A stretch of 64,000 nt of DNA, from assembly GCA_002753155.1 (NCBI GenBank), contig PDZW01000004.1, positions 1 to 64,000 of the forward strand, given 5' to 3'. The notes beneath the pieces are model-generated. The model was not told the DNA's origin. It saw only the letters and a program-made list of their open reading frames with translations, and did not search any database. Both the position numbers and the translations under genes were made by a program. Source of the DNA: Alphaproteobacteria bacterium WMHbin7. Its GTDB lineage: Bacteria; Pseudomonadota; Alphaproteobacteria; Rhodospirillales; WMHbin7. Positions 1 through 64,000 of this stretch are shown here, piece after piece; within the stretch, counting starts at the first letter, position 1; each line of letters starts with the position of its first letter.

Positions 1-191
1 CCGAAAATCTGGCCGCGATTTCTTCGAAATCATCCTCAAAAACGGTGAGGTGGGGAGCACATGGATTTGTAAAAATTTCATATGCTGTCATTCCATAATT
101 CCCAGTTATCTTTCACATGATCCATGATTGTATCAGCGCGTTCGCGCATCGCTATTGCTTGTAATTGTATTAAGCGAAAAAATCAAGATGC

Positions 192-1310
192 TTACACCGT
201 ATAAGGCTGGCCAGGATCATCTGCTGCATCAGCCTTACCGAAATGGGTGTCATACAGCTTGATGGCATTTGCGCGCGCTGTGGGCCCGAGCCTGCGCTGA
301 ACTGTATAATTTAGTGCCTGAAGATAGCCGTTCAGGGCTGCCTCGCCGGGATCCATCCCCAAATCATCATGCGATGCCTTCACTGGAAAGAATTTGTCGC
401 CCAAGCGTTCGATAACCCAGGTGACCAGCGATAGCCCACAAGCCGTCATTTCCTCTTGTGGAACATCCAGCTCGCATTCGACCAGATTATGGGGCGGCGT
501 CTTGCGTCTGACTTTGCTTTTGCGTGACGTCGAGACCAGTAGGATTGGCAGGCTGGATGGCGGCATGCCTATCCTTGTCGTCTGCCAAGTGTCGCGTTCA
601 CGTACCGCAAAGACAAGGCGCTCTGCAGGCCACTCAACATCTTCCAACTTCAGCCCATGAGTAAGCCGTGATTGATGCTTCCTTAGTTGAATCATCACAT
701 CACGCAGGGATGGCTGATAGGATTTGACCTCAACAATCCCGTAAATCTCGATGGGGCCGCCGTTGTCGCGGGGAAGACAGGCGATCAATCCGTCAGCACC
801 CTTGTACCAACCGGCACTGCCATCACGGCGCATCCGGATCGTTGAGCCCGGGATCAACCTGACCGACGATGGCAGAAGTCCGGAGTTTCGCCAGCCATTG
901 ATAAGCGCAATCACCGTTTCGAAGGCCAGGAGTTCGGCAACTTCGCCTTGCATTTTGACGGCGACATGGCCAACCAGAAAATTGAGGAGCAACTCCACTT
1001 CGTCATCGGATAATGTTGAATCGTCAGTCACAAACTGGCGCAACAAACCGCTTTTCGGATGATGGACAATATTCGGCACCGGTTCAAAAAGAGCCGTGAA
1101 CAAAATTCGCTCAACGTCAAAGACAGTAGGCCTCGTCTGACCAGTGGTTTCCATCACCAAGCCAGCCGCAGCACGCACTAACCGCTGCGCCAGCTTTTGC
1201 GATCCCACGATATCGGCAAATTTGGCCGTTAGGCCGTCAACCGGCACTCCGTTTGAATCAAGGGCTAAATCGTTACTGCCAACCACCCTGCCCTCCAAGA
1301 ACAACGTCAA
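192..1310 (-). CDS. Putative PD-(D/E)XK-type nuclease / hypothetical protein of defence operon
   Basis: 372-aa ORF, 46 bp downstream of the AAA ATPase and co-directional; contains GADGLIAC...IEIYGIVEVKSYQPS, i.e. a D-(x)n-E-x-K core (EVKSY at 717-731). No closer family recognised. Confidence 0.6.
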   Translation of the reverse strand: MTLFLEGRVVGSNDLALDSNGVPVDGLTAKFADIVGSQKLAQRLVRAAAGLVMETTGQTRPTVFDVERILFTALFEPVPNIVHHPKSGLLRQFVTDDSTLSDDEVELLLNFLVGHVAVKMQGEVAELLAFETVIALINGWRNSGLLPSSVRLIPGSTIRMRRDGSAGWYKGADGLIACLPRDNGGPIEIYGIVEVKSYQPSLRDVMIQLRKHQSRLTHGLKLEDVEWPAERLVFAVRERDTWQTTRIGMPPSSLPILLVSTSRKSKVRRKTPPHNLVECELDVPQEEMTACGLSLVTWVIERLGDKFFPVKASHDDLGMDPGEAALNGYLQALNYTVQRRLGPTARANAIKLYDTHFGKADAADDPGQPYTV

Positions 1311-1356
1311 CTGGCAACCACCTCTCCGGATTACAGCGGACCGCTCCAGTCCCAGT

Positions 1357-4011
1357 CTATTTCACTGTATCGTGATGCTTCTTTAACCATTCCGCCACGG
1401 CTTCAAGTTCGGCCAAGTCCTCTGCCAACTCTTTCGGTTCCGGTATCGGATCGGTGTTGGCACCGGGATTGTCGTGGCTATAGGTCGAGCATCGGGTCAT
1501 ACCGCTTTCGATGCGGGAAAGAATGACGGGGTCGGCGGTCAAATAGCGGAGCTTCTTCGTCTGAATATCCTTTTGGAACCGCTGGACCATGCCATAAAGC
1601 AGCAATTCCTCCACCAGCCGCTCCCAGGCATCGCGCATGCGTCCATAGATCTGCTTGGCATCCCGTTCATATTGCCCAGCACTTTCATCGGCCGTCTTGG
1701 CCGCTTTCGCAACCATGGTTTTGAGTTCGTGAATTCGGTTCTTAACTTTCTGAGAATTCCATTTCCCACGAATGGGATCGACATGCCCGGCGGTGCCAGC
1801 CGAACGAACGTGGAATAGTTGCTGAAAGTCCAACGGACCTCCTGTCCCCTCAACAGCCGTACACAGCTTGTCGTAGAACACCAGGTCGTGGGTGAAAACG
1901 ACGACCTGCCGTCGTGTTGCCTCATCGGCCAGGCGGCCTGCGATGACCTGCGCCCAACTATGGTCCAGAGACGAAACGGGATCATCGAAGACCAGGCAGC
2001 CGCAGCCGCCGCCAATGCTCTGCTCGGCCAGAAAGGCGGCAAGAGACAAGGCCCGGCGTTCGCCTTCGCTTAGAATTTCAGACAGTTTGCAGTCGGTGAT
2101 CTTTCGGCCATCCAAGTCGATGATAAATTTCGCGGCATCGCGGTTCTTCTTTGGAGTGACCGTAACCTTCAAGCGTTCCAATTTTAGGGCAGCGATTTCA
2201 CGTGCATAGGCATCGCGAAGACTTTCCGTGAGATAACGGTCCTTCAGGGCATTGAAGAATTTGGTGATTTGCTGAGGATTGGCACTGTCAACGCAAGCTT
2301 GCAAGGCTTCCTGTGTCGCCAAATCGCGGACCCGCTGTTCAAGCCCTACCTTGCCTGCTTCAAGTACCTCCCAAGCCTCAAGCTCTCTTAACTCGGCGGC
2401 TTGGGCCTGAGCCTCGGGACTTCCGGCCCCAGCCGTCAGCCGCTCGATGTCCTGACGGGTGTTCTCGGAAGCAATGACAAGCCTTGCCGCGACGGCAGTC
2501 GGAACAGGCGCCAGGGCACTTTGCCCATCCAACCACGTATCGATGGAAGCGCGCCGCAACTGGGCGGCTTGTCGCCACGCAGCTAGATCGGCAGCCAGAA
2601 CCGGATCCTCCTGGGAAAGATCGAGCTTCGCCAGCGTGCCTTCAACTTCCTTCAGGGCCGCATCCAGGTCTTCGATCCGCTGGCCAAACAGCTCGGCCGC
2701 TTCCTCGGCGTCTTGCTGAATCTGGGTAGAGACATAGTCCTCTAAGTTCCGAAAGCGTTTCTGCGCTTCCGGCTGCAGGACTTGCTGGCAGAGCGGGCAG
2801 AGTGCGCCGTCTTCCACTTGGGGAAAGGCATGATCGGGATGGGAATCTGTCTGGGCATAGACCCGTGCTGCTTCCCACATTTCCTTCCACAACGGGCTGC
2901 TAACAGGAAGAGAACAGCCCTCAAACAGATGAGCGTTGAGATCCCTGGCGGTCTCGGCCTTCCGCTTGGCCTCGAACCGGGCGGTACGGGTAACCTCCAA
3001 TTCGGCATCGCCTAAAAGGTCCTCGGCACTTTCCACGGCCAGTCCTGCCGCGTCCAGGAGAGGTGCTAGCACTGTCTTGGTTCGAAGTTTCTCCTGGGGC
3101 GCCAGAACGGATTGGCGCAGATCCTTAAGACGCGCCTTTTGATCTGCGGAAAGCGTCAACTTGTCGGCAATCTCCTGTGCCGTCGTCTTGCCCGATAGCC
3201 CGGCGACAAAAGCGGCCGCCTTAGTACCCTCGGCGATCTTGGGACTCGTCTGCTCCAGTTTTGTGGAAAGCGCCTTGACCTGCCCCGATAATATTTCACG
3301 CACTTCATCGCAAAACTCGATTAGTCCCTGGATGATGTCAATGTTGAAGGGCAGCAATTCGATGGCATTGCCGAAATCGACATAGGCTTGGGTCGCGTCG
3401 GCATCGAAGACCGTCAGGCCGGGAATGCGTTGGCCAAGTGTGGCGGCGCTCCAGGTGAACGCCTCTTTAGCCCCGTTAATCTCAATGTCAATGATCGCTG
3501 TCGCATCGGCGGCAGGAGCGTCGGCAAAGACGTCGGGCAGAATCTTCTTCTTCGGATCGTCGCCTCGGCCACTGCCGACGCGGCGCAGGATACGGGTATA
3601 GCCCGATTTACCGGCGCCATTGTCGCCCAAGACCGCCGTCAAGCCATCACGGGAAAACGTCAAGTGCGCATCCCCGGCCATTCGGCCCACGTGCCGGATG
3701 TCATGGATGCCTAACACCCGCGTTGTCACGCCGCTGGAACTTCCGCCCGAACCCAAATTTTCTGCCCCCAGAGGCACCATTTCCGGCGGCTCGCCTTCCA
3801 CCGGCAAGCCGCCTTCCTTGCGAACGAACGCCGTCAATTCCGCCTTGTCGGCTTCCGTCAGAAAGCCTGCAACGGCAAGCCGGCGCAGGGCGTCTTGCTG
3901 CCACGTGGGACGTCCTGCGGACCATTCAAGGATATCGGCAATGGGGTCGGGTACAGCGGCAGCAACCGGAGCGTCGCCTTCAGGCATGTCCTCGTTCTGT
4001 GGCATATCCAT
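1357..4011 (-). CDS. RloC/AAA_13-like ABC-type ATPase with zinc-hook-like CPLC motif
   Basis: 889-aa ORF (1357..4026); preferred ATG at 4011 overlaps the upstream stop as TGATG. Walker A GDNGAGKS, signature LSEGERRALSLAAFLAE, Walker B CLVFDDPVSSLDH, H-loop VVFTHDLVFY; GALCPLCQQVL flanked by predicted coiled coil; C-terminal RDAWE...YSH. Confidence 0.8.
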   Translation of the reverse strand: MDMPQNEDMPEGDAPVAAAVPDPIADILEWSAGRPTWQQDALRRLAVAGFLTEADKAELTAFVRKEGGLPVEGEPPEMVPLGAENLGSGGSSSGVTTRVLGIHDIRHVGRMAGDAHLTFSRDGLTAVLGDNGAGKSGYTRILRRVGSGRGDDPKKKILPDVFADAPAADATAIIDIEINGAKEAFTWSAATLGQRIPGLTVFDADATQAYVDFGNAIELLPFNIDIIQGLIEFCDEVREILSGQVKALSTKLEQTSPKIAEGTKAAAFVAGLSGKTTAQEIADKLTLSADQKARLKDLRQSVLAPQEKLRTKTVLAPLLDAAGLAVESAEDLLGDAELEVTRTARFEAKRKAETARDLNAHLFEGCSLPVSSPLWKEMWEAARVYAQTDSHPDHAFPQVEDGALCPLCQQVLQPEAQKRFRNLEDYVSTQIQQDAEEAAELFGQRIEDLDAALKEVEGTLAKLDLSQEDPVLAADLAAWRQAAQLRRASIDTWLDGQSALAPVPTAVAARLVIASENTRQDIERLTAGAGSPEAQAQAAELRELEAWEVLEAGKVGLEQRVRDLATQEALQACVDSANPQQITKFFNALKDRYLTESLRDAYAREIAALKLERLKVTVTPKKNRDAAKFIIDLDGRKITDCKLSEILSEGERRALSLAAFLAEQSIGGGCGCLVFDDPVSSLDHSWAQVIAGRLADEATRRQVVVFTHDLVFYDKLCTAVEGTGGPLDFQQLFHVRSAGTAGHVDPIRGKWNSQKVKNRIHELKTMVAKAAKTADESAGQYERDAKQIYGRMRDAWERLVEELLLYGMVQRFQKDIQTKKLRYLTADPVILSRIESGMTRCSTYSHDNPGANTDPIPEPKELAEDLAELEAVAEWLKKHHDTVK

Positions 4012-7000
4012 CACTCTATCCCCCAAGCCGCCTCCAACCGCTCTCGGCTGCTCTTGCGTAGCACCTGGAACCCCGCGATTCGGGCCATCTCCTTCAGTGC
4101 CTCATCGCCATCCATTCCCTGCGCCTTAATTTCGCGGGCAAGTGCCGCAAGTTCGGGCAGCGCGGTTTCGTCAACCGGGCGGTTTGCACCGGTTGTCGGG
4201 CGGCGATAAGCAGGCCAAGCGCTGGTGTCCATTCCCTTGGGCCAGACGAAGTGATATTCGCCCTCTTTGACCAAGTGGAAATCAGGCTTGGCTGCCTTCA
4301 AGACCCGCTCGTGGATACGCCCACCGGTTCGAGTCCAACCATGGGCTCTGGCCACGCGCTTGGCCAGCACGTCATCGCGCACCGGCCCTTCAGCCTCGAC
4401 CACGGCCGAGATCATGGTCCGCAGGGTGGCGTCGTAAGAACGCTCGAAGAAGGCCTCCGCATCAACGCCGCTGGCGTCGGACGGATCCCATTCACGGAAA
4501 ACTGATGGGGTGATGGAAGACACACCAGCCCCTGCCGGTCCGCGGGCATAGGTAGGCGACAAGGCAAAATCGGCGGCCTTGAACAGGTCGTCTGCCAAGC
4601 GACTTCGTGAGGATGGTTCCACGTCCACCGCTTCCGTCAACGGCCCGGTCTCTGCTTCAAGGTCGTCCACTTTGGAAACGGTATTGATCTCCTCCTCAGC
4701 CCGGCGAGACCTGGCAACCTCCAGCAGAGAGGCTAGCCGGTCATGAACCTTGCCAAGGGCGCTGGCCTTGTCCACCCACCAGTCGGTCGACCAGATACGG
4801 ACGATCTCCCAGCCCAGCCCCCGCAACACCTGTTCGCGTAGCTTGTCGCGGTCGCGGGCCGTGGCCGAACGGTGATAGGTGGCTCCGTCGCATTCGATGC
4901 CTGCCAGATAGCGGCCAGGGGCATCTGGATCGACCACGCCCAGGTCGATGCGGAATTTGGACACCCCCACCTGGGGATGGACACGCCAGCCATGCTCGGC
5001 CAGCGAGGCGCCAACCGCTTTTTCGAACGGGGAATCGTAGTCGCCGATGGTTCCCTGATTGGCTTCGGCCAGGGTGCGCGGACCGCGTTCGGCAAATTCC
5101 AGGAAGTGCTTGAGGTCCCGGACCCCTTCTGCCCTGGTGCGGCTGAGTTCCATCTTCTCGGGCGACAGGCTGGAGAATACGCACAACTCATGGCGGGCGC
5201 GGGTGACGGCCACGTTCAGCCGCCGTTCGCCGCCACTCTTGTTCATGGGGCCGAAATTCATCGAAACGGCACCAGTAATGTCGGGGCCATAGGTGATCGA
5301 GAAATACATCACATCACGTTCGTCACCCTGGACGTTCTCAAGATTCTTGACGAAAACCGGCTCCAGCGCATCTTCGGCAAAGTAGGGCTCGATGCTAGGA
5401 TCCTTGCGCCGTTCTTCGTCCAGCAGGTCCTCGATCAGTTTCTGCTGCTCGCTGTTGAATGTCACTACACCGACGGTCAACCCGCTAGTGGCAAATGCCT
5501 TGTCCTTGAGCCGACGCACGAGGTGCGAGACCAGGGCAAAGGCTTCAGGCTTATTGATGCGGGCACCACCCTTCTCGTAAACACCGTTACGGACCAGGTG
5601 AAAGCTGACGGCTCGGTCCTCGGTCACCGGCGAGGGAAAGGTAACCAGCCGCCCCTCGTAATAGCGATGGTTCGAGAAGGCGATCAGGCTTTCGTGACGA
5701 GAGCGGTAGTGCCAGTCCAAGGAGCAGACGGCGAGATTAGCGCCGATACATTCATCCAGGATGGATTCCATGTCGCCTTCAAGTTCCACGCTGTCGTCCG
5801 CGTCCTCTTCCGAACGGCCGAAGAAGTTGGTGGGGGGTAACTGCTTGGGGTCACCCACCATCACGACTTGGCGGCCACGCGCAATGGCGCCGATCGCGTC
5901 CCAAACGGGGATTTGCGACGCCTCGTCGAACACAACAATGTCGAACATGGCCTGATCCGGCGTCAGGTATTGGGCGATGGAAAGTGGGCTCATAAGCAGG
6001 CAGGGCGTCAATTTAGGCAGGGCATCTGGTATGCCCTGGATGAGCGAGCGCAGGGGAATATGCGCGCGCTTCTTGCTCATTTCGCGCTTAAGCAACCCCC
6101 ATCCCGAAGCTCGCTGAATCGACTCCTGTTCTGGCAATTCCGAGCAAAGACTGGCCCGGATCATCGCCCGGGTGAGTAGATTGAAGCGATCATCCAGCGC
6201 CTTGAAAGCCTGTATCCGGCTCTCGTGCTGGGCAGAGACGAAGCCACGCAGGACAGCGTCATTGTCAACCACGGCATCAAGCCACCAGCGGGCGTAATTC
6301 ACCTCGAACGTTTCGCGTACCCGGCCAAGGGCAACAGCACCGCTTTCAATTCCCATCACTAGAGAAGACAAACCGGCGGCCATGGCCTCGGCGCGCACCT
6401 TGCGCCAAGCGCACCAGCCGTTAAGCTTGGCAGCCAAAGGCGGAATAGCCCTGCACGCCTCGGAAAGCGAATGCGGATCGTCGCCCAGGATGGCGGCAAA
6501 CCCTTCCTCATCACGGCCACAGCAGACCCTGAAGCTATCTTTGGCTGTTAGGAACCACCCCAGGGCATCGGCATAGCTTTGCCCCGCCCCCATCACCGGC
6601 CCCGACGCATCCAGCAGCGCGTTACCGTCGCCCAGCAGTTTTTCCAAAGGTCCTTTCAAGGCCGCCAAGTCTTCAGCCGTGGTCGCCAAGAGCCCCATTG
6701 CCGAAGAGAGCCCCGCCTGGAATTTCAGGGCCGCTTCCACCTCGCCGACTCTGGTTCGTAGTCCGGCCCAGATCCCGCCACTGCGCGAACCGAGATCGGC
6801 CAAGTCCTCGATCTCACGTTCGAGTGCGCGCAGATCGCGCATACGGCCAAGATCGCCCTTCATCTTAAGACCGCAACGCCCATCAGCGATGGCCGACAGG
6901 CCCTCCTCGGTCCAGGGCAGAACCTCTCGGGCAGCCGCCAACGCCGACTGGAAGCGCAATGCCGCCTCCATCTCCTCGGTGGTGTTCCACGGTTCGCCCG

Positions 7001-10000
7001 TGCAAGAGATCAGCGTCTTCAAACCGTCCAGTTCCGCCTCGGTCCGACGCAAGGTCACCAGCCGGTCAAGGTCACCAGCAAAGTCGGGCTTACGCCCTGC
7101 GGGAATGAAGGCCACTAGCGATTTTTCTACCCTTCGCTTGCCCAGCATCTTGGGCAGGAACCAGGATCGCTCGGCCTTGTCCCAGTCGTTCTTCAACTGC
7201 CCTGCGTCAAGGGCTTTCACGCCGTCGGCATAGGGAACGGATAATTGGCCAGTGACTTGGCTATGCAGATTTAGCAGGTCGATCCCCTTGCGCACCGCTG
7301 CCGCCACGTCGGCCGCCCAGGGTTCGGCCAGCAGGTCCATCAGGGCACGATGACGGCTTAGCAGATCGAGGCCATTCTGGAGGTTGATGGCGATGGTTTT
7401 GGCATCAGGCCGCAAGGCAAAGCGCCAGTCGCTGCCTGAGGCCTGAGGCAACAGGTTGGCCAGTTCTTTCAGACCGTCACGCGTCCGCTGGGCCAGACCC
7501 ATCTCGGGAAGACCGACGGCCTTGCGTAACGCAACGGCTGTGTTGATCAGTTCCTCCACCGCCGCAGGCACCACCTCTGCCGCCTGGATTAGCGAACTTT
7601 GCCAATGCGGCGACCATTCACCATGAGCCACCGGAGACAAAGGGCCGCTGGTGACAGAGCCGACGGCCCTGGCATTCACATCCAACCGCTCGGCCAAATC
7701 GCCTAGACCGATGCGGCCATCAGTGTCATGAGACTCGGCAGACGCCCAAGACAGTTTCAGGCGCGGCATGTCGGCTCCGCCGACGATTCGTCCAATGGCG
7801 GAGAACGCGGTCAGGCCGTTGCGGTGCTTGTGATGCAGCCGGTCCACATAGGTGTTGAGTTCGTCCCGCAGCCCCTTGAGGCGCTGCGCCTCGCGCCGCC
7901 ATTCGTTCCCTTCCACCTGGCCCTTGGCGTCCCACGCCTGGCGCAGCTGTTCAAGGACGTCCAGCTTGCGGGCCTTGTTGGAATGGAGTTCAAGGCAGAA
8001 ATCTCCCAGCCCCACTTCGCGCAGACGCCTGTAGACCACGTCCAAAGCGGCGATCTTCTCGGACACGAACAGCACTGTCTTGCGCTCGGCCAAGCATTGG
8101 GCAATGAGGTTGGCGATGGTCTGGCTTTTGCCAGTGCCGGGCGGCCCGATCAGAACAAAATCTTTGCCTCGGGCGGCGGTCATCACGGCCGATAATTGAG
8201 AAGAATCCGCCGGGAGTGGGCAGAAAATCTGATCCGGCGCTTGCTCGCGGTCGAGAGAACGGGGATCGACAAAACCGATGGCGCTGGGATAAGGATCGCG
8301 TGGCGTGTCGATCAGGTGGCGGACCACCGGGTTCTGCTTCAATTGGTCGGTTCGTTCGACCAGATCCTTCCACATCAGGAACTTGGCGAAGGAGAAAGTG
8401 GCCAGGGCAACATCTTGCTGCACCTCCCAGCCCTTGATGTCTTTGATGGCTTGGGCCACTTGGCGCCAGATGCCTTCGACGTCAAGACCATGGTCATCCT
8501 TGGGCAGTTCGGCATCGCCGAAAGGCAGGTTTAGCTTGAAGTCCTGGCGCAGCATTTCCAGCAGCGTCGGATTGAAGCGGGGTTCGTCCTCATGCAGCAG
8601 CAGCGAAAAGCCCGAACGTATGCTTTTACGTTCCAGCGTTACCGGCAACAGGATCAACGGCGCCCGATGGCCCTTCTCCTCGTTCTCGCGCTTCCAGACA
8701 AGAAAACCCAAGGCGAGGAAAAGCGTATTGGCTCCCCCTTCCTGGAGATTTGCCCTGGCTTGACGGTAAAGCTCCACCAGCCGGTTCTCCAGCTCGTTCT
8801 GCTGGATGCCGACCAGCACCTGGTCTCTGTCCATGGCGTCGAGGGCATGGGCACGGCGGGCATCTTCATCGTAGCGCTCCTGGAACAGCGCCTCGCTACG
8901 TGGATCGGCTCCCTCCATGAGGTCAGGCCGCGGCATCAGCCTGATGCGTTTGCCTTGGGCCAGCAGGTCTTCCAGTTTTCCAGGGTCCGGAGCATCGAGC
9001 GGGATCACCCGCTTGCTGGCGCGGAAATTCAAAAGTCCGTTGCGCAAAGACAAGTCGAGCAACTTGCGCTGCCAGCGGTCCAACCTTCCCTGGGGAGTTG
9101 CGGGCGCTTCATCGAGAGGGGTGGTGTCCTCGGGCAGGTCGGGGGCTGGTTCGAAGGTCGGCTCCAACGCCTCTTCCGGCAAGGCGGCCACATGCGTGAC
9201 TGCTTCACCCGAAGCCAGCGGCTTGATACGCTGCATGCGGGCCCTGCGCAAATCCACGGCCAGTTCGAAACCGTCTTCCTCGGCCATGATCTGCTGGGCA
9301 CCTCGCTCGACCGCGCGACTGAAGGCTGGCAGTGGCCGCTGCGTGGCCAAGGTTGTCTCGAAAAGGGCCATCTCCTTAAGCTGCACCCGCTTGCGCAGTG
9401 CCGAAACGTCATCCACCACGGCGGTCGAGAACTCCTCGGCCTTCAGCCACAGACCGGCAAAGGCATGCCCCTTGGTGAAGACCAAAACGGGATTCAGGCC
9501 GCACTGCTCAAGGCAGGCGCAAAAGAGCAGGGCTGTATCCAGGCAGGTGGCCAGCCGCGCCTCAAGAATCTGGGATGGGCCGCGCAACTTCTGCCCCGCA
9601 TGTTCGAAGCTTGCCGGCGGCAGGACATAGTCGATGCCTTGGGAGCCGATGGCGGTCCAGATGGCCGAAGCCAGTTCCCAGGCCCGCTTGGGCCCGCCCA
9701 AGTAGCCATTCAGCGCCGCTTCGCGCCCATTGTCCCGCAGCACCTCCGCCGCCTTTTTCAGAAGCCGGTCCACCGCCGGATCGTTGGGCTGCACGAAGGC
9801 GGCCACTATCTCCGGCAGTTGGCCGATTCCGCTCCAATGATTGCGGGGTAACAGCTCGATCGGCTGGATCAGCCTCGCCATTTCATCACCGCCTGATTTG
9901 GCAACGAAAATAGCACTGGTCGTCTCAGCTTCCGTCAGGCGGGCCAGCAATCCGGCATCCAGGGTCACGTCAAGGCTGGATATGTGGTATCGCTGACCAG

Positions 10001-10214
10001 CGCCGACATAGTCGATATGCCAGGTGCGCGGTTCCAGAAAGCCCGGTTCGGAAGATAGTTCGAGGTCTAGGTCCCTCAACTCGTCAGCGCTATCGTTGAC
10101 AAGCACCACCTCCCGCAACAGCGGCACGGCATTCTGATGGAAAGCCAGATTCAGCCTGGGTATGACGGAAACAATGATTTTTAATGGTGCTTCAACTGCC
10201 GCTTCTGAAACCAT
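4011..10214 (-). CDS. Hhe-type defence protein: transglutaminase-like + DUF4011 + SF1/UPF1-like helicase + Vsr/DUF559-like nuclease + DUF3320
   Basis: 2067 aa. RLDRWQRKLLDLSLRNGLLNF (DUF4011-like), GPPGTGKSQTIANLIAQ (Walker A), VVFDEASQI and VGDPKQLPPT (SF1 motifs II/III), NVAVTRARHELCVF (motif VI), SPFEKAVGASLAEHGWRVHPQVGVSKFRIDLGV...IECDGATYHRSATARDRDKLREQVLRGLGWEIVRIWSTDWW (Vsr/DUF559-like), FFERSYDATLRTMISAVVEAEGP (DUF3320-like). Confidence 0.85.
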   Translation of the reverse strand: MVSEAAVEAPLKIIVSVIPRLNLAFHQNAVPLLREVVLVNDSADELRDLDLELSSEPGFLEPRTWHIDYVGAGQRYHISSLDVTLDAGLLARLTEAETTSAIFVAKSGGDEMARLIQPIELLPRNHWSGIGQLPEIVAAFVQPNDPAVDRLLKKAAEVLRDNGREAALNGYLGGPKRAWELASAIWTAIGSQGIDYVLPPASFEHAGQKLRGPSQILEARLATCLDTALLFCACLEQCGLNPVLVFTKGHAFAGLWLKAEEFSTAVVDDVSALRKRVQLKEMALFETTLATQRPLPAFSRAVERGAQQIMAEEDGFELAVDLRRARMQRIKPLASGEAVTHVAALPEEALEPTFEPAPDLPEDTTPLDEAPATPQGRLDRWQRKLLDLSLRNGLLNFRASKRVIPLDAPDPGKLEDLLAQGKRIRLMPRPDLMEGADPRSEALFQERYDEDARRAHALDAMDRDQVLVGIQQNELENRLVELYRQARANLQEGGANTLFLALGFLVWKRENEEKGHRAPLILLPVTLERKSIRSGFSLLLHEDEPRFNPTLLEMLRQDFKLNLPFGDAELPKDDHGLDVEGIWRQVAQAIKDIKGWEVQQDVALATFSFAKFLMWKDLVERTDQLKQNPVVRHLIDTPRDPYPSAIGFVDPRSLDREQAPDQIFCPLPADSSQLSAVMTAARGKDFVLIGPPGTGKSQTIANLIAQCLAERKTVLFVSEKIAALDVVYRRLREVGLGDFCLELHSNKARKLDVLEQLRQAWDAKGQVEGNEWRREAQRLKGLRDELNTYVDRLHHKHRNGLTAFSAIGRIVGGADMPRLKLSWASAESHDTDGRIGLGDLAERLDVNARAVGSVTSGPLSPVAHGEWSPHWQSSLIQAAEVVPAAVEELINTAVALRKAVGLPEMGLAQRTRDGLKELANLLPQASGSDWRFALRPDAKTIAINLQNGLDLLSRHRALMDLLAEPWAADVAAAVRKGIDLLNLHSQVTGQLSVPYADGVKALDAGQLKNDWDKAERSWFLPKMLGKRRVEKSLVAFIPAGRKPDFAGDLDRLVTLRRTEAELDGLKTLISCTGEPWNTTEEMEAALRFQSALAAAREVLPWTEEGLSAIADGRCGLKMKGDLGRMRDLRALEREIEDLADLGSRSGGIWAGLRTRVGEVEAALKFQAGLSSAMGLLATTAEDLAALKGPLEKLLGDGNALLDASGPVMGAGQSYADALGWFLTAKDSFRVCCGRDEEGFAAILGDDPHSLSEACRAIPPLAAKLNGWCAWRKVRAEAMAAGLSSLVMGIESGAVALGRVRETFEVNYARWWLDAVVDNDAVLRGFVSAQHESRIQAFKALDDRFNLLTRAMIRASLCSELPEQESIQRASGWGLLKREMSKKRAHIPLRSLIQGIPDALPKLTPCLLMSPLSIAQYLTPDQAMFDIVVFDEASQIPVWDAIGAIARGRQVVMVGDPKQLPPTNFFGRSEEDADDSVELEGDMESILDECIGANLAVCSLDWHYRSRHESLIAFSNHRYYEGRLVTFPSPVTEDRAVSFHLVRNGVYEKGGARINKPEAFALVSHLVRRLKDKAFATSGLTVGVVTFNSEQQKLIEDLLDEERRKDPSIEPYFAEDALEPVFVKNLENVQGDERDVMYFSITYGPDITGAVSMNFGPMNKSGGERRLNVAVTRARHELCVFSSLSPEKMELSRTRAEGVRDLKHFLEFAERGPRTLAEANQGTIGDYDSPFEKAVGASLAEHGWRVHPQVGVSKFRIDLGVVDPDAPGRYLAGIECDGATYHRSATARDRDKLREQVLRGLGWEIVRIWSTDWWVDKASALGKVHDRLASLLEVARSRRAEEEINTVSKVDDLEAETGPLTEAVDVEPSSRSRLADDLFKAADFALSPTYARGPAGAGVSSITPSVFREWDPSDASGVDAEAFFERSYDATLRTMISAVVEAEGPVRDDVLAKRVARAHGWTRTGGRIHERVLKAAKPDFHLVKEGEYHFVWPKGMDTSAWPAYRRPTTGANRPVDETALPELAALAREIKAQGMDGDEALKEMARIAGFQVLRKSSRERLEAAWGIE

Positions 10215-10405
10215 GAAAACCTGCCATCCCCTGAATATCTGGCAATACTTTCACCTGAAAGGCGCGGTCGTGGCAACCATGACGTTTAGCCTACAACTAG
10301 AATGCACCGAAAGCTTTGATTGATCTGACACAGAACGCCTGAAAAGGCTATTTTGTTCATATGGTTAGAAAGAGACACGACAAGGCGCTTCTTAGATATA
10401 AGCTT

Positions 10406-10510
10406 TCACCCACAGCAATAACCCGCCCAGTCCTGCATCAGATTGCGGCGCTTTTCGAACAGGTCGCCGCGCCGATAGGCGGCCTCCACCTTGTCGCCGA
10501 CGGTGACCTA
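10406..10510 (-). pseudogene. 3' remnant of P4-type tyrosine integrase
   Basis: Minus-strand reading VTVGDKVEAAYRRGDLFEKRRNLMQDWAGYCCG* matches the characteristic C-terminus of P4-family integrases (VEAAYRRGDLFEKRR.LM..WA.YC); an in-frame TAG lies immediately upstream and no catalytic domain is present. Confidence 0.75.
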
Positions 10511-10526
10511 GTCTAACACCAGCCAT

Positions 10527-11625
10527 TTACTCAAAGAATTCGACCATCGACTTTGCGACGAACTGTCGGTCGCGGCAGCGCTGCCCGGCAAATTAGACAA
10601 AACCCAGCTCCATCAATCTGGCCACCGCCTCGTTGACGCTGGCGAAGCTGCCGGTGCCGATGCCGACCTAAGCGTCCTTGACTGTAAATTTCGGATGGGT
10701 GAGTGCCCAAGGTATCAGCGGATGCACCAGTGAGTGCGAGCGGAGTTTGGCCGTCGCCTTCTGCCTGTGCGACAATAGACTGGCCAGCTTGGACAGGCGG
10801 CCTAAATTTGTCTGCTCGGCCAACGCCAGAAAGGTCCGCGTCCAGGGCGCGAAGTCGCCCGTGCTTCTGGCGCCCCTCAGCCCCTCGACATAAAGCTCTT
10901 TGTTCTGGCGCACCCCCTCGCCCAGAAAGACGCAGGCATTTGCCGTCGCTCCCTTCCAACTCATCACCAACGACACCAGCAGGCGGCCGATCCGTCCATT
11001 GCCATCGTGAAACGGATGGATGTGTTCGAACATCCAGTGCGACAACGCTTGGCGCACCAGTTCGGGGCGTTTTGTGGCATCCATCGTCAGGCCAGACAAA
11101 AGCACCAGGACATCACTCAATTGGTCGGGAAGCGTGTACAGGAAATAACCGCCCAGTCGATCCTGGTCGGCGACACCGTTGGGGGTTGTTCTCATCTTTT
11201 CGCCATCCTTGCCGGGAAACAGGCGACAATGGATGCTTTTAGTAGCCGTCAACAGATCACCCTTCTTCTGCGACAGAGCGTCGAAGGCGTCCGCCGTAGC
11301 GGCGACAGTGTGCGCATCTTCAGTGTCGGGAGCGCCTCAAGCCAGATTGGAATTCTAAGAGAAGAGACCGCCGAAGGTCGCTGTGCAACCCTCGGTGGTT
11401 GGGGAATGCACGGCATCGGTCCGCCCAAGCAGACTGCCAAAGTGCCGGAAACGGGGAAGACTGACAGCGCCGATCAAACTCGCCGATGGCGCTTTCCGCG
11501 GCATGCAAACGCTCCCACACATCGTCTAATTTGGGAAAAGGCAACACCGTCGGCCGATAGCCCAGCCGACCATAGTCACTCCGGTAGTAGCTGCCGAATT
11601 CCTTCACGGGCAGCCGCGCTAACAT
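10527..11625 (-). pseudogene. Decayed Fic-domain protein gene
   Basis: ORF 10668..11252 has the Fic motif HPFHDGNGRIGRLL. In-frame TAG (10668-10670) and TAA (10593-10595) interrupt a C-terminal winged-HTH-like tail (SFASVNEAVARLMELGFV*FAGQRCRDRQFVAKSMVEFFE*). A Fic N-terminal-like stretch (GYRPTVLPFPKLDDVWERLHAAESAIGEFDRR) lies in a different frame at 11320..11625. Confidence 0.75.
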
Positions 11626-11993
11626 GATTTATCATAATAGCCATAATAACTTGCCACAGCGTTATGGCTTTCCCTAACGGCCCGCCTCACCGGGGTTCCG
11701 GCAATGTTCACCCCGAAGGCCGCCGAATTTCCATGTATTTTACCCTGTTACCAGGGAAAAACTGCTGAGACCGGTTCGCCCGAGACTGCGTCCTCCGCCA
11801 ATATTATTTTCCAGACATTCTCTGGTGTGCTGCTAAGGCCCTGAAAAGCCAAGCTTTTGGTTGGATTTCGGGCTGTCGCCGTTGACCTTGGCAGCCCTGC
11901 CCGGCCCCGATTTCTCCCAAATTCCCTTCTCTCTAGCCGCAACCGAGCCAGCCGTCAGAGGCGCCTATTCTCAAAGAACATTGGTCGCGCAAC

Positions 11994-12023
11994 AAAAAAA
12001 TGTCCGGCCTTTTGGGCCGGACA
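11994..12023 (-). terminator. Rho-independent terminator of the symporter operon
   Basis: On the minus strand TGTCCGGCC-CAAAA-GGCCGGACA followed by T7; downstream of the 12082 stop. Confidence 0.8.
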
Positions 12024-12034
12024 CTGGAAGTAAA

Positions 12035-12067
12035 ACCGACCGGTTCTTAAAAAAGGAACCGGTCGGT
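12035..12067. repeat. Perfect 12-bp inverted repeat hairpin immediately downstream of symporter gene
   Basis: ACCGACCGGTTC ... GAACCGGTCGGT with 9-nt loop; tandem with the T-tailed terminator. Confidence 0.75.
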
Positions 12068-12081
12068 GTCGTTGTCTTGGA

Positions 12082-14148
12082 TTAGGCCCGCTTCAGATTG
12101 GGATAGCGGACATCCTCGATCATATGCTGGATCTCCTTCGAAGGTGCAGGAGTGACCAGGCTGACCACGAAGATGACGATAAACCCGAGCGGGATGCCGA
12201 ACAGGCCGGCCGAGATCGGGTTGATATCCCACCACAGCTCGGCCGGAACCGAGCGAGGCGTTCCGAAGAACACTTCGCGCAGCCAGGGCTGGGTCGTCAT
12301 CATGTAGTAGAAGGTGATGCCGACACCTGCCGCCATGCCAAGCGTGGCGGCAATGCCGGTTGCGCGCTTCCAGAAGATGCCGCAAACGAGTGCAGGGAAG
12401 AACCCGGCAGCCGCCAGCGAGAAGGCCGCAGACACCAGGAACAGGATGTCGGCAGGCTTCTGAGCCGCCACCAGGGCCGCCAGAACGGCGACGACCAGCA
12501 GAAGCGTCTTCGAAAGCATGACGCGGCGGGCCACCGGCGCGTTCGGATCGATCATCTTGTAATAGAGATCGTGCGACAGCGCGTTGGCGATGGTCAGCAA
12601 CAGACCATCGGCGGTGGACAGCGCGGCGGCAAGACCACCGGCGGCCACCAGGCCCGAAACGACATAAGGCAGACCGGCAATTTCCGGCGTGGCAAGCACA
12701 ACGATATCGCCGCCGATGGCGATTTCCGCCCTCTGCACGATGCCGTCGCCATTGATGTCAGACAGTGACAGCAATGAAGGATCGACCGCCTGCCAACTCT
12801 TGACCCATTCAGGCAGAGCGGCAAAGGTCGTTCCGACAATGTCGTTGTAAACGACGAACTTCACCAGCACGGCCAGGGCCGGGGCGGAGAAGTAGAGCAG
12901 GAAGATGAAGAACAGCGACCACGTTACCGATGCGCGAGCATCCTTCACCGAAGGTGTTGTGTAATAGCGCATCAGAATGTGGGGCAGAGCGGCGGTGCCG
13001 ACCATGAGACACAGGATCAGTGCCAGGAAATTCTTCTTGGCAATCGTCCTTGCCGCTTCGTCCTTGGCTGCGAAGGCTTCACCATGTGCCGCGATGGGAG
13101 CTGCACGGGCAGCAAGGCCCGCTTGCTTGTTCCAGGCGGCCTTGGCTTCCGTCTCGTCCTTCGGGAACTTGGCGATGGCCGCTTCCGCCTTGGCGATGGC
13201 GGCATCGTCCTTGGCTTCCTTGGCTGCTGCCAGATTTTTGTCCAGATTGGCTTTGCCGTCGGCAAGCGACTTCGGAATATCCGCAAGCAGTGCCTTGGCT
13301 TCGGCAGCCCGTTTGGCGAAGATGCCTCGGACCTCGATTTCCTTTTCGTCGGCATTGAGCTTGATTTCAAGCTCGGTGACCTTCTGAAGCTGCATGCCGT
13401 AAACGGCCTGCGGAATCGGAATGCCGGTCTGCTTGGCGCTGAGCCACACCAAAGGCGTCAGATAGGCGATGATCAAGATGATGTACTGGGCCACCTGCGT
13501 CCAGGTAACGGCACGCATGCCGCCCAGGAACGAGCAGACCAGAATACCGCCCAGACCAACGAAAATGCCCAGCGTGAAATCAACGCCGCTCAAGCGCGTG
13601 GTGATCAGGCCAACGCCGTAAATCTGCGCCACCACATAGGTGAAGGAGCAGAGAATGGCGATGATGATGCCCACGAAGCGCGGCGCATGGCCGCCGTAAC
13701 GGGCGCCCAGAAAGTCCGGAATGGTGAACTGGCCGAACTTGCGCAGATAGGGTGCCAGGAACAGAGCCACCAGACAGTAGCCGCCGGTCCAGCCCATGAT
13801 GAAGGCCAGGCCGGAATAGCCGGTCAGGTAGAGTGTGCCTGCCATACCGATGAATGAGGCAGCGCTCATCCAGTCGGCGCCGGTCGCCATGCCGTTGAAC
13901 ACCGCGGGAACGCGGCGTCCAGCCACATAATATTCATCGGCGTCGTTGGTACGGCTCATGATGCCGATGCCGGCATAGAGCAGCACGGTCATGGCCAGGA
14001 ACAGATAGCCGATCCAAACGCGAGGAAGCCCCATTTGTTCGGCCACGGCCAGGATCAACACGAAAGCGATGAAGCCACCCGTGTAGAAGCCGTAGACCTT
14101 CGTAAGCTGCGATGTGAAAGCTTTATTCGATTGCGGTTGTGCGGCCAT
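12082..14148 (-). CDS. Sodium:solute symporter (VC_2705/ActP-like large subunit)
   Basis: ORF 12082..14223; likely start MAAQPQSNK at 14148 overlapping upstream stop (TAATG). SSS-family features such as DEYYVAGRRVPAVFNGMATGADWMSAASFIG; partner DUF4212 gene upstream. Confidence 0.85.
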   Translation of the reverse strand: MAAQPQSNKAFTSQLTKVYGFYTGGFIAFVLILAVAEQMGLPRVWIGYLFLAMTVLLYAGIGIMSRTNDADEYYVAGRRVPAVFNGMATGADWMSAASFIGMAGTLYLTGYSGLAFIMGWTGGYCLVALFLAPYLRKFGQFTIPDFLGARYGGHAPRFVGIIIAILCSFTYVVAQIYGVGLITTRLSGVDFTLGIFVGLGGILVCSFLGGMRAVTWTQVAQYIILIIAYLTPLVWLSAKQTGIPIPQAVYGMQLQKVTELEIKLNADEKEIEVRGIFAKRAAEAKALLADIPKSLADGKANLDKNLAAAKEAKDDAAIAKAEAAIAKFPKDETEAKAAWNKQAGLAARAAPIAAHGEAFAAKDEAARTIAKKNFLALILCLMVGTAALPHILMRYYTTPSVKDARASVTWSLFFIFLLYFSAPALAVLVKFVVYNDIVGTTFAALPEWVKSWQAVDPSLLSLSDINGDGIVQRAEIAIGGDIVVLATPEIAGLPYVVSGLVAAGGLAAALSTADGLLLTIANALSHDLYYKMIDPNAPVARRVMLSKTLLLVVAVLAALVAAQKPADILFLVSAAFSLAAAGFFPALVCGIFWKRATGIAATLGMAAGVGITFYYMMTTQPWLREVFFGTPRSVPAELWWDINPISAGLFGIPLGFIVIFVVSLVTPAPSKEIQHMIEDVRYPNLKRA

Positions 14149-14408
14149 TATTCTTCTCCCTCGTCGACGCCATACTCCTGGTCGAGCTTGTTCATGTATC
14201 TGGCGTAATACCAGATGATCCACACATAGACGATCAGTGAGCCTTGCGCCCCCATGTAGAAGCTGAAGGGCCAGCCCAGGAAATTAAAGCTCAGTTCGCG
14301 GGCGAACCAGCCGATGACGAAAGTCACAAAAAACCAAATCCCCAGCAGGACCGCGGTGATTTTGAGGTTTCTGTGCCAATACTCTTGTTGCTTCTCTGTT
14401 AACTGCAT
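14148..14408 (-). CDS. DUF4212 family symporter small subunit
   Basis: 86 aa, YWHRNLKITAVLLGIWFFVTFVIGWFARELSFNFLGWPFSFYMGAQGSLIVYVWIIWYYARYMNKLD; coupled to the symporter. Confidence 0.9.
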   Translation of the reverse strand: MQLTEKQQEYWHRNLKITAVLLGIWFFVTFVIGWFARELSFNFLGWPFSFYMGAQGSLIVYVWIIWYYARYMNKLDQEYGVDEGEE

Positions 14409-14478
14409 AACTCCTCCCCGTTTTTCAAGGATGCTTCGTGAACCTGGTTACTCGTACTCAACTTTTCGCGAATGCCAG

Positions 14479-15081
14479 TCAGAACGGCAGATTGACGCCC
14501 GACTTGATTCCCGTCTCCTTCTCCAACTGCAGGGCGATCTTGGGCTCGAATTTGGCAAGCTTCATGATCACCTTTTCCGCCTTCTCTTGCTGGCCCAGCC
14601 TGAGATAGGCGTGGGCCAGTTGATACCAGCCGTAAGGACTCATCGGCTGGAGTTCCGTGTTGCGCTTGAGCGCCGAGACGGCCTCTTCAACCTCTCCCAC
14701 CTTGATGAGGGACAGGGCGAGACCGTACCAGGCGCGGTCAAGCTTGGGATCATGTTCCGTAGCGCGCCGGAAGGCCAAAATAGCCTCCTGATGCTCATCG
14801 ATCTTCTGGAGCAAAAAGCCAAGATTGAACCAGGTCCCGGGCTGATTGGGCTCAAGCGCCAGGGATTGATGCAGCAGGGCCACGGCCTCCCGGTTTTTAC
14901 CCTGTTCGGCCAGGATATGGGCGATCGATGCCGGCACCTTGGGGTTTTTCGAATCGAGAACGCGTACGCGTTCCCAATATTCAATGGAAATCGCATCGCG
15001 CTTGAAGATCAGACTCCAGATGGCGATCTGGCGGAAGAACCAGCGATCAAGCTTTTGCCGGACGCTTAGGGGCTGGCTCAT
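14479..15081 (-). CDS. TPR repeat protein
   Basis: 200 aa with TPR-like units (NREAVALLHQSLALEPNQPGTWFNLGFLLQ; HQEAILAFRRATEHDPKLDRAWYGLAL). Confidence 0.75.
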   Translation of the reverse strand: MSQPLSVRQKLDRWFFRQIAIWSLIFKRDAISIEYWERVRVLDSKNPKVPASIAHILAEQGKNREAVALLHQSLALEPNQPGTWFNLGFLLQKIDEHQEAILAFRRATEHDPKLDRAWYGLALSLIKVGEVEEAVSALKRNTELQPMSPYGWYQLAHAYLRLGQQEKAEKVIMKLAKFEPKIALQLEKETGIKSGVNLPF

Positions 15082-15365
15082 GCGCCACTGCCTCCTTGAG
15101 TCAGCTCATGCTTGAAATAAGTCAGGATAGCCCAGGCCCAGAACGTCAGGAAGAAGCTGACAACGGGCACATGCTTGTCAATCACGGCCTTGGGTGTGAT
15201 GAAGCGGACAAGCCTCACAATCGGTGAGGTCAGAAATCGCATGGCCCGATAGATCGGATTCTGCTCGTGGCGGCCGAAGCTCATGACGTAAACTACGAAC
15301 TGGCCGATAAGCATATAACCGATGAATTCGAGCATCCCCTTCAAGACGATCAACATCGACAGCAT
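15078..15365 (-). CDS. Small conserved membrane protein (YggT-like?)
   Basis: 95 aa hydrophobic; 4-nt overlap with TPR gene. Confidence 0.6.
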   Translation of the reverse strand: MLSMLIVLKGMLEFIGYMLIGQFVVYVMSFGRHEQNPIYRAMRFLTSPIVRLVRFITPKAVIDKHVPVVSFFLTFWAWAILTYFKHELTQGGSGA

Positions 15366-15847
15366 ATTACACTCATTCCTGGCTCTAGCATACGACCGCT
15401 GTTTTCGCAGCCTTTACACTAGTCAACGTTTCTAGAATGCAGCCTTTTTTTTCGACCGCTTATTCTCAATAAACATTCGCGCCCATGCATTAGATTTGCG
15501 GAATATACACGGAGCCTCGAAGTCGACTCACGCTGTATACGATGCATAAACGGAAAGCAACCTTACACGACACGAAACTGTGCCGCAACACCTCGTTATA
15601 TTATCACTTCTTCACATGGATTCAGAGGGATAAACATGATTTTCAGGGTAGGCGGCTTGTGGTTTCCAAGCCAAGCGGGCGTCTCAACTTTGTCAGGGAA
15701 TAGCTTTCTGCCTGCCCTCCCCTGTCCTGGGCGGCTTGCAAAGCCTGCTACCGCTCTCGTCCCCTTGACATGATCAAGATTATGCGCTTGGTCTGCTCCT
15801 GAGCGTCCTGGACGGGCACCAACACCCAGCATGCAAAGGAACTGCCA

Positions 15848-17296
15848 GTGCGACGTGAGACCGAGTCCCTCGAAAGCCTGGATAGCTTTCCCTATCGCCA
15901 CCGCGTTTTTGAAGTCATGAGCGCGCCGATTGCCATGATGCCGCGCACCGCCGATCTGGTCGAGGCCAGCCGCGTCATGGCCGAAAAGGGCATCAGCTCG
16001 ATCATCGTCACGGACATGGATGCGCCGGTCGGAATCCTTACCGAGCGCGACGTGCTTCGCGTGGTGGCTCGTTCGGGCAGCATCGGCTTACACATGCCGC
16101 TATCCGCCATCATGAGCAGTCCGGTCATAACGGTAAACGAAGAGGCGCTTGTTTTCGTTGCTATGGGACGGATGGAGCATCTGAATTTGCGCCATCTGCT
16201 GGTGACGGACCGTCACCACAACCCCGTCGGGGTCATTACATCGCGCGGTCTTTTGAAGTTAAGGGTCGGATCGGGACTGGCGCTTGGCGATGAGATTGGA
16301 TCGGCGCCATCACCCGAGGAGCTAAAGGCCGCCCGTTCCTTGCTTCCCTCTCTTTCAGAGAAGCTGATGGCGGAAGATGTCGGCGCTACCGACATCGCCG
16401 GAATTGTAACCAGCGCGTTGTGCGACACCACCGCCCGGGCCGCCGAATTGTCGGAAGCCTCGATGATCGAGGATGGTTGGGGTGCGGCGCCAACCAAATA
16501 TTGTGTCCTTGTCCTGGGATCGGGGGGACGGGGAGAAAGTCTGTTTTCCGCAGATCAGGACAACGCCATCGTCCATCTGGGCACTGACCAGGACACCGCC
16601 TGGTTCGCCGAGTTGGGCAGGCGGCTCTGCGCACTCCTTGCAGAGGCGGGCGTTCCGCTTTGCAAAGGAGGCGTGATGGCCTCCAACGAGACATGGTGCC
16701 GGTCGTATGATGCGTGGCGAAAGGCGATAGATCGCTGGGTTTCTGAAGCCAATGGGGACGATATCTTGAATGTCGATATCTTCATCGACTTCAAGGCGGT
16801 TCATGGTTCCCTGGATCTTGCCGACGGACTTCGAGACCATCTTCTGACAAAGGGAGCTCGATCATCGCAATTCCTGCACATCCTAGCGGCCAGTTCAGCC
16901 GACATGAAGGTGCCTCTTGGGCTCTTTGGCCAATTCGTGACGCAAGAGGGGCGGATTGACGTCAAGCTGCACGGCATGATGCCCCTGGTCGGCGCGGTGC
17001 GCGTTCTGGCCCTGAAGCATAAAGTCGCGGCAACCGCTACCAGCGAGCGTCTTGCGGGTCTCGCAGAAGGCGGTCACCTGCCAGCAGGCGAGGCCAAGAG
17101 CCTTGCCGCACTTCACCATTTTCTGCTTGGCCTGATGGTTCGCCAGCAACTGGCCTGCATTAAGGCCGGGACAGCGCCCTCAAACAAAATTGACCCGAGC
17201 ACGCTGACAAATGACGAAAGAAAGCTGCTTAAGGCTGGTTTCAAGCAAGTCAAAGCACTGACTTGGGTGCTGGAAAACGCGCTCTCGTCGGTCTAA
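15848..17296 (+). CDS. CBS-domain / DUF294 putative nucleotidyltransferase signalling protein
   Basis: Two CBS repeats followed by VLGSGGRGESLFSADQDNAIV (DUF294 nucleotidyltransferase-like) and DUF294_C-like end. Confidence 0.85.
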   Translation: MRRETESLESLDSFPYRHRVFEVMSAPIAMMPRTADLVEASRVMAEKGISSIIVTDMDAPVGILTERDVLRVVARSGSIGLHMPLSAIMSSPVITVNEEALVFVAMGRMEHLNLRHLLVTDRHHNPVGVITSRGLLKLRVGSGLALGDEIGSAPSPEELKAARSLLPSLSEKLMAEDVGATDIAGIVTSALCDTTARAAELSEASMIEDGWGAAPTKYCVLVLGSGGRGESLFSADQDNAIVHLGTDQDTAWFAELGRRLCALLAEAGVPLCKGGVMASNETWCRSYDAWRKAIDRWVSEANGDDILNVDIFIDFKAVHGSLDLADGLRDHLLTKGARSSQFLHILAASSADMKVPLGLFGQFVTQEGRIDVKLHGMMPLVGAVRVLALKHKVAATATSERLAGLAEGGHLPAGEAKSLAALHHFLLGLMVRQQLACIKAGTAPSNKIDPSTLTNDERKLLKAGFKQVKALTWVLENALSSV

Positions 17297-17320
17297 AAAG
17301 GAAAAAACAGGAGTGGAAAG

Positions 17321-17725
17321 ATGGTCATCGCCTGGAACGAGGGAGCATTCTGCCTGGGCATCGAGGATATCGACGCCGATCACAAGAAAAAGATCGAGGC
17401 CATCAACAAGGTTGAAGACCTGATCGATTCCCGGGCGGCCTCGACCATCATCGCCACGGCCCTTCAGGAATTGATCGATGGCACCGCCAGCCATTTCGCC
17501 CGAGAAGAGGATCTGATGCGCCGCACGAAATATCCTGCGCTGGCCAACCATGCCGAGCTGCATGCGGAATTTCTGGATCGCCTGGGGCAATTGCATGCCG
17601 CCAGCTTCAAGGACGAAGCGCAGATCGATGCCCGGGCGGAACTCGATTTCTTCGCAGACTGGATGGCGGTGCATATTCAAAACGCCGATCGCAATTACAT
17701 GCACTGGCTGAAACCCGAACTATGA
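17321..17725 (+). CDS. Bacteriohemerythrin
   Basis: 134 aa; IEDIDADHKKKIEAIN, HFAREEDLMRRTKYPALANHAELHAEFLDRL, H-rich helix pattern. Confidence 0.8.
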   Translation: MVIAWNEGAFCLGIEDIDADHKKKIEAINKVEDLIDSRAASTIIATALQELIDGTASHFAREEDLMRRTKYPALANHAELHAEFLDRLGQLHAASFKDEAQIDARAELDFFADWMAVHIQNADRNYMHWLKPEL

Positions 17726-18108
17726 TCGCCGAGATTGGCCTTCCTCCGCTAGATAGCGATCACCGCTTGCTGATGGCCATGCTGGACGATCTGGCCAAAG
17801 CCGCCTTGGCTGGGGCAGACGCGGGCCTGCTGGAGGACCAGTCGCTGGAAGTGGCTTCCAGCCTGGAATCCCACTTCGCCAAGGAAGAGCGAATGCTGGA
17901 AGAGGCCCTTGATGCCAACCGCCTTGGCCACATCGCCCTGCATGGCGCGTTGCTTGACCGGTTGGCTAGGCTGTCTGGCGCACGGCTTGCCGAAATGGGC
18001 GGCCAGGGCGCTCATGACTGTCTGCAAGCCTTGGCAAAAGACCTGGCGCAAGAAATCCTTTTGTTCGACCTGCCCGCCATTCCCGGCATTCTGGCCATTC
18101 AAAAATAG
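17722..18108 (+). CDS. Hemerythrin-like protein
   Basis: 128 aa; LDSDHRLLMAMLDDL, ESHFAKEERMLEEA, HIALHGALLDRL; ATGA overlap with preceding gene. Confidence 0.7.
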   Translation: MIAEIGLPPLDSDHRLLMAMLDDLAKAALAGADAGLLEDQSLEVASSLESHFAKEERMLEEALDANRLGHIALHGALLDRLARLSGARLAEMGGQGAHDCLQALAKDLAQEILLFDLPAIPGILAIQK

Positions 18109-18110
18109 CC

Positions 18111-19151
18111 ATGCCCCCCCCTCCCTGGCATCCGGATAATATTGCTGGCCGTCTGGCGCATCTTGAAGCGCGGGGGCGGATAACCAAGGCCGTCCGCGCT
18201 TGGTTCGATCAACAGGGCTTCCTGGAAGTTGAAACCCCCTGCCTGCAGGCATCGCCCGGCATGGAGCCGCATCTCAAGGCCTTTCAAACAACCTTAAGCG
18301 AGCCCTTCGGCGAAACGTCAAGCCGCATGTATCTTCACACCTCGCCCGAATTCGCCATGAAAAAGTTGCTGGCGGCGGGACTCCCTTGCATCTATCAACT
18401 GGCGCACTGCTTTCGCAACGAAGAGCGGAGCCCCACGCACCATCCCGAATTCACCATGCTGGAATGGTACCGATCCGGGATGGGGCTGGATGCGTTGATG
18501 GAAGATTGCGAGGGCTTGGTAAAAGCGGCCCTTCTGGCCAGCGGGCACAAAACCTTGTCCTGGCAGGGAAAGCACTGCGATCCCTTCGCACCCTGGCAAC
18601 GGCTGACCGTCTCCGACGCCTTCTTCGATTTTGCAGGCATCGATCTTTTGGGCACGATCACCGATCCCGACGAACCCGATCCCCGCCCCCTGGCCGAGGC
18701 GGCAGGGCGAATCGGCCTTTCCACCCAGGCAACTGATAGCTGGGAGGATGTCTTCTTTCGACTCTTTCTGGATCGGATAGAACCCCATTTGGGAAGCAAT
18801 GCCCCTGTTTTTCTTACGGGTTATCCCCTCTGCATGGCAGCCCTGTCCAGACAGGACGCTGTGGATTCCCGCCTTGCCATGCGTTTCGAACTGTATGCCG
18901 CGGGGCTGGAACTGGCCAACGCCTTTGCCGAACTAACCGATTCCAAGGAACAAAGGCGCCGATTTGAACGAGACCAGAAGTTGAAGGAACAGCTTTACGG
19001 CGAAAGATATCCCATCGATGAGGATTTTCTTGCAGCGCTTTCGCATATGCCGGAATGTTCAGGTATCGCCCTGGGTTTCGACCGGCTGGTCATGCTGGCA
19101 ACGCAGGCAACAAGCATCGATCAGGTATTATGGCTACCGCTTAGGCATTAA
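18111..19151 (+). CDS. epmA: EF-P--(R)-beta-lysine ligase (EpmA/GenX/PoxA)
   Basis: 346-aa class II LysRS-like without anticodon domain; FLEVETPCLQASPGMEPHL, FRNEERSPTHHPEFTMLEWY, SGIALGFDRLVML. Confidence 0.9.
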   Translation: MPPPPWHPDNIAGRLAHLEARGRITKAVRAWFDQQGFLEVETPCLQASPGMEPHLKAFQTTLSEPFGETSSRMYLHTSPEFAMKKLLAAGLPCIYQLAHCFRNEERSPTHHPEFTMLEWYRSGMGLDALMEDCEGLVKAALLASGHKTLSWQGKHCDPFAPWQRLTVSDAFFDFAGIDLLGTITDPDEPDPRPLAEAAGRIGLSTQATDSWEDVFFRLFLDRIEPHLGSNAPVFLTGYPLCMAALSRQDAVDSRLAMRFELYAAGLELANAFAELTDSKEQRRRFERDQKLKEQLYGERYPIDEDFLAALSHMPECSGIALGFDRLVMLATQATSIDQVLWLPLRH

Positions 19152-19238
19152 GTGTTGTAATGCTTGCCAAACCCTCCCCGTTTTTCTAAGAAGGGTCAGG
19201 TTCGGGGCAATCCAAACCAGAAATAACCAAAAGATCGA

Positions 19239-20357
19239 GTGATCATGAGCACTAATTCCAAACCGGGAGTCGTTCTTCCGCCTGTCGACATCACACCCGA
19301 GACACGCGCCGCAGTCGTCGATGCGTTAAAGCGCGTCCTTGCCGAATTCCAGAAAACCGGCAAGGTCGCTGGCTCTGTCAGCTACCAGAACCTGATCGAC
19401 GATCCCACGGCGCTGTACGACTTCATCCAGGTCTATCGCGCCAACCGCGAGGGCGTTGACGCCATCGTGACGGGCAAGGATGGAAAGCCGGTGCGCGATG
19501 ACGAGGCGATCCTGACCTGCGGCGTCTCTCTGGCCCAGATACAACGGCTGCTCATTCTCACCTGCGCCAAGCGCCATTTCGGCGTTTCCTCTCCGGCGGC
19601 CAAGCCCCAGGAAGAGAAGAAGGGGGGATTGGGCGCCCTGTTTCGCAAATCGGACAGCGCCGGAAAGAGCGAAGCGCCCAGATCGAACGAAGAGCGCAAG
19701 CTGACCGAGCTGGCGAAATATCTGGCCTATGATTGGCAGATTCCGCTTCTTCAGATCTACCGCGATACGCTGACCTACCAGCATGTGCTGGAACTGGGCT
19801 CCGAACTGGTTCTCCTGAAAGACGCCAAGGCCATTGCCCAGGCAGGAAAACTGGACCCCGCCCATATCCGCAAGGCGCGTCAGGTGGCAGGCCCCGACTT
19901 CGTGCAACTGCTTTCCGACAATCCCAAGGCGATCGAGGGCATCATCTACTGGAATGCCGACATGTATCGCTTCTTCAAGGGGCTTCTGGGCGAGAAATGC
20001 TGGGTCTTTTTCGGCCGTGACCATAATTTCTTCAATGCCGTGGCCGCACTCGACAAGGCAAAGTGCCGCATCTTCGGCGAAACGCTGGCTGTGATCGCGC
20101 CTGAATGCCTGATCGAATTCGAGCGGCTTAATCTGGACAAGACCAACGCCCTGATCGAAGCCTTCAGGAATAACTTTGGCGACTATCTCGATCAGGCATT
20201 GTCCCAGAAAAGCTTTGCCGTCGATATCCTGCGCCGCCTGGTCGAAAGCTTCGTCCATCTGAAGAAGGATTCCGACCAGCTTCAGGTCTATGCCGACCTG
20301 ACCTGCAAGGCCATTCTGCCCAGCGTTCAGGCATGGCTGGCAAAGACGAAGGTTTAG
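19239..20357 (+). CDS. Conserved hypothetical protein
   Basis: 372-aa ORF with good coding context; no family recognised. Confidence 0.6.
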   Translation: MIMSTNSKPGVVLPPVDITPETRAAVVDALKRVLAEFQKTGKVAGSVSYQNLIDDPTALYDFIQVYRANREGVDAIVTGKDGKPVRDDEAILTCGVSLAQIQRLLILTCAKRHFGVSSPAAKPQEEKKGGLGALFRKSDSAGKSEAPRSNEERKLTELAKYLAYDWQIPLLQIYRDTLTYQHVLELGSELVLLKDAKAIAQAGKLDPAHIRKARQVAGPDFVQLLSDNPKAIEGIIYWNADMYRFFKGLLGEKCWVFFGRDHNFFNAVAALDKAKCRIFGETLAVIAPECLIEFERLNLDKTNALIEAFRNNFGDYLDQALSQKSFAVDILRRLVESFVHLKKDSDQLQVYADLTCKAILPSVQAWLAKTKV

Positions 20358-20359
20358 AC

Positions 20360-21004
20360 CTAATCCTCAGCCGCCGCCCGCATCGCCGCATTCATCGCCA
20401 TCACCCCGGCAGCGGGGCCGTCCGGATGGCCCCACACTCCTGACGAAACAGCCAGAAAATCCGCACCGGCGCGTACCAAAGGCGCGCAATTTTCAGGCGT
20501 GATGCCGCCGATGGCCACAGAGGGCACCACCGTGGCCGATGCCCACCATTCCAGAATCTCGGGATTTGTCCGCGTCTTGGCCTCTTTGGTCGATGTCGGA
20601 AAAAAAGCGCCGAAGGCGACGTAATCGGCCCCCGCCTCGCCCGCCTCCATCGCCAAGTGGCGCGAATCGTGACAGGTGACGCCAACGATTGCATCGCGTC
20701 CCATCAAGCGTCTTGCCTCGGCATAACTCGCATCCTCCTGGCCCACATGAACGCCATCGCAGCCTGCCTTGGCGGCCAGATCGGGCCGGTCATTCAGAAG
20801 AAAGGCGATACCCCGAGATTGAACCAGCGGACAAAGCTTCGAAGCAGTGCCTAGGATTTCGTCATCCCCAGCCCCCTTCAAGCGCAACTGCAGCACAGCG
20901 ACATCACCCGCATCAAGCGCTCGCTCCAATTGATGCGCGAACGCGTTCAGATCGGAAAGAACGGGGGGCGTGATCAGGTAGAGGCGGCAGGCAGCAGCGG
21001 TCAT
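20360..21004 (-). CDS. thiE: Thiamine phosphate synthase
   Basis: 214 aa TIM barrel; [85 protein letters not shown]. Confidence 0.9.
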
Positions 21005-21360
21005 CTTCGATTTTTCCTTTGCGTTTCGATACGCCCCCCGCAGTCATGAGCGATGGCCTGCAGCTTGGCAAGAACCCTGGGCGGCGCCTTGACTCTGACC
21101 GCAGTTGCACCTCTGGCCAGGGCATCCAAAGCCAGGCCCGGGGCCTCGCCGGCATCGATCAAAACCTCTGCCTTAACGCCCGGGACCAAGCGCATGGCCT
21201 CCCCGGCCAGGGCCAGGAACCAGGCAGCACCTTGAATTTCGGCGGCATGGGGAGGGCTTTCCAGAATCACCCGCCGCCCCTCGTCTCTGGCTTGCAACAG
21301 GGCGGCTACAGCCTGGGAAAGGCTTTGTACAACCAAGGAAATCGGCGGGCGCGTTACCAT
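21001..21360 (-). CDS. Hypothetical protein, overlaps thiE
   Basis: 119 aa, 4-nt overlap with thiE start. Confidence 0.55.
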
Positions 21361-21367
21361 TCGTTAC

Positions 21368-22438
21368 TTGCAATTCCAGCCCTGGAGGGTCAATTTCCAG
21401 GGCAGTGTACCCTTCTGGAGAGTTCCGTTGAAGCCCAGCTTGCGACTTTTCATCACCGGACTGGCCCTTATCGCCGTCATCGGAACGGCTTGGTTCTACC
21501 TGAAAGCACCCAGCGTTGATGCCGCCCTGGTCACCCGGGGGCTTGCGGTCGAAGCCATCTATGCCACCGGAACAGTCGAGCCGGTGCGCTGGGCCAAGGT
21601 ATCGCCGACCGTGACCGCCAGGCTGGTCGAGGTGCTGGCCCATGAGGGAGATACCGTGACGGAAGGTGCGAAACTGGCCCGCCTGGACGACGGCGAGGCC
21701 AAGGCGCGGGTGGCCGAACTGGCGGCGCGCGAATCCTTTCTCAAGCAAGACATGGAACGCATCGACCGCTTGGCGCGCAGCGAATATGCCAGCCGCCAAT
21801 CGAACGAGCGCGCCAAAAGCGAGCTGGGCCAGGCCGTCCAGGCCCGCGCGGCAGCGCAAAAGCGGCTCAATGAATATTTCATGGTCTCGCCGGTTTCGGG
21901 CACGGTGCTGCGTCAGGACGGCGAACCGGGCGAAGTGATGCAGCCCGGCCAGATCATGTTCTGGGTGGGCGAACCCAAGCCGCTTCGGGTTACGGCCGAG
22001 ATCGACGAGGAGGATATCGTCCGCCTAAGCCTGAACCAGAAGGCCCTCTTGAAAGCCGACGCCTTTCCGGGCCAGGCTCTGGTCTCCAGCGTTGCCGAAA
22101 TCACGCCCAAAGGCGATCCGGTCAACAAGACCTACCGTGTGCGCCTTGCCCTGCCCGACGACTCACGGCTTCTGATCGGCATGACGGTCGAGGTCAATGT
22201 CATCGTGCGCGAAACGCCAGATGCCCTGCTTGTCCCTGCCCTGGCGCTCGATGGCGCTCATGTCTGGGTGGTCAAGGACGGACAGGCGGAAAAACGCGCC
22301 GTGAAAATCGGCGTCAAGGGAGCCCGGGAGGGCGAAATCCTGGAAGGTGTCGCCGAGGGCGACATGGTGATCCTGTCGCCCCCCAAGACACTTTCAAACG
22401 GCCAGCGCGTCTCGGCCACGATCAAGCCCCAGCCGTGA
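21368..22438 (+). CDS. HlyD/RND-type periplasmic adaptor subunit
   Basis: VRWAKVSPTVTARLVEVLAHEGDTVTEGAKLARLDD lipoyl-like and barrel motifs; start may be a TTG near 21428. Confidence 0.85.
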   Translation: MQFQPWRVNFQGSVPFWRVPLKPSLRLFITGLALIAVIGTAWFYLKAPSVDAALVTRGLAVEAIYATGTVEPVRWAKVSPTVTARLVEVLAHEGDTVTEGAKLARLDDGEAKARVAELAARESFLKQDMERIDRLARSEYASRQSNERAKSELGQAVQARAAAQKRLNEYFMVSPVSGTVLRQDGEPGEVMQPGQIMFWVGEPKPLRVTAEIDEEDIVRLSLNQKALLKADAFPGQALVSSVAEITPKGDPVNKTYRVRLALPDDSRLLIGMTVEVNVIVRETPDALLVPALALDGAHVWVVKDGQAEKRAVKIGVKGAREGEILEGVAEGDMVILSPPKTLSNGQRVSATIKPQP

Positions 22439-23682
22439 AGCTGCTGCTGCATATCGCCCTTGGGCATCTGCTCGCCCGCAAGCGCCAAACCCTGGTCTCG
22501 ATGATGGGTGTGGCCATGGGTGTCGGTTTCTCAATCGCCATGGCCTCGCTGATGGAAGGATCACAGCGCGATTTCATCACCCGCATCGTCGACAACATGC
22601 CCCATATCGTCATTAAGGACGAATTTCGCGCCAATCCCTTGCAGCCGGTCGATCTGCTTTTTCAAAAAGGGGCCGTGGAACTGAAGGGCTTGAAGCCCAA
22701 GGATGAGATCAGGGGCATCAAGGCCCCCTGGAACAAGATCGAGGCGCTGGAAGCGCTGCCGGGCCTGAAAGTCGCCCCCACCTTGTCCTCGCAGATTTTT
22801 CTAAGCTTCGGCGGCAAGGATGTCTCGGCCACGCTGCTTGGCATCGACGTCGAGCGCGAGCGCCAGGCCACCAGTATCGAAGCCGACATCGTTACCGAAG
22901 GCGGTTTGGACAGTCTGCACACCGCCGCCAACGGCCTCATTTTGGGCCGTGGACTCGCCGCCAAGCTGGGCGCTCAGCCCAACGATACGCTGACCGCCAC
23001 CTCGGCCTCGGGCGTGGTCATGAAGATGAAGGTGGTGGGCTTGTTCCATACCGGCATCATCTCGGTCGACAGCAGCCAGTCTTATGCCCTCTTGAAGAAG
23101 GCGCAGATTCTGGCTGATCGGCCCAATGTGATCAATCTGATGCGGATCAAGATGAGCGATCCCATGGCCGCCGTCGATATGGCCCTGATGCTGGAATCGC
23201 GCTGGGGCTATAAATCCGAATCCTGGCAGGAATCGAACGAGGGACTGCTGGGCGCCTTCGCCATCCGCAATGCCGTGATGTATATCACCGTCTCGGCCAT
23301 CCTGATCGTCGCCAGCTTCGGCATCTTCAACGTCGTCTCGACCGTGGTCTACGAAAAAACCCGCGACATCGCGATTTTGCGCTCGATGGGATTCGAGCCT
23401 TCCGACATCAAGGGCATCTTCCTTCTGGAAGGCTTTCTGGTGGGTCTGCTGGGCGCACTGCTGGGCTGGGGGCTGGGATTCGGGCTCTGCCAGATTCTGG
23501 GCATGATCCGCTTCAACATCAAGATGATGACCGAAGTTCAGGGATTCATTCTGCACTCGACCTGGATTCACTACACGCTCTCGGGCGCCGTGGCGGCCAC
23601 GTCGGCCACCCTGGCCTCTTACCTGCCCGCCCGCAAGGCGTCGCGATTAAAACCGGTGGATACCATCCGGGGGGCGGCATGA
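22435..23682 (+). CDS. ABC transporter permease (FtsX/MacB/LolC-like)
   Basis: 415 aa; N-terminal TM, periplasmic domain, three C-terminal TMs; ATGA-type overlaps with neighbours. Confidence 0.85.
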
Positions 23683-24362
23683 ACCTAGAGACGCCCGCCA
23701 TCGAGGCCAGATCTCTCTCGCGCATTTTGCCCGGCCTGGTTCCCGCCGTGCTGGTCGATGGCGTGGATTTCAGGGCGGAGAAGGGCGAGTTGGTGGCGAT
23801 CACCGGCGCCTCGGGCTCGGGAAAATCCTCGCTGTTGTATCTACTGGGATTGCTTGACGAACCGACCAGCGGTTCGGTCATCATCGCAGGACAGGACTGC
23901 GCCCCGCTGTCGGATGCCGAACGCACCTATCTGCGATTGGAGCGACTGGGCTTCGTCTTTCAATTCCATTTCCTGCTGGCCGAATTCACGGTGCTGGGCA
24001 ATGTCTGCATGCCGATGAAAAAACTGGGGCGGTTGAGCGACGCTGAACAGGACGCACATGGCCGTGCCTTGCTGAAAGAGCTGGGACTACAAGGCTTCGA
24101 AAAGAAACTGCCCGAGCAATTGTCGGGCGGCGAGCGTCAGCGCGTGGCGATTGCAAGAGCCCTGGCCAACGCGCCCGGCATCCTTCTGGCCGACGAGCCC
24201 ACGGGCAATCTGGACAGCAAGAACAGCCGCATCGTTTTCGATATCTTTCGCAACCTGGCCCGCGACCACGGCAAGACGATCATCACCGTCACGCATGATC
24301 ACGATCTGGCCAAAACCTGCGACCGCCAGGTACATCTGGCCGATGGAAAAGTGGTGGCATAG
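23679..24362 (+). CDS. ABC transporter ATP-binding protein (LolD/MacB-like)
   Basis: [60 protein letters not shown]. Confidence 0.92.
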
Positions 24363-24450
24363 TTTTGTTTTGGCCCCTCCCTCTTGACCCTGAGCCAAGG
24401 CGTCACCACTTGAGCCGGGCCCATTTCACTCATAAGGAGATCTGTTTCTC

Positions 24451-24948
24451 ATGGCGACCGTTACCCTGAAAGGCAATCCGATCAACACCAACGGCACCCT
24501 GCCCGCAACCGGGGCCAGTGCCCCCGATTTCCGTCTGGTCACTGTGGAGCTGGGCGACCTCGCCCTCAAGGACGTTGCCGACAAGACCGTGATTTTGAAC
24601 ATATTTCCCAGCATCGACACGCCGGTCTGCGCCGCCTCGGTGCGCCGCTTCAACGCCGATATCGACAAGATGGGCGGCCCCGTCGTTCTCTGCGCCTCGG
24701 CGGATTTACCCTTTGCCCACAAGCGCTTCTGCGGCGCCGAGGGGCTTGAGCGGGTCAAGTCGGTTTCCGACCTGCGCGACAAGGGCTTTGGCGAGCGTTA
24801 CGGCGTCAAGATCGTCGACGGCCCCCTGGCCGGACTGCTGGCCAGGGCCGTGGTGGTCATCAAGCAGGGCAAAGTGACCTATACCCAGCTTGTTCCCGAA
24901 ATCACCCAGGAACCTGATTACGACGCCGTTCTGGCCGCCGTAAAGTAA
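24451..24948 (+). CDS. tpx: Thiol peroxidase
   Basis: TPVCAASVRRFN and GGPVVLCASADLPFAHKRFCGAEG typical of Tpx. Confidence 0.92.
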   Translation: MATVTLKGNPINTNGTLPATGASAPDFRLVTVELGDLALKDVADKTVILNIFPSIDTPVCAASVRRFNADIDKMGGPVVLCASADLPFAHKRFCGAEGLERVKSVSDLRDKGFGERYGVKIVDGPLAGLLARAVVVIKQGKVTYTQLVPEITQEPDYDAVLAAVK

Positions 24949-24955
24949 GCGCCTT

Positions 24956-24991
24956 CCCGGGGCATGGGCGCATTGACGCCCATGCCCCGGG
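24956..24991. terminator. Strong stem-loop downstream of tpx (perfect 15-bp stem, no T tract)
   Basis: CCCGGGGCATGGGCG-CATTGA-CGCCCATGCCCCGGG, 7 nt after the tpx stop. Confidence 0.6.
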
Positions 24992-25028
24992 CGGCCTATC
25001 CTCGCCCGGCTTTTAAAGGTCCCGGCGA

Positions 25029-25256
25029 ATGAATGGCAGCAGCGCCAGCAAGACACCCCCCAGATGCGATCAGGCGGTCAAGCGCCTGGAGCGCGCCATT
25101 GCGCGTCTGGAGAGAGCCGCCCAAAGGGATGCCAGGGATGATGGCAAGGTTGCTCGGCTTGAATCCGAACTGACCCAGATGAAGACGCTTACCCTGTCGG
25201 TGACCGAGCGCCTGGATGGCGCCATCGGGCGTATCCGCATCGCCTTGGAGAATTAG
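25029..25256 (+). CDS. DUF4164-like coiled-coil small protein
   Basis: 75-aa coiled coil immediately upstream of zapA. Confidence 0.6.
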   Translation: MNGSSASKTPPRCDQAVKRLERAIARLERAAQRDARDDGKVARLESELTQMKTLTLSVTERLDGAIGRIRIALEN

Positions 25257-25259
25257 CCC

Positions 25260-25580
25260 TTGGGTCAGATCACGGTCAACGTCAACAATCGCCCCTACGT
25301 CATCGCCTGCGATGACGGCCAGGAAGCGCATCTGACGCGCCTTGCACGCTATGTCGATCAGCGGGTCGGCCAGTTGGTGGCCGCCGTGGGACAGGCGGGC
25401 GAGGCCAGGCTGCTGCTGATGGTCAGCCTTCTGCTGGCCGACGAACTGTCGGAAGCCTATGAGCAATCCAAGCGCCTGGGAGCTGGCATGGAACCAAGTT
25501 CCGACGAAGCGCTGGCGAATCTTCTGGACCGACTGAGCCAGAGAATCGAAACCATTGCCGAACGCTTCGAACAGGCATAG
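25260..25580 (+). CDS. zapA: Cell division protein ZapA
   Basis: MGQITVNVNNRPYVIACDDGQEAHLTRLARYVDQRVGQL ZapA motif. Confidence 0.9.
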   Translation: MGQITVNVNNRPYVIACDDGQEAHLTRLARYVDQRVGQLVAAVGQAGEARLLLMVSLLLADELSEAYEQSKRLGAGMEPSSDEALANLLDRLSQRIETIAERFEQA

Positions 25581-25604
25581 AGTCATCCATGGACGGCTGC
25601 TGCA

Positions 25605-25770
25605 CGACCCGTCAGGTTGGAACGTCCCTGCGGCCAATACAAATCCTCTTGGGAGCTGTCTCTACCGGAGCCTTGGTTCCGGCATATGGTGCCCACCTGC
25701 ACTTGCAGGCCACAGAGGAGACGCTGAACCAACGATCGCGGCGGCACCGTCCACCTTCCGCCTGTCCGGC
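25605..25770 (+). ncRNA. ssrS: 6S RNA (SsrS)
   Basis: Non-coding segment between zapA and fau, the canonical proteobacterial 6S position; contains GAGCCTTGGTTCCGGCATATGGTGCCCACCTGCA resembling alphaproteobacterial 6S. Ends approximate. Confidence 0.8.
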
Positions 25771-25776
25771 CTCCCC

Positions 25777-26343
25777 ATGACCGAGAGCAAAGCGTCGCTC
25801 CGCCTGCGGCTTCGCAAGCTGCGCCGGTCCGTGCATGTAGCAAGAGGGGAAGAAGCCGCCCTCAGCCTGCAAGATCACCTCATCCCCTGCCTTGGTCCTG
25901 TCAATAACTTGCTGGTGGCGGGCTATTGGCCGATGGGGTCCGAGATGGACCCCCGCCCCTTGATGGCGTCGCTTCAAGATCGAGGGGCTCGCCTGGCCCT
26001 GCCCGTGGTCACGGCCAGGAATGAGGCCCTCTCTTTTCGCGCCTTCTGCTTTGTCGATGCCTTGCAGCCCGGATTATGCGGATCACTTGAGCCAGCCCCT
26101 GACCAACCCCTGCTTACGCCCTCGCTGCTGCTGGTGCCCCTGCTGGGCTTCGACCACAAGGGCTGTCGCCTCGGCCAGGGCGGGGGATATTACGACCGCA
26201 CACTGGCGGTCTTGCGCACCCAGGGTCAGGTAAAAGCTATCGGCATCGCCTATGCGGCCCAAGAGGTTGCCAGCCTGCCCAGCCAAGCCCATGATCAGAG
26301 GCTGGACGCCATCGCCACAGAGGAAGGTTTTATCGAGATATGA
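25777..26343 (+). CDS. 5-formyltetrahydrofolate cyclo-ligase
   Basis: MTESKASLRLRLRKLRR...; LLVPLLGFDHKGCRLGQGGGYYDRTLA motif; start taken after the 6S RNA. Confidence 0.9.
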   Translation: MTESKASLRLRLRKLRRSVHVARGEEAALSLQDHLIPCLGPVNNLLVAGYWPMGSEMDPRPLMASLQDRGARLALPVVTARNEALSFRAFCFVDALQPGLCGSLEPAPDQPLLTPSLLLVPLLGFDHKGCRLGQGGGYYDRTLAVLRTQGQVKAIGIAYAAQEVASLPSQAHDQRLDAIATEEGFIEI

Positions 26344-27149
26344 AGCTGCTTTTTCTGGGCGATATCGTGGGCAGAAGCGGGCGCGACGCCGTGATCGCCC
26401 TGCTTCCCCAACTGAAACAAGACCTTGGCCTGGATGGCGTGATCGTCAATGGCGAGAACGCCGCACACGGCTTTGGCATCACGCCCAAGCTGTGCCAGGA
26501 TTTCTATGCCGCCGGTGTCGATGTCATCACGCTGGGCAATCATGCTTGGGATCAGAAGGAATTGATGGGGGCCGCCGATGCGGACACTCGACTGGTCCGT
26601 CCCTTGAACGCGGTTCGCGCCACTCCCGGGCGCGGCTTTGCCCTGGCCGAACTGCCCCGGGGGCGAAAAATCCTGGTGACCCAGGTCATCGGACGCCTGT
26701 TCATGGACGGGGTAGACGACCCTTTCGCCGCCATCGACGCGTTGTTGGCCCGCTATCCCCTGAAAGGGGCCGTCCACGCCATTCTGGTCGATGTGCATGC
26801 CGAAGCGACCAGCGAGAAAATGGGCATGGGCCATTATCTGGACGGGCGCGTTTCCGCCGTCATCGGCACCCATTCGCATGTCCCCACGGCGGATGCGCAG
26901 GTTCTGCCCAAAGGCACTGCCTACCAGACCGATGCCGGCATGTGCGGCGATTATGATTCCGTCATCGGCATGGGCAAGGACACCGCCGTCTTCAAGCTGG
27001 TCCGCAAGCTGCCCACCGACCGTCTGGCTCCGGCGGATGGACCCGCCACCGTTTGCGGCGCCGTGATCGATATCGACGATGCGACTGGCCTTGCAAGATC
27101 GATTGTGCCCTTGCGCCTGGGCGGTCGACTTTCCGAGACCCGTCCCTGA
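26340..27149 (+). CDS. YmdB/TIGR00282-type metallophosphoesterase
   Basis: MKLLFLGDIVGRSGRDAV, GENAAHGFGI, TLGNHAWDQKE, GTHSHVPTADAQVLP. Confidence 0.9.
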   Translation: MKLLFLGDIVGRSGRDAVIALLPQLKQDLGLDGVIVNGENAAHGFGITPKLCQDFYAAGVDVITLGNHAWDQKELMGAADADTRLVRPLNAVRATPGRGFALAELPRGRKILVTQVIGRLFMDGVDDPFAAIDALLARYPLKGAVHAILVDVHAEATSEKMGMGHYLDGRVSAVIGTHSHVPTADAQVLPKGTAYQTDAGMCGDYDSVIGMGKDTAVFKLVRKLPTDRLAPADGPATVCGAVIDIDDATGLARSIVPLRLGGRLSETRP

Positions 27150-27901
27150 TGCTTGTCCTGCCCATCTATGACGACAATCCGGCAACAAAGCCCGCCTTCG
27201 TTACCTGGGGCCTGATCGCGGCCTGTCTTCTTACCTATCTGTGGCAGGCGGGGCTGGGGCAAGAGGCGGAACAAGCCGCCGTTCTGGGTTTCGGCATGAT
27301 TCCCGCCGTGCTGACCGGAAACGGGGAACTAGCACCCGAACTTTATGTCATTCCCGGCTGGGCCACGCTTTTCAGCTCGATGTTCCTACATGGCGGGGTG
27401 ATGCACCTAGCTGGCAACATGCTGTTCCTCTGGATCTTCGGCAACAATGTCGAGGACAGCATGGGCGGGCTGCGCTACCTGCTCTTCTACCTCTTGTGCG
27501 GGGTGGCGGCCGCTTTGGGGCAAACGGCGGCCGAGCCGCTGTCCGAAGTTCCCATGATCGGCGCCTCGGGCGCCATCAGCGGCGTTCTGGGGGCTTATCT
27601 GCTGCTCTATCCCAAGGCCAATGTGCGCGTCTTTCTGTGGGTGATCGTGATCGTGCGCATTCTGAACATTCCCGCCGTGATCGTGCTGGGCCTGTGGTTC
27701 GCCTTGCAGATCTACAGCGGCCTCAGCACGGCTGCGGGCGAAGCGGGCGTTGCCTTCTGGGCGCATGCCGGCGGATTCGTGGCCGGAATGGCTCTCATCC
27801 CCCTGTTCAAGCATCGGAATGTGCCGCTGTTCCACGGAGCGCGCAGCCACGCCTTCAGCATTTCCCGCCAGGCCCCGCCCAAGAAGGGGCCTTGGGGCTA
27901 G
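27149..27901 (+). CDS. Rhomboid family intramembrane serine protease
   Basis: LHGGVMHLAGNMLFLWIFGNNVED, GASGAISGVLGAYLLLYP, WAHAGGFVAGM; TGATG start/stop overlap; stop TAG overlaps the MITE-like element. Confidence 0.92.
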   Translation: MLVLPIYDDNPATKPAFVTWGLIAACLLTYLWQAGLGQEAEQAAVLGFGMIPAVLTGNGELAPELYVIPGWATLFSSMFLHGGVMHLAGNMLFLWIFGNNVEDSMGGLRYLLFYLLCGVAAALGQTAAEPLSEVPMIGASGAISGVLGAYLLLYPKANVRVFLWVIVIVRILNIPAVIVLGLWFALQIYSGLSTAAGEAGVAFWAHAGGFVAGMALIPLFKHRNVPLFHGARSHAFSISRQAPPKKGPWG

Positions 27902-28213
27902 GGTCAAGACTCATTAACCCCGCGAGACGCGCTTGAGGCGAAAATGGCCGAATGACAGAAGAAAAACGATGAGCGTATCGGCAATACGGTCGAGTTTTTC
28001 GACGTATCAGTCGGCCATTTTCGCCCAAGCCCCCTGTCGGCTTCGCCGACAAAATCATTTCAGGCGTGCATCGCACGCGTGGGACGCGGTGATTTTCGCG
28101 CCCGGATGCGTTGCTTGCCCCTTGTGGACACCCAGTCCAAGGCGGGTCAAGCGCCTGTCCGGACACGAAAATCTCCTGCGTCGCGTTCGTGGTGTTAATG
28201 GGTCTTGACCCTA
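27899..28213. mobile_element. MITE-like structured element with inverted termini and TA ends
   Basis: TA-GGGTCAAGACTCATTAAC ... (revcomp of right end) TA-GGGTCAAGACCCATTAAC, 17/18 match; internal inverted repeats 27931-27951/28011-28030 and 28091-28105/28159-28173; no transposase. Confidence 0.7.
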
Positions 28214-28214
28214 A

Positions 28215-28946
28215 TCACTTGTCTTTCGTCATCGGGGCCCATTGCGGCTCTGGCTTCGTCTTGCGCGCGCTCGATGCCTGCTGAATGGGCATCAATTCGG
28301 CAGGTCGGCGCTGGGGCTGATGGGCTACGATGTTCCATCCATCCTTGGCGGAGGGCTTGTCGCCTTCGACCAGCCTGGGTTCGGCTTTCGGCGCCAGCTT
28401 CGCCACGGCCACGGCCTGCTCGGCCAGAGCCAGCACGGCCCCCAGATCGACACGGCCATCGGCATTGACCAGATCGGCCAGGGCGATATTGGCCATCCGT
28501 ACCTGAGGCACCACGCCCTCCACCTTGCCGGTCGTAAATTTCTCGCCCACCAGCTTTTGGCCCAGTTGCACGGCCGCCTCGGTGGCGCGCCTTGTGCCTT
28601 CCTTCTCGTCGGCTGTGGGCATCATCAGCAAAAAGACGTCCTCGCCCTGCTTGAAACAGGTCTCGCCAGCAGCCAGATGGCGGCGGATGGTGCTTTCGCT
28701 CAGCATCAGAATGGTGTTGGCCCGGCTTTCCCAGGCTTCGCCGATGGCGATCCGATAGTCTTTCAGCGAAATCACCTGCAAACGGGCGCGGGGATGCTTC
28801 TTGTGAAGATCATCAAGCGCCAGCGCCACCCAGGTTTCTTCCTCGCGTCGCTTGGCCAAAGCCGCCGTCGCCTGGGTCTCCGCCTCCCCCGCCCCCTTGA
28901 ACAGAACCTTGCTGATCTGAGAAAACAAAGACTTGCTTTTGCTCAT
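28215..28946 (-). CDS. Conserved hypothetical protein
   Basis: 243-aa ORF; no recognised family (weak degenerate-GGDEF flavour only). Confidence 0.6.
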   Translation of the reverse strand: MSKSKSLFSQISKVLFKGAGEAETQATAALAKRREEETWVALALDDLHKKHPRARLQVISLKDYRIAIGEAWESRANTILMLSESTIRRHLAAGETCFKQGEDVFLLMMPTADEKEGTRRATEAAVQLGQKLVGEKFTTGKVEGVVPQVRMANIALADLVNADGRVDLGAVLALAEQAVAVAKLAPKAEPRLVEGDKPSAKDGWNIVAHQPQRRPAELMPIQQASSARKTKPEPQWAPMTKDK

Positions 28947-29112
28947 AGCCCCCTCGGCGCATCTTAACGCTACGATAAATAGCCCAAGTGATCCGCCATC
29001 GACAAGCCGGGCAAAGAGGTTGTCCCCACAAAGCGATTACGCTAAGGTGATCCGCTTGAAATTTCCAAGATTCCAGGTTCGTGCCGTTGTGTCAGGGGAG
29101 GCTTTGCGTTCG

Positions 29113-30129
29113 ATGGCCAAATTCCGCCAGATTTTCGATAACAGGCCCCTCGTCCTGGGATCGGCCCTTAGTGTCACCCTTCTCTCCTTGGCGGGCCCCG
29201 TCACGGCCCAGCAGGTCATCACCGACAACAGTTCGATCTATTCGAACAATCCGAATGTTTATGTCGATCTCAGCGTTCTCGACCAGTTGGGGCAGCCAGC
29301 GACGCTGCAATCCCTGCTGTCGGGCCGTCAGGCGATCGCGGGCTATCCTCAACTGTCCCTGCCCTCCGACAAATTGAAGCTGAAGGCACCCGCCTCGGCC
29401 AAGCCCAAGGTGGCGAAGGCCAAGCCGAAGCCCAAACCGATTGAAACCATCTCGACCGAACCCGAGGTCAGGCTGGGCGCCGCGGAGCCGACACCGGCTT
29501 CTCCCGCTCCCAAGGTCGCCGTAGAGACAACCCCGGTTCCCCCGGCACCGCCCGCACCGACCCTGGCCGCACCCGCTGCTCCGACGCCCATCGTCAAACT
29601 GGCCGAGGCCCCGAAGGCCACCACCGCTGCAGTGCCGCCCGCTCCACCCACGCCGCCCGCTCCGCCGGTGATTGCGCCTGCGCCCCCTCCCGCACCGCCC
29701 GCCATCGAGGCCCGGCCCGCAGCCCCCATGCCGCCCAGTGCGCCTGAAATCAAACGCCCGACGGAATTGTCGTCATTGCCCGAAGCGTCGGCCCCCTCGG
29801 TCATGGAGGGCGGCGAGACCCTGATGCAGATCGTCTTCGCCGACGGTGCCACGCGCATTCCCGATAGCAATCTGGTCGACCTCAAGGCCCTGGCGGGTCG
29901 CATGAGCAAAGACGACGAAATGCGGCTTCAGCTTCTGGCCTATGCCGAAGGCACAGACGCCAATGCCAGCAAGGCGCGGCGTCTGTCCCTGTCCCGAGCA
30001 CTTTCCGTGCGCTCCTACCTGATCGACCAGGGTGTGCGCTCGACCCGCATCGATGTGCGCGCCCTGGGCAACAAGGCAGGAAGCGGCCCTTCCGAGCGCG
30101 TCGATGTGATGTTGCTGAGAAACAGATAA
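29113..30129 (+). CDS. OmpA-family protein with long Pro/Ala-rich linker
   Basis: Start at MAKFRQIFDNRP; P/A-rich middle; C-terminal LMQIVFADGATRIPDSN...ASKARRLSLSRALSVRSYLIDQGVRSTRIDVRALG OmpA-like. Confidence 0.8.
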   Translation: MAKFRQIFDNRPLVLGSALSVTLLSLAGPVTAQQVITDNSSIYSNNPNVYVDLSVLDQLGQPATLQSLLSGRQAIAGYPQLSLPSDKLKLKAPASAKPKVAKAKPKPKPIETISTEPEVRLGAAEPTPASPAPKVAVETTPVPPAPPAPTLAAPAAPTPIVKLAEAPKATTAAVPPAPPTPPAPPVIAPAPPPAPPAIEARPAAPMPPSAPEIKRPTELSSLPEASAPSVMEGGETLMQIVFADGATRIPDSNLVDLKALAGRMSKDDEMRLQLLAYAEGTDANASKARRLSLSRALSVRSYLIDQGVRSTRIDVRALGNKAGSGPSERVDVMLLRNR

Positions 30130-30152
30130 GACAAAATTTCAGCGCTCGTATT

Positions 30153-30473
30153 TCAAAAGGCCACCGGAAGACCGGTGGCCTTTTTGATGTCCGCGCTTAA
30201 GGTCTCGAAGAAATCTGCCCCGCCCCGCGTGGAACGCCAGGCCACGCCCTCCGCCACCGCCTCGTAATGCGAGGCTCCACTGACCGGAGAGGACAGCCAA
30301 ATCTGACGCAGGGGCGCATGGCTGTTGATGACGAACTGCCGTCCGTCCTCCAATTCCAAAGTCAGCACATTTCCCTGCAAATCGGCATCCAGTCCGGCCT
30401 CCTCGGCCAGATCGGACAAGCGCGACAATAGCTGGGCCGCCAGCGCGGCAAAGCGGGATTCATCGAGGCTCAT
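30153..30473 (-). CDS. cyaY: Frataxin/CyaY iron donor protein
   Basis: MSLDESRFAALAAQLLSRLSDLAEE...VLTLELEDGRQFVINSHAPLRQIWLSSPVSGASHY. Confidence 0.88.
   Translation of the reverse strand: MSLDESRFAALAAQLLSRLSDLAEEAGLDADLQGNVLTLELEDGRQFVINSHAPLRQIWLSSPVSGASHYEAVAEGVAWRSTRGGADFFETLSADIKKATGLPVAF
30155..30185 (+). terminator. Rho-independent terminator of OmpA-family gene, overlapping cyaY 3' end
   Basis: AAAAGGCCACCGG-AAGA-CCGGTGGCCTTTTT. Confidence 0.85.
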
Positions 30474-30484
30474 GCGCTCATCCT

Positions 30485-31627
30485 TCAAGCATCCTTCTTG
30501 CGAAGATAGGGGCGTCGTTTCGCCCTTTCCAGGGCCTTGGCGTAAATCGCCAACGTCGCTTCCATCTGGCGATCCATGCGCAAATGCGCCTTGGCAAAGC
30601 AACACCCATTGGCAACGACCGTCGCGGCTAGATCGTCCTCCTCGATCAAACGGCGGAGAGCTTGGGCCAACGCTCCGGCATTGCCGGGCTCGACCAGCAG
30701 GCCCGTCTTGCCGTCCTTGACCAACTCGGGAAGCCCCCCCACGCGGCTGGCAACGACAGGCTTTCCGGCAGCAAGGGCCTGAGCCGTGATGCGCCCCTGA
30801 GCCTCGATGATCGAGGGAACGGCCACGGCATCCGCCGCCGCCAAGATCGCCGCCACATCGGTGCAATAGCCGGGAAAGACGACACGGCCAGCCAGGCCCA
30901 AACGCCCAACTTCCGCCTTCAGAAAGGCTTCGTAGCCTTCTCCCTCGCCGGTGGCCGACCCGGTCAGAACCAGGCGGGCAGAAAGACCCGCATCTTGAAG
31001 AATCGCCAAGGCCCCGATCAGATGTTCAAGCCCCTTGTCGGGGCGCAGCATGCTGACTGTGGCGATGACGAAATCATCCTTCCCCAGGTTCCAGGATGTA
31101 CGCAATATCGCGCGCGTCTCGGGATCGGGAGACGCGAAAAAGGATTCGTCGGCCCATTCCCCAACGACATCCGAGCGATCCGCCTCGATCAATCCATCCT
31201 CGATCATGGTCTGGCGGATACATTGCGCCACGGCGATGACGCGATCACTGCCCAGACGCCACTGCCATCGGCGCATCAGATCCGGCTTTAAACGCTGTGT
31301 TATATGGCGTGAACGCACGACCCCCACCAGATCGAGGCAGGCCATCAATGCCTTGGCATCCTTGGTGACATGGGCATCGGCAATATCGATCTTCAAATCG
31401 GACAGCAGGGTGCGCAAACCACGGATGGTCGACATCCGCCAGGGATGGTCGAATTGAAAATCGATCACCGGCAGCCCCTGATTCCGGGCGCGCCTGAAAC
31501 TCTCGCCATCGGCGGGTGTTGCCAGCCAGGAGGGATGGCCGTGCCCGTTCAGCCAAGCCACCTGCTCGATGGTTCTGAATTCCATGCCGCCCCAATTGCG
31601 TCCAGGAATCGTGTGAAGAATGCGCAT
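30485..31627 (-). CDS. Glycosyltransferase family 4 (GT-B)
   Basis: Start MRILHTIPGRNWGGMEFRT; VSMLRPDKGLEHLIGAL, PSIIEAQGRITAQALAAGKPVVASRVGGLPELV. Confidence 0.88.
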   Translation of the reverse strand: MRILHTIPGRNWGGMEFRTIEQVAWLNGHGHPSWLATPADGESFRRARNQGLPVIDFQFDHPWRMSTIRGLRTLLSDLKIDIADAHVTKDAKALMACLDLVGVVRSRHITQRLKPDLMRRWQWRLGSDRVIAVAQCIRQTMIEDGLIEADRSDVVGEWADESFFASPDPETRAILRTSWNLGKDDFVIATVSMLRPDKGLEHLIGALAILQDAGLSARLVLTGSATGEGEGYEAFLKAEVGRLGLAGRVVFPGYCTDVAAILAAADAVAVPSIIEAQGRITAQALAAGKPVVASRVGGLPELVKDGKTGLLVEPGNAGALAQALRRLIEEDDLAATVVANGCCFAKAHLRMDRQMEATLAIYAKALERAKRRPYLRKKDA

Positions 31628-31637
31628 GGACAAAGGA

Positions 31638-32978
31638 TCAGGCCCCGACTTCATCCGGCAAGGCCCGGCTGGACGAGGAGGCATCTTCGAGATGGAGCAA
31701 ATGCTCGGGCGAACGCCAGGCCAGTCTATCAAAACCGTGACAGGCCGGGCAGATCGAGGACCAGTCATCGGCCATGGCTCCGCAAGACAAGCAAAGCCAG
31801 ACGGGATTGGACTGCGCCGTGGACAGGCGGCGGATCCAGGCCACCGAGTCCGAAAGCCGCCCCTCGCCTTCGTCGATGGCGGCCATGAGGGCAAGGACGC
31901 GCGCCTGGGGACGCTCCGCCGCCAACACGGGTTCCAGCGCCGAACGCGCCTTGCCCCACAAACGGGCGTCGAGAGCCGCCTTGGCGACGGCGATATGGCT
32001 TTCGATATTCTTGGGGGCGCCCGCAACCAGGCGCTCGACGGCCAGCACAAAACGGACGGCATCCTCGCCCTCGCTAAGACTCTTCAAGCAATCGACGAGA
32101 CTGGGATGCGGATTGGCCGTCCAGGCCCTTTCGAGAAGCCGAGCGGCCTTGCTCTGCTTTCCTTTGGCCCCCAGCAATCTGGCAGCCAGAACAGCGCTGG
32201 CAGGAAGTTCGGGCAAAAGATCGAAAGCGGTCTCGGCCAGCTTGAGGGCATGTTGGGAATCAACGCTCTGGTTGGCCAGTTCCAAGGTCAGGATGGCGCT
32301 CCTGCGCTTGGCCAGATCGTCTTGCATGAGATGGCGCTTGGCCGACTTGGTCACAAGCTCCAGGGCCTCTTCCCAGGCACGCTCCTCGATCAGCAGATCG
32401 AAGAGGGCTAAGATCACCCATTCTGCGTCGGGCTTAAGCGCATAGGCCTTTCTTGCCTGAATCAAAGCCGATGTCCGATCCCCCCTTTTCAAAGCCTGGG
32501 TGATCAATCCGCGCAGAGCCAGGAATTCGGTTTCCTTGCGCTTTAGCATGGCATCGAAATGTTGAGTGGCTGCTTCTTCATCGCCCGCCAATTGAGCGGC
32601 CTGAGCGGCCAGCAGCAACGACAAAGGGGGCGAATCGAGAAGCGAATCCGCCTTTCTGGCCTGGCGTAGCGCTTCCTTGGGATCGCCTGCCGCCACGGCA
32701 ACCAGCCCGCGTGTCAGCGATTCATAACCTTGGCGGTGGCGCCGCTCGGCCCGCATGCGTCCGAAGATACCGGGCACGCCGATCAAAAGGCCGAGAAGGC
32801 GCACCAGCCAGAGCAGCAGAAAGGCCGCCAAGGCGCAAATCAGCAGCAACAGGGGCATGCTGGTCTCGACATGCCAGCCCAGCCAGTCCAACGAAACGGC
32901 GCCCGGGCGATCAGCCAGCCAGACAGCGCCCGCCACCAGGAGACCGACACCAATAAGATAGCGCAAAAGACGGATCAT
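31638..32978 (-). CDS. HemY-like TPR membrane protein
   Basis: MIRLLRYLIGVGLLVAGAVWLADRPGAVSLDWLGW N-terminus typical of HemY; downstream of hemCD. Confidence 0.85.
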   Translation of the reverse strand: MIRLLRYLIGVGLLVAGAVWLADRPGAVSLDWLGWHVETSMPLLLLICALAAFLLLWLVRLLGLLIGVPGIFGRMRAERRHRQGYESLTRGLVAVAAGDPKEALRQARKADSLLDSPPLSLLLAAQAAQLAGDEEAATQHFDAMLKRKETEFLALRGLITQALKRGDRTSALIQARKAYALKPDAEWVILALFDLLIEERAWEEALELVTKSAKRHLMQDDLAKRRSAILTLELANQSVDSQHALKLAETAFDLLPELPASAVLAARLLGAKGKQSKAARLLERAWTANPHPSLVDCLKSLSEGEDAVRFVLAVERLVAGAPKNIESHIAVAKAALDARLWGKARSALEPVLAAERPQARVLALMAAIDEGEGRLSDSVAWIRRLSTAQSNPVWLCLSCGAMADDWSSICPACHGFDRLAWRSPEHLLHLEDASSSSRALPDEVGA

Positions 32979-36626
<3,648 letters not shown>

Positions 36627-36636
<10 letters not shown>

Positions 36637-36926
36637 CGCTAATTCCAGACTCCGAAAAGCTTAAGGACTTGGCGGCGAAGTATGTCTGGTGGACACCTGC
36701 GGAAAGAACCGTTCGGGATAATCTGCAAGGCCTTGTCGCCCAGGTCATGGAACTGGGAAGCTGGCGCGATGCCGTCTGGCTGATGAGGAATCTTGGTAAG
36801 GAAGCGTTCAAGGCCGTCCTTCAGGCACCGCCTCCGGGTCTGTCGCGCAAAAGCTGGCTGTTCTGGCATTACCGTCTGGGCGTGACGCCCGGTGAAAACG
36901 CCCCGAAGCGTCGAATGATCGGCTGA
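36627..36926 (+). CDS. Putative antitoxin-side partner of AbiEii-family gene
   Basis: [57 protein letters not shown]...WLFWHYRLG; 12 bp upstream of the AbiEii-like gene. Confidence 0.65.
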
Positions 36927-36938
36927 GGGGGAATTTGC

Positions 36939-37607
36939 GTGTTTCAACTCAATACCGGCATTCTTCCCCCAGCGCAGGCCGATCTTTGGCCCTTGCTGTC
37001 CAGCCTGCCCGCGCATGTCGTCCTCTATGGCGGAACGGCCATCGCTTTGCATCTCGGACACCGCGAATCCGTCGATTTCGATTTCTTTTCATCACAGCCG
37101 TTGGATAGAACGGCCAAGGAAACGCTCCTGGGACTTCCCTGCCTCTCCGGCCTTGAAATCCTGCAAGACGACATCGACACCCTTGTCTTTTCAATCCGGC
37201 GTCTTGGACAGCCTGTCCGCCTTGCCTTCTTCGGAGCAGTCACCTGCGGTCGGATTGGAACACCTCTTGTTCCTCACGGCGGGGGCCCACGCGTCGCCTC
37301 GCTGATCGATCTCTTTGCCCATAAGCTCAAGGTCATTCATGACCGTGCCGAGGGAAAGGACTATCAGGACATCACCGCCATCCTGACCAAAGGACAACTG
37401 GGCTTGGACCAAGGCATGGCCGCTGCGGAAGCCTTGTTTCGGGAACATTTTTCCATCGCGGCCACGCTCAAGGCCCTCGTCTATTTTGATGACCTGAACG
37501 AATCCTGGCGCGTCGGCGAAGAGTCCAAAAACATCCTGCTTCAAGCCATCAAGGCTCTTCCCGAGGAATGGCCTGCCGCGACCCGCGCCGCCGAAACAAT
37601 CGTCTAA
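36939..37607 (+). CDS. Nucleotidyl transferase AbiEii/AbiGii-family toxin-like protein (DUF1814)
   Basis: VVLYGGTAIALHLGHRESVDFDFFSSQPLD (G-G-T-A...D-x-D nucleotidyltransferase motif), DLFAHKLKVIHDRAEGKDYQDI. Confidence 0.85.
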   Translation: MFQLNTGILPPAQADLWPLLSSLPAHVVLYGGTAIALHLGHRESVDFDFFSSQPLDRTAKETLLGLPCLSGLEILQDDIDTLVFSIRRLGQPVRLAFFGAVTCGRIGTPLVPHGGGPRVASLIDLFAHKLKVIHDRAEGKDYQDITAILTKGQLGLDQGMAAAEALFREHFSIAATLKALVYFDDLNESWRVGEESKNILLQAIKALPEEWPAATRAAETIV

Positions 37608-38881
37608 ACCACCAGCACCGGGGCAAAACCGCCGCCTTCTGTCCTGAAATTGGTGGTCTGGCCCTGATAGAGCCGGGCGGCCATCAGCAACAGCTTGCCG
37701 TCATAGGTGTAAAGGCGGATATCCGATTTCATGCGGGCCGCCACGCCATCGACCATGACGCCGCGCTCGGAAGGCGGCGCCACTTCCTGCGCCACATAGG
37801 AAGCACCGGCCAGAACGTCTTCCCAGGCCCGTTTTGTGATTTTATCGCCGCGATAGGCCGCCTTTCCGGCATGCCCCGAGCCGGGTTTAAAGAACCAGCG
37901 CTTGCGCGAAGCCCAAAGTTCGCCAGCATTTTCAGGAGACACCAGAACCGTCTTGGGAACATGGCGGGCGATGATTTCGCCGTCTGCAAAATCGGCCCCC
38001 ATTTCCCTTAAAGCCTGAGCATCACTGAGAAGAGCCAGATGCCGCTTGTCAGCCAGAAGGGCATGTGTGCGCGGGCTTGGCGTCACCACAACGGCACCGG
38101 CCATATAAGCTTCCCGCAACGCCTTGTGCCCCGGTTCATCCAGGGAAAAATCGACAAGGCGGTTATAGACGAGATCAAGCGCCGTTCCCTGGCACCAAAG
38201 ACGCCCGTCTTGCCAAGCCAGTTCCGCTGGATCGGCAATGAATGCCTTGATGCCCGCCTTTTCAAAGGCCACTTTCGCCAATTCGAATTCGGGCAGCAGA
38301 TACTGGCTTGAAGGATCGTCATCGACGATGGCCAGGGATAACAAAGGCATGTCGCCCTTCTGCAGACGATGCTCGTTTTGGAATATCTCGATGAAGGTTT
38401 CGTCAAGACGCTCCGGCCTGGGAAAGCGAAGCAGAGACGCCGACGATTCGTCGCAGCAGGCCTCGGCCACCTCCAGCAGGGCCTGATTTAGATAGGCCCC
38501 CCCGGCATTGGTGTTGATCTCGATCAACCGCGGCCCTTCGGCGCCGATATGGAAATCATAGCCCATGAAAACACTACGCACGCCAAAGTCGGGCTGCGCC
38601 GCCTGGGGCGCTGCCGCCAAGGCTTGCGCTATCCAGGCAGGAAGCCTGCCCACGCGTTCGATCGCCACCACCAGTTCGGCCATCAGATCGGCATCGGCCT
38701 TGGTGACGAAGACGGGTGTTCGTGAAAAAAGATGCGGCCTGCTTTCCAGAACCATCTGACCGAATCCTAAAAGCCCCCGGCGCCGGTCGAGACAAGCCGT
38801 CAGATCCGTCTCGGCCACCGCCCGGCACAGGCATTCCAGATTCAACCGCTCGGCATTCTCGCGCAAAGTCAGGCACTCCAT
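37604..38881 (-). CDS. Putative ATP-grasp-like conserved hypothetical protein
   Basis: GYDFHIGAEGPRLIEINTNAGGAYLNQALL, KRWFFKPGSGHAGKAAYRGDKITKRAWEDVLAGASYVAQEVAP. Confidence 0.65.
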   Translation of the reverse strand: MECLTLRENAERLNLECLCRAVAETDLTACLDRRRGLLGFGQMVLESRPHLFSRTPVFVTKADADLMAELVVAIERVGRLPAWIAQALAAAPQAAQPDFGVRSVFMGYDFHIGAEGPRLIEINTNAGGAYLNQALLEVAEACCDESSASLLRFPRPERLDETFIEIFQNEHRLQKGDMPLLSLAIVDDDPSSQYLLPEFELAKVAFEKAGIKAFIADPAELAWQDGRLWCQGTALDLVYNRLVDFSLDEPGHKALREAYMAGAVVVTPSPRTHALLADKRHLALLSDAQALREMGADFADGEIIARHVPKTVLVSPENAGELWASRKRWFFKPGSGHAGKAAYRGDKITKRAWEDVLAGASYVAQEVAPPSERGVMVDGVAARMKSDIRLYTYDGKLLLMAARLYQGQTTNFRTEGGGFAPVLVV

Positions 38882-39573
38882 ATCCAGGCCCCCACGTCCA
38901 GGAGCAGCCCCCTATATGGGGCAAGCTCCCCCACGGGCGCCAGAGGCCATTTCCAGTTGTTATGAGGCGGCTCAAGTCCGCAAGCCTCGGGCAAGGCCTG
39001 TTCCCGGGCGATTTCGCGACCCTTTTCATCATGCTCAAGGCGCATCGTCTCGGTAATCAGAACCCGGGTTCCCGTAGCATTTCGAAGGCCATCGAGATGC
39101 GAAAGCACCCTATCGTCGCCGTCCGTCATCAAAGCCAACTGTCCGGCCAAATTGAGGCTGACCAGCAGATCGGGCATGGGAACAAGATTTTGCCAAAAAT
39201 CCTTGGCGCCAATATCGGTCGTCAGCAAGTCGATATTGGAATGGCGCCTTCCCATCCGGCGGGCCGGGGCGGGGTGATGCAGATCGACCAGAACGACCTG
39301 GGCGAATTGGCGGCATAACTCCTCAATCGGGACGTCTAGAAGCAGGCCGGACCCCAGAATGACGGCGCGATCACGCATGGAACAATGCTGAATTGCCTCC
39401 AGAATGACGGATCGGCTGGCGGCCAGATGGGGTTCCCAAGCGGCTTGATGGCGACGAAAACGCGACAGAATCGCCGCCTGTTCCCGCACGGCAGGCCAGC
39501 TCTCTCTGCGAAAGGGCGCCTCTTTCAGGCAGAACAGGGCCTCTGCAAGCATCGCTCCCTTTTGCCCTTTCAT
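38869..39573 (-). CDS. Conserved hypothetical protein (Rossmann/methyltransferase-like)
   Basis: RAVILGSGLLLDVPIEELCRQFAQVVLVDLHHP; overlaps the ATP-grasp-like gene. Confidence 0.55.
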   Translation of the reverse strand: MKGQKGAMLAEALFCLKEAPFRRESWPAVREQAAILSRFRRHQAAWEPHLAASRSVILEAIQHCSMRDRAVILGSGLLLDVPIEELCRQFAQVVLVDLHHPAPARRMGRRHSNIDLLTTDIGAKDFWQNLVPMPDLLVSLNLAGQLALMTDGDDRVLSHLDGLRNATGTRVLITETMRLEHDEKGREIAREQALPEACGLEPPHNNWKWPLAPVGELAPYRGLLLDVGAWIWSA

Positions 39574-39625
39574 CTTGCAGGAAGAATGACATAATGCCGC
39601 CGCATTTTAACGCGATTACAGAGTT

Positions 39626-40186
39626 ATGAAACAATTTGCCGCCCTTTTTCTGGTTCTGCTGTTCCTGGCGCCAATTCAAGCTCCCGCCAGGGATGTGCAA
39701 GCACAGCCTGTTGCCATCAGCGGCGCCAAGGCCTCCCAGGTCTTTCCGCTCAGGAAAATCGATTGGCGGCATATTCTTACCGGGGAAATCAACTCCCAGG
39801 GTCAGGCCACCGGTTTTCACTATGCGGGTGTCGATTTCGTTCCCCGTTCCGCCCGCGTCGTCAAGGCGGGGCAGCCGGATGCCAACGGAATCGTCAAGGC
39901 CGAGGTGGAGATTTTTGAACCCAAAAGCGGGCGTTGGCTTGGCAAAAAAAGTGGATCGACCCTGTTTCCCGCCGATTGGACGCGCAACCAGTTGGAAAAG
40001 GAAGTCCTGGCAGCCTATGATAACGCCACCCTGACCCGCCCGCTCGAAGGCGAGGCCTGGAGCTGGCGTGGCCGGGCACCCTCCGGCGTCCTGATTCAGG
40101 GTGTGGTTGACAAGAACGGGGACGTTCGAACCGCCTATCCCATCCGCGAGCCGGGAAAACCCAAAGCGCCTCTGGCCAATCCCTAG
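39626..40186 (+). CDS. Secreted hypothetical protein
   Basis: 186 aa with N-terminal signal peptide MKQFAALFLVLLFLAPIQAPARD. Confidence 0.6.
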   Translation: MKQFAALFLVLLFLAPIQAPARDVQAQPVAISGAKASQVFPLRKIDWRHILTGEINSQGQATGFHYAGVDFVPRSARVVKAGQPDANGIVKAEVEIFEPKSGRWLGKKSGSTLFPADWTRNQLEKEVLAAYDNATLTRPLEGEAWSWRGRAPSGVLIQGVVDKNGDVRTAYPIREPGKPKAPLANP

Positions 40187-40321
40187 CGAACGATTCACGT
40201 CTAAAATCGAAAATTTGGCTTCGATTTCAGACGACCCGCACTAGAAATCACTCTAGAATGTGATCGATTGAACAACGGGCACCGGAACCATGGGGTCTGC
40301 CCGGTGTCTCGATAGGGGAGC

Positions 40322-44517
<4,196 letters not shown>

Positions 44518-44521
<4 letters not shown>

Positions 44522-45621
44522 CCTTTACCCAAGAACTTCCCCTGATTCTGATTGTCGACGATTCGCCCGCCAATATCGCCATCATCAACGAGGTGGCAAA
44601 ACCCTTCTGGCGCACCAGGATCGCCACCTCGGGCGAGAAGGCCCTGAAGCTGGCCCAGATGGACCCCAAGCCGGATCTGGTGCTGCTGGACATCGTGCTG
44701 CCGGATATGGATGGCTACGACATTTGCCAGACTCTGAAGGCCAATCCCGAGACGCACGATATTCCCATCGTCTTTCTGACCGCCAAGCGCGAAGAACAGG
44801 ACGAGGCGATGGGATTCGCGCTGGGAGCGGTTGACTATATCGCCAAGCCCTTCAGCCCGCCCATCGTGGAAGCCCGCATTCGCAATCACCTAATGCTGAG
44901 AGAAGCCAGGCTTCTTTTGAAAAATCAGAATGCGACGCTGGAGCGCAAGGTGGCGGAACGGACGTATGAATTGGCCCAGGTCCGCGATGCCACCATCCTG
45001 GCCATGGCAAGCCTGGCCGAAACCAGGGACAACGAAACCGGCAACCACATCCGTCGCACACAAAACTTCATCCGTTCGCTGGCCGTCGCCTTGAAGGGAT
45101 ATCCGCGCTTTGCGGCCCAACTGGATGACGAAACCATCGACCTGCTTTACAAATCGGCACCGCTTCACGATATCGGCAAGGTGGGCATTCCCGACTCCAT
45201 TCTGCTGAAACCCGGCCCCCTGACGGCCGACGAATTCGAGGTCATGAAGCGCCATACTCTGATCGGGCGCGATGCCATTCTGGCCGCAGAGAGCAAGTTG
45301 GACAGCGCCAATTCGTTTCTGGCCCTGGCCCGCGACATCGCCGTCTCCCATCATGAGAAATGGGATGGCAGCGGCTATCCCCAGGGGCTTTCCGGCGAGG
45401 CCATCCCCCTCTCGGCCCGCTTGATGGCGATTGCCGACGTCTATGACGCCTTGATTTCAAAGCGCGCCTACAAGCCAGCTTTCACCCACGAAAAATCCAT
45501 GAGCATCATCGCCGAAGGCAAGGGCCGCCATTTCGATCCCGACGCCACCGACGCTTTCTTGTCCATTGCCAAGGAAGTCCACCATTTCGCCAACGCTTTT
45601 TCCGACGAGGGCCATTCATGA
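44518..45621 (+). CDS. Response regulator with HD-GYP domain
   Basis: [69 protein letters not shown]. Confidence 0.93.
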
Positions 45622-46634
45622 GACGCTTCTTCTTCTGTTTTATTCTCTCGCTGCCGATCTGGCTGCCCAGTCAGGCTCAGGCCGCCATTCTTGACGAAGT
45701 GCGCGAACGAGGCCAGGTGCGCTGCGGCGTGCATACCGGCATTGCGGGCTTCGCCTCGCAGGATTCCAGCGGAACCTGGCGAGGTCTTGACGCCGATTTC
45801 TGCCGTGCCGTGGCTGCCGCCGTCCTGGGCGACGCCAAGCGCGTTCAATTCTTCCCGGTTTCGGTCAAGGACGGAATCGAGCATCTGCAATCTTCCAAAG
45901 TCGATCTTCTGGCTCGCAACCTGACCCAGACCCTAAAGCGCGACACGCTGGAAGGACTGACCTTTGCAGGCATCAATTATTATGACGGCCAAGGGCTTCT
46001 GGTCCGCAAATCGCTGGGGGCTCGGACCATCCGCAATTTGAATGACGCCGCCATCTGCGTTCAGCCCGCCAGTACGTCCGAACGCAATCTCGAAGACTTC
46101 ATGCAAGGCCTGAAGGTCGGCTACCGCAAGATCAGCGTGGCGAACGCCCAGGAGATGGTGGCCGCCTATCTGGGAGGACGCTGTGACGTGATGACCAGCG
46201 ACTATACCCAGTTGGCCATCTTGAAACAGACGTCGCTGTCCAATCCAGAGGAGCATGTGCTGTTTCGCGAGCGCCTGTCCAAGGAGCCGCTGGGCCCCCT
46301 GGTTCGCAAGGGCGACGAAGGCTGGTTCAAGATCGTCAAATGGACGCTTTATGCCCTGATGGCCGCCGAGGAAATGGAGATCACCCAGGCCAATGCCGAG
46401 GAAAAGCGCAAATCCACCATGAACAATGTCCGTCGTTTCATGGGTGTCGAGCCGGGACTGGGCAAGGCTCTTGGCCTTTCCGACCAATGGGCCTTCGACA
46501 TCATCCGACAGGTGGGAAATTACGGCGAGAGCTTCGAACGCAATCTGGGCAAGGGCAGCGTGATCGGCATCGAACGCGGACTGAACGAGCTTTGGACCAA
46601 GGGGGGATTGATGTACGCCCCCCCCTTCCAATGA
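45618..46634 (+). CDS. Amino-acid-type ABC transporter substrate-binding protein
   Basis: Signal peptide; VRERGQVRCGVHTGIAGFASQDSSGTWRGLDADFCRAVAAAVLGDAKRVQFFPV (AapJ-like). Confidence 0.88.
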   Translation: MRRFFFCFILSLPIWLPSQAQAAILDEVRERGQVRCGVHTGIAGFASQDSSGTWRGLDADFCRAVAAAVLGDAKRVQFFPVSVKDGIEHLQSSKVDLLARNLTQTLKRDTLEGLTFAGINYYDGQGLLVRKSLGARTIRNLNDAAICVQPASTSERNLEDFMQGLKVGYRKISVANAQEMVAAYLGGRCDVMTSDYTQLAILKQTSLSNPEEHVLFRERLSKEPLGPLVRKGDEGWFKIVKWTLYALMAAEEMEITQANAEEKRKSTMNNVRRFMGVEPGLGKALGLSDQWAFDIIRQVGNYGESFERNLGKGSVIGIERGLNELWTKGGLMYAPPFQ

Positions 46635-46641
46635 TTGCTGC

Positions 46642-47547
46642 CTAAATTTCGTCTTCGCCCCAGACCAGGCCTTCGCGGCCTTGCCAATAGCCATCGACAA
46701 AGGGAACGTCGCCGCAGACTGTGCGCAACGCAGCAGCCGCCTCGTCGGGCGAAATCCGATCATCGATGGCATCACGCCAAATCTTGGCAATGGCGACCAT
46801 ATCGGTTTTCTGGGGCGAAAGGCGCACCCGACCAATGCCGATCTCCCTCAATTCGGGAAGCTTGGCGGCCAAATTGACATAGCCGTGCGACATGGTCTCG
46901 GTGCCGTTGACGACCAGGATGTTGCGTCCGTCCAGGGTATCCACGGGCTTTCCGTCAGCATCGCTTTCGCAGACATACTGGCAGGAATCCTTGGCCAGAC
47001 CATGGGCCCGGGCGTGATAGCAGCGCGCCGAGACGGAGAGCGGCAGGCGGCCGAAAGCGATCATCTCCAATTCAACGCGGCCCTTGGCGCCAGACAGCAG
47101 CCGCGCCGCCTGTGACGACAACTCGACATGCAGACAGGCGCGCACGGCGCCAAGACCGGCAAAAACCTTCAGCGTGTCCTCGTTGAACAGATTGATATAA
47201 GGCCCGACCACGAAGGGCTGGCCCTTCACAGCGGGAACGCCCGCCACATCGTTGATCTCGACCAGCAGGCCACTTTCAGTGGCTCCCTCCAGGGCTTCCA
47301 TCTCGCGCTTGCTGGTCACCAGGGCCAGCGTCGATAGCACGACTTCCTTGCCCGCCTTTTGAAGACGCTCGGCCACTTCGGGAATCATCGGATCGAAAAA
47401 GGGCGAGCGCTTCGAGCAGACCACCTCGCCCAGATGCACCGTATCGACCGGCGCCTCGTCGGCTAGGCGGAAATAGAAATCGCGTCTTTGTTCGGGCGTC
47501 CAGTGGAAGAGGAGCGGCCCGATGGAAATTTTCAAGGATGAGGTCAT
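46642..47547 (-). CDS. ubiV: U32-family protein UbiV
   Basis: U32-like 301-aa protein paired with UbiU and UbiT; GKEVVLSTLALVTSKREMEAL, IAFGRLPLSVSARCYHARAHGLAKDSCQYVC. Confidence 0.85.
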   Translation of the reverse strand: MTSSLKISIGPLLFHWTPEQRRDFYFRLADEAPVDTVHLGEVVCSKRSPFFDPMIPEVAERLQKAGKEVVLSTLALVTSKREMEALEGATESGLLVEINDVAGVPAVKGQPFVVGPYINLFNEDTLKVFAGLGAVRACLHVELSSQAARLLSGAKGRVELEMIAFGRLPLSVSARCYHARAHGLAKDSCQYVCESDADGKPVDTLDGRNILVVNGTETMSHGYVNLAAKLPELREIGIGRVRLSPQKTDMVAIAKIWRDAIDDRISPDEAAAALRTVCGDVPFVDGYWQGREGLVWGEDEI

Positions 47548-48542
47548 CGCCAGCTCTTCTTATAGGCACCGGTGGTTTGCCGACCGCCCTCGGAATGGGC
47601 GGCAAGCGCGTTGGCGGCATGCTGGGATTGATGGCCGAAGGCAAGCGCATCGATGGCCTTCCTGAAGGTGCCCACCACTTCGGCGACATAGGCGCGTCCG
47701 CGCTGGCGCCCCTCGATCTTCAAGGCGGTGATACCGGCCGCCTTCAATTGCGGCAGAATGTCCAACGTGTTCAGGCTGACCGGGTCCTCGAACAGGTACG
47801 AGGTTTTGCCATCCGCCACGAAGCGACCCTTGCAGGGCGTGGGATAGCCCGCAGGCTCGTTCTTCTCAAAGCTGTTGATGGTGATGCCGCCCAGGCGCGA
47901 GAGAAGCTTGCCGCCCTCCTCGTCGTAGCGCACATGGCTGGCCGGAGCGCAAGCACCCTGGCTGTTGGGCGAGGTGCCGGTAAGATAAGAGGACAGGGCG
48001 CAACGCCCCTCGGCCATCACGCACAGACCACCGAAGGCGAAGACTTCGGTCTCGACGCCCGCCTCGCGGGTCAGCCTTGCGATCTCGTCCACCGTCAGAA
48101 CCCGGGGCAGCACCACGCGCTTCACGTCGAAGCGGTCGCGGTAAAAGCCGATGGCCTCGGCATTCGACGCCGCCGCCTGAACCGACAGATGCAAACGCTG
48201 ATCGGGATGAGTCTTGTGGGCATAATCCAAGAGGCCGATATCGGCCAGGATGATGGCGTCGGCCCCCAGGTCGTGCGCGTCATCGACCGCCAGATGCCAG
48301 GGCCTCGCATTGCCCGCCTTGGGAAAGGTGTTGATGGCGACCAGCACCTTGCGTCCCTTGCCATGGGCATAGGCGATGCCTTCTCTCATTTCGCGCCGGT
48401 CGAAATTAAGACCCGGAAAATTGCGGGCGTTGGTTTCGTCCCTGAAGCCGCAATAGACCGTGTCGGCCCCGGCATCGACGGCAGCGCGCAGGGCTGCGGG
48501 CGTTCCCGCCGGACAGACCAGTTCGAGATAGGGCACACTCAT
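47544..48542 (-). CDS. ubiU: U32-family protein UbiU
   Basis: MSVPYLELVCPAGTPAALRAAVDAGADTVYCGFRDETNARNFPGLNF; FGGLCVMAEGRCALSSYLTGTSPNSQGACAP. Confidence 0.9.
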   Translation of the reverse strand: MSVPYLELVCPAGTPAALRAAVDAGADTVYCGFRDETNARNFPGLNFDRREMREGIAYAHGKGRKVLVAINTFPKAGNARPWHLAVDDAHDLGADAIILADIGLLDYAHKTHPDQRLHLSVQAAASNAEAIGFYRDRFDVKRVVLPRVLTVDEIARLTREAGVETEVFAFGGLCVMAEGRCALSSYLTGTSPNSQGACAPASHVRYDEEGGKLLSRLGGITINSFEKNEPAGYPTPCKGRFVADGKTSYLFEDPVSLNTLDILPQLKAAGITALKIEGRQRGRAYVAEVVGTFRKAIDALAFGHQSQHAANALAAHSEGGRQTTGAYKKSWR

Positions 48543-49222
48543 GCCGGGGCTGCTTCCTTGGCCCGGCTCGCGCGCGATTCCAGCTTTGACAAGCGGCTCT
48601 TCAGCGCCGCCACTTCCTGGCGCAGCGCCTCGGCCTCGGCTTCTGGATCATGGCGTCCATGCGCCATGGCATGCAAAGCCTGCAGACTCTCGCCCGCCTT
48701 GGCGGCCAGACGCTTGGCGGCATCGTCGGCCAGACCGATCAGACGCGCCGCCGTAGGGGCGAAAGGCCCCAGAAAGGCCAGCACGTCATCCAGCAGCGAG
48801 ATTTCCTCGCCGTCCAGCGTGTTGCGCAGCGCCACGATCAAGGCAGTGTCGCCAGTTACCGACAGATCACGGGTGAAGAACAGGCTGTCGCCGTCGATGC
48901 GCCCTTCCATCAGGTCGATCAGGGCGGCCAGCCTGCCCGAGATGGTGGCCTGGGCCTCGTCGTCTTCCTGAGCCAGCATCAGCCGCACCGGGGCATCGCC
49001 TTCGGAAAGATCGATCAGGAAACGGTGCCTTGTGTCCCTGGGCTCGATGATGATGCGGGCGGGTGCCAGCTCGGCCAGCCGTTCGATCAGGCGGGGATGG
49101 CGCCGCAGGGCCAGGCGCATGGCAAGCCCCAGCAAAGGCTCCAATACCTGGGGCGGCATGGGGCGCAAGGCCAGGCCGGCCAGACGGGCCGGAAGTTCAA
49201 GATGGCGGGTAGTCGTGGGCAT
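48539..49222 (-). CDS. ubiT: SCP2-domain ubiquinone biosynthesis protein UbiT
   Basis: SCP2-like, 4-nt overlap with ubiU; DLSVTGDTALIVALRNTLDGEEISL. Confidence 0.85.
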   Translation of the reverse strand: MPTTTRHLELPARLAGLALRPMPPQVLEPLLGLAMRLALRRHPRLIERLAELAPARIIIEPRDTRHRFLIDLSEGDAPVRLMLAQEDDEAQATISGRLAALIDLMEGRIDGDSLFFTRDLSVTGDTALIVALRNTLDGEEISLLDDVLAFLGPFAPTAARLIGLADDAAKRLAAKAGESLQALHAMAHGRHDPEAEAEALRQEVAALKSRLSKLESRASRAKEAAPA

Positions 49223-49278
49223 GGCTCATATCCGAATATACTGATTCGCCCGACTTTGCACCCGAGGGCCGGTCCGCG

Positions 49279-49443
49279 TCAACCGCGCCGGACCCACAAA
49301 GCGAGGCCCAGGAACAATCCCGCGCCCGAACCCCAGATCAAGGCGCTACCCGGCATGTTCAGCATGGGAACCAGGGCATAGGCCAGGGCCAGGGCCGCCC
49401 AAACAGCGGAAATCAGCCCTAATAGAAAAACATCTTGCGACAT
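49279..49443 (-). CDS. Small membrane protein (oxidase-associated?)
   Basis: MSQDVFLLGLISAVWAALALAYALVPMLNMPGSALIWGSGAGLFLGLALWVRRG, 54 aa, directly downstream of oxidase subunit I. Confidence 0.5.
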   Translation of the reverse strand: MSQDVFLLGLISAVWAALALAYALVPMLNMPGSALIWGSGAGLFLGLALWVRRG

Positions 49444-49454
49444 GTTAATTCTCC

Positions 49455-51113
49455 TCAATGTCCAGCGCCACCGATGGCAATCACCGGTAATGACCGCATC
49501 AGGGCGAAGGCGCCCCAGGTGGCGGCCGTGATCAGGGTCAGCAGCAGTGCCACCGCCAGGGATGCCCCCCATGCTCCCTGTTTCAGGGCCAGTTCTTCAG
49601 GAACGGCTTGCGGCTGTTCTGTCGCCAAGGCCTTGGGGCCAAATCCCAGATAGGCGGCGCCGATCCGCGCCACCATCAGACCCAGGCCAAGGGCCATGAG
49701 CAGAGCGCCGATGCCGATGATCCAGGAAAGCAGTATCCAGGATGTCGGCGCCAACCCCTCATAGGAGGCATCGAGGACACGCCTTGGCATGCCCTGGCTG
49801 CCCGCCACCACGCCCGCCACGCCGAACAGGAACAGCCCCAGCGTGATCAGCCAGGGCAGATAGCGCGCCCAGGCGACGGAACCGCCCCGCCCACCCAGAG
49901 CCGGAGCGATCCTTTCAGCCACGGTCAGCAGTGACAGTGTGACCACACCCAGGGTCATGAAATGGAAATAGCCCGGAACGAAGAACGTGTCGGACAACAG
50001 GCCCGCCAGTTTTTCCTGAATCAGGACAAAGGCCAGCACGCCCCCCAGGGCCAGGTTGATTACCGCCGCCGCCAGGGCATGCGTGGCGGTCTGGGACCAG
50101 TCGAGCGACTTGAGCCAGCCCAGTCCTCCCCTCGCCCCCCTCGCCCTGCCGTGAGCTTCCAGCGAGGTCATCACCACCAGGAAGGCGGCGATGGTGGGCA
50201 CGCCGATGAACAAGGAGAGCAAGGAGCCCAGAACCAGAACCATCGGATCGAGACCAGGCTCCAGAAACATGTGATAGAGCGAGGTTGGCGGCACGAAGAC
50301 GAGATAGAGGCAGAAAACCAACTTCGAAAATCCGCTGCCGAAAATCGAGCGCGCACCAGTCAGTTCCGGCAACAGCAGATACCAGGCCAGCATGGTGCCC
50401 AAGAGCGGCAGGTAATGCATGTTGTGGAACAAAAGATGCCAGAGCGTGGCATGGTCGGCGGGCATGCCGCCCAAGCCTACCGCCCACAGAATGGCGGGCA
50501 GAAAGGTGTTGGCCAGAGCGATGGCGCTGACCAGCAGCAGTCCCGCCCAGGCAAAGGCGCCGAAGCCCAGCGCCGTCCAGGAACCGCTTCCCGCCTTTCT
50601 GGCCTTAACCAGTGTGGCCAGACCGGGCAAGGCCAACAGCACCAGCCCCAGGGCCAGGGCGCCATAGCCCAGATAGAACAGCAGGGCCCCCTGTCTTGCG
50701 TCGGCCACCAGTTCAGGCGACCCGTCATAGAGCAGCGGATTGCCTCCAAGCGTGCCCAGAAGATGCAGAACAAAGGCGACGAGCATGACCACAAGCCCCG
50801 CCCAACCCATCCAGGCCAGAGACAGAGGGGCTTTGCGTTCCTGGGCCGCCAGCACCAGCAGCAACCCTGCCTGAGCCAGGGTCAACCAGTCGAAGAACAC
50901 CGCAACGCCGTGCAAGGTGAGAAGGCGATAGCCGGTTTCAGGCAGATCGGGCCTGGCCCATCCGGCGCGCGCCAGCGCCACCCACAGGCCAAGCAGCAGG
51001 CCCAGCGCCAAAGCGGCCAGAGCCGCGATGAATAGGCTGCGAATCAAACGCCGGTCGCCGGGGGCGAGAGCGGCGAGAGAGAGAGACAATGAGGAATGCG
51101 TATTGGGCGTCAT
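49455..51113 (-). CDS. Haem-copper oxidase subunit I (b(o/a)3-type)
   Basis: Multi-TM protein; HGVAVFFDWLTLAQ, DHATLWHLLFHNMHYLPLLGTMLAWYLLLPEL, GYFHFMTLGVVTLSLL. Confidence 0.82.
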   Translation of the reverse strand: MTPNTHSSLSLSLAALAPGDRRLIRSLFIAALAALALGLLLGLWVALARAGWARPDLPETGYRLLTLHGVAVFFDWLTLAQAGLLLVLAAQERKAPLSLAWMGWAGLVVMLVAFVLHLLGTLGGNPLLYDGSPELVADARQGALLFYLGYGALALGLVLLALPGLATLVKARKAGSGSWTALGFGAFAWAGLLLVSAIALANTFLPAILWAVGLGGMPADHATLWHLLFHNMHYLPLLGTMLAWYLLLPELTGARSIFGSGFSKLVFCLYLVFVPPTSLYHMFLEPGLDPMVLVLGSLLSLFIGVPTIAAFLVVMTSLEAHGRARGARGGLGWLKSLDWSQTATHALAAAVINLALGGVLAFVLIQEKLAGLLSDTFFVPGYFHFMTLGVVTLSLLTVAERIAPALGGRGGSVAWARYLPWLITLGLFLFGVAGVVAGSQGMPRRVLDASYEGLAPTSWILLSWIIGIGALLMALGLGLMVARIGAAYLGFGPKALATEQPQAVPEELALKQGAWGASLAVALLLTLITAATWGAFALMRSLPVIAIGGAGH

Positions 51114-51124
51114 GGGAGTCTCCC

Positions 51125-51907
51125 TCAGACCACATCGATGCGGGCGGTCATGCGGTCGTGAAAGGCGCCGCAGAAAACCGTGCAATAGAGGAGATGCGAT
51201 CCTTTGTCGGTAAAGGTGATCTCGCGCTCGGTCAGAACGCCCTGGCGCAGGCGGGTGATCAGGCTGCCGCTGCCCATCTGAATCGATGCGCCATGGCTGG
51301 CATCGACCGCCATCATGCGGAAACGATAGGTCTTGCCCGCCTCAAGCTTCAGCCAGGACGGCTCGAAGCCCCATTGATAGGCCATGAGATAGACTTCATT
51401 GCCGCCGTCAGCATTGCCTAAAGGCGCGACCTCATGCCCAGCATGGGCGTTTGGCGCCAAGGCTTGCATCGCCTGCATGTCGTGCCCGGCATGAGGATCA
51501 TGTCCGGCATGGCCGGCATGGCTTGCCTGGGGTTGGACCGGCTGAGCATGCATATCGTGCCCGGCATGGGGGTCCGGTTCACTGCGAACAGGCTCTGGAA
51601 CATATCCCGGACGAACGCTTCCATCTTGCTGCTTCCAGCGTTTCGAGAAATCTTCGGTCAGTCTGCGGAAGTCATCGGTCGAGGGACCGCCAACACTTGC
51701 TCCGTGGCCGCCATGGCCTCCCGAAGACGAAGCGGTCTCTGGCTCCCCTCCATGTCCGGCATGGCCGTCAGACTCGTCTTTTCCAGATTTTCCGGAAGCC
51801 CCCAGCGCCGCCCAGACGCCGTAAAGACCAAGAATGCCAAGGCTGGCCGCCGCCACGAAGCCTCGCCGTGTCGGCAGGCTGCGACCAGGATCGAGCGCCT
51901 GTGTCAT
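51125..51907 (-). CDS. Cytochrome c oxidase subunit II (CuA) with His/Met-rich linker
   Basis: CuA motif YCTVFCGAFHDRM; linker HAGHDMHAQPVQPQASHAGHAGHDPHAGHDMQAM. Confidence 0.85.
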   Translation of the reverse strand: MTQALDPGRSLPTRRGFVAAASLGILGLYGVWAALGASGKSGKDESDGHAGHGGEPETASSSGGHGGHGASVGGPSTDDFRRLTEDFSKRWKQQDGSVRPGYVPEPVRSEPDPHAGHDMHAQPVQPQASHAGHAGHDPHAGHDMQAMQALAPNAHAGHEVAPLGNADGGNEVYLMAYQWGFEPSWLKLEAGKTYRFRMMAVDASHGASIQMGSGSLITRLRQGVLTEREITFTDKGSHLLYCTVFCGAFHDRMTARIDVV

Positions 51908-51963
51908 CGCACATACTCCTTAAGTTCAATCGCAAAGAATCAATACCCCGCAAGGGGCGATCT

Positions 51964-52362
51964 TTAGACGAAGGACCTGGGAGGAAGGGGCTCGGGCAGA
52001 AGGGTTCTTCCCGTGGGCAAGCGCTCGGCTCCCAGACGGAAATGGACAGGCTGGGAAATCGCTTTGACCAGCAGGCAGGCACTGGCCTCTGGCACGGAGG
52101 CGACGCAACAGGCCATATCCAGCGAAAGAGCTGGAGCGGATTGCGTATCCTGATCGGGAACATGCCCGCCATGATCAAGGCCATGTGCAGACGCGGATTG
52201 GGAATGGGGCTGGCAGGAAGCCAATGACATCTGCATCCCGCCCCCGACCGCAAAAGCGACAGCCAGGATCACGGCAAACAAGCTGCCCCTTCTTATGCCT
52301 CTTTTGGCCTTGGCGAACATAAATCGACTCTGTGACTCCCGCCTCGGATTGTCAATATTCAC
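51964..52362 (-). CDS. DUF2946-like secreted hypothetical protein
   Basis: 132 aa, signal peptide, HGLDHGGH and MACCVASVPEASACLLV motifs. Confidence 0.5.
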   Translation of the reverse strand: MNIDNPRRESQSRFMFAKAKRGIRRGSLFAVILAVAFAVGGGMQMSLASCQPHSQSASAHGLDHGGHVPDQDTQSAPALSLDMACCVASVPEASACLLVKAISQPVHFRLGAERLPTGRTLLPEPLPPRSFV

Positions 52363-52601
52363 ACAGAGAGCGGATGATTACTTAGTCCACCTACAAGATT
52401 TAGCGTGGATTGAACATGTCCCCCACTTTAGTTTGTCATAAGCCGCCGCCTTACAGGTAACTCACTGCAAAGGCGAGACGATCCGGCACATACCCGAGAA
52501 AAGCGCTGGAAATAAACCCCGAGTCGTGGCACAAATTCAGGGTCCGCTACTCCGCCAAAGAGTGTGGACGGGGATGGTGTCGATCGAAGGGGCGTAAGCA
52601 C

Positions 52602-53111
52602 GTGTCCAATTACGGTTTTGGAGGGGGAAAGCCCAAGGCTCCCCAGCAAGGGGTTCAGATTAGAGCCCGCGTCAAATGGTTCAATCCAGACAAGGGATTT
52701 GGCTTCGTGGCCCCCAGCGATGGGACGCCGGATGCCTTCTTGCATGTCTCGGTTCTTCAAAAATTCGGACTGGCGATTTTACCCGAAGGGGCGGATATCC
52801 TGTGCGAAGTCGGCCAGGGTGCCAAGGGACAGCAGGTGTTGCGCATCATCGATGCCGACACCTCGAACATCCCGCCGCCCCCGCCGCCCCCGGCAGCGGA
52901 CGGACCTTCGCTTTCGGGCGCCGTCAAATGGTTCGCCCAGGAAAAGGGCTTCGGCTTCATCACCGCCGACGACGGCGGCAAAGATGTCTTCATCCATAAA
53001 AGCGTTCTGCGCCGTTGCGGCCTGGAAAGCCTGGCTGAGGGCCAGCGCGTTCAGGTGGTTGCCACCAGCACAGCCAAGGGCCGCGAAGCCACTTGGATCG
53101 GGCTTGGCTGA
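52602..53111 (+). CDS. Double cold-shock-domain protein
   Basis: Two CSDs: ARVKWFNPDKGFGFVAPSDGTPDAFLHVSVL and GAVKWFAQEKGFGFITADDGGKDVFIHKSVL; GTG start. Confidence 0.92.
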   Translation: MSNYGFGGGKPKAPQQGVQIRARVKWFNPDKGFGFVAPSDGTPDAFLHVSVLQKFGLAILPEGADILCEVGQGAKGQQVLRIIDADTSNIPPPPPPPAADGPSLSGAVKWFAQEKGFGFITADDGGKDVFIHKSVLRRCGLESLAEGQRVQVVATSTAKGREATWIGLG

Positions 53112-53135
53112 ACTGCTGTTCTTTGGGTAGAACGC

Positions 53136-53164
53136 AAACGCCCCGCTGTTTGGCGGGGCGTTTT
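53136..53164 (+). terminator. Rho-independent terminator of cold-shock gene
   Basis: AAACGCCCCGC-TGTTTG-GCGGGGCGTTTTC. Confidence 0.88.
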
Positions 53165-53192
53165 CATTTCTCGAGCTTCAAGCAATCAGCGC

Positions 53193-53378
53193 TCAGTGCG
53201 CCTCGTTGCTGCCACCGGCATTGCCAGCCAGATAGGTCACGACCACCAGGCCAAGACCGGCCAGCGCCAGGGCCAGATAGAGCGGCAGGTAGAACTTGAA
53301 GACGAAAATGCTGAAATAAAGGGCGAGAACCACGAGGGCAAGAACCAGCGTGCCCAGGGTTTTAGTAGTAGCGTTCAT
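53193..53378 (-). CDS. Small membrane hypothetical protein
   Basis: MNATTKTLGTLVLALVVLALYFSIFVFKFYLPLYLALALAGLGLVVVTYLAGNAGGSNEAH; RBS-like ggag upstream. Confidence 0.55.
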   Translation of the reverse strand: MNATTKTLGTLVLALVVLALYFSIFVFKFYLPLYLALALAGLGLVVVTYLAGNAGGSNEAH

Positions 53379-53584
53379 GAGAAAATCCTCCATCGAGACC
53401 GATAGGCTCCCTGGAGGAGCCCGAAACAACACCTAGCTTTCGTACTACTTCCCATCCGCTTTGTCCACACTTCTCTGATATAAGGTTTAAGACGGAAATT
53501 TGATATTCATCAATCGTCTCTTGCCCTGGCCCGGCTTAAGGGAAAGACTGTCCCAACCAGTCATAACCAGCGAAGTGCCGTATC

Positions 53585-55798
53585 ATGCCCTCTCGCAGCT
53601 CGAAGTCCCGCCGCCCAGGTCCTGCCGACCTGATCGCCCTTGGCGACCATTCAGACCCCTTCGGCTTTCTCGGCCTGCACAAAAACGAACAGGGCGGCTA
53701 TGTGCTGCGCTGTTTCCAGCCGGGTGCCGGGCGCGTTGAAGTCATCGACCGGAAGGATGGCGCCGTTCTGGCCGAAATGGCCCGCACACACGAATCCGGC
53801 CTGTTCGAAGCCCCTCTGTCCCCTCCTCCCGACAAGGGATGGCGGCTTCGTGTTCATATGAGCGGCGGGCCGGTCTCCGAAATCGAGGATGCCTACCGCT
53901 TCGGCTCGACCTTGGGCGAGGTGGATCTGCATCTTCTGGGGGAAGGCAATCACTGGCGGTCCTTCGACATCATGGGCGCACATCCCATGGAGATCGACGG
54001 CACGGCTGGCACCCGCTTTGCCGTATGGGCCCCCAATGCCAGACGCGTCAGCGTGATCGGCAACTTCAATTCCTGGGACGGGCGGCGCCATGCCATGCGT
54101 CTGCATCCGGGCATCGGCATCTGGGAAATCTTTGTCCCCGGCGTTTCTGCGGGCGATGTGTATAAATTCGAGATCAAGGCCCGCTCGGGCGCCCTGATGG
54201 CCGAAAAGTCCGATCCCTATGGCTTCTGGGCGGAAGTGCCGCCCAAAAGTGCCAGCCGCGTTTGGCACAAGAACGGGCGGGCCTGGAACGACGGCGACTG
54301 GATGAGCCGACGCCAAGGCATGAATGCCCTGAACACGCCGGTCAGCATCTATGAGGTACATCTGGGCTCGTGGCGACGCATTCCCGAGGAAGGCAACCGT
54401 CCGCTCAGCTATCGCGAGATGGCGCACCAACTGGCGCAATATGTCGAAGAAATGGGCTTTACCCATGTCGAATTGCTGCCGGTGCACGAACATCCCTTCG
54501 ACGGCTCGTGGGGCTACCAGCCGATTGGGCTTTTTGCGCCCACCTCGCGCTTCGGATCGCCCGACGACTTCGCCTATCTGGTCGATTACCTGCATGGCCG
54601 CGGTATCGGCGTCATCATCGACTGGGTGGCCGGGCATTTCCCCTCGGACGCCCACGGACCGGCCTGGTTCGACGGCTCGCATCTGTACGAGCATGAAGAC
54701 CCGCGCCAGGGCATCCATAAGGACTGGAATACGCTGATTTACAACTATGGCCGCAACGAAGTGTCCAACTTCCTGCTCGCCAACGCGCTTTTCTGGATGG
54801 AGAACTTTCATATCGACGGATTGCGCGTCGATGCCGTGGCCTCGATGCTGTATCTCGATTATTCCCGAGAGCATGACGAATGGATTCCCAACATCCATGG
54901 CGGCAACGAGAATCTGGAGGCCATTTCCTTCATCCGGCGCATGAACGAGTTGGTTTACAGCCAGCATGCAGGCGTGATGACGATCGCCGAGGAATCGACC
55001 GCCTGGCCGATGGTGTCGCGCCCGACCTGGCTGGGAGGTCTGGGATTCGGACTGAAATGGAACATGGGCTGGATGCACGACACCTTGCGCTATATGAGCA
55101 AGGATCCCATCCACCGACGCTATCACCACGACGATCTGACCTTCGGCCTCTTATATGCCTGGCACGAAAATTTTATTCTCCCGCTGTCGCACGACGAAGT
55201 CGTGCATGGCAAAGGCTCGATTCTGGGACGCATGCCGGGCGACCGCTGGCAGCGTTTTGCCAATCTTCGGGCCTATTACGGATTCATGTACGGCCAACCC
55301 GGAAAGAAGCTTCTGTTCATGGGCTGCGAGTTCGGCCAGGAAAACGAATGGAACTACCAGACCTCGCTGGATTGGCATCTCCTGGAGGACACGTTCCACG
55401 AGGGAACCAGACGCTGCGTTGCCGACCTCAATCATCTGTACCGCGACGTTCCCGCCCTGCACGAGCAGGACTGTGATCCCGCCGGATTCTCCTGGATCGA
55501 TTGCAATGATCGCGACAACAGCGTGATTTCCTGGCTGCGCAAAAGCAAGGGCGAGCAGGATGTCGTTCTGTTCGTTAGCAACTTCACCCCTGTCTTGCGA
55601 CATGGCTATCGCATCGGCGTGCCAAGGGGCGGTCATTGGGCGGAAATCCTCAACACTGATTCCGCCTATTACGGCGGATCGGACGCCGGTAACGGCGGTG
55701 GCCAGAATGCCGAGCAGATTCCCTGGCACGGACAGTCCCATTCGCTGATGGCAACACTTCCGCCGCTTAGCACCATCGCCTTCAGGTGGAAGGGATGA
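53585..55798 (+). CDS. glgB: 1,4-alpha-glucan branching enzyme
   Basis: [61 protein letters not shown]. Confidence 0.95.
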
Positions 55799-57930
55799 CG
55801 CGAAGCAGGCCGTTAAAATCCGGAAGCCCCTATCCCCTTGGCGCCAGTTGGAGCGGCAAGGGCGTCAACTTCGCCCTTTTCTCGGCCCATGCCGAAAAGG
55901 TCGAGCTGTGCCTGTTCGACCAGCATGGTCAGCACGAGATCGAACGCGTCGACTTGCCGGAATATACCGACGAGGTCTGGCATGTCCTGCTTCCCGATGT
56001 CCGTCCTGGCCAGTTGTACGGTTACCGCGTCCACGGCCCTTACGACCCGGCACACGGGCACCGTTTCAATCATCACAAGCTGCTGATCGACCCCTATGCC
56101 AAGGCCCTGGTGGGCAACATTAAGTGGAGTGATGCGCATTACGGATTCAAGCAGGGAAGCCCCCTGGCCGACCTCTCCTTCGACAAGCGCGACAACGCCC
56201 GCCACATGCCCAAATGCCAGGTTGTCGATACGGCCTTCACCTGGGGATCGGACCGGCCAGCCGCCATCCCCTTCTCGCACTCGGTTTTTTACGAATTGCA
56301 CGTCAAGGGTTTCACCAAGCGTCACCCGCAGGTTCCGGGACGGATGAAGGGAACCTTTCTCGGTCTTGGCCATCCATCCGTGATCGAATATCTGACCCAT
56401 CTGGGCGTCACGGCCATCGAGCTTCTGCCCATTCACGCCGCCGTCGATGAGCATCTTCTGGTCAGCCGGGGGCTTTCGAATTATTGGGGCTACAACACCA
56501 TCGGCTTCTTCGCCCCCGATCAGCGCTTCATTTCCGACAACTCGCTGGGCGATTTCAAGAGCATGGTGCAGAATCTGCACGAGGCGGGCATCGAGGTCAT
56601 ACTGGACGTGGTCTACAACCACACCGCCGAAGGCAACCATATGGGGCCGACCTTCAGTTTCAAGGGCATCGACAACGCCTCTTATTACCGGCTGGTCCCC
56701 GGCGACGAGCGGCATTACGAGAATTATTCCGGCTGCGGCAACACGCTCAACCTGCGCCATCCGCGCGTGATGCAGATGGTGATGGACTCGCTTCGCTACT
56801 GGGTCGAAGAAATGCATGTCGACGGATTCCGCTTTGATCTGGCGGCCTCGCTAGCGCGTGAGCGCGCCGGATTCGATGGCGGATCGGGCTTTCTAGACGC
56901 CGTGCGCCAGGACCCCGTGCTTAGCCGCGTCAAACTGATCGCCGAACCCTGGGATCTGGGCGGCGACGGCTATCGGCTGGGAGGCTTCCCCCCCGGCTGG
57001 TCGGAATGGAACGGACGATTCCGCGATACCGTGCGCCAGTTCTGGCGCGGCGATGGCGGATTGATCGGCGACATGGCCTCACGCGTCACCGGCTCATCCG
57101 ATCTGTTCGAATGGGGCGGGCGACGCCCCTGGGCCAGTCTCAATTTTGTGACCGCGCATGACGGATTCACGCTCTCGGACATGACCTGCTTTGACCGCAA
57201 GCACAATGACGCCAACGGCGAGGAAAACCGCGACGGCACCGATGCCAACTATTCCTGGAACTGCGGCGTCGAGGGCCCCACGGCCAATTCCGCCATCCTG
57301 AAACTGCGCACCCAGCAGCGGCGCAATCTGATTGCCACCCTTTTGCTATCGCAAGGCGTTCCCATGCTCCTGGCTGGCGACGAAATGGGCAAAAGCCAAA
57401 AGGGCAACAACAACGCCTATTGCCAGGACAACGAGCTGACCTGGATCGACTGGTCGGATATCGACGAGGATATGCTGTCTTTCGTGCGCGCCCTTCTCGA
57501 TTTGCGCGCCCGCCATCCGGTTTTCCGTCGCCCCCGCTATTTCAAGGGTGCAAAAACCGGCAATCACGTCAAGGATATCCTGTGGCTGACGCCAGAGGGC
57601 AGCGAAATGACCCCGCAGGACTGGCAGGTCCCCTACGCCCGCTCGCTGGCCTTTCTGCTGAATGGCGAGGCCACCTTGCACGACGGCGGCGAAAGCCGTT
57701 CTTCCGGGCGCGACGATACCTTCATCATCATGATGAACGCCTATCATGACATGATTCCCTTCACGCTCCCGCCCCATGCCCTGGGTCTGGTCTGGGAGGT
57801 CGTCATCGACTCGTCGCTGCCCAGCGGACTTGGCCATGGGCAGTTCGTGGAAGCAGAAGAACAATACCCCCTGAAAGGCCGCTCCCTGGCCGTCCTAAAA
57901 CGCAAGTCGGCCAGCCGAGGTGCAGAATGA
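55795..57930 (+). CDS. glgX: Glycogen debranching enzyme
   Basis: [83 protein letters not shown]. Confidence 0.95.
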
Positions 57931-60137
57931 ACGATCTTTCCGATCTCGACCGGCTTTCCGCCCTGGCTGGAATCGAATCCGGCTGGTGGGACTTTTTCGG
58001 CCAGTGGCGCCACGTTCCCGATGAAACAAAGCGCCATTTCCTGAAATCCATGGGCCTGCCCGCCGATACGCCGGAAGCCGTTCGCTCCAGCCTGATGCGC
58101 CTTGAAGAAAGGCCCTGGCGCCGAGGCGCTCCGGCCACCCATATCGTGCGCCTGGGGCAGGATGCCCCGCCCATTCCGATCGCCTTTCCGGAAAGCACGC
58201 AGCATGGCCGCTGGCGCCTGCTTGAAGAATCGGGAAATATTCTGACCGGAGAGTTCAAGACATCCGACCTTCCTCAGACAGGTGAATGCTGGATCGACGG
58301 CAAGCGCCTGGTGATGCGCCTCCTGCCCTGTCCGGAGCCGCTTGAATTCGGCTATCACCGCCTCTCGGTCGAGTTGGGACGGGGCGAGGCCACCGAGACC
58401 TCGCTGATCGTCGCACCCACCATGGCCTATGTTCCCGACCCCTTGATGAATGGCGGACGAATCTGGGGAGTCTCTACGCAGCTTTACGGCCTTCGACGTT
58501 CGCAGGCCAGAGGCTACGGCATCGGCGATTTTTCTGCCCTGGGCGAGATGGTCGAGGCCGTGGCGCAACTGGGCGGCGGTCTGGTCGGGCTCAATCCCTT
58601 GCATGCGCGTTTTCATTGCCAGCCCGATCGCATCAGCCCCTACTCGCCCTCCTCGCGCCTGTTGCTCGATGCCATCTATATCGACCCCGAGGTCGAACCC
58701 GAATTCGCCCATGTCAAACCCATGGCCAAGGCCCTGGAAGATCGGCGCCTAGCCGCCGAGGCGGCGGAACTGGTGGATTATCCTGAAGCGGCTTTGCTGA
58801 AATTCACGCTTCTGGAAGCGATGTACGCCTATTTCCGCGAACATCATCTGGGGGCGCATCACACGTCCCGCTCGAAAGCCTTTCATGCCTTCGTCAAGGA
58901 GCAGGGAGCGGCTTTGGAAAACTTTGCCCGCTTCCAGGCCTTGCAAGAGCATTTCCAGAAACAGGCGGACGAGATGGCCTGGTGGCGCCGCTGGCCGGAG
59001 AGCTTCCGTAGCCCGGACTCGCCTGACGTTGCGCACTTCGCCATGGAAAATGCCGAGCGCATTCAATTCTTCCAGTATCTCGAATTCCTGGCCGACGGGC
59101 AGCTTGGCAGGGCTGCGGCCAAGGCGCGCCAAACCGGCATGGTCGTAGGGCTTTACCGCGATCTTGGCGTCGGCATTCCGGGCGATAGCGGCGAGGCCTG
59201 GTCGCTGCAGAATGCGCTGGCCCTGGGCATCGGCGTCGGCGCCCCCCCCGATCCTTTGAATCTGAAAGGCCAGGATTGGGGACTCTCACCTTTCAATCCG
59301 CTGGCTCTCGACGAACTGGGCTATGCGCCCTTCGCCAGCGTTCTGCGCGCCAATATGCGCCATGCCGGGGCCATGCGCCTTGATCATGCCATGTCTTTGA
59401 TCCGCCTCTATTGGGTGCCCGAGGGCAACGAAGCCGATCAGGGTGCCTATGTGCGCATGCCCGCCGACGCCTTGTTCGCTGTGCTGGCGCTGGAAAGCCA
59501 GCGCGCCCACTGCCTGGTCATCGGCGAGGATCTGGGAACCGTGCCCGATGGTTTCCGGGAACGCATGAAGGCGGAGGGCCTGTTCGCCTATCGCCTGCTG
59601 CCCTTCGAGCGGCGCCATGACGGCCAGTTCAAGCGTCCCTGGGAAATCGACAGCCAGGCGCTGACCACGCCCGGAACGCATGATCTGGCTCCCCTGATCG
59701 GATGGTGGAATGGCCGCGATCTCGATTGGCGCGAACGTCTCAATCTCTATCCGCGCCCGGAAGTCGCGGGTCATGAACGCCATGCCAGAAGCGAGGATCG
59801 GCACCGCCTGATCGGAGCCCTGGTCGAACGGGGCGAACTCGACCCCTTGTTTCCCGCCGACGGGACACTGACGCCAAGCCAGGCCGGACGCTTGTCCTTA
59901 AGCGTTCACCGCTATCTGAATGATGCCCCGACGCAGATCATGATGGCCCAGGTCGAAGACCTGATCTTGCAAGAAGAGCCGATGAACCTGCCGGGAACGG
60001 TGGCCGAGCATCCCAACTGGCGCAGGCGCTATGCGCGCAGCATCGACGACTGGAGCATGGATGGACTGGTGCAAACCATCGCCCGCCATCTCAGCCATGA
60101 CCGCCCATCCGTTTTCCCGGGAAAAAACGATGACTGA
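57927..60137 (+). CDS. malQ: 4-alpha-glucanotransferase
   Basis: MRLDHAMSLIRLYWVPEG, VIGEDLGTVPDGFRERM, TPGTHDLAPLIGWWNGRD. Confidence 0.92.
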   Translation: MNDLSDLDRLSALAGIESGWWDFFGQWRHVPDETKRHFLKSMGLPADTPEAVRSSLMRLEERPWRRGAPATHIVRLGQDAPPIPIAFPESTQHGRWRLLEESGNILTGEFKTSDLPQTGECWIDGKRLVMRLLPCPEPLEFGYHRLSVELGRGEATETSLIVAPTMAYVPDPLMNGGRIWGVSTQLYGLRRSQARGYGIGDFSALGEMVEAVAQLGGGLVGLNPLHARFHCQPDRISPYSPSSRLLLDAIYIDPEVEPEFAHVKPMAKALEDRRLAAEAAELVDYPEAALLKFTLLEAMYAYFREHHLGAHHTSRSKAFHAFVKEQGAALENFARFQALQEHFQKQADEMAWWRRWPESFRSPDSPDVAHFAMENAERIQFFQYLEFLADGQLGRAAAKARQTGMVVGLYRDLGVGIPGDSGEAWSLQNALALGIGVGAPPDPLNLKGQDWGLSPFNPLALDELGYAPFASVLRANMRHAGAMRLDHAMSLIRLYWVPEGNEADQGAYVRMPADALFAVLALESQRAHCLVIGEDLGTVPDGFRERMKAEGLFAYRLLPFERRHDGQFKRPWEIDSQALTTPGTHDLAPLIGWWNGRDLDWRERLNLYPRPEVAGHERHARSEDRHRLIGALVERGELDPLFPADGTLTPSQAGRLSLSVHRYLNDAPTQIMMAQVEDLILQEEPMNLPGTVAEHPNWRRRYARSIDDWSMDGLVQTIARHLSHDRPSVFPGKNDD

Positions 60138-61464
60138 TCCCAAGGATATTCTAAACGATCTCGTCTTGCGGGCGCTGAAATCCGGGGCTGATGCCGCCGA
60201 TGCCGTTTTGGTCGATCAGGCCTCGCTTTCCGTCTCTTTCCGCCTGGGCAAACTGGAACATCTGAACCGTTCGGAATCGGGCGATATCGGCTTGCGCGTT
60301 CTGATCGGAAAACGCCAGTCCCTGGTTTCCAGCGCTGATCGCTCGCCCCTGGCGTTGGGCGAACTGGTCGAACGCGCCGTCGCCATGGCCAAAACCGTTC
60401 CCGAAGATCCCTATTGCGGCTTGGCCGATGCCAGCCAACTGGCGACCAGCCTGCCCGATCTTGATCTTGTCGATGCGTTCGAACCCAGTGCCGAACGGTT
60501 GATCGAACGCGCCAAGGCCTGCGAGGACGCAGCCCGCGCCGTCAAGGGCGTCAGCAATTCCGAGGGGGCCGAGGCCGGTTGGGGCCGCACGCGCTTCGTC
60601 ATGGCGGGCTCCAACGGCTGGCTGAGGGAAAGTGCCGTGACTTCCTTCTCGCAATCGGCCTCGGTGGTGGCGGGTGAGGGAACCGCCATGGCCCGCGATT
60701 ATGACTGGGCGCAGACCGTGCATCACGAAGACCTGCCCGCACCGGAAATCACGGGGAGTGAAGCGGGAAAAAGGGCGGTTCGCCATCTGGGATCGCGCAA
60801 GATGCCGACCTCGAAGGTGCCAGTGGTCTTCGAAGCCCGCGTGGCGCGCAGCCTGCTGGGGCATTTCGCCGGCGCCATCAATGGTGCCGCCATCGCCCGC
60901 GGCACCAGTTTTCTTAAAGACAGCCTGAACAGCCAAATTTTTGCCAGAGGCATTCGCATCATCGACGATCCGCATCGTTTGCGCGGGCTGAAATCAAAGC
61001 CCTGCGATGGCGAGGGGCTGCCCAACCGGCGCATGAATTTTATCGAGGACGGCGTGCTGACCAGTTGGCTTCTCGATCTGCGCTCGGCCCGCCAACTGGG
61101 CCTGAAAAGCACTGGTCATGCGTCGCGCGGCACCTCCAGCCCGCCTTCGCCGTCACCCAGCAACCTGTATATCGAGGCGGGGGCCGTGACAGTGGCGGAA
61201 CTGATCGAGGATATCGAGCGGGGATTCTATGTCACCGAACTATTCGGCATGGGTGTGAATGGCATCACCGGCGATTACAGCCGAGGCGCTTCGGGCTATT
61301 GGATCGAAAAAGGCAAAATCACCTTCCCGGTCAATGAAATGACCGTGGCCGGAAACCTCAAGGACATGTTCCTCAACCTGACCCCGGCTTGCGATCTTGA
61401 CTTCAAGGCAGGTACCGACAGCCCCACCCTGCGCATCGATGGCCTGACCGTCGCGGGAGGATAA
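60130..61464 (+). CDS. TldD/PmbA family metalloprotease-like protein
   Basis: MTDPKDILNDLVLRALKSGADAADAVLVDQ...; GHASRGTSSPPSPSPSNLYIEAG; FYVTELFGMGVNGITGDYSRGASGYWIEKGK. Confidence 0.92.
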   Translation: MTDPKDILNDLVLRALKSGADAADAVLVDQASLSVSFRLGKLEHLNRSESGDIGLRVLIGKRQSLVSSADRSPLALGELVERAVAMAKTVPEDPYCGLADASQLATSLPDLDLVDAFEPSAERLIERAKACEDAARAVKGVSNSEGAEAGWGRTRFVMAGSNGWLRESAVTSFSQSASVVAGEGTAMARDYDWAQTVHHEDLPAPEITGSEAGKRAVRHLGSRKMPTSKVPVVFEARVARSLLGHFAGAINGAAIARGTSFLKDSLNSQIFARGIRIIDDPHRLRGLKSKPCDGEGLPNRRMNFIEDGVLTSWLLDLRSARQLGLKSTGHASRGTSSPPSPSPSNLYIEAGAVTVAELIEDIERGFYVTELFGMGVNGITGDYSRGASGYWIEKGKITFPVNEMTVAGNLKDMFLNLTPACDLDFKAGTDSPTLRIDGLTVAGG

Positions 61465-61466
61465 CC

Positions 61467-63011
61467 ATGAGCGAGGAAGCCCAAGCCTTCGCAGAAGTGA
61501 CGTCGGTCGGCCAGGCATCGCTGACGGCCAGTCTGACTGCTCCCGCACTGGCGCCGGGAATCGGCAGCTTGGTCCGCATCAGTGCCCGGGGTGCTGAAAC
61601 CTATGGCAGCATCGCCAGCTATGACGAAGGGGGAAGTGTTTCGATCATTCTTTCCGGCGAGGCCCTTTCGGGCGAGAAGCGCTTTCGGCGCGGCGTCTCG
61701 CTGCACCCCTTGCCAGGGGCTCCGGTTTATCCGGGAACGCATGACGACGCCCTGCTGGTTTACGGCGATGACCGGCCCGAATCCCTTCGCATCGGAACCG
61801 TCTTCAACGCGCCCGGCATAACCGCCCATGTTTCGACCGACAATCTGTTGGCCAAGCATTTCGCCGTTCTGGGCACCACGGGTTCGGGCAAATCCTGCAC
61901 CGTCGCCCTGCTTTTGCATCGCTTGCTTTCAGCCAATCCTCTGGCCCATATCGTGCTGCTCGATCTGCACAACGAATATGGCGGCGCCTTCAAGGACAGG
62001 GCGGAAATTATCGACACCTCGAACCTGCAACTGCCCTATTGGCTGCTGAACTTTGAAGAAAGCGTCGAGGTTCTGACCACGGGCGACAGTTCCGATCGCC
62101 AACAGCAGATGTCGATCCTGCGCGACTGTTTGCTGGCGGCCCGCAAGGGCTTCGCCAAGGACAATCCCGATGTTCAAGGCTACACGGTCGATACGCCCAG
62201 CCCCTACCGTATGAGCGAACTGGTGCGCCTGATCCGCGAGGCGGCGGGCAAGCTCGACAAGCCGGAAAGTGCCGCCCCGTTTCTGCGTCTGCTGGCAAGA
62301 ATCGATTCACTGACCACGGATCGGCGTTTCGGCTTCATGTTCTCAGGCCTGGTGGTACGCGATAATCTGGCCGATATCATGGGCCGTCTTTTTCGCATTC
62401 CGGTTCAGGGAAAGCCTTTGACCGTCATCGATCTGTCGGGCGTGCCCTCCGAAATCGTCGATGTGCTGGTCAGCGTCCTGGCCCGCACCGTTTTCGATTT
62501 CGGCCTGTGGAGTTCGCCCCAACGCTCAATTCCCCTGCTGCTGGTCTGCGAAGAGGCGCACCGCTATGTGCCCGCCAACCCTGAGGACGGCTTCATTCCT
62601 ACACGCCGCGCCCTGGGGCGCATCGCCAAGGAGGGCCGCAAATACGGCATCGCACTCGGCCTGATCACGCAACGCCCCTCGGAGCTTTCCGCCTCGATCC
62701 TGTCCCAGTGCGGCACCTTGTTCGTGCTGAAAATGAGCAACGAGCAAGACCAGCTTTTTGTGGCCCGCGCCCTGCCCGAGGGGGCCAGGGACCTCTTGAC
62801 CGCCTTGCCCACCCTAAGGCCCCAGGAAGCGGTGCTGGTGGGCGAAGGAGCCAGTGTGCCCATGCGCATCAAGTTCGACCATCTGCCCCCTGAAGAACGG
62901 CCGCATTCCGCCTCGGCCAAGTTCAGCGAGGCCTGGAACCAGGAAACCGGCGACCGCGCCTTCGTCGAACGCAGCGTCGATCGCTGGCGAAAGCAGGAAC
63001 GTGGGCTATAG
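61467..63011 (+). CDS. HerA-like ATPase (HAS barrel + DUF87)
   Basis: FAVLGTTGSGKSCTVALLLHRLL, VLLDLHNEYGGAF, LLLVCEEAHRYVP, LITQRPSELSASILSQCGTLFVLKM. Confidence 0.88.
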   Translation: MSEEAQAFAEVTSVGQASLTASLTAPALAPGIGSLVRISARGAETYGSIASYDEGGSVSIILSGEALSGEKRFRRGVSLHPLPGAPVYPGTHDDALLVYGDDRPESLRIGTVFNAPGITAHVSTDNLLAKHFAVLGTTGSGKSCTVALLLHRLLSANPLAHIVLLDLHNEYGGAFKDRAEIIDTSNLQLPYWLLNFEESVEVLTTGDSSDRQQQMSILRDCLLAARKGFAKDNPDVQGYTVDTPSPYRMSELVRLIREAAGKLDKPESAAPFLRLLARIDSLTTDRRFGFMFSGLVVRDNLADIMGRLFRIPVQGKPLTVIDLSGVPSEIVDVLVSVLARTVFDFGLWSSPQRSIPLLLVCEEAHRYVPANPEDGFIPTRRALGRIAKEGRKYGIALGLITQRPSELSASILSQCGTLFVLKMSNEQDQLFVARALPEGARDLLTALPTLRPQEAVLVGEGASVPMRIKFDHLPPEERPHSASAKFSEAWNQETGDRAFVERSVDRWRKQERGL

Positions 63012-63287
63012 ACCTGCGATCAATTTGTCGTATTCGGCATGCGATCCAATCCAGAACCAGGTCAGAGTGTCTCCGTCATCCACGTTGGCTCGATAACCCA
63101 GCGCCCGCCAATGAATACCGACGCGGACCGAATAGGCGCCATGCCTCTCGCTCACGCACTTGAATTGCAGGCCCGGATAGTTTGGATTGGAGCGCCATAA
63201 GGCATAAGACCGCATGGCCTGGCGTTGGACATGCGGCGCAAGTTGATCAAAATGCTTCCAGAAGGACTTCGTTGTCCGCGAAATCAC
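63006..63287 (-). CDS. RelE/ParE-type toxin-like protein
   Basis: 93 aa; MISRTTKSFWKHFDQLAPHVQRQAMRSYALWRSNPNYPGLQFKCVSERHGAYSVRVGIHWRALGYR...WFWIGSHAEYDKLI. Confidence 0.78.
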   Translation of the reverse strand: MISRTTKSFWKHFDQLAPHVQRQAMRSYALWRSNPNYPGLQFKCVSERHGAYSVRVGIHWRALGYRANVDDGDTLTWFWIGSHAEYDKLIAGL

Positions 63288-63511
63288 GTTGCCGGGCGGT
63301 CCGAAGGATCAAAGGGCAGCACATCGCCTTGTGCCACCTCAGCTTTTGCACGGCGAACCAACTCGCCCAGTTGGTCCTGGGTCGACGCCAGCCGTGTGTC
63401 CCAATCACGCTCGGACTCGATCTCTTCCAGAACGAGGCTTGCGATGGCTTCCTGCTGTGACTCGGGCAGGCGCGAGGCGATTGCAAAGGCTTTCTCAAGA
63501 AGGGCGTTCAT
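63284..63511 (-). CDS. Putative antitoxin of the ParE/RelE-like pair
   Basis: MNALLEKAFAIASRLPESQQEAIASLVLEEIESERDWDTRLASTQDQLGELVRRAKAEVAQGDVLPFD; 4-nt overlap with toxin. Confidence 0.72.
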   Translation of the reverse strand: MNALLEKAFAIASRLPESQQEAIASLVLEEIESERDWDTRLASTQDQLGELVRRAKAEVAQGDVLPFDPSDRPAT

Positions 63512-63600
63512 GTCATACCAGACCAATTGTTAGAGAAGAACTATACCATTTCCACTCTCCTTGGACCATCCCCCCGATCAATCCCTCTTGCCAGAGCCCC

Positions 63601-64000
63601 TTACCCCAGCACATCGACCATCTCGTCCGCTACCGTGATGGTAACGGGAAGTGCGGCCAGAATATCGCCGTCAGCCTGAACCGGAGCTTCGCAAGGCCCT
63701 TCGATGACGATGTTTCTTCCCAGAAGGCTTAAGGCGTCGGGCAAGGTGTCAAGGCGCCCCATGACCAGGGCCGCAGCGTAACGCAGGACATTTTTGATGC
63801 CAGGGCGCTGCAACAGGCGCACCTCGAAACCTGGCTTTTCCAGGTCGGCCTTGGGGGCCGCCACGAAGGGGCCGCCATAGAGGGGGCCGTTGCATACCAC
63901 CGCCGTCACAGCATGATGCGCATGTCCGTCCACGCTGACCGTCAATGTGGGAAACGGATATTTGAAGGCGCCGCCGATGGTTTCGACCACATAGGCCAAG
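63601..64000 (-). CDS. Diacylglycerol kinase/lipid kinase family protein, C-terminal part (truncated by window edge)
   Basis: YPFPTLTVSVDGHAHHAVTAVVCNGPLYGGPFVAAPKADLEKPGFEVRLLQRPG...IEGPCEAPVQADGDILAALPVTITVAD. Confidence 0.8.
   Translation of the reverse strand, partial: LAYVVETIGGAFKYPFPTLTVSVDGHAHHAVTAVVCNGPLYGGPFVAAPKADLEKPGFEVRLLQRPGIKNVLRYAAALVMGRLDTLPDALSLLGRNIVIEGPCEAPVQADGDILAALPVTITVADEMVDVLG

Follow-up and report, generated by a model that had tools for sequence, protein, structure and literature searches.

The EcoprrI-PrrC system encodes an ABC-HEPN tRNase together with a DNA-attacking enzyme, an arrangement for which a second-line logic has been proposed. The EcoprrI restriction enzyme keeps PrrC latent, and phage inhibition of the enzyme releases PrrC (PMC3710099, PMC2610378). 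The tRNase RloC is controlled by its own ATPase region and zinc hook, is thought to be responsive to DNA damage (PMC3710099, PMC2610378), and acts without a partner gene (PMC2610378). In the RloC of G. kaustophilus, the importance of R692, E696 and H737 and of the hook cysteines C288 and C291 has been confirmed by mutation (PMC2610378). A third arrangement was described by Anantharaman et al., who reported giant proteins that comprise HEPN, transglutaminase, SF1 helicase and Vsr nuclease domains together with winged helices, and who suggested that the RNase brings about suicide when the DNase fails (PMC3710099).

The window considered here (the whole 64,000-nucleotide stretch of DNA that was analysed) carries three genes in the same direction on the minus strand: gene 1 at 4011-10214, gene 2 at 1357-4026 (889 aa as listed) and gene 3 at 192-1310. 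Their features are as follows.

4011-10214, minus strand: gene 1, ProA, 2067 aa, with a transglutaminase-like region, DUF4011, a split SF1 helicase, a Vsr-like REase (MTES_1575) and a DUF3320 winged helix (NCBIfam and Pfam)
9390-9587, minus strand: gene 1 putative transglutaminase-like core (C224, H250, D269), all three residues invariant in 9-10 ProA homologues
8550-9065, minus strand: gene 1 DUF4011 (Pfam PF13195, E 3.5e-49)
8124-8147, minus strand: gene 1 Walker A motif GPPGTGKS, aa 690-697, invariant in the ProA alignment
5169-5969, minus strand: gene 1 SF1 helicase core, second part, from the DEAS box through the motifs to VI (AAA_11/AAA_12; PDB matches SMUBP-2, SEN1 and UPF1)
4734-5027, minus strand: gene 1 Vsr-like nuclease domain MTES_1575 (Pfam PF18741, E 5e-36), with E1731, D1757 and E1774 invariant
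4311-4454, minus strand: gene 1 DUF3320, winged helix (Pfam PF11784, E 5e-20)
4019-4024, minus strand: GGGGGA, a Shine-Dalgarno-like run before gene 2 (sequence)
4009-4013, minus strand: TGATG overlap of the gene 1 stop and gene 2 start (sequence)
1357-4011, minus strand: gene 2, RloC-like ABC ATPase with a C-terminal predicted anticodon nuclease, 884 aa from the ATG (PADLOC PDC-S06 and AAA_13)
3604-3627, minus strand: gene 2 Walker A, aa 134-141; of 93 sequences, 92 conserve it and one is gapped there
2788-2799, minus strand: gene 2 zinc hook C410-x2-C413, invariant in 93/93
2059-2073, minus strand: gene 2 ABC signature LSEGE, with S653, G655 and E656 invariant in 93/93
1474-1635, minus strand: gene 2 predicted anticodon-nuclease triad R798-x3-E802-x48-H851, invariant in 93/93, with an E-H spacing of 48-52 residues
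192-1310, minus strand: gene 3, orphan 372-aa protein with a PD-(D/E)XK-like motif, no family or homologue, coding-like codon usage
723-794, minus strand: gene 3 candidate active site D173...E194-V-K196, picked by eye from the translation
1-91, minus strand: possible fourth gene, cut by the contig end, open frame MTAYEIFTNPCAPHLTVFEDDFEEIAARFS; a second frame is also open there

The layout given in a preliminary description of this DNA, with three co-directional minus-strand genes, a TGATG at 4013-4009 and a 46-bp gap before gene 3, was confirmed in the sequence. The minus strand reads GGCTTGGGGGATAGAGTGATGGATATG, in which the TGA stop of gene 1 (4013-4011) overlaps the ATG of gene 2 (4011-4009). 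Because of this overlap and the GGGGGA run at 4024-4019, gene 2 most likely starts at the ATG at 4011, which gives a protein of 884 aa, and not at the TTG at 4026. In the spacer between genes 2 and 3, a GGAGAGG precedes the TTG start of gene 3. Codon usage is coding-like in all three frames (0.19, 0.17 and 0.08, the lowest value being that of gene 3), while alternative frames score negative.

Gene 1 is a full-length member of the ProA family, and an anti-phage role is predicted for it from that membership. It matches the NCBIfam model NF058533 ('anti-phage protein ProA') with 2335.7 bits, well over the curated cut-off of 1500, across positions 1-1902 of the 1903-position profile. The preliminary description had assigned it to the Hhe type, with which it has the DUF4011-helicase-Vsr architecture in common; this assignment was rejected, as the score against the Hhe model (NF042953) is 855.7 bits, below the cut-off of 2000. 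Its best PADLOC match is the candidate single-gene family PDC-S37. In an alignment with nine ProA homologues (41-57% identity), the DEAS residues are invariant as well. The transglutaminase-like label comes from motif and residue order, and no Pfam model reports that region. ProA is possibly, as we assume from the name only, the 'Prometheus' system of DefenseFinder. In the literature on the origin of the two names, Prometheus was mentioned only in passing, as the name of a system, and the source publication of ProA was not found.

A Fic/DOC-family reading frame (Pfam Fic, 40 bits) lies upstream of ProA at 10668-11252 on the minus strand, among short overlapping frames, and has the appearance of a decayed gene. 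RloC-like genes have been reported near Fic/Doc toxins in restriction loci (PMC3710099).

Gene 2 matches PADLOC family PDC-S06 over its full length (560.8 bits, profile positions 3-855 of 858), so that genes 1 and 2 both have whole-length family-profile matches far above chance. In likeness to RloC, it combines a split ABC ATPase, a CxxC hook and a C-terminal R-x3-E...H triad, and its 884 aa compare with 658-897 aa for RloC orthologues. It is assigned to a different profile family, however, and its sequence likeness is remote. It is therefore called RloC-like and not RloC, a term that refers to shared motifs and to a match to Pfam AAA_13 just over the cut-off (42 against 36 bits). In all 93 full-length family members, the C410/C413 hook lies between Walker A and the signature motif. 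Because both triad and hook are kept in all 93, gene 2 is better read as a predicted tRNA-cleaving effector than as the ABC-ATPase relay proposed at first; a pure relay was rejected on account of the invariant RNase-type triad. The C-terminal domain is modelled as a confident helical fold (pLDDT 86), but a fold search with it was not significant (best E 0.1, with the HEPN proteins 3o10 and 1o3u among the weak matches), and the predicted tRNase activity thus rests on the motif and not on the fold. The gene 2 protein of the window sits on a long branch in a tree of 93 gene-2 proteins, with at most 33% identity to any intact relative. Its nearest kin is a decayed fragment in Magnetospirillum sp. 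SS-4 (L059:9735-11443), with 66% identity and an internal deletion; phage-like genes adjoin this fragment, and no ProA occurs on its contig.

Gene 3 is an orphan. Searches of Pfam, PADLOC, NCBIfam, PHROGs and the PDB returned no meaningful match. Using tblastn, degenerate-pattern scans and phmmer against all neighbours, no homologue was found in 387 genomes of the class, in plasmids or phages, in pattern scans of GTDB genomes and viral contigs, or in any fetched neighbourhood. A single-sequence AlphaFold model was unusable (pLDDT 37). Gene 3 is perhaps a lineage-specific accessory and candidate nuclease. Since it lacks a homologue anywhere searched, a conserved three-gene unit is not supported, and nor is the earlier proposal that the three genes form one multi-component system.

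At its left end the window coincides with the end of contig C17, which lies 191 bp beyond gene 3. A further minus-strand reading frame downstream of gene 3 opens at about position 91 and runs off this contig end, so that the operon may comprise more than three genes. No homologue was found for the frame at 1-91, and when the contig end was used as a query against the genome, it returned only itself and short chance matches.

We consider it somewhat better than an even bet that genes 1 and 2 form a two-stage anti-phage module, in which a DNA-attacking ProA is translationally coupled to an RloC-like tRNase that acts as its guard, comparable to EcoprrI-PrrC. This reading starts from the observed gene layout, family membership, conserved motifs and recurrent adjacency. 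In the first stage, ProA would recognise and process foreign DNA through its helicase, Vsr-like nuclease and winged helix. The RloC-like protein would be a latent guard, which would use its Rad50-like ABC head and its zinc hook to keep watch over DNA or over the complex of ProA with DNA. If DNA processing were overwhelmed or blocked, the C-terminal HEPN-type nuclease would cut tRNA and translation would stop. Gene 3 would be a lineage-specific accessory, perhaps a nuclease. The enzymatic activities, physical coupling, latency and trigger in this scheme are all predicted ones, as are an anti-phage function and benefit in this host.

The comparison with described systems holds in part. In contrast to EcoprrI-PrrC, a methyltransferase is absent here, PrrC is without the zinc-hook insert, and the latency control at this locus is one that we infer. 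Links between RloC and a DNA-attacking gene are rare, but gene 2 is coupled to one, and ProA, a single protein in NCBIfam and PADLOC, here overlaps an RloC-like gene. The HEPN-transglutaminase-SF1 helicase-Vsr-wHTH giants (MTES_1575 type) contain the same DNA-attacking parts and a HEPN RNase (PMC3710099), so that the same kinds of part are also found in one chain. In the window, similar parts are split between two overlapping genes. The giants, however, are one polypeptide with a Swt1/Abi2-type HEPN, while the RNase here would be a separate RloC-type protein.

Adjacency of ProA and gene-2 relatives recurs in other genomes. Scanning GTDB genomes with an alignment of the gene-2 family yielded 80 loci, and six plasmid loci brought this to 86, all found through gene 2. 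ProA adjoins gene 2 in five of the 86 (L056, L057, L073, L075 and L088), representing three lineages. The scan alignment contained L057, a locus already seen with an adjoining ProA, which means that L073 and L075, near-identical loci from Mesorhizobium, do not count as independent of it; with the L057 lineage set aside, the strictest count among the 86 loci is two lineages. Chance would produce about 0.02 such loci under a uniform expectation, or 0.35 with 20-fold island enrichment. For three or more, P is 0.005 at 20-fold and 0.06, no longer significant, at 50-fold enrichment, both factors being assumed values. Fetching plasmid loci with ProA as the query added L168 and L175, together with L169 and L176, where the copies are damaged. 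When the 93 gene-2 proteins are placed on a quick tree, the association falls at six places: the window, L056, L057/L073/L075, L088, L168/L169 and L175. Gene order is tandem in the window, L057, L088 and L168, divergent in L056 and convergent in L175.

The association between genes 1 and 2 is probably functional, and to this extent the link proposed in the preliminary description, and the synteny check it suggested for other genomes, stand at six separate places on the tree. The partner is nevertheless optional and present in a minority of loci, and gene 3, without a homologue, has no share in the synteny. Few of the 93 gene-2 loci have a ProA partner. ProA more often occurs without gene 2 than with it: among the 13 chromosomal loci of the class that have ProA above the cut-off and usable flanks, not one has gene 2 beside it. 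Because most loci of either gene lack the partner, reading the two as one obligate multi-component system is too strong.

The same figures favour defence-island clustering, in which ProA and the RloC-like gene would each be a single-gene defence that works on its own, the two having been collected side by side; the TGATG would be a compact junction that does not couple them functionally, and gene 3 would be a passenger. PADLOC models both genes as single-gene candidates (PDC-S37 and PDC-S06), the plasmid loci L170, L171, L173, L180, L181 and L182 have neither partner, and RloC, as noted above, needs none. Clustering is harder to reconcile with adjacency repeated at six places on the tree, with the short spacing between ProA and gene 2 at the tandem loci (an overlap, 30, 105 and 134 bp), and with a third module common to both genes. 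Overall, it is a serious though unlikely explanation.

The third module is a gene pair encoding a calcineurin-like SbcD-type exonuclease and an SbcC/YhaN-type ATPase (Pfam Metallophos and AAA_27). Of the 86 loci, 18 have such a pair near gene 2, and in the full set of 93 the pair co-occurs with gene 2 in 21. It adjoins ProA where gene 2 is absent in seven loci (L172, L174, L177, L178, L179, L200 and L201; the SbcD call in L178 is from the record's annotation), and is present in 2 of the 13 chromosomal ProA loci. In L174 and L177, a 2-bp gap separates ProA from the SbcD-like gene. The pairing of ProA with these genes where gene 2 is absent, as in L174, L177, L178, L200 and L201, is an association in its own right. 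The pair is found with both ProA and gene 2 in L057/L073/L075, L168 and L175. The window, where the contig ends beside gene 3, has no such pair. As a control for island background, seven GajA loci, too few for the purpose, included none with ProA or an SbcCD-like pair; the comparison gave a P of 0.34, computed with 19 loci in place of the 18 counted.

A wider and more speculative reading, which we hold to be doubtful, is that a single, undescribed composite defence is built from interchangeable modules, namely ProA, the SbcD/SbcC(YhaN)-like pair and the RloC-like tRNase. The tRNase would sense when either nuclease arm fails in DNA-end processing or carries it to excess. The window would be the ProA and tRNase form, with the orphan PD-(D/E)XK-like protein perhaps replacing the SbcCD arm.

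Gene-2 relatives also lie downstream of other DNA-related genes at short distances: an MmeI enzyme at 20 bp (L136), an Eco57I-type methylase at 27 bp (L095), a Z1-AIPR gene set at 30 bp (L102) and an SNF2 helicase at 51 bp (L117). Partners as varied as these would be expected if the gene-2 family supplied a guard for many kinds of DNA-attacking system. Layouts resembling L102, with a gene-2 relative directly 3' of a gene pair, occur in L097, L104 and L116 (the Pfam scan covered L102 only), and make up a further recurring partnership of ABC-tRNase-like proteins. At L050 (6974-14866), a type I-like restriction helicase (HSDR_N, EcoEI_R_C) is encoded 9 bp downstream of a distant ProA-like gene (1837 aa).

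A last alternative, close to the relay model of the preliminary description, casts gene 2 in a structural role, as a Rad50/SMC-like clamp on DNA or a relay that serves a DNA nuclease (ProA, gene 3 or the SbcD-like enzyme), with a C-terminal domain that is not a tRNase; its Rad50-like head, the candidate nuclease that gene 3 would place beside it, and the seven loci in which SbcD/SbcC-like pairs adjoin ProA without gene 2, as if alternative partners, suit this idea, which is nonetheless improbable, since a merely structural domain would not need the fully conserved R/E/H triad and since gene 2, so often found together with SbcCD-like pairs, is no simple replacement for them.

The two-stage module of ProA and a guarding tRNase thus draws its support from full-length ProA membership, the invariant triad and hook, the TGATG overlap, recurrent adjacency and guard-like neighbours. 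It is weakened by the frequent absence of the partner, the divergence of gene 2 in the window, the non-significant fold search and the loss of significance at 50-fold enrichment.

The association between genes 1 and 2 is worth testing. If this reading is true, the PrrC principle, in which a suicide tRNase guards a DNA-attacking system, would extend to ProA-type helicase-nucleases and SbcCD-like pairs. The ProA and gene-2 families, each at present treated in models as a single-gene defence of its own, would have to be tested as modules, and assays of one gene at a time could misjudge them. RloC-like proteins, for which the proposed trigger is DNA damage, would gain a set of candidate physical partners.
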